Virus record (IMG/VR): IMGVR_UViG_3300025132_000322 | Location: 1 to 22,993 of that record | DNA: 22,993 nucleotides | Source of the DNA: a virus | Strand: one strand, 5' to 3' | Shown here: one piece after another, positions 1 through 22,993 of the stretch | Numbering within the stretch: position 1 is the stretch's first letter | Layout of the letters: each line of letters opens with the position of its first letter | The notes under the pieces: model-generated | Database searches by the model: none | Told to the model about the DNA's origin: nothing | What the model saw: only the letters and a program-made list of their open reading frames with translations | Translations under genes and position numbers: made by a program

Positions 1-324
1 ATTTCATTCTGGAGCACATCATTTATCAGGGGAACAACACTTGATAATTGCATTGTGTTAGTAGATGAGATGCAAAACTTGAATTTTCACGAATTAGATA
101 GTATAATAACAAGAGTAGGAGATAACTGTAAAATAATGTTTTGTGGTGACTCTACTCAAACGGATCTTACGAAATCGAATGAGAAGAATGGCATCTTAGA
201 TTTTAAACGTATTATTGAAATTATGGAAGATGATTTTGGTATAGTTGAATTTGGTATAGATGACATTGTTCGCTCAGGTTTAGTAAGAAACTATTTGGTT
301 ACTAAACTCGCTTTGTCTTTATAA
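1..324 (+). CDS. phoH: PhoH-like ATPase, C-terminal part (5' truncated by window edge)
   Basis: The open frame enters from the left edge and ends at a TAA at 322-324; the first ATG in view (55) is internal. The visible 107 residues include IRGTTLDN followed by the Walker B-type VLVDEMQN (residues 19-26 of the fragment) and then MFCGDSTQTDL, the sequence characteristic of the PhoH family of phosphate-starvation-induced P-loop ATPases. The Walker A half lies outside the window. PhoH-like genes are very common in marine T4-like phages and their role in infection is not settled. The stop overlaps the next gene's start (TAATG), so the two are translationally coupled. Family call is firm; function in the phage is unknown. 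Confidence 0.88.
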   Translation: MSFWSTSFIRGTTLDNCIVLVDEMQNLNFHELDSIITRVGDNCKIMFCGDSTQTDLTKSNEKNGILDFKRIIEIMEDDFGIVEFGIDDIVRSGLVRNYLVTKLALSL

Positions 325-1010
325 TGTTTACCCACTTGAATAAACTTGGTGATTTTGAGTTAGAAGCCAATACTATAGATGGAGTTCGATATTACACTCT
401 TCCAAGTGGAAAGAAGGCTCCTTCTATTACTTCTATAACTAGTTTCTATAATCGTCAGACTTTCATAAACTGGCGTAAGAAAATAGGTGAGGAAGAAGCA
501 AACAAGATAACGAAAGTTGCTACCGATAGAGGTACAAAATTTCATGATCTGGTTGAAAAATATCTTTCAAACGAAGATGTTAGTTCTTTAAAGGACGTAT
601 TGCCTAGCACCAAAGCAAGGTGGATTGCTGCAAGAGAATCTTTAAACAAGATAGACAATATTCACGCTCTAGAAAAACCCCTATATAGTGAGTATTTCGG
701 TATCGCTGGAAGAGTTGATTGTATCGCCGAGTACGAAGGAGAATTAGCAGTAATAGACTTTAAAACGTCTAAGAAAATTAAACCAGAAAAGTGGTTGCAA
801 AACTACTTTGTTCAAGAAACTGCGTATGCCTGCATGTATTATGAGATGACAGGTATTTCGGTAAAGAAGATTGTAACCCTAATGGTTGCTGATAATGGAG
901 ACGTGAAAGTTTATGAAAAAACCAACAAAAGTGACTATATTAAACTTCTTACCAAGTATATTAAAGAATTTGTCACCCACAAGCTCGGAGAGTATGGAGA
1001 AAGAAGTTAA
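324..1010 (+). CDS. PD-(D/E)XK (RecB-like) exonuclease
   Basis: This 228-residue protein carries the motifs of the RecB/Cas4-type PD-(D/E)XK nuclease family: G70-T71-x-x-H74-x-x-x-E78, then G129-R-V-D132, then VID145-F-K147-TSK. These would form the Mg2+ site for DNA cleavage. A Q/Y-rich motif follows (NYFVQETAYACMYYE), as in RecB-family nucleases. It is probably a recombination or DNA-degradation exonuclease working with the neighbouring replication genes (gp32, gp33). Start is the ATG in the TAATG overlap with phoH. Its 3' end overlaps gp33 by 17 nt. Substrate (host DNA breakdown or repair) cannot be told from sequence. Confidence 0.8.
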   Translation: MFTHLNKLGDFELEANTIDGVRYYTLPSGKKAPSITSITSFYNRQTFINWRKKIGEEEANKITKVATDRGTKFHDLVEKYLSNEDVSSLKDVLPSTKARWIAARESLNKIDNIHALEKPLYSEYFGIAGRVDCIAEYEGELAVIDFKTSKKIKPEKWLQNYFVQETAYACMYYEMTGISVKKIVTLMVADNGDVKVYEKTNKSDYIKLLTKYIKEFVTHKLGEYGERS

Positions 1011-1248
1011 TGAACTGCTGAAAGAGAAATTTCTCGATCAGAATAAGTTTACACAAGATGTCGAACAATTAGTTCTTACTACTGAACTCAATTATATTGA
1101 GGCCTTAGTAAGTTACTGTGAGGAAAATAATATAGAATTTGAATCAGTAGGTAAATTGATAGCAAAACCACTTAAAGATAAATTGAAGGCAGAAGCAACT
1201 GAACTAAATTATCTTAAGAGAACTTCTAAGTCTAAATTACCGATATGA
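994..1248 (+). CDS. 33: gp33 late-transcription coactivator
   Basis: The 84-residue acidic/basic helical protein resembles the short cyanophage versions of T4 gp33 (Trans_coact family). In T4, gp33 bridges host RNA polymerase (beta flap) and the sliding clamp gp45 to activate late promoters. Recognisable segments are DVEQLVLTTELNYIEALVSYCEENNIE and a C-terminal KLKAEATELNYL. I chose the ATG at 994 because a GGAG lies at 987-990 just upstream. The longer reading from 913 would run 98 nt inside the nuclease gene and has no ribosome site. Position between the recombination genes and gp32 agrees with cyanophage order. Its presence supports reading the CTAAATA boxes in this window as late promoters. 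Confidence 0.72.
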   Translation: MEKEVNELLKEKFLDQNKFTQDVEQLVLTTELNYIEALVSYCEENNIEFESVGKLIAKPLKDKLKAEATELNYLKRTSKSKLPI

Positions 1249-1532
1249 TATTCTGGATAGGGTTCACCATCATGTTTCTCAATGAGGGATTTGTGATGAT
1301 GAGACATGTCTCGCCTTGGGCGGCAAAACAGAGAGAGAATCTTATAGAAAAATACGGTGATGGTTGGCAAACCTTTCATGGTATAGTAGACTACGTTTGG
1401 GTGATTGTTGTTGCCTTAGGGTTTGCATTTTCACCTCACAGAGGTAGTCATTTATACGTTTTTCTCGCCTTCTGGGGTAGTGCATTTACCCTGATATACC
1501 TACCGATGTGGGCATCTAAAACGAATAAATAG
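1245..1532 (+). CDS. small membrane protein, unknown function
   Basis: A 95-residue hydrophobic protein with three probable membrane segments: residues about 1-17 (IFWIGFTIMFLNEGFV), 47-63 (IVDYVWVIVVALGFAF) and 70-88 (YVFLAFWGSAFTLIYLPMW). A polar loop between the first two contains AAKQRENLIEKYGDGW. It overlaps gp33 by ATGA and is presumably translated by re-initiation. I do not recognise the family. A holin-like or inner-membrane host-modification role would be speculation; a holin more often sits beside a lysin, and none adjoins it. Confidence 0.7.
   Translation: MIFWIGFTIMFLNEGFVMMRHVSPWAAKQRENLIEKYGDGWQTFHGIVDYVWVIVVALGFAFSPHRGSHLYVFLAFWGSAFTLIYLPMWASKTNK
1524..1531 (+). promoter_or_regulatory. 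possible late promoter (AATAAATA) upstream of the DUF1825-like gene
   Basis: AATAAATA at 1524-1531 resembles the T4 late -10 box TATAAATA and lies 21 nt before the ATG at 1553. It overlaps the last codons of the membrane-protein gene, whose terminal NK residues are encoded here, so chance is a real alternative. It does not have the leading CT of the clearer CTAAATAA boxes elsewhere in the window. Confidence 0.3.
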
Positions 1533-1552
1533 TTATGTATTAGAATCGTACA

Positions 1553-1897
1553 ATGAGTGAATTTTTCAAAGCTCCAGCAGTCAGAGCCGCAATGGCCGAG
1601 ATACAGGAGTTACAAGAAGATATTATGTCAGGTCTCGCTATAAATGGTATGAGAGATCCCTCCATTGAGGGTGGACTTCTACACATTAATAAGATGAGAA
1701 AACTTCTCGAAAAGCAAAAGAACTTCATGTTCAGATTGTCATTAGAGAAGGACGATGAAGATGCAATTGAAATGAAAGAACAGATTTTAGAATCTGCTAA
1801 ATTTCTAGGATTACAGCCAAATCAAAATATTGCAGAATTTTTTGAAACCCTAACTGTAACTCTGGATAAATTAGAGGAAAATCTACCAAAAGATTGA
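1553..1897 (+). CDS. DUF1825-like cyanobacterial/cyanophage protein
   Basis: A 114-residue, mostly helical protein starting MSEFFKAPAVRAAMAEIQELQEDIM and containing HINKMRKLLEKQKNFMFRLSLEKDDEDAIEMKEQILESAKFLGL. This matches my memory of the DUF1825 family, about 110 residues and restricted to cyanobacteria and their phages, with no known function. A 20-nt gap separates it from the gene upstream. No strong Shine-Dalgarno is visible. Its stop codon TGA (1895-1897) lies within the -35 box of the gp32 promoter. The family assignment is from pattern memory only. Confidence 0.65.
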   Translation: MSEFFKAPAVRAAMAEIQELQEDIMSGLAINGMRDPSIEGGLLHINKMRKLLEKQKNFMFRLSLEKDDEDAIEMKEQILESAKFLGLQPNQNIAEFFETLTVTLDKLEENLPKD

Positions 1898-1922
1898 CCG
1901 ATACATCATTATCTGTTATAAT
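1894..1922 (+). promoter_or_regulatory. sigma70-type promoter driving gene 32
   Basis: TTGACC at 1894-1899 and TATAAT at 1917-1922 are separated by exactly 17 nt, an almost perfect vegetative sigma promoter. The start codon of gp32 is at 1961, which leaves a leader of about 30 nt with a GGAG at 1950-1953. This would let unmodified or early-modified host RNA polymerase transcribe gp32 separately from the genes upstream. The -35 box overlaps the stop codon of the DUF1825-like gene. Confidence 0.8.
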
Positions 1923-1960
1923 ACAAACAATCCAACAATACAAAAATACGGAGAATACTA

Positions 1961-2875
1961 ATGTCATTTGCTGCATTAAAAAAACAATCCCGCTCAGGTT
2001 CCTTAACTGAAAGGTTAATGAAGAAAGTTGAGAAACTTAATGAGAAGGGTAATAATACTGATGAACGTCTTTGGAAACCAGCTGTAGATAAAGCGGGTAA
2101 CGGATACGCAGTTATTCGATTCCTCCCTGCACACGCTAATTGTGAACTGCCATGGACTCAAGTTTGGAGTCACGCTTTTCAAGGACCAGGCGGTTGGTAT
2201 ATTGAGAATAGTCTAACTACAATCGGTAAAGATGATCCTGTAGGAGAACTCAATAGAAGTCTCTGGAACAGTGGTCGTGAGTCCGATAAAGATATTGCTC
2301 GTAAGCAAAAGCGTAAGCTTTCTTACTACGCCAATGTCTATATTGTAAAAGACTCTGCGAATCCTGAGAACGAAGGAGAAGTCAAACTATACAAGTTTGG
2401 TAAAAAAATCTTTGATAAACTCACTGCTGCAATGCAACCTGAGTTCGATGATGAAGAAGCAATCAACCCATTCGATTTCTGGAAGGGTGCTAACTTTAAA
2501 TTGAAGATCAAACAGGTCGCTGGATTCTGGAACTATGATAGTTCAGAGTTTGCAACATCTGGAGCTCTTTTGGATGACGATGCTGAGTTAGAAAAGATCT
2601 ATGATAAGATCTATGACCTCAGTGAGTTCACTGCTGATGATCAGTTCAAGTCATATGAACAACTTAAGGGACGTTTAGACACAGTTCTTTCTAGAAAGGC
2701 AGTTGTCACACCTCAAGCTGATACAGAGGATCTTGAAGATCTAAGTGAAGGTTTAGGAACTCCATCTGTTGATCAGGAACTATCTAATCTTGCAAGCGCT
2801 GCCACAGCATCTACTACTGTAGATGAAGAGGAAGATGATGCACTAAGTTATTTCCAGAAACTCGCAGAAGAGTAA
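1961..2875 (+). CDS. 32: gp32 single-stranded DNA-binding protein
   Basis: The 304-residue protein matches T4 gp32 along its length. A basic N-terminal segment (residues 1-30) suits cooperative self-association. The OB-fold core begins around WKPAVDKAGNGYAVIRFLP and includes VWSHAFQGPGGWYIE, KRKLSYYANVYIVKDSANPENEGEVKLYKFGKKIFDKL and NPFDFWKGANFKLKIKQVAGFWNYD. It ends in an acidic tail (EDLEDLSEGLG...DEEEDDALSYFQKLAEE) that in T4 contacts replication partners. The T4 zinc ligands are not kept: H64 corresponds to H71, but C77, C87 and C90 align with S84, D92 and G95, and the protein has only one cysteine (C61). Start is supported by GGAG 8 nt upstream and by the promoter at 1894-1922. Confidence 0.95.
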   Translation: MSFAALKKQSRSGSLTERLMKKVEKLNEKGNNTDERLWKPAVDKAGNGYAVIRFLPAHANCELPWTQVWSHAFQGPGGWYIENSLTTIGKDDPVGELNRSLWNSGRESDKDIARKQKRKLSYYANVYIVKDSANPENEGEVKLYKFGKKIFDKLTAAMQPEFDDEEAINPFDFWKGANFKLKIKQVAGFWNYDSSEFATSGALLDDDAELEKIYDKIYDLSEFTADDQFKSYEQLKGRLDTVLSRKAVVTPQADTEDLEDLSEGLGTPSVDQELSNLASAATASTTVDEEEDDALSYFQKLAEE

Positions 2876-2877
2876 TT

Positions 2878-3639
2878 TTAAGATCCACCACTAAGTCGTG
2901 GGTTATATACATTCTTAATCCTCTTGGTAACAAACTGAGAGGATTTTTTATATTTCATGACTCTTTGCATGTCGCTTACAATTACATTCAAGTATCTTGG
3001 TCTCACCATTTTAATTCTTCTCTTCGCATTGTTTGTCTCTTCTTCATATTCATAGTTGCTGATAGGATAAACATTACTATGTGTTATTATATTACCATTG
3101 GCATCTCTTGCTGTACCAGCACTATCATATGACACAGCTTCTGGTTGTGGAACATTACCGCCACTGACTCTTTTTACTTCTTGGATTTGTTCAGTTCTTT
3201 CTAAATATCTAAGTTCAAAATTAGAATCAACTTTCAAACCATTAGGTAGGACTATTCTACTAGCATAGTCTAACACTTGACTGGTTTCATAATGATGTAC
3301 CTTTGCTAATTCGTCATCACTTCCGTACTTAGTCAAACAATATTTTCTAAAATCATTAGCAGTTAAAGGCCATTGATCTCTAACTTTCGTAATATTATTT
3401 ACTGTTAATATAACCCAATCAAATCTAGGATCTCCATACATCTTTCTAGCTAATTGTTCTGGTCTAAGATCTCCCTCAATAATAAAATCTTCAAAAGCAG
3501 TGACAACATTCTGCATATCATCACGAATCTTTGCTCTTTTAAAAAGATTCTTTACAGGAATAATTTCATCACTAGCACTTCTATCGTTAGATCTAGAAAC
3601 GTAATTTATATTTGGTAGATATGAAAAGTAACCTTGCAT
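2878..3639 (-). CDS. 53: gp53 baseplate wedge protein
   Basis: The 253-residue protein has the gp53 N-terminal signature: FSYLPNINYVSRS, NLFKRAKIRDDM, FEDFIIEGDLRPEQLARKMYGDPRFDWVILTVNNITKVRDQWPL. In T4, gp53 joins wedge units around the central hub. It is longer than T4 gp53 (196 residues), the extra being in the middle and C-terminal part (residues about 130-253). It is the last gene of the leftward operon, 1 nt after the gp48 stop. It converges on gp32 with a gap of only 2 nt. Its terminal codons (KRIKNVYNPRL region) double as the terminator hairpin for gp32 on the other strand. Confidence 0.88.
   Translation of the reverse strand: MQGYFSYLPNINYVSRSNDRSASDEIIPVKNLFKRAKIRDDMQNVVTAFEDFIIEGDLRPEQLARKMYGDPRFDWVILTVNNITKVRDQWPLTANDFRKYCLTKYGSDDELAKVHHYETSQVLDYASRIVLPNGLKVDSNFELRYLERTEQIQEVKRVSGGNVPQPEAVSYDSAGTARDANGNIITHSNVYPISNYEYEEETNNAKRRIKMVRPRYLNVIVSDMQRVMKYKKSSQFVTKRIKNVYNPRLSGGS
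2917..2949 (+). terminator. intrinsic terminator of the gp32 transcript, inside gene 53 antisense
   Basis: AATCCTCT (2917-2924) and AGAGGATT (2938-2945) are perfect inverted repeats. The stem extends inward through T25-G37, G26-T36, G27-C35 and T28-A34 (last two digits of position) to an AACAA loop, about 12 bp in all with two G-T pairs. A run of six T (2944-2949) begins within the 3' arm. The T-run follows only on the + strand, so this stops rightward transcription 42-74 nt after the gp32 stop. It lies within the last codons of the convergent gene 53. Confidence 0.8.
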
Positions 3640-3640
3640 T

Positions 3641-5377
3641 TTAGTATCCTACGTCTGCGGTCTCTGGGGTATCTTGAACAATTGATAATATTGGTAAAAG
3701 ATCTCCTGTATCATCTTCAGCCATATTTCTTCCCTCCAGAATGTCGGAGCTGTAATCAGTATTGTATATAGGCTCTAATTCGTTGAATTTGAGTGTCATG
3801 CTAACTGCTGCAGGCTGACCTCCCTCAAATGCCATCCACCTACCTTCTGGTGTATAGTTGACAGTTATATCTGTAAGAGCACATGCTTTGAACTTATTAA
3901 CACCTAAGATATTTTTGTTACCAGCGGTGCAAAATCTAAGTTTGAATATGTTTGGTGTTCCCAAGAAGTAAGTAGGTCCTCCAGCTTGACCAGTACCACG
4001 GTTATCTCCACCGCCACTATCCACTAGAGTATCACCACTGTAAATTTTCTTTGTCTTTCTTGGAGCAGACCATTGTTTAAATGCACGAAGAATCATTCTT
4101 ATATAACCAGCTTCCTTTGAACTTCTAGGACTCATCACCCAAGAGTATTCAAAACTTCTGAGAGATACACCAGAGAATAAGAGTTCAGTGTTAGCATTAG
4201 CAATTACACCAGCAGATCTGGCCAAAATTTGATCTGAACTAATGTCATATCCCTGTCTACCAACTAATTGACTTATCTGGTTTGCCATAAAGTCTGCTCT
4301 ACCAGACTGTTGTGTCATACCACTTGAGAAGTTCAAAAAGTTTCGGAACATAGCATTAGCATCAGCCATGCCAGGAATCATATCTATTACCTTATTAGCA
4401 ACCATGTTTTTAGATGATGATCTTATTGCGTCTAATGCTTGGTTATTCATATTACTTTCTGTCCACATTCTTTGGTTCCCATCCATTATTTGATTAGGCA
4501 TAGGAAGATAGATACCAGCACCAAGTTTCTTTCTGTAAGGTGATCCTCTTTGAATACCAAATGCTCCACCTTTATTGTCTGGTTCAAAAGCTTTTGAATA
4601 TGGAGGTTCATATGCAAAACACTCTATCCTCATGTGATCTTGAAATAAATTTAAGTCAGATGGATATAACATGGGTGTGCTAAACATAATATCTGCATCA
4701 TTATCAAAGTTATATTTCGCTCTTTCTGCCGCTCCTGATTTACCTTTCATATCATCACTAGCTACCTGTTGGTTCTTATTTTCAAATTCTATTTGTGTCG
4801 CTAAATCCTTCTCCGCTGTTCTTAACTCTTTATACAAATTATTAAGTGTTCTGTTATCTTCGGATGTTTTTCCTCCAGATGGTGTTCCTACTGCAGCAAT
4901 CTCTGCTTTTATTCTGTCTACTTCTGATTGCAACTGATCGACAGTACTAATTGAATTATCTACTGCCCATTCGGGATTCTCCCCATTAGTTGCATAATTA
5001 TAGTTTCTGGTCGCTAGTTTTAAATCTTCAAAAGTTTGTCCAACAGGTTCTGTTATACCATCACCGTCTGTATCAATAAATCCTACACCTTTAATAGTAG
5101 TATTTGTTTGATATGTTGCAGTACGATTTGATTTAAATTTGGGCTCTGTTAGATTTTGCCATCTACCATCTTGAAATATTGGTTTACCACCTTCTATGAT
5201 TTCACCTGTATCATTTATAGGATATATTGTTACCTCTCCATCTTTTATGAAAGGCTTATATGTAACTATTCTTGTTCCATCCTCATCCTTAACCACCTGT
5301 GTAAGTTCAGTATCAAACTCCAGTTCTACGCCGTATTGCTCTACGGAGTTATTCATTGTAGGGGATGCTTCTGACAT
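3641..5377 (-). CDS. 48: gp48-like baseplate tail-tube cap protein
   Basis: A 578-residue protein whose second half matches the T4 gp48 tail-tube-associated baseplate protein: MLYPSDLNLFQDHMRIECFAYEPP, GAGIYLPMPNQIMD, NANTELLFSGVSLRSFEYSW, SPRSSKEAGYIRMILRAFKQW, FLGTPNIFKLRFC and VNYTPEGRWMAFEGGQPAAVSMTLKFNELEPIY. In T4, gp48 sits on the hub and, with gp54, starts tube polymerisation. The first 220 residues are an addition rich in short acidic and polar segments, with a coiled-coil stretch (VDQLQSEVDRIKAEIAA...NNLYKELRTAEKDLATQIEFENKN, about 143-205). T4 gp48 is only 364 residues. Start is the TAATG overlap with the gene upstream. gp54 is related, so the 48/54 label could be swapped. Confidence 0.8.
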   Translation of the reverse strand: MSEASPTMNNSVEQYGVELEFDTELTQVVKDEDGTRIVTYKPFIKDGEVTIYPINDTGEIIEGGKPIFQDGRWQNLTEPKFKSNRTATYQTNTTIKGVGFIDTDGDGITEPVGQTFEDLKLATRNYNYATNGENPEWAVDNSISTVDQLQSEVDRIKAEIAAVGTPSGGKTSEDNRTLNNLYKELRTAEKDLATQIEFENKNQQVASDDMKGKSGAAERAKYNFDNDADIMFSTPMLYPSDLNLFQDHMRIECFAYEPPYSKAFEPDNKGGAFGIQRGSPYRKKLGAGIYLPMPNQIMDGNQRMWTESNMNNQALDAIRSSSKNMVANKVIDMIPGMADANAMFRNFLNFSSGMTQQSGRADFMANQISQLVGRQGYDISSDQILARSAGVIANANTELLFSGVSLRSFEYSWVMSPRSSKEAGYIRMILRAFKQWSAPRKTKKIYSGDTLVDSGGGDNRGTGQAGGPTYFLGTPNIFKLRFCTAGNKNILGVNKFKACALTDITVNYTPEGRWMAFEGGQPAAVSMTLKFNELEPIYNTDYSSDILEGRNMAEDDTGDLLPILSIVQDTPETADVGY

Positions 5378-5871
5378 TACTTTTTGGAGTTGAATGCTCT
5401 ATACTTTGGATACTTCATACCATTTTGTTGTATGAATTGTTCTGTAGGGAGTTTGGAAATCTCTCCCCAATCCTCATTTCTAGGAACTTTTTGTAGGTTT
5501 CCTATACCAGAATACAGATATTTGTGTATGCTATTTTTGGGAACTGATGCCCCGCCACCGCTATTTAGTAGGCTTTCTGCAACTGCATCACGATAGCCAG
5601 GATTTACATAGTGTAAATTGCACCCAAGGAACCCATCTCGATAGAAAGTCAACGCAACTGCAAGTGGTTGAGTATCCCAAAATTGGTATCTTTCTGGAAA
5701 TGATACGCTATATGAAAAGAAAAATAGATCACCTATCGATATACCAGAGGTATCACTGGTACTGATATCTTGATTCTGAACTTCTGATAAGGCATTGGAT
5801 AGTGCATTTACATACCATGCTCCACTTTTATTTCTCTTACCAGCCTGTTGTCTAATATCTTCTGCGATCAT
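5377..5871 (-). CDS. conserved phage structural-cluster protein, unknown function
   Basis: A 164-residue protein starting MIAEDIRQQAGKRNKSGAWYVNALSNAL. It contains a globular core, GDLFFFSYSVSFPERYQFWDTQPLAVALTFYRDGFLGCNLHYVNPGYRDAVAESLL. The pattern of aromatic Y-FWDT-PL, then DGFLGxNLHY, recurs (from memory) in proteins encoded between head-completion and tail genes of T4-like marine phages, but I cannot attach a function. It overlaps gp4 by 20 nt upstream and gp48 by TAATG downstream, so it is co-expressed with virion assembly genes. A virion or assembly role is inferred from position only. Confidence 0.75.
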   Translation of the reverse strand: MIAEDIRQQAGKRNKSGAWYVNALSNALSEVQNQDISTSDTSGISIGDLFFFSYSVSFPERYQFWDTQPLAVALTFYRDGFLGCNLHYVNPGYRDAVAESLLNSGGGASVPKNSIHKYLYSGIGNLQKVPRNEDWGEISKLPTEQFIQQNGMKYPKYRAFNSKK

Positions 5872-6310
5872 GAGATATACCTAAATCGTCTTCGGTCATG
5901 ATCTTAAATTCATACTTTCTATCAGCGCAGTATTGTTCTGCTGCCTTCCACTTTGCCTCATTGATAACCCATGTTTGAACATCATGAGCCCATGCCTTAG
6001 TTCTTCTCTTTGGATTCTTTGGGGGAGCTTTACATTGTTTTTTGGGTTTCACTTCTATCACAACAGATCTCTTCTTTCCATTTGAGTCAGTGTATTTGAT
6101 AAAGAAGTCTGGAAAGTATCTGTGCATTTTTCTATCTAAAGGATTCTTGTATGGTATCCAAAATTCCTCTGATTGCCATTGACTTATATTCTCTGTAAGA
6201 TCACAGTATTCCATAAATTTTCTCTCCCACAGGGAACGATAAATGATCTGAGTGGGATCGCCTTTGTACTTTTTAGTATGTTTTGGTTTAAATTTCCCCT
6301 TATAAGCCAT
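5852..6310 (-). CDS. 4: gp4 head completion protein with PD-(D/E)XK residues
   Basis: Read from the ATG at 6310 the protein is 152 residues, close to T4 gp4 (150). It begins MAYKGKFKPKHTKKYKGDPTQIIYRSLWERKFMEYCD, which is strongly gp4-like. gp4 acts late in head maturation, before tail attachment. The sequence also shows a TnsA-like nuclease signature: E29 in SLWERKF, P67-D68 in HRYFPDFF, and E86-V-K88 in VVIEVKPKK. A longer open frame reaches 6367 (MSVICFRH...) but crosses the promoter at 6336-6343 and the divergent gene, so I reject it. No Shine-Dalgarno precedes 6310; the in-frame ATGs at 6316 and 6331 also lack one. First gene of the leftward late operon. Confidence 0.88.
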   Translation of the reverse strand: MAYKGKFKPKHTKKYKGDPTQIIYRSLWERKFMEYCDLTENISQWQSEEFWIPYKNPLDRKMHRYFPDFFIKYTDSNGKKRSVVIEVKPKKQCKAPPKNPKRRTKAWAHDVQTWVINEAKWKAAEQYCADRKYEFKIMTEDDLGISHDRRRY

Positions 6311-6335
6311 ATACATAGTATGGTAAGTCATAACC

Positions 6336-6343
6336 TTATTTAG
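6336..6343 (-). promoter_or_regulatory. late promoter CTAAATAA for the gp4-gp48-gp53 operon
   Basis: On the minus strand CTAAATAA lies 25 nt upstream of the gp4 ATG (6310). The same octamer stands before gp26, and CTAAATAG before the last gene of the window, each 19-32 nt from a start codon. It matches the T4 late -10 element (TATAAATA), which needs the gp55 sigma and the gp33 coactivator and has no -35 box. The box directly abuts the start codon of the divergent gene at 6344. Confidence 0.6.
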
Positions 6344-7324
6344 ATGTCGGAAACAAATAACGCTCAACCTGGCCCAGTTGTAACGAATAGTAATAGTGGA
6401 TTGCAGAGCTCAGACACAGATAAACATTTCCAAACTGTTGGTGAACTTGGTGCTAACGTAGAGAGAGTTAGGGATTATAATGAGGCTCAGACATCTCTTC
6501 TAGCTGAAGCAGATGATATAATGTTCGACGCTTCCTTTAGGGACTATTTGGGAGCTCCTTCTTTATCAAGTTTCTTTAAAGTTCAACTAGATTTAGCCAA
6601 TACTGGTGTTGGTGCAGGCGGATTAGAAAATTGGTTGGGTACTTCTGGTATCTACTCAAGTGATGGACTTGGAATAGAAAGATTTTCTCTTTTAGCATCG
6701 GAAGCAATATTGCCTGGAACTAATATGGCAGTTATTACTGAACAAGGAAGTAGACAAGGTATTATAGAAAAGTTTGCAGCACAGAGAACATATAATGATA
6801 TTGCTTTAACTTACTATGTCACAGGGGATTATAAAACTTTGAGGTTATTTCAAGAATGGATTAATTACATCAATCCATTATATTCTGCGACAGGATCACC
6901 CTTAGAAGCAAAACCATTTGGATACCCTAGAGCTGTAGATAAAAATCAGTTTCAGAGATTAAGATATCCAGATGAATACAAAAGATCACTTAGTATTACT
7001 AAGTTTGAAAGAAATATAGGTAATACTGGTTCTATTAAAACTTACAGAGGATCTCAAATACCAGAAGTAGATCCAGTACTTACACCAGAAGAATCATTTG
7101 TACCAGATGCTATAAGTTATAAGTTCATTAATGTGTTTCCTACATCAATACAGGATATTGCATTAACATATCAAGCTTCCACAGTATTACAAGTCACAGT
7201 TGAGTTTGCTTATGACAGGTATGTTATAGTACAGAACGCAAGAAAAAGAGGATATGAAAAAGCAAGTGTACCATCTAAAGACGATAGTAAGGTTACTGTT
7301 TCTAATGAAGCAGACAAAATATAG
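6344..7324 (+). CDS. 54: gp54-like tail-tube initiator / tube-fold protein
   Basis: A 326-residue protein, close in size to T4 gp54 (320). After a polar N-terminus it has FDASFRDYLGAPSLSSFFKVQLDL. This is followed by a tube-fold core: SLLASEAILPGTNMAVITEQGSRQGIIEKFAAQRTYNDIALTYYVTGDYKTLRLFQEWINYINP, and a late strand pair NVFPTSIQDIALTYQASTVLQVTVEFAYDRYVI. This pattern is shared by gp19, gp48 and gp54, the family that stacks to form the tail tube and its baseplate start. With gp48 encoded on the facing operon, gp54 is the best label. Upstream of the ATG there is no Shine-Dalgarno, and no convincing promoter is visible on this strand. Confidence 0.7.
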   Translation: MSETNNAQPGPVVTNSNSGLQSSDTDKHFQTVGELGANVERVRDYNEAQTSLLAEADDIMFDASFRDYLGAPSLSSFFKVQLDLANTGVGAGGLENWLGTSGIYSSDGLGIERFSLLASEAILPGTNMAVITEQGSRQGIIEKFAAQRTYNDIALTYYVTGDYKTLRLFQEWINYINPLYSATGSPLEAKPFGYPRAVDKNQFQRLRYPDEYKRSLSITKFERNIGNTGSIKTYRGSQIPEVDPVLTPEESFVPDAISYKFINVFPTSIQDIALTYQASTVLQVTVEFAYDRYVIVQNARKRGYEKASVPSKDDSKVTVSNEADKI

Positions 7325-7338
7325 CCTCAAAAACCCTT

Positions 7339-7346
7339 CTAAATAA
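7339..7346 (+). promoter_or_regulatory. late promoter CTAAATAA upstream of gp26
   Basis: CTAAATAA sits in the 41-nt gap between the gp54-like gene and gp26, 19 nt before the ATG at 7366. It is identical to the box on the opposite strand before gp4. It probably starts the main rightward tail transcript covering gp26 onward. Confidence 0.62.
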
Positions 7347-7365
7347 TAACGAATAATTACATATT

Positions 7366-8082
7366 ATGCCTTTACCTAAGATTACGACCTCTGAGTATGA
7401 GTTGGAATTGCCATCAAACGGTAAAACTGTTAAATACAGACCGTTTTTGGTGAGAGAAGAGAAGATACTTATACTCGCTTTAGAGAGTGCAAACCAAAAA
7501 GAGATCACCAACGCAGTAAAACAAGTCATCAAGGAGTGTGTCCTCACAAAAGGAATTAAGATTGAACAACTCCCTGCCTTTGATATTGAATACTTATTTT
7601 TAAATATCCGTGGCAAATCTGTTGGTGAATCTATAGATCTTCTTGTTACATGTGGTGATGATGGAGAAACAGAGGTAGGAGTTACTGTTCCTATTGCTGA
7701 TATCCAAGTTGTCAAATCAGAAGAACACACAAAAGATGTTGAGATTGGTGATGGCTGGACTGTAAAGATGAAGTATCCTTCTCTTAGTCAGTTCATTGAA
7801 ACTAACTTTACAGAAAGTGCAGACACTGTGGAAAAATCATTCCAAGTTATCGCTAGTTGTATTGATATAGTTTATAATAAAGATGACATGTTTGCAGCAG
7901 CAGACTGTACTAAAAAAGAGTTGAAAGAATGGGTCGAATCATTGACTTCACAACAGTTTCAAAAGATTGAAAAATTCTTTGAAACAATGCCTAAATTAAC
8001 ACACACATTAAAGGTAGTTAATCCTAAGACTAGAAAAGAGAATACTGTAGTATTAGAGGGGCTAACGGATTTTTTCGCCTAG
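7366..8082 (+). CDS. 26: gp26 baseplate hub assembly protein / tail chaperone
   Basis: The 238-residue protein shows the gp26 (T4_baseplate family) pattern: MPLPKITTSEYELELPSNGKTVKYRPFLVREEKILILALES at the N-terminus, and DIEYLFLNIRGKSVGESIDLLVTC in the middle. The C-terminal half is helical (FQVIASCIDIVYNKDDMF...QQFQKIEKFFETMPKL). T4 gp26 (208 residues) is needed for hub assembly and is not a major virion part. Its last four codons are D-F-F-A-stop and contain the slippery heptamer at 8070-8076. A fraction of ribosomes should therefore shift into the gp51 frame. No Shine-Dalgarno is visible before the ATG. Confidence 0.88.
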   Translation: MPLPKITTSEYELELPSNGKTVKYRPFLVREEKILILALESANQKEITNAVKQVIKECVLTKGIKIEQLPAFDIEYLFLNIRGKSVGESIDLLVTCGDDGETEVGVTVPIADIQVVKSEEHTKDVEIGDGWTVKMKYPSLSQFIETNFTESADTVEKSFQVIASCIDIVYNKDDMFAAADCTKKELKEWVESLTSQQFQKIEKFFETMPKLTHTLKVVNPKTRKENTVVLEGLTDFFA

Positions 8083-8111
8083 GAATGTCTCATATAAATC
8101 TTGAGACATTC
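8070..8111 (+). promoter_or_regulatory. -1 programmed frameshift signal joining gp26 to gp51
   Basis: The last gp26 codons are GAT TTT TTC GCC TAG. The heptamer T TTT TTC (8070-8076) is in the correct X XXY YYZ phase. After a 6-nt spacer (8077-8082) there is a perfect 10-bp stem: GAATGTCTCA (8083-8092) pairs with TGAGACATTC (8102-8111) around a 9-nt AT-rich loop. A -1 slip reads R-L-G and then runs in frame into gp51 without a stop, giving a 303-residue product (237 residues of gp26 plus 66). The gp51 ATG (8085) lies inside the 5' arm of the stem. This is the arrangement of tail assembly chaperones such as lambda G/GT. The signal is seen directly; its use is inferred. Confidence 0.85.
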
Positions 8112-8276
8112 TTCAGAGTTAACTTTGCTCTCATGCAGTTCCATAAATATTCTCTAACTGAAATTGAAAACATGCCGCCTTGGGAGAGGGATGTTTACGT
8201 TGGATTACTTAGACTACATATTGAAGAAGAAAACCTAAAAGCAAAAGCTAGGGAAGCACAAATCAAGAATGGCTAA
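8085..8276 (+). CDS. 51: gp51 baseplate hub assembly factor (likely made mostly as gp26-gp51 fusion)
   Basis: A 63-residue helical protein, MSHINLETFFRVNFALMQFHKYSLTEIENMPPWERDVYVGLLRLHIEEEN. The MPPWERDVYVGLL segment is typical of T4-like gp51 and of the short downstream parts of tail chaperone pairs. In T4, gp51 acts catalytically in hub assembly. It lies 2 nt after the gp26 stop, in the -1 frame. The AGGA before its ATG is too close for a good ribosome site, and the ATG is buried in a stem, so free gp51 may be poorly made. It overlaps the next gene by 8 nt. Confidence 0.8.
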   Translation: MSHINLETFFRVNFALMQFHKYSLTEIENMPPWERDVYVGLLRLHIEEENLKAKAREAQIKNG

Positions 8277-9972
8277 AGTAAGTGCATTACTAAAGGGATT
8301 AAAAGGACTACAAAAGTCCAAGAAGGTCGTACAGGCTGGTAAACTTTTTGGCAAGGCCAAAGAGGCCGTAAAGACTAAAGGACTTGGTGGTGTTGCAAAA
8401 GGATTAAAGTCTAGGGTAAGAGGCAAAATGTCTCTCATGCCACAGATGTTGACCCCTCCAGCCAAACCTCAAGTAGCTGGTGGTGTTCAACAAATTGGAA
8501 GACTGGTAGAAAGAAAAGTTCAATCGATTGTTCCAAGATTAACTAAGGCAGTACAAGCAAGTAAACCTCAATTTGATCCAAAGCAATTCTTAGGTTCAAT
8601 ATTCTCAGGAGGATTGAGTTCTCTACAAAACTTTGCTAGTGGTCTTGGTGGGTTACAGGTATCTCTACAGAAATCTTTAGGATTTATTACTGAAGCGAAG
8701 GGTATAATTGTTGATCTTATCGACAAAATGGCGAAAGCCAAAGGGAGAAGACGTAAAGGCGGTATAATCAAAGGTTTATTAAAAGGTGCTGCAATATTAG
8801 GATTGGGGGTTCTTGCAGTAAAAGGTGCTCCTCTTGCTATGCGGGCTGCTAAAACTGTAGGTAGAGCAGCAATGATGATGACCCCAGTTGGCATGGGTAT
8901 CATGTTGGCGAAGAAGATATTTGGACGTAGGAAGAGAGGAGAAGAAGTTAAAGGATCGAGTAGAGTTAAGGGGTCAAGAATATCTAAGAACTTTACAGAA
9001 GCCTTAGATAAGATGGAGAGTGTCTTCAATATCTTACAGAGAAAGGTTCAAGCTGATGCAAAATTCCCTCAAGAGCCTGAAGACGAAACAAAATCTGATA
9101 ATCAAAAAGAGGAAGAGGTAAAGAATGAAATAAAAGAAGAGGTAATCAATAAGGATGAAGAGAAAAAGACTGATGTTAAGGCAGTAGATGCTCAACTAGG
9201 AACTCTAGTACAGGATGGTGAAAAACTCATAATATATCCTGTTAGTGGTGTACAAGAACAGAAATTCAGCAAAGTAGAAAAGAAATCAGGAGAAACCGAA
9301 TCTAAAGTTGAAGGTGCGACTCCTACTAATGATTTGAATAGTAGTGCAGATACAATCAATGGTAGCGTAGATTCAAACAAACAAATAGGTGCAGAGGGTG
9401 GTGATGGAGTAGTAGATTTCTTATCGGGTAAAGATGGTACAGATGGTCTAAAAGGAGGTAGAGGTCCTGTAGGAGGTGTTGATGGATCAAATGTAAATAT
9501 CAATGTTGACGATAATCCTCCTGATTGGTGGACTGAAGATGATGACGTACTCTTAGGGAAGACAGATCTAAGTTCAGGTCCAGGCTCTAATGCAGTATAT
9601 TATGATAAAAATGGTAACAAGATAGATCCACTTAGTCCAGAAGCTGAAGCATTAAAAGCTGAAGCATTGTTGACGAATCCATTAAAGACAGACTCATCCT
9701 CAGAAACAAAGGTTAATCCTAAAGCTCTTGACTCAAGGACAGACATAGCAACAGATATATCACAACCAGCAAGAAAACAACCAGAAACACCATCTAATAT
9801 GCCCTCTGGTGGAATTGTTCCTATTCCAATATCTAACAGTGGATCACAACCTAAATCTAAAGATGTGATGAGTGCAGCGGCAAACACAGTTCCTTTGATG
9901 CCTTCTATGGATTTTGATAGTATGCACATAGCTTATGCAAAATCTGTATTTAATATTGTCGATGCTCTATGA
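8269..9972 (+). CDS. tape-measure-like virion structural protein with collagen-like segment
   Basis: A 567-residue protein directly after the gp26/gp51 chaperone pair, the usual place of a tail tape measure. The N-terminus (1-60) is strongly basic (LKGLKGLQKSKKVVQAGKLFGKAK). A hydrophobic helical region at about 163-220 (GLLKGAAILGLGVLAVKGAPLAMRA..MMMTPVGMGIMLAKKIFG) resembles tape-measure membrane segments. A charged K/E-rich linker spans about 255-305. Residues 387-404 form six Gly-X-Y triplets (GKD GTD GLK GGR GPV GGV). The C-terminus has GGIVPIPISNSG and a terminal helix (SVFNIVDAL). No enzymatic motif is seen. The next gene has a similar overall layout. Tape-measure role is inferred from position and hydrophobic helices only. 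Confidence 0.6.
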   Translation: MAKVSALLKGLKGLQKSKKVVQAGKLFGKAKEAVKTKGLGGVAKGLKSRVRGKMSLMPQMLTPPAKPQVAGGVQQIGRLVERKVQSIVPRLTKAVQASKPQFDPKQFLGSIFSGGLSSLQNFASGLGGLQVSLQKSLGFITEAKGIIVDLIDKMAKAKGRRRKGGIIKGLLKGAAILGLGVLAVKGAPLAMRAAKTVGRAAMMMTPVGMGIMLAKKIFGRRKRGEEVKGSSRVKGSRISKNFTEALDKMESVFNILQRKVQADAKFPQEPEDETKSDNQKEEEVKNEIKEEVINKDEEKKTDVKAVDAQLGTLVQDGEKLIIYPVSGVQEQKFSKVEKKSGETESKVEGATPTNDLNSSADTINGSVDSNKQIGAEGGDGVVDFLSGKDGTDGLKGGRGPVGGVDGSNVNINVDDNPPDWWTEDDDVLLGKTDLSSGPGSNAVYYDKNGNKIDPLSPEAEALKAEALLTNPLKTDSSSETKVNPKALDSRTDIATDISQPARKQPETPSNMPSGGIVPIPISNSGSQPKSKDVMSAAANTVPLMPSMDFDSMHIAYAKSVFNIVDAL

Positions 9973-11570
9973 ATAAGTCTCTCTTAAACACTATTCAGAA
10001 AAGAGCGAGAGGTGCCATTGATGGATCTGAAATGACCATCAATAGGTTTGCCCGTTTTATTATTGGGACTAACAGTAGTCTAGTCAAAGGTCTTCCTGAT
10101 AAACAAAAACTCAAAAAGGCGAGGAAGTTTGCTCGCAATTTTGGTGGAGGAAGAAGTGAAAAGATCAATAAGATATTACTTGGGAGTGCTTTAATGCTTC
10201 CCCTTATAATGAGTGGTGTGATGGCAAAATCACAATCCACAGAAGATATTCTTCAAACTCAGTATGGTGGTAATGAGAAGGCAATGAGAGCTGATTTAAA
10301 AGAAGAAGCGGATGCGAGAGACAAAGGATTGGATAGAGTGAACAAGGCAGCAGATGAAAATAAAGATATAGACATGGATAAACAGAGTGATTTAAGAGAA
10401 ATCAAGAAACCAGAATCTAACTTGAAAGAGACAGAGACTGCCAAACCAGAGGAGGGAGAAGATACACTAACAAAATCTATGAGAGGAAAGGAAGATGCTC
10501 CTGATGGATTTATCTCTTTGGAACTTGCAGAGAGATTTAATGCTTTGATGGATAGATTCAAATTTATAGCAAGACAGAGTGACGTTTTTGATGAGCCAAA
10601 AAAGAAGAATTTTAGAGTTCTTGACATATTAGGTGGTAAAGAGGGAGACGGATATGTAGGACCTCCGTGGCTGGGTATAAAAGTTGTTGATAACAAAGAG
10701 GAGAAAAAAGAAGATGGAGAAGAGGTATCGGTTGTCAATACCAATCAAACTACCATAAATGAAGTAGAGATAAATTATGTTTATCCTGATGGAGAGACTG
10801 TGGTTAAACCACAAGAAACTATGCTCGGTGATCCTCCAAACTTAGTTTCTCCTAAAGGAGAGTCATTAAATCTAACTGACAAACAATATGAGTTCCTAGC
10901 TTATGCTATCACTGGTGAAGCAAAACTAGGTACAGATGATATGTATGGTGTTGCTGCATCTATACTTAACAGAGTTGCCAGAGGTGATGAGGGAGGTGAC
11001 ATTGAAAAGATTATCAAGGCAGATGGTCAGTATGAAGGATATTCAAAGGATATGATGTACCATGATCCAGAACTCGTAAAACACTTGCAAACAAAAGAGG
11101 GTCAAGCCAAAATAATTCAGGCATTGAAAACACTTGAGGGTAGAACTGATTTCAAAGGACAATCTCAATTATCTAATAGAGTTCCAGATGAAGATCCAAT
11201 GTTCCACCCAGAGGGTAACTTCTTCCATTACTCCTATCAGACAAGTTCTGATTCGGTAAAACCTACGAACTTTGAAATGCCAACGTTTGAACAATTTATT
11301 AATTCTCCTATAGATTTATCATCATCAATTATGAAAGGTCAAGATCCACGACTCATGAGTCTAGTTCCAGATGAGTACCTACCATATGAGGATCCAATTC
11401 CAATGGAAACAAACCAATTTATTGCCATGCCAACTCCTTCTAAAGGAACTGCTACCCTTGCACTAGCTGGTGGAGGCGGCGATGGTGGTGGTACTATTAT
11501 GATTCCCACAGGTAAGAGCTCAGGTTCCCATCTTGCCTCACTTCAACTACAAAGTTTGTACGCTTCCTAA
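9969..11570 (+). CDS. tail protein with SleB-like cell-wall hydrolase domain
   Basis: A 533-residue protein. The basic N-terminus (KLKKARKFARNFGGGRSEK) is followed by one hydrophobic segment at about 69-87 (ILLGSALMLPLIMSGVMA) and a long charged region (about 95-180). Residues about 300-410 resemble the SleB/Hydrolase_2 peptidoglycan-hydrolase domain: LTDKQYEFLAYAITGEAKLG with candidate catalytic E317, then DDMYGVAASILNRVARGD, GQYEGYSK and a later FHYSYQ. Such a domain could cut the host peptidoglycan during DNA entry. The tail ends with a Gly-rich stretch (LAGGGGDGGGT) and a short helix (SLQLQSLYAS). It overlaps the gene before by ATGA and the next by TAATG. The domain call is from motif memory; a tape-measure-associated role is likely but unproven. 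Confidence 0.6.
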   Translation: MNKSLLNTIQKRARGAIDGSEMTINRFARFIIGTNSSLVKGLPDKQKLKKARKFARNFGGGRSEKINKILLGSALMLPLIMSGVMAKSQSTEDILQTQYGGNEKAMRADLKEEADARDKGLDRVNKAADENKDIDMDKQSDLREIKKPESNLKETETAKPEEGEDTLTKSMRGKEDAPDGFISLELAERFNALMDRFKFIARQSDVFDEPKKKNFRVLDILGGKEGDGYVGPPWLGIKVVDNKEEKKEDGEEVSVVNTNQTTINEVEINYVYPDGETVVKPQETMLGDPPNLVSPKGESLNLTDKQYEFLAYAITGEAKLGTDDMYGVAASILNRVARGDEGGDIEKIIKADGQYEGYSKDMMYHDPELVKHLQTKEGQAKIIQALKTLEGRTDFKGQSQLSNRVPDEDPMFHPEGNFFHYSYQTSSDSVKPTNFEMPTFEQFINSPIDLSSSIMKGQDPRLMSLVPDEYLPYEDPIPMETNQFIAMPTPSKGTATLALAGGGGDGGGTIMIPTGKSSGSHLASLQLQSLYAS

Positions 11571-12985
11571 TGTCATCAATACAAAAGACATCATTTTTAC
11601 GCTGCCTCATTACCCCTGAGAATGATATAAAATTCACAAGGGGTGGTTCTGATGACCAAGAGGAGAAGAGTGTAGACTCATTGAATATCGTCAATAGTGT
11701 TATAACTTTTGATTACTTTGAAGATATACTATCCCCAGCCATATCAGTAAATTTAAAGATATCTAATACCTCTGCCTTATACAGCCAAATTCCTATAAGG
11801 GGATATGAAAGAATTGATATGGAAATTCAGACAGATTATGGTACTTTAGAATTTAATGATAAAAAGAATAATCCTTTATATGTGGTAGGTATTGAGGGGT
11901 TGACTCAAACAGAAGGACAAGAAATATTCACTCTCAAGTTATGTACATTGACTAATTTATCAAATGAAGTTACAAGATGCCAGAGGAGATATGAGAAGAA
12001 ACCTATTAGTGAACATGTAAAAAATATATTAGAAGATGTCTTGAAGGCTGACGACAACAGAGTAAAGGTTGAAGATTCAATTACTTCTTATGGATTCATT
12101 GGCAATAACAGAAAACCATTCTATACTATTACTTGGTTAGCTGCAAAAGCCGTACCATCTACACAGGGAGCTAAAGGAGTTAGTGGAAGTGGTGAGACCG
12201 CAGAAGGAAAGGGAACTGCTGGATTCTTCTTTTATGAGGATTATGATGGTTTTAAATTCAAATCAGTTGATAGAATGGTTGATGCCACAAATGTTGATTA
12301 TCCAAAAGATACTACACAGAAGAGTCTCAAAGATGACTATGGAATTTATACATACACATATTCAAATGTAATTACTGAGGGAAGTCCAGAATCAGAAAAC
12401 CAAATTTTGCATCATTTTACTGATAAAACTACTAATCTTCACAAAAATTTAAGAGTAGGACTTTACAGTAACTTGACATATACTTATAATCCATTAAACT
12501 GGGGTGTAAAGGCGGTGAAATACGACCTCAAAGATCAAATAGACGCAGGGGCAGCGCCCACTGCTGGTGAGACAGTTCCCATACCACAAGGAGATATTAC
12601 TAATTATTCTTCTAGGGTAATGGCAAGGGTAGGTGACACAGGAATGTGGGCTCCAGACCTTGAAAAGAATGATGATGGAGAAGTTGAAGATTCTGGAAGA
12701 GATCCTGTAGATATGGCGAAAGCCTTTACTAGGTATACACTCCTCTTCCAACAGTCCCTAAATATAACTATACCATGCAATATTAAATTACGAGTAGGTA
12801 ATGTGATAAAATTGGTATTTCCCGAAGTGGGACCTGCTGAACGTCAGTCACCTGGCTCTAAAAAAGCAGATCAAGAACTAAGTGGATTTTACATCATTCG
12901 TAGCTTGAGACACCACTTTGAGATATCTGAGGGGAAGAATGTCACTTCTCTAAATCTCATACGAGATTCATATGGACTAAAATAG
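11570..12985 (+). CDS. 27: gp27-like baseplate hub protein
   Basis: A 471-residue protein with gp27-type features: SLNIVNSVITFDYFEDILSPAISVNLKISNTSALYSQIPIRGYERIDMEIQT near the N-terminus, then FTLKLCTLTNLSNEVTRCQRRY and ISEHVKNILEDVL. The C-terminal part (FTRYTLLFQQSLNITIPCNIKLRVGNVIKLVFPEVG...ELSGFYIIRSLRHHFE) has the beta-barrel look of hub proteins related to phage gpD and VgrG. T4 gp27 (391 residues) makes the trimeric hub that holds gp5. Its place before the gp5-like gene matches that partnership. The stop (12983-12985) overlaps the Shine-Dalgarno of the following small gene. Confidence 0.78.
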   Translation: MSSIQKTSFLRCLITPENDIKFTRGGSDDQEEKSVDSLNIVNSVITFDYFEDILSPAISVNLKISNTSALYSQIPIRGYERIDMEIQTDYGTLEFNDKKNNPLYVVGIEGLTQTEGQEIFTLKLCTLTNLSNEVTRCQRRYEKKPISEHVKNILEDVLKADDNRVKVEDSITSYGFIGNNRKPFYTITWLAAKAVPSTQGAKGVSGSGETAEGKGTAGFFFYEDYDGFKFKSVDRMVDATNVDYPKDTTQKSLKDDYGIYTYTYSNVITEGSPESENQILHHFTDKTTNLHKNLRVGLYSNLTYTYNPLNWGVKAVKYDLKDQIDAGAAPTAGETVPIPQGDITNYSSRVMARVGDTGMWAPDLEKNDDGEVEDSGRDPVDMAKAFTRYTLLFQQSLNITIPCNIKLRVGNVIKLVFPEVGPAERQSPGSKKADQELSGFYIIRSLRHHFEISEGKNVTSLNLIRDSYGLK

Positions 12986-12994
12986 GAGAAATTT

Positions 12995-13222
12995 ATGGAA
13001 AGTATAGAAAAACACATCGAAGTAGACAAAAAGATCGTAGAAGATCCTTTAGCTAACCCTGCTGCTCGCAGACATGCTAAGGAAGAACTTCACGAACTTG
13101 AAGTTTATGCCGAACATCACAAAGAAGAGATCGAAGCAGGGGATCATCATGACCCTAATGCACTAGAACTATTCTGTGATATGCACCCTGACGAACCAGA
13201 ATGCTTGGTTTATGACGACTAA
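12995..13222 (+). CDS. cp12: CP12-like Calvin-cycle regulator (host-derived metabolic gene)
   Basis: The 75-residue, highly charged protein ends LELFCDMHPDEPECLVYDD. This is the signature C-terminus of CP12, with cysteines C61 and C70 spaced C-x8-C and the closing YDD. CP12 is a small redox-switched protein of cyanobacteria and plants that ties GAPDH and phosphoribulokinase into an inactive complex in the dark. The middle (RRHAKEELHELEVYAEH) corresponds to the helical core, but the usual N-terminal cysteine pair is absent. Only the GAPDH-binding loop is retained. It has its own strong ribosome site, AGGAG at 12984-12988, six nt from the ATG, unlike its coupled neighbours. It sits between the gp27 and gp5 genes and would help hold back host carbon fixation during infection. 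Cyanophage CP12 genes are known. Confidence 0.8.
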   Translation: MESIEKHIEVDKKIVEDPLANPAARRHAKEELHELEVYAEHHKEEIEAGDHHDPNALELFCDMHPDEPECLVYDD

Positions 13223-16191
13223 TGTTAGACAGTGCCCTACTAAAAACCAACTTCGTTGGAAGAGACGGATTTATATGGTGGATTGGCCGAGTGGCACCAC
13301 CGTCTGTTTGGCGTAAAGAGTCAACAGACGTTAAAGCTGGGTGGGCGTATAGATGTAAAGTCAGAATAATCGGGTATCACGCATTTCAAGAAGAAGTTTT
13401 ACCAGATGCAGACTTACCTTGGGCTCATGTTCTGGTGGATGCTAATAGTGGCGCTGGACAGGGTGGTTTAGGTGAAAGTTCAAAAATGGTTGGAGGAGAA
13501 ACTGTCTTTGGTTTCTTCTTAGATGGTGAGGAAGCACAGCAACCAGTAATATTCGGTGCTCTAGCGAGATCAAAATCAGAGTTTGGTCCTAATAACTATG
13601 ATGACTTTACTGATGAGGCTAACGCATTTAGTCCTATATCAGGAAGAGAGGCTGGCATAGATGGTATCACCACTCAAGACGTAGCTGAAAACAAACCATT
13701 TGGGCCTGGTGGTAGTGATGAAAAACAGACAAAGAAGAACGCAACAGATGAGGTAGGTAAACCAAAAGATAATGGAAAGAAGGAAGGTCTTGATAAAGGA
13801 ACAAAGGGAGATGTAGCATTTTCTGATGTGTCTTTAGGTCCTCACTCTATGGATAATGGGTGTGAAGACGGTCCTTTATCAGATATTGCACATACTCTTG
13901 GTAGTTTTGCAACTACAGTGAACTCTCTAACAGAGTTTGCTGGTCTTTATATTGATACTGCAAATAATGTATTGGAGGATATCAGTAAATTAGTCAGAAA
14001 GTCAGCTAATCTAGTATCAGCAGCGGTCAAGAAGATCGTAAACAAGATTAGAGAAAAGGTGATGAAATTCATCACAAAGAAATTCAGAAATTTACAAGCA
14101 TTGATTATACCAGAACCACAAAAATCTCCAGTGGTTAAGGCACTACAAAAGATTATGGATATCATATTTTGTTTGTTCAACATTGATATTTTAGATATGT
14201 TGAAGGGAATGTTGTTAGATATGATAGGTAACGCATTGAATACTTCTGTTTGTGCTATCGAACAGATGATAGGAAATATTTTAGCAGACATTCACGATAA
14301 ATTACAGAAATTACTAAAACCAATACTAGACGGATTAGATTGGTTGATGGGAGCACTTGGCGGTATAGCTGGTATATTAGGAAAAGTAAGTAGTTATATG
14401 GACATGTTGCTTGGGTTCTTTGCCTGTGCTGAGTTATCATGTAAAGAATATGAAGATTGGTCACAGGGATTGGGTGTTACATCTAAACCAGATCTTGAGT
14501 GGGGAAATGTATTAAGTAACTCTGACAGGATATCAAAATTTGAAAAATTCTTGGATGGTGCAAATTATAGTGGTGATGAAGAAGATGGTGGTGTATTTGA
14601 TGCTAGAGCAAGATTCTCTCTTCTTAGTATGTTGGGTGGAGGATTAGTAGATTTCTTTGATTGTAACCAAACAACAAATAATCCGAAAACTCAAGATCAA
14701 CTAGGTAATTCAGTTCCGCCAGGATTTACATGGAGTGAGTGTATCCCGCCTAAGGTAGAAGTTCATGGTGACGGAACAAAAACTGCTGCCTTGATGCCTA
14801 TTGTTTCATCTGTAGATGGTAGTATTTTAACACTAGAAATTATTGATCCAGGCTTAAATTATGGTGTACCACCAGCAATAACCATTATTGATAAGACCAG
14901 ACATGGAGGTGGTGCCCATGCAGAAGCAATCATAGATAATTTAGGTCGTATCGTTGACATTTTTATGTTGGCGCCTGGTGAGGGATATTGCCCTTCAACC
15001 AACGTAGTTCCTCCTCAGTATCCAGTTACCGAAGGACCTGCACCACTAGATGATGGTGAAATTCCTCCATATATTACATTTACAACTCCAGCTGATGATG
15101 CGGTTGGTGTACAAACTTCTACTTCTATTTCAATTACATTCAGTGAAACAATAGCAAGAGGAGAGGGAGAGATCACTATCACAGAATCGACTACCAATGT
15201 TGTTCATGAGAGAATAAATGTAAGAAACACAGATAAAATAATTTTCCTATCAGATAGGATAATCAAGATAGATCCTGGCAAAGATTTAAGATTCAATACA
15301 GAGTATTTCATATCAATGTCTGAGGGATCATTCTTAGATCTTGCAGACACTGCCTTTGCTGGTATTGCTAGAACTGATACTTATAACTTTACCACCAGAG
15401 GAATCGCTGGAATAGGTAGTGAATCTGTGGGTATCGTGACTTCACTGTTGCCATATAGACCTGGCATAGGTTATACTAGTGGAGATACTGGTAGAGTTGG
15501 AGATTGTTCTTTTGATCTAATTACAACTCCAGCTGGTTCAATAGCTGGTGTTAAAAATATCAAATGTAAGGACAAGCATAAAAGAATCCCTCCAGTCACT
15601 ATAAATACGAGGACAGGATTGGGCGCTGAGTTAATACCTATTATCTCATATAGTCCTGACTTTGTTTCTGACATAGGAGAAAGGCCAAACAGCGGAATAT
15701 TAGTTGTTGATGTTGTTGATTGTGTTTACAGTTTGCCTAAGAGACAAGTTGGTTGGGTTAATGGTAATCCTTACTACGGTGATTTCCATGTTCACCCAGA
15801 AACAGGAGTGAAGATGGTGGGACCAACTCATGTGTCATCACCACATGCTGTAATCTATCCTACAAAAGAACAAAGTATAGGATCAAATGTCACTGCTCAA
15901 TATATTCCTCCAGCTACAGATACTGCGGCTCCTACCTTAATACAATCCACACAAAACGATGTTCCCGACCCCTCTTCAGAAAATCAGTCTGACACAAGTG
16001 ATACTAGTTCAACTCAGCAAACTGAGCAAACTGAACAAATGGATACTACTACGCCTATCATTAACAATACAGAGCCTCAACAAACGTCTGGACAGAGTGA
16101 CACTCCTCCTCCTTCTACTCCTCCTAGTGGCGGCGGGTCTTCGGGATCAGGTGGAGGATCGCAGGGTGGCGGTGGATATGGAGGATACTAA
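13222..16191 (+). CDS. 5: gp5-like baseplate hub/needle protein without lysozyme, with Ig-like domain
   Basis: A 989-residue protein. Residues about 1-130 form an OB-fold gp5/VgrG-type domain: GRDGFIWWIGRVAPP, AYRCKVRIIGYH, LPWAHVLVDANSGAGQGGLGESSKMVGGETVFGFFLDGEEAQQPVIFGAL. A polar linker follows, then a long amphipathic and hydrophobic helical block (about 225-410). Residues about 614-725 resemble a Big_5 (SbsA-type) Ig-like domain: ITFTTPADDAVGVQTSTSISITFSE...NFTTRG. A conserved HVHPETGVKMVGPTHVSSPHAVIYP motif lies near 860. The end is low-complexity (PPSTPPSGGGSSGSGGG, then GGYGGY). The T4 gp5 lysozyme domain is not visible. Start is the TAATG overlap with the CP12-like gene. Hub role is well supported; function of the added domains is not known. 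Confidence 0.8.
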   Translation: MLDSALLKTNFVGRDGFIWWIGRVAPPSVWRKESTDVKAGWAYRCKVRIIGYHAFQEEVLPDADLPWAHVLVDANSGAGQGGLGESSKMVGGETVFGFFLDGEEAQQPVIFGALARSKSEFGPNNYDDFTDEANAFSPISGREAGIDGITTQDVAENKPFGPGGSDEKQTKKNATDEVGKPKDNGKKEGLDKGTKGDVAFSDVSLGPHSMDNGCEDGPLSDIAHTLGSFATTVNSLTEFAGLYIDTANNVLEDISKLVRKSANLVSAAVKKIVNKIREKVMKFITKKFRNLQALIIPEPQKSPVVKALQKIMDIIFCLFNIDILDMLKGMLLDMIGNALNTSVCAIEQMIGNILADIHDKLQKLLKPILDGLDWLMGALGGIAGILGKVSSYMDMLLGFFACAELSCKEYEDWSQGLGVTSKPDLEWGNVLSNSDRISKFEKFLDGANYSGDEEDGGVFDARARFSLLSMLGGGLVDFFDCNQTTNNPKTQDQLGNSVPPGFTWSECIPPKVEVHGDGTKTAALMPIVSSVDGSILTLEIIDPGLNYGVPPAITIIDKTRHGGGAHAEAIIDNLGRIVDIFMLAPGEGYCPSTNVVPPQYPVTEGPAPLDDGEIPPYITFTTPADDAVGVQTSTSISITFSETIARGEGEITITESTTNVVHERINVRNTDKIIFLSDRIIKIDPGKDLRFNTEYFISMSEGSFLDLADTAFAGIARTDTYNFTTRGIAGIGSESVGIVTSLLPYRPGIGYTSGDTGRVGDCSFDLITTPAGSIAGVKNIKCKDKHKRIPPVTINTRTGLGAELIPIISYSPDFVSDIGERPNSGILVVDVVDCVYSLPKRQVGWVNGNPYYGDFHVHPETGVKMVGPTHVSSPHAVIYPTKEQSIGSNVTAQYIPPATDTAAPTLIQSTQNDVPDPSSENQSDTSDTSSTQQTEQTEQMDTTTPIINNTEPQQTSGQSDTPPPSTPPSGGGSSGSGGGSQGGGGYGGY

Positions 16192-16763
16192 TGGCAACTG
16201 AAAGAGACGTACAAAGCGATCAGACCAATGAATATTTTGCGAATGAGATAGGATTTCGTGTAACTTCTGGTATTAAAATACTTGATGGCGATTTACAGGG
16301 AGAATATACAGACTACGCTGTAACCACTGATAATATTCAAGGTATAGCTTTTTATAAAAGTGGATTGCAAAAGTTGGTAGTAAATGGTTGTTCCTATGAA
16401 ACTGTAGGTATTAAAGGTAAGGAGAACGAACCAAATAAAATTATTGCCACGAAGTATGGACATATATTATTAGATGCACAAGATGGTGACATCATATTAC
16501 AAGCTAATAATATAAGATTAAATGCCAAGAAAGAATTAACTATGAGAGGTGATGAACAAATCTACATAGGAAAGTCTCCCATTTGTAACATAGATGCCGC
16601 TAATACAAATATTCTTGGTACTAAGAACCTTTCTCTTGGTGGTAACTTCATTGAGGTTTCTGGTGGATCATCAGTTGATATAGGTACACAACCTGATAAG
16701 CTACAGGGAGGTTTTCTTGGCGCTTTGATCAGTGCCTTCGATAGATTTAAGGATTTCTTATAA
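16191..16763 (+). CDS. beta-repeat baseplate needle-like protein
   Basis: A 190-residue protein with a run of short alternating strands: KIIATKYGHILLDAQDGDIILQANNIRLNAKKELTMRGDEQIYIGKSPICNIDAANTNILGTKNLSLGG (about 83-155). This resembles the C-terminal beta-prism of T4 gp5 or VgrG needles, where hydrophobic residues repeat about every eight positions. It follows the gp5-like gene with a TAATG overlap. As the gp5-like protein ends in low-complexity sequence, this protein may supply the needle as a separate chain. That is inference. The C-terminus (GALISAFDRFKDFL) is a short amphipathic helix. Confidence 0.65.
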   Translation: MATERDVQSDQTNEYFANEIGFRVTSGIKILDGDLQGEYTDYAVTTDNIQGIAFYKSGLQKLVVNGCSYETVGIKGKENEPNKIIATKYGHILLDAQDGDIILQANNIRLNAKKELTMRGDEQIYIGKSPICNIDAANTNILGTKNLSLGGNFIEVSGGSSVDIGTQPDKLQGGFLGALISAFDRFKDFL

Positions 16764-17623
16764 TGGCAGCAACGGCTTCGATAGGAATGTTCGGTGACAA
16801 AGTTGTCATCGGAGCATTAGATTTATCATTTCTGCCAGGAATACCAAAAGTATTTCCAGGCACACTGTCAGTAAATGGTCCTGTTTATATGGGATTGGTT
16901 CCTAATGTAGGGATACCACAGGCTGCGGTCATGATAGGTCCTCCTATGAATATCCCATCACCAACTTCTCTACAGGTTGATGGAATTACTATTTTTAGAA
17001 CAGGTATAACTAACTTCTTCACACTGAACAACTATTTTGCCTTATGTACTAAGTTTGCCCCTACAATCAGAAACTCTACAAGTATAACGAATGGTGTCTC
17101 CACTAATAATGGACTCACTGTTATGAATGGTACAGTTACTATTAACGCTAGTTTGATTGTATCTGCTGTTGCTAAAATAGGTGGATCATTGACCGTTGGT
17201 GGTGGTATAAAATGCCCTACGATTGCTGCAGGCTTTGGTAAGTTTGGTAGTGTTGCTGCACCATTCAAGTTCTTTGATATACCACATCCAAGTAAAGAGT
17301 TCCCACATAGGTTGAGATACTCTTGTCTGGAAGGTCCAGAGATAGGTGTGTATGTAAGAGGAGAGTTACAAGGAACTAATGAGATAGAACTTCCTGACTA
17401 TTGGAAAGATCTTGTGGATGATAGAACTATTACAGTTCATTTAACACCTATTGGATCTCATCAAAATTTATGTTATGCTATTGCTAGAATGAAAGATAAA
17501 ACAAGTATATTAGTCAATCCACATGGTTTCAATTCACATACAATACGTTGCAGTTATATAGTACATGCTGAACGTAAAGATGTGAAGAAACTGGTGCCAG
17601 AATACGAAGGAGCTATAGAATAA
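16763..17623 (+). CDS. virion structural protein with fibre-type C-terminal module
   Basis: A 286-residue protein. The first 75 residues are rich in Gly, Pro and Val (LSFLPGIPKVFPGTLSVNGPVYMGL...VMIGPPMNIPSP). The middle (about 100-160) is a repetitive strand-rich Asn/Thr stretch (STSITNGVSTNNGLTVMNGTVTINASLIVSAVAKIGGSLTVGGG), typical of beta-helical fibres. The C-terminal module, FFDIPHPSKEFPHRLRYSCLEGPEIGVYVRGELQ...IELPDYWKDLVDDRTITVHLTPIGSHQNL, recurs from memory at the ends of many phage structural and fibre proteins. It overlaps both neighbours by TAATG. A baseplate-attached fibre or spike part is the best guess; the exact role is unknown. Confidence 0.7.
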   Translation: MAATASIGMFGDKVVIGALDLSFLPGIPKVFPGTLSVNGPVYMGLVPNVGIPQAAVMIGPPMNIPSPTSLQVDGITIFRTGITNFFTLNNYFALCTKFAPTIRNSTSITNGVSTNNGLTVMNGTVTINASLIVSAVAKIGGSLTVGGGIKCPTIAAGFGKFGSVAAPFKFFDIPHPSKEFPHRLRYSCLEGPEIGVYVRGELQGTNEIELPDYWKDLVDDRTITVHLTPIGSHQNLCYAIARMKDKTSILVNPHGFNSHTIRCSYIVHAERKDVKKLVPEYEGAIE

Positions 17624-19248
17624 TGGTTGCAGATCCAAAGTTAATCTCTAAAAGATTAAGAGAACAAAGAAAACAAGTAAAAGACGAGACAGTGGTTCTT
17701 AATGAACAACTTGCCTTGATTGATGTAATCATTGATGAATATGATGATCTAATCATCAAATTAGATAATAAAATACCACCACTGATTGCACCTATTAATG
17801 CTAAGATTACTGAGGTTCAACAGGCATATCTTGATAGAATTGCACATGGATGTAGAAGTGATTTAAAGTGGGTACAGGTTTCGGAAGGAGAACTATATTT
17901 TCCCAGCAGTAACTCTAATTTGCAAACTAAAACATATGAAGTTCGGAAAAACCCTGATGAATTTAGATTCTTAGGATACTATGGAGCAAAGTTCTATAAG
18001 TTTCCAAAGAACATGGAATATGGATCAAATGTAGTAGAAACGATTAGTGATGCTGATGCAAATATTGGCAGCACCGCCTTGATTATATTTGATGCAGATG
18101 CAGAAACTTTAACTGGATTCACTACAGGTAGAACTTCTGGTATTCAAACTGGAGATTATATAACAGATTCATTAACAACTCCACAAATATTCCAAGCAGG
18201 AGCTGGAACATCTATAACTGGTTTTGGACTTACTGCCTATCCAAAATACAACTATGCGGTGAGTGGATTCTGCACATCAGGTGATAATAAACTGTATGGT
18301 GATGGTAAGATTGGTTTTATCACATCATTCAGTATTGGTGATGAAGTTTACGGTGCCTCAGATAGAAGTGGTAATGGACTTATTTCTTCTGGAACTACGA
18401 TAACAGGTTTTGGAACTGCTATTGGTATTCAAACCTTTATCAACGACGCTGGTATTACTACAGGTGCAGAGGTTCTTTTAGATTTTGCAACCTTAAGTTT
18501 ACCTGTAACAGGTACGATCAATAAAGATATAGGAACTTCATTCTATGTTGGAGTTGTGTCATCATATTACTTTGCAGAATTGAGTGCTCCTCCTAATTCA
18601 ACAGGAGTTAGTAGTTCTTTTATAATTATCAGGCCTGGAGATTTGTCAGATATAGAGTTTGAATCTACCAAGAATCCGATAGACCCAGTAGAGATAGGTA
18701 TAGCAAGAGGTGGAAATATAGGAAAAGGTCATATACTGGAACTTGTAAACAATGGAGATCCAGATATTATTGCACAGTGGAGAGAGATTATTGAAGATCC
18801 AGAACCAGCTGTAGGTGCTGGTAGGGTAGAGTATTATGTTGGTAATTTTCAATGGCCTACTATTTCTAGAAGAGATGCTGATGGAGATGTGACCACTACA
18901 CACGCACCTATAGGAACTAGATTAGTTGTGGGAATTGGTGCGACAATAGGTGCAGGGATAGGATATACAGGAACTCCTCCAGCTGGTGCAATTCCAGGCG
19001 ATTGTGGAACTTATGATTCTAATATTGCAGAGAGAGAAAATGAAATGAATAGTATTATCAATGAAAATACACCTATAATACAATACTATATAAGTGGGTC
19101 AGACGCATTGCGAAATCTAAGAAATGAAGATGAAACAAAGGCATGGGGATACCTACAGGCAATAGGATTCAACAATGCTAAAGCTAAAAGGCAACTGTCT
19201 GATGCTGTACAAATCGAAGACTTTAACTGGAAAGAATTTGGCTTATGA
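17623..19248 (+). CDS. virion structural protein, coiled-coil N-terminus, beta-rich body
   Basis: A 541-residue protein. Residues about 5-75 (LISKRLREQRKQVKDETVVLNEQLALIDVIIDEYDDLIIKLDNKI) look like a trimeric coiled coil. The body (about 90-430) is Gly/Thr/Ser-rich with repeated strands such as ITGFGLTAYPK, ISSGTTITGFGTAIG and FTTGRTSGIQTGDYI. The C-terminal 60 residues are helical again (NIAERENEMNSIINENTPIIQYY... EDFNWKEFGL). I do not recognise a named family. The position in the baseplate operon and the fibre-like composition suggest a tail or baseplate component. It starts in a TAATG overlap and ends with ATGA into the next gene. Confidence 0.7.
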   Translation: MVADPKLISKRLREQRKQVKDETVVLNEQLALIDVIIDEYDDLIIKLDNKIPPLIAPINAKITEVQQAYLDRIAHGCRSDLKWVQVSEGELYFPSSNSNLQTKTYEVRKNPDEFRFLGYYGAKFYKFPKNMEYGSNVVETISDADANIGSTALIIFDADAETLTGFTTGRTSGIQTGDYITDSLTTPQIFQAGAGTSITGFGLTAYPKYNYAVSGFCTSGDNKLYGDGKIGFITSFSIGDEVYGASDRSGNGLISSGTTITGFGTAIGIQTFINDAGITTGAEVLLDFATLSLPVTGTINKDIGTSFYVGVVSSYYFAELSAPPNSTGVSSSFIIIRPGDLSDIEFESTKNPIDPVEIGIARGGNIGKGHILELVNNGDPDIIAQWREIIEDPEPAVGAGRVEYYVGNFQWPTISRRDADGDVTTTHAPIGTRLVVGIGATIGAGIGYTGTPPAGAIPGDCGTYDSNIAERENEMNSIINENTPIIQYYISGSDALRNLRNEDETKAWGYLQAIGFNNAKAKRQLSDAVQIEDFNWKEFGL

Positions 19249-19577
19249 TACACTATCCTTATTGGTCATGTTATGATGGCCTTGGACAAAAATACTGCGA
19301 TTGTAGTCATGAAAAATATGCAATCAGAACTCTAGAGTTGCATGAAGGTGAGGGATTTACTTATAGAAGAATAGATGCTCCCAAACCATTACCACCTGAG
19401 ATCATTGATGTAGATGCACAAAGAGAGGGTGAGTTGCCTGGGCAACAGGGATTACCTTCGGCAACAGAGAGACTACATGATGACATGAGAAAGGCAATTA
19501 TAGATGCCGCCGTAAATGGTTACGACAAAGTATTAGAACAAAGTGATTCACAAATTATAGATGATACATTACATTGA
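19245..19577 (+). CDS. small protein with N-terminal Cys cluster, unknown function
   Basis: A 110-residue protein. The N-terminus MIHYPYWSCYDGLGQKYCDCSHEKY has C9, C18, C20 and H22, which could bind a metal, though no known zinc motif fits exactly. The rest is acidic, with a Pro-rich middle (DAPKPLPPEIIDVD) and a helical C-terminus. It overlaps the structural gene upstream by ATGA and the oxygenase gene downstream by 17 nt, so it is translated within the operon. No function can be assigned. Confidence 0.65.
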   Translation: MIHYPYWSCYDGLGQKYCDCSHEKYAIRTLELHEGEGFTYRRIDAPKPLPPEIIDVDAQREGELPGQQGLPSATERLHDDMRKAIIDAAVNGYDKVLEQSDSQIIDDTLH

Positions 19578-20196
19578 TTGCCAAAAAGAATTTTTAGATT
19601 GGTCTAATTATGACCTATCAAAAGACGAAGTATACGTTATAGATTACATGTTTCCGCCTTGGTTTGTTCATCAAGTCGATGAAATGGTAATGACAGGATA
19701 CAACTGGTTCTGGGGTCATACCAGTGGATATGCCGAAGATGGTAGAGATGTCGGTGCAGATCCAACGTGGCCAGAAGCACCAGCCTTAAAACAACAGATA
19801 TTTCCTCCAGACAGAAATGATATCGCACAGGATAGTGCCTTTAAAATGATCTACAGTGCCATTATGAATACTCTACCATTTGAAGTAGAACTGGGAGAGA
19901 TAATGATAAATGGGCAACAGTGGATACATAATACGACACCACATCAGGATTGTACATGTGACAATGGCCTTAGTTTCTGTTACTATGTTAACCATTTCTG
20001 GAACCCAGAATGGGGTGGACAACTTATGGTAAAATTAAATGACGAGTGGCATGGTATAGACCCTGCCCCAGGCAGAGTCATATTTTTTAAAGGTAATATA
20101 TGGCATCATGGTATGCCACCAAATGAAAAGTATCGTGGACTAAGATCTAGTCTGGTGTATAAAACAATGAGAACAGTGCCTTTACCATCTAAATGA
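19561..20196 (+). CDS. 2-oxoglutarate/Fe(II)-dependent oxygenase
   Basis: A 211-residue protein with the iron-binding facial triad of the 2OG-Fe(II) oxygenase superfamily: H128-Q-D130 in TTPHQDCTCD, and distal H182 or H183 in NIWHHGMPP. R195 in YRGLRSSLVY is the candidate 2-oxoglutarate-binding residue. The strand NPEWGGQLMVKL and PAPGRVIFFKGN match the double-stranded beta-helix fold. These enzymes hydroxylate proteins, nucleic acids or small molecules; the substrate is unknown. It lies in a run of such enzymes downstream of the baseplate genes, common in cyanophages. Start ATG at 19561 overlaps the gene upstream; the stop overlaps the next gene (ATGA). Confidence 0.85.
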   Translation: MIHYIDCQKEFLDWSNYDLSKDEVYVIDYMFPPWFVHQVDEMVMTGYNWFWGHTSGYAEDGRDVGADPTWPEAPALKQQIFPPDRNDIAQDSAFKMIYSAIMNTLPFEVELGEIMINGQQWIHNTTPHQDCTCDNGLSFCYYVNHFWNPEWGGQLMVKLNDEWHGIDPAPGRVIFFKGNIWHHGMPPNEKYRGLRSSLVYKTMRTVPLPSK

Positions 20197-20717
20197 AACA
20201 AATCTTTGGTATACCCATCTTTGAAGATGAGGTTGATATAAGTAAATTTGATAATATCCCTCATGCCCCACTAGAACCAACTTGGGATTCTGGTGTTCCT
20301 TCTACATTTGGAACGCAGAAACAACAAGACGTTCCAGAGGAAATTTGGTCATATTTGTCTGGTGTAGTGGAGAGAAACCTTTTCCCAGCACAACTAATGG
20401 GAAAGAATGCTAGGTTTGGAAATATATGGAAGAATGTATATAAGAAACATGATTATCAGGATGCTCACATACACCCTCATAGTCAGTGGAGTTATGTCAT
20501 ATATGTTGATGTAACGTCAAAGACATCATTCTTTAATCCTTCAATTCATAACATTCAGAATCATTTTGGTTGCACTTTGCCTCAGTTTCCGTTAGACTAT
20601 AAGCCTAAATTAGGACCTGGGCATATAATTATATTCCCATCATTCCTAATGCACATGGTCAACTCAGGTAATGAGGGAACCACAATATCTGGTAACATTT
20701 ACATGGAGTATCATTAA
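20193..20717 (+). CDS. putative 2OG-Fe(II) oxygenase, HxH variant
   Basis: A 174-residue protein opening MKQIFGIPIFEDEVD. It contains NIWKNVYKKHDYQDAHIHPHSQWSYVIYVDV and a distal GPGHIIIFPSFLMHMVNSGNEGTTISGNIYM. This resembles the 2OG-FeII_Oxy_5 type found in phages and marine bacteria (W-N-y, then H-x-H, then FPS-hydrophobic-H-x-V, then S-x-N). The metal site would use H92, H94 and H154. The arginine usually just before ISxN is replaced by threonine (TTISGN), so 2OG binding may differ or be lost. It is ATGA-coupled to the oxygenase before it. Confidence 0.7.
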   Translation: MKQIFGIPIFEDEVDISKFDNIPHAPLEPTWDSGVPSTFGTQKQQDVPEEIWSYLSGVVERNLFPAQLMGKNARFGNIWKNVYKKHDYQDAHIHPHSQWSYVIYVDVTSKTSFFNPSIHNIQNHFGCTLPQFPLDYKPKLGPGHIIIFPSFLMHMVNSGNEGTTISGNIYMEYH

Positions 20718-21019
20718 TGGCAAAAGAAAATAGAATGACAAAGGAGGAGTACCTCAAGAAATGCGAGGAAGTAGAAGATACTGCCTATGCAGAACAGGGA
20801 CACCCTCAAACATTTGGAAACAATCTATTACTTCAAAATATTGATGCTTTTGGTGCTGAGATTGCTAAACTGGTTACTGCTGTAAGACAGTTAGAGAGAT
20901 CGGCGAATGATGCTGAACTCAGGATTATTGGTCTTGAAAAAGAAATTGAACTACTATCTAGGGAGGTTGAAATTGGTAAAACGCACACACACGATAACAA
21001 AGAAGAACCCACAACATAA
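20717..21019 (+). CDS. coiled-coil protein, unknown function
   Basis: A 100-residue hydrophilic protein starting in a TAATG overlap with the oxygenase gene. Residues about 37-85 (LLLQNIDAFGAEIAKLVTAVRQLERSANDAELRIIGLEKEIELLSREVEI) form a clear heptad coiled coil. The tail is polar (GKTHTHDNKEEPTT). It may be an oligomeric structural or chaperone protein; I know no named family for it. Confidence 0.65.
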   Translation: MAKENRMTKEEYLKKCEEVEDTAYAEQGHPQTFGNNLLLQNIDAFGAEIAKLVTAVRQLERSANDAELRIIGLEKEIELLSREVEIGKTHTHDNKEEPTT

Positions 21020-21122
21020 TCAGATATGGGAATGGGAAGAGACTCCAGAACTAGCGGCATATATTGCCAAACAAACTGGCAAACAGGTGTTAAAGGATGC
21101 CCCTAAGATACCCGAATCTTAA
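20973..21122 (+). CDS. possible small protein with TTG start
   Basis: The frame has a 49-residue reading from a TTG at 20973, preceded by AGGGAGG (20960-20966) at a 6-nt spacing, an unusually good ribosome site for this operon. The part beyond the coiled-coil gene reads IWEWEETPELAAYIAKQTGKQVLKDAPKIPES, which looks protein-like and covers the otherwise empty 21020-21096. An ATG start at 20907 would lie entirely out of frame inside the coiled-coil gene and is less likely. Alternatively it is a frameshifted extension of the coiled-coil gene, though I see no clear slippery site. Confidence 0.4.
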   Translation: MVKRTHTITKKNPQHNQIWEWEETPELAAYIAKQTGKQVLKDAPKIPES

Positions 21123-21684
21123 AGATCATATATTTGAGTATGATTTGCTATCTCATCAGGAATGTGATGAGATAGTTTCTATTTTAGATTCTCGTGAATG
21201 GGGTGACTTCATGTGGTATCAGGACCAGAAACATATTGATCTTGATAAAGAATCAAAGATGAAGTCAACAGTAGATTCCCCAGAGTCAACAGCCATAATA
21301 CAACCTCATATAACTGATGAGTTGCATCGTGCCTTTCATGAAAAATATAATTATTATAATGTTGGGCCTGGTGGTAGTGGGTCATTTTGGGAAGCTAGCT
21401 CAGGTATAAAATACAATAAGTACGCTGTTGGCGATTATCTTAGTCCTCACTACGATCACATTCATTCCCTCTTTCAAGGACAATTTAGAGGGATACCTGT
21501 CACAAGTGTGGTAGGTGTATTGAATGATGACTTTGAAGGCGGTGATTTTATATTTTGGGAAGAACACACTGTCAATATAAAGAAGGGAAGTGTGTTAGTA
21601 TTTCCAGCACTGTATCTGTTTCCACATGAAGTAACTCCAGTTACAAAAGGAGTCAGATATTCTTGGATACAATGGATTGTATAG
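21097..21684 (+). CDS. 2OG-Fe(II) oxygenase, prolyl-4-hydroxylase type
   Basis: A 195-residue protein with the P4H-like layout. The N-terminal lead is LKDHIFEYDLLSHQECDEIVSIL; the metal site is H118-Y-D120 in YAVGDYLSPHYDHIHS, with FEGGDFIFW and VNIKKGSVLVFPALYLFPHEVTPVTKGVRYSWIQW after it. H177 completes the triad and R187 is the 2OG-binding residue. All key residues are intact. Start is ATG 21097, overlapping the small upstream frame by 26 nt. Its stop lies just before the tmRNA gene. Protein, perhaps virion, hydroxylation is possible; the substrate is unknown. Confidence 0.85.
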   Translation: MPLRYPNLKDHIFEYDLLSHQECDEIVSILDSREWGDFMWYQDQKHIDLDKESKMKSTVDSPESTAIIQPHITDELHRAFHEKYNYYNVGPGGSGSFWEASSGIKYNKYAVGDYLSPHYDHIHSLFQGQFRGIPVTSVVGVLNDDFEGGDFIFWEEHTVNIKKGSVLVFPALYLFPHEVTPVTKGVRYSWIQWIV

Positions 21685-21858
21685 TCCTGATGTACGACTC
21701 AAAAAGACATGTAGGTGGTGTGATCGACATTCTGGACAGGGGTTCGATTCCCCTCACCTCCACCAAGGGGGTGCCACGGCTTTCGACAGGGTATACGGAG
21801 CATGACTGAAAACCTGCTCGGAGAGCAAACCACAGATGCAAAATCATCTGACACTGCT

Positions 21859-21933
21859 GCGAATAACATCGTAGCGTTCTCTCGTGTTTTCACAGAGAAA
21901 CTTGCCCGCACTAGCGAACTCGCTACTGCCTAA
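21859..21933 (+). other. tmRNA proteolysis-tag reading frame
   Basis: From GCG at 21859 to TAA at 21931-21933 the frame encodes a 24-residue tag beginning ANNIVAFSR and ending SELATA. The ANNIV start matches cyanobacterial tags; the length (usually about 10-16) and the LATA end, rather than LAA or VAA, are unusual. The resume codon is inferred by that similarity. Confidence 0.75.
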
Positions 21934-21977
21934 GGGGCAATCGGGGATTGGTCACTCCTTGTTAACCAAGTGACCGT

Positions 21978-21996
21978 AGGGGGCCTTGCCCCCTTT
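21978..21996 (+). terminator. intrinsic terminator after the tmRNA
   Basis: AGGGGGC (21978-21984) pairs with GCCCCCT (21988-21994) around a CTT loop, a 7-bp GC-rich stem followed by TTTC. It would end both the tmRNA and read-through from the tail operon. It could also be the last helix of the tmRNA coding piece; the two are not exclusive. Confidence 0.7.
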
Positions 21997-22016
21997 CATA
22001 TATAAAATAAAACTTT

Positions 22017-22205
22017 ATGCGTTTACAATTTTGGTATTCTAAAGGTGTAAAGCAGTGGCATTGGACACTACACACCAGACATTACGCTCCCAAAGGGGAG
22101 AAATATTACCACACTTCTGGATCAGGAACTGATGTAAGAGAGGTTATGGATAGGGTTGCAACAGAGGTCGAACATTTAGTATCAGAAAGAAACAAAGATG
22201 TTTGA
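22017..22205 (+). CDS. small hypothetical protein
   Basis: A 62-residue protein, MRLQFWYSKGVKQWHWTLHTRHYAPKGEKYYHTSGSGT, then a helix DVREVMDRVATEVEHLVSERN. The strand-strand-helix pattern with many aromatic and basic residues suggests a small folded domain; I do not recognise it. It begins 20 nt after the terminator with no visible Shine-Dalgarno and overlaps the following gene by 8 nt. TATAAAATA lies only a few bases before the ATG, so its promoter is unclear. Confidence 0.6.
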   Translation: MRLQFWYSKGVKQWHWTLHTRHYAPKGEKYYHTSGSGTDVREVMDRVATEVEHLVSERNKDV

Positions 22206-22899
22206 ATTAAGTGATGAGTTAGAAGTTATTGCTATCAATCAAATTGGCAAGGATAAAAGAAGTGCCATGTTGATAGATAATTTCTACAAAAATCCTGATG
22301 AAGTAAGAAATTTAGCACTCAAGTTGCCAAAGAGAGAAGATATACCTTTGGTCAACCATCATAGTGGCACTAGATCAGTATATGAAACTGATGAGTTGTT
22401 TAAAAATACTCAGAGATTCTTTAAAGAGGTTTTATATGATGATGACTTTTGGGGTAGACCTACGGATAAGAATTTTGTAGAAAAGAATATGTCGTTTATG
22501 CCATTCTTAGTTGATTGGATAAATCAGGATACAATCGCAAAACAACCACTACAATTATTACCACATCAATTATACTATCCAAATAACCCAAGTCCATTTC
22601 AATTTACTGTAGAAATTTTTCTGAACAAAAATATGACTTCTCAAGGTGGCACTGATATATGGGCATTTGCTGGTAAGACTACTATTGAAGAGGACATGAA
22701 GAATATGTACGCAGATGCTGATGCCTTTTCTCTCAGAAAAGATGTATATGAATCAGTATTAGCTTGGAGACAACAGATGATGTTTGGAATGGAATTTAAC
22801 AGAGCAATCATTATGCCCTCTGATATATTACAAGCACCATTTGTCACGTCAGGTATGTACGAGACAGAAGATAGACTGTGCCAGAGGATATTCTTATAG
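22198..22899 (+). CDS. DUF6445-like / oxygenase-fold protein
   Basis: A 233-residue protein. The N-terminal AMLIDNFYKNPDEVRNLALKLP followed by SGTRSVYET resembles the DUF6445 family, whose members look like distant 2OG-Fe(II) oxygenases. A central segment, LPHQLYYPNNPSPFQFTVEIFLNKNMTSQGGTDIWAF, fits the fold's core strands. The C-terminal FNRAIIMPSDILQAPFVTSGMYETEDRLCQRIFL is where a distal metal histidine would be, but no histidine is there. No complete HxD...H triad is visible, so it may be catalytically inactive or use another site. It overlaps the upstream gene by 8 nt. Confidence 0.6.
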   Translation: MFELSDELEVIAINQIGKDKRSAMLIDNFYKNPDEVRNLALKLPKREDIPLVNHHSGTRSVYETDELFKNTQRFFKEVLYDDDFWGRPTDKNFVEKNMSFMPFLVDWINQDTIAKQPLQLLPHQLYYPNNPSPFQFTVEIFLNKNMTSQGGTDIWAFAGKTTIEEDMKNMYADADAFSLRKDVYESVLAWRQQMMFGMEFNRAIIMPSDILQAPFVTSGMYETEDRLCQRIFL

Positions 22900-22917
22900 A
22901 TACTTATTTGTATCTGT

Positions 22918-22925
22918 CTAAATAG
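22918..22925 (+). promoter_or_regulatory. late promoter CTAAATAG
   Basis: CTAAATAG lies 30 nt before the ATG at 22956 in the 56-nt gap after the oxygenase-like gene. It is the third copy of the CTAAATA box. A 6-bp inverted repeat, AGATAC/GTATCT (22898-22915, TTATTT loop), sits directly upstream and could be a weak terminator or part of the promoter region. Confidence 0.58.
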
Positions 22926-22955
22926 GTTAGAAGAAATTTATAGTAAGAAGGTAAA

Positions 22956-22993
22956 ATGCCTCTATCAAGATTAGAAAACTTTCTGAAGAACGC
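22956..22993 (+). CDS. start of a further gene (truncated by window edge)
   Basis: ATG at 22956 opens MPLSRLENFLKN and the frame runs off the window. An AAGG at 22948-22951 serves as ribosome site and a CTAAATAG box lies upstream. The opening resembles the N-terminus of a large structural (fibre-type) protein of marine T4-like phages as I remember it (hydrophobic-S-L/R-L-x-N-F-L/I-K-N), but twelve residues cannot settle this. Confidence 0.55.
   Translation, partial: MPLSRLENFLKN

What the first reader, a model, noticed from the sequence alone, without database searches (positions are those of the whole stretch)
21700..21997. Phage-encoded, circularly permuted tmRNA of cyanobacterial type
Seen directly: T arm and CCA precede the 5' acceptor strand. 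The two strands pair over 7 bp with G-T at the third pair (alanine identity), and D-loop, P2 pairings, tag frame and terminal hairpin are all present in permuted order. Established: cyanobacteria use permuted two-piece tmRNA. Inference: the phage took it from a host and carries it to rescue ribosomes or tag proteins during infection, perhaps when host mRNA is being degraded.
Basis: partly seen in the sequence, partly recalled or inferred. Interest (0 to 1): 0.88.

Follow-up and report, generated by a model that had tools for sequence, protein, structure and literature searches.

The report
Cyanophage tmRNA with lengthened tag
This virus of marine cyanobacteria carries its own split ribosome-rescue RNA (tmRNA); that is a known kind of phage gene, but this lineage has rebuilt the peptide tag the RNA encodes and folded its start codon into a hairpin that cyanobacterial hosts lack.

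Summary
Window 21690-21992 (+) matches Rfam cyano_tmRNA (RF01851, 97.7 bits, E 1.4e-25) and tmRNA_permuted, and ARAGORN calls a permuted tmRNA. The window is a fragment of a T4-like cyanophage close to S-SSM7/S-SSM6a, which have the same gene at the same place, annotated as a hypothetical protein. Phage two-piece tmRNAs are already known (PMC9004378), so the kind is not new.

The gene is not a plain copy of a host gene. It scores 97.7 bits against about 300 for three picocyanobacterial tmRNAs. It belongs to a large viral lineage, 128 loci here, with three features: 6-7 extra codons at the start of the tag (none in 386 cyanobacterial-phylum genomes); a hairpin closed by the resume codon (41 of 41 unique sequences, with compensated changes; 0 of 12 hosts); and tag ends that often change host VAA to ATA, VTA or ATV. 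In 21 of 127 relatives a tRNA gene sits inside the tmRNA's intervening segment.

Most likely it is a working tmRNA that uses host AlaRS and SmpB during infection. The consequence of the altered tag is unknown. Verdict: a new variant of a known kind.

The parts
21690..21992 (+). permuted tmRNA gene (precursor as modelled by RF01851)
   Evidence: cmscan 97.7 bits, E 1.4e-25; ARAGORN
21714..21734 (+). P2 helix, 5' strand, in the acceptor (3') piece; pairs with 21787-21807
   Evidence: 16 of 17 pairs standard by the RF01851 alignment; C21728-A21793 is the exception
21738..21754 (+). T arm (GGUUCGAUUCC loop), 5 pairs
21755..21761 (+). 3' acceptor strand CACCUCC (U at the G3-U70 pair)
21762..21766 (+). 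discriminator A, encoded CCA and a 1-base intervening segment
   Evidence: CCA is encoded only in the window, L358, L413, L429 and L432 among the loci examined
21767..21773 (+). 5' acceptor strand GGGGGUG (start of the mRNA-like piece)
21774..21786 (+). D-loop equivalent (CCACGGCUUUCGA)
   Evidence: alignment
21787..21807 (+). P2 helix, 3' strand
21815..21827 (+). small helix UGCUC/GAGCA upstream of the tag
   Evidence: RF01851 alignment, 5 of 5 pairs
21833..21850 (+). phage-specific resume-codon hairpin CAGAUG-CAAAAU-CAUCUG; the G of the resume codon is its last pair
   Evidence: fold -5.4 kcal/mol, z -8.4; stem of 4 or more pairs in 41 of 41 unique extended-tag sequences, 0 of 12 hosts
21838..21933 (+). 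tag reading frame, 31 codons and UAA: AKSSDTAANNIVAFSRVFTEKLARTSELATA; extension = first 7 codons (21838-21858)
   Evidence: frame-0 stops in 0 of 64 tag sequences, frame +1 in 47 of 64, frame +2 in 64 of 64
21855..21876 (+). second tag hairpin over ...AANNIVA
   Evidence: in relatives GCU...GUAGC and GCA...GUUGC interchange as compensated pairs
21877..21899 (+). third tag hairpin UUCUCU...AGAGAA, seen in S-SSM7-like phages
   Evidence: predicted fold of window and relatives
21912..21925 (+). fourth tag hairpin UAGCG-AACU-CGCUA near the tag end
   Evidence: hosts also fold a hairpin at the end of the tag
21950..21975 (+). 3' domain hairpin GGUCACU...AGUGACC
   Evidence: fold; counterpart in RF01851
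21978..21994 (+). terminal G+C-rich hairpin
   Evidence: fold; RF01851 3' helix
21097..21684 (+). upstream neighbour: 2OG-Fe(II) oxygenase-like gene
   Evidence: phrog_61, E 1.9e-32; same neighbour in S-SSM7
22198..22899 (+). downstream neighbour: minor coat protein-like gene
   Evidence: phrog_1644, E 1.3e-33; the 7 close relatives with enough flank all have the tmRNA upstream of it

Best explanation
It is a working two-piece tmRNA of a T4-like cyanophage. Shown by sequence: permuted gene order, a conserved tRNA-like domain with the alanine identity pair, A at -4 before the resume codon, and an open tag frame under codon constraint. Inferred: host tRNA-processing enzymes cut the transcript at the short intervening segment, giving an acceptor piece and an mRNA-like piece that stay paired through the acceptor and P2 helices; host AlaRS charges it and host SmpB delivers it, since no phage SmpB was found. 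It would enter ribosomes stalled on broken messages during infection and add a phage-specific tag. Inferred further, with low certainty: the resume-codon hairpin must be melted before tagging, and the longer tag with changed ends alters how host proteases treat tagged proteins.
For: Covariance-model hits and ARAGORN call. Compensated acceptor stems, 8 versions, with G3-U70 invariant. Tag frame: no in-frame stops in 64 tag sequences while frames +1 and +2 have them in 47 and 64, and entropy is concentrated at third codon positions. A at -4 before the resume codon in all 123 loci with a 7-codon extension, as in hosts. Resume hairpin in 41 of 41 unique sequences against 1.3% in within-sequence shuffles, with stems AGAUG/CAUCU, AUCUG/CAGAU and GACG/CGUC. 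Same locus in S-SSM7 and S-SSM6a and in the 7 close IMG/VR relatives with enough flank. No SmpB in 17 tmRNA-carrying phage records, with a working control.
Against: No expression, processing, charging or tagging data. No promoter stronger than chance was found near the gene. One P2 pair is a mismatch (C21728-A21793). Hosts already have a tmRNA, so the benefit of a second one is unclear.
Confidence: 0.75

Rival explanations
1. Decoy: the RNA binds SmpB or occupies ribosomes and so blocks the host tmRNA, as proposed for the tRNA-like-domain-only tmRNA of mycobacteriophage DS6A; tagging itself is not the point.
For: A phage precedent exists: DS6A-like molecules inhibit host tmRNA (PMC4131195; PMC11915505). 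No phage SmpB is encoded.
Against: A decoy needs no tag frame, yet the frame is kept open and under codon constraint with tag tails of very different sequence.
Confidence: 0.1
2. Tag reprogramming (compatible with the best explanation, not exclusive of it): the main selected function is the altered tag, which changes the fate of stalled proteins (slower or different proteolysis) in favour of the phage.
For: Tag ends change from VAA in 42 of 43 host tags to ATA, VTA, ATV, VAV and others in about two thirds of viral loci; the extended tag matches none of 386 cyanobacterial-phylum genomes.
Against: About a third of viral loci keep VAA (40 of 123), and the tag codons also serve RNA hairpins, so tag changes may follow RNA structure. 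No ClpP in 17 phage records.
Confidence: 0.3
3. Relic: a host tmRNA picked up by chance and drifting without function.
For: Low covariance-model score compared with hosts (97.7 against about 300 bits).
Against: Compensatory changes in the acceptor, resume hairpin and tag hairpins, an open frame, and conservation across many phages.
Confidence: 0.02

Closest known systems
tmRNA of Synechococcus phages S-SSM7 and S-SSM6a (Lipsvirus)
   Same: Same locus and neighbours, 92% identical over 98% of the query, same extended tag class
   Different: Their tag tail is ILTREFARTDELVTA; acceptor CAUCUCC/GGGGAUG; CCA not encoded. Annotated as a hypothetical protein, not as tmRNA
Permuted two-piece tmRNA of Synechococcus/Prochlorococcus (RF01851, cyano_tmRNA)
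   Same: Gene order, tRNA-like domain, G3-U70, A at -4, AN(N/K)IVxFSR tag core
   Different: Host tag is 16 aa ending VAA, with no extension and no resume-codon hairpin; host genes score about 300 bits
Two-piece tmRNAs of other marine phages (Melnitz, Mosig, AG-345-P14; PMC9004378)
   Same: Phage-encoded tmRNA; 53 two-piece structures were reported, 50 from marine or aquatic phages
   Different: Melnitz has the alphaproteobacterial form with a glutamine riboswitch; AG-345-P14 is of the cyanobacterial type and carries the extended tag. The passages of the paper that were read do not discuss tag sequence
'Helix m' of the mRNA-like region in other tmRNAs (PMC1168896)
   Same: A helix proposed to hide the resume codon and to be melted, perhaps by protein S1
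   Different: Called weakly supported there; the cyanophage hairpin is supported by compensated changes
Mycobacteriophage DS6A tRNA-like-domain-only tmRNA
   Same: Phage-encoded tmRNA-derived RNA
   Different: Lacks a tag frame; the gene here has a long one

Membership tests
cyano_tmRNA (RF01851) | Covariance-model score above gathering cut-off over the full model | tested here: met
   97.7 bits against 70, model 1-288
cyano_tmRNA (RF01851) | Permuted order: T arm and acceptor 3' strand before acceptor 5' strand and tag | tested here: met
cyano_tmRNA (RF01851) | 7-bp acceptor stem with G3-U70 alanine identity pair | tested here: met
   7 of 7 pairs; conserved in relatives
cyano_tmRNA (RF01851) | P2 helix joining the two pieces | tested here: met
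   16 of 17 standard pairs in the window
cyano_tmRNA (RF01851) | Tag frame with cyanobacterial core AN(N/K)IVxF(S)R | tested here: met
   AANNIVAFSR
cyano_tmRNA (RF01851) | Host-like tag start and end (resume Ala directly before N(N/K)IV, C-terminal VAA) | tested here: not met
   7-codon extension and C-terminal ATA; a property of the host members examined, not one that defines the family
cyano_tmRNA (RF01851) | Mature RNA in two pieces | not testable with these tools
   needs RNA from infected cells
tmRNA-SmpB trans-translation | SmpB partner | tested here: inconclusive
   No SmpB gene in 17 tmRNA-carrying phage records, several of them fragments; host SmpB would have to serve
tmRNA-SmpB trans-translation | Resume codon with A at -4 upstream | tested here: met
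   invariant in 123 viral loci and in the hosts examined
tmRNA-SmpB trans-translation | Aminoacylation with alanine and addition of the tag on ribosomes | not testable with these tools
   needs biochemistry

The most novel reading that the evidence does not exclude
Cyanophages keep their own branch of tmRNA whose reading frame starts inside a conserved hairpin and whose lengthened, re-ended tag redirects the fate of stalled proteins during infection: a viral reprogramming of bacterial ribosome rescue rather than a borrowed host gene.
Probability: 0.3. Interest if true: 0.75.

Novelty: new variant of a known kind. Interest (0 to 1): 0.55.

Why it matters
Why phages carry tmRNA is open. This lineage offers a natural experiment: the rescue machinery is kept with compensated changes, while the tag and the resume-codon region have been rebuilt. 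Isolated phages (S-SSM7, S-SSM6a, S-CAM1, S-CAM3, Sf-FS3) with cultured Synechococcus hosts carry it, so phage tagging during infection can be tested directly. The genes are annotated as hypothetical proteins or left unannotated in the records seen, so the feature is easily overlooked.

Tried and rejected
Encoded CCA and very short intervening segment as special signs: rejected, since Prochlorococcus also has about 6 bases there and only 5 distinct viral loci encode CCA. Alternative resume codons at AANNIV: rejected, they lack A at -4. Phage SmpB or ClpP partners: none in 17 records. Promoter evidence: sigma-70-like and T4-late-like matches are no more than chance. Literature on phage-encoded tmRNA tags: nothing found beyond PMC9004378, PMC4131195 and PMC11915505. 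An exact DNA pattern of the acceptor region gave only six viral contigs; ARAGORN called a non-cyanobacterial tag in one of them (L102) and the others were not examined.

Full report
Observation. RF01851 (97.7 bits, E 1.4e-25) and RF04321 (73.6 bits) both hit the named place, and ARAGORN calls a permuted tmRNA with the tag AKSSDTAANNIVAFSRVFTEKLARTSELATA. Reading the pairs from the RF01851 alignment, the acceptor has 7 of 7 standard pairs with G-U at pair three, the T arm 5 of 5 and P2 16 of 17. CCA is encoded, and one base separates it from the 5' acceptor strand.

Origin of the window. It is a 22,993-base IMG/VR virus fragment. Megablast joins it to S-SSM6a (55% of the window, 81.6% identity) and S-SSM7 (50%, 80.9%), T4-like Synechococcus phages of the genus Lipsvirus. 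The tmRNA lies between a 2OG-Fe(II) oxygenase-like gene and a small gene followed by a minor coat protein-like gene. In S-SSM7 the same stretch is annotated as hypothetical protein SSSM7_025. The close relatives found by the minor coat protein (L003-L008 and L010) all carry the tmRNA; L009 lacks the upstream flank.

Relatives. Pattern scans of IMG/VR with the T arm, the AANNIV tag core and a host-like tag, the neighbour-gene search and BLAST of annotated phages gave 131 viral loci with a cyanobacterial-type tag, the window itself and some contigs fetched twice included. 128 have 6-7 codons inserted between the resume alanine and AN(N/K)IV; three (L085, L095, L445) do not. Annotated isolates with the gene are S-SSM7, S-SSM6a, Sf-FS3, S-CAM1 and S-CAM3, with the single-cell virus record AG-345-P14.

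The extension is real coding sequence. A at -4 is invariant before the proposed resume codon in the 123 loci with a 7-codon extension, as in hosts, and is missing before the alternative start at AANNIV. No in-frame stop occurs in 64 tag sequences, while frames +1 and +2 have stops in 47 and 64; third codon positions carry most of the variation. In a sample of 386 genomes of the cyanobacterial phylum, 184 match a host-type tag pattern and none matches the 7-codon extended pattern.

Resume-codon hairpin. The G of the resume codon closes a stem of 4 to 6 pairs with a 6- or 7-base loop in 41 of 41 unique extended sequences, in 0 of 12 host sequences and in neither of two unique viral sequences without extension; within-sequence shuffles give it 1.3% of the time, and exchanging flanks among sequences leaves on average 28 of 41. 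Three compensated versions exist. Folding gives -5.4 kcal/mol, z -8.4, for the window. A weakly supported 'helix m' over the resume codon was proposed for other tmRNAs (PMC1168896). The rest of the tag also folds into hairpins, with an extra one in S-SSM7-like phages.

Tag ends. Host tags end VAA in 42 of 43; the 123 viral loci counted end ATA 42, VAA 40, VTA 20, ATV 11, VAV 5 and others. What this does to proteolysis is unknown.

Tree. Leaving out the tag extension and tag tail, the 25 host sequences form one branch (100/99); the window lies among 15 S-SSM7-like rows (100/95) and within larger all-viral sets. A recent transfer from a picocyanobacterial host is not supported. The alignment has only 151 columns, many inner branches are weak, and host sampling is mostly Prochlorococcus and Synechococcus.

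Mechanism. Function as a tmRNA is inferred from conservation. Host AlaRS and SmpB are assumed, since no phage SmpB was found in 17 records. Expression timing is unknown.

Prior knowledge. PMC9004378 reports 53 two-piece tmRNA structures among phage genomes and a tree in which cyanobacterial tmRNAs cluster with those of their phages. PMC11915505 lists 79 bacteriophage tmRNA sequences and one tRNA gene inside an intervening sequence, in a nominally archaeal genome. The main-text passages read do not describe the extended tag or the resume hairpin; their supplements were not available here, so prior listing of the tags cannot be excluded.

Noticed in passing
L358, L359, L351, L356, L402, L396 and others: A complete tRNA gene (Tyr GTA or Asn GTT) lies inside the intervening segment of the permuted tmRNA in 21 of 127 extended-tag loci (ARAGORN confirms it in the six loci named). 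PMC11915505 mentions one such case, a tRNA-Ala in a nominally archaeal genome.
   Followed up: partly
NC_015287 21009-21227 and the S-CAM1, S-CAM3, S-SSM6a, Sf-FS3 counterparts: The tmRNA gene is annotated as a hypothetical protein, or left unannotated, in the public records.
   Followed up: yes
L443, L444, L446, L447, L448: Viral tmRNAs with a 6-codon extension but a host-like core and tail (AKNIxxANKIVRFSRQxAPVAA), looking intermediate between host and phage forms.
   Followed up: partly
L085, L095, L445: Viral contigs with a cyanobacterial-type permuted tmRNA and no tag extension.
   Followed up: no
L346, L371, L382, L425, L375: T-loop GTTCAA occurs with D-loop TTTAGAC or TTTTGAC instead of TTTCGAC, as if the two loops change together.
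   Followed up: no
window 19561-21684: Three ORFs upstream of the tmRNA match phage families of 2OG-Fe(II) oxygenases (phrog_81, phrog_61) or one labelled endonuclease V (phrog_274).
   Followed up: no
L445 11738-11823: PhotoRC-II RNA motif (RF01717, 52.5 bits) on the same viral contig as the unextended tmRNA.
   Followed up: no
window 12995-13222: Small ORF at the place where S-SSM7 has a gene annotated CP12.
   Followed up: no
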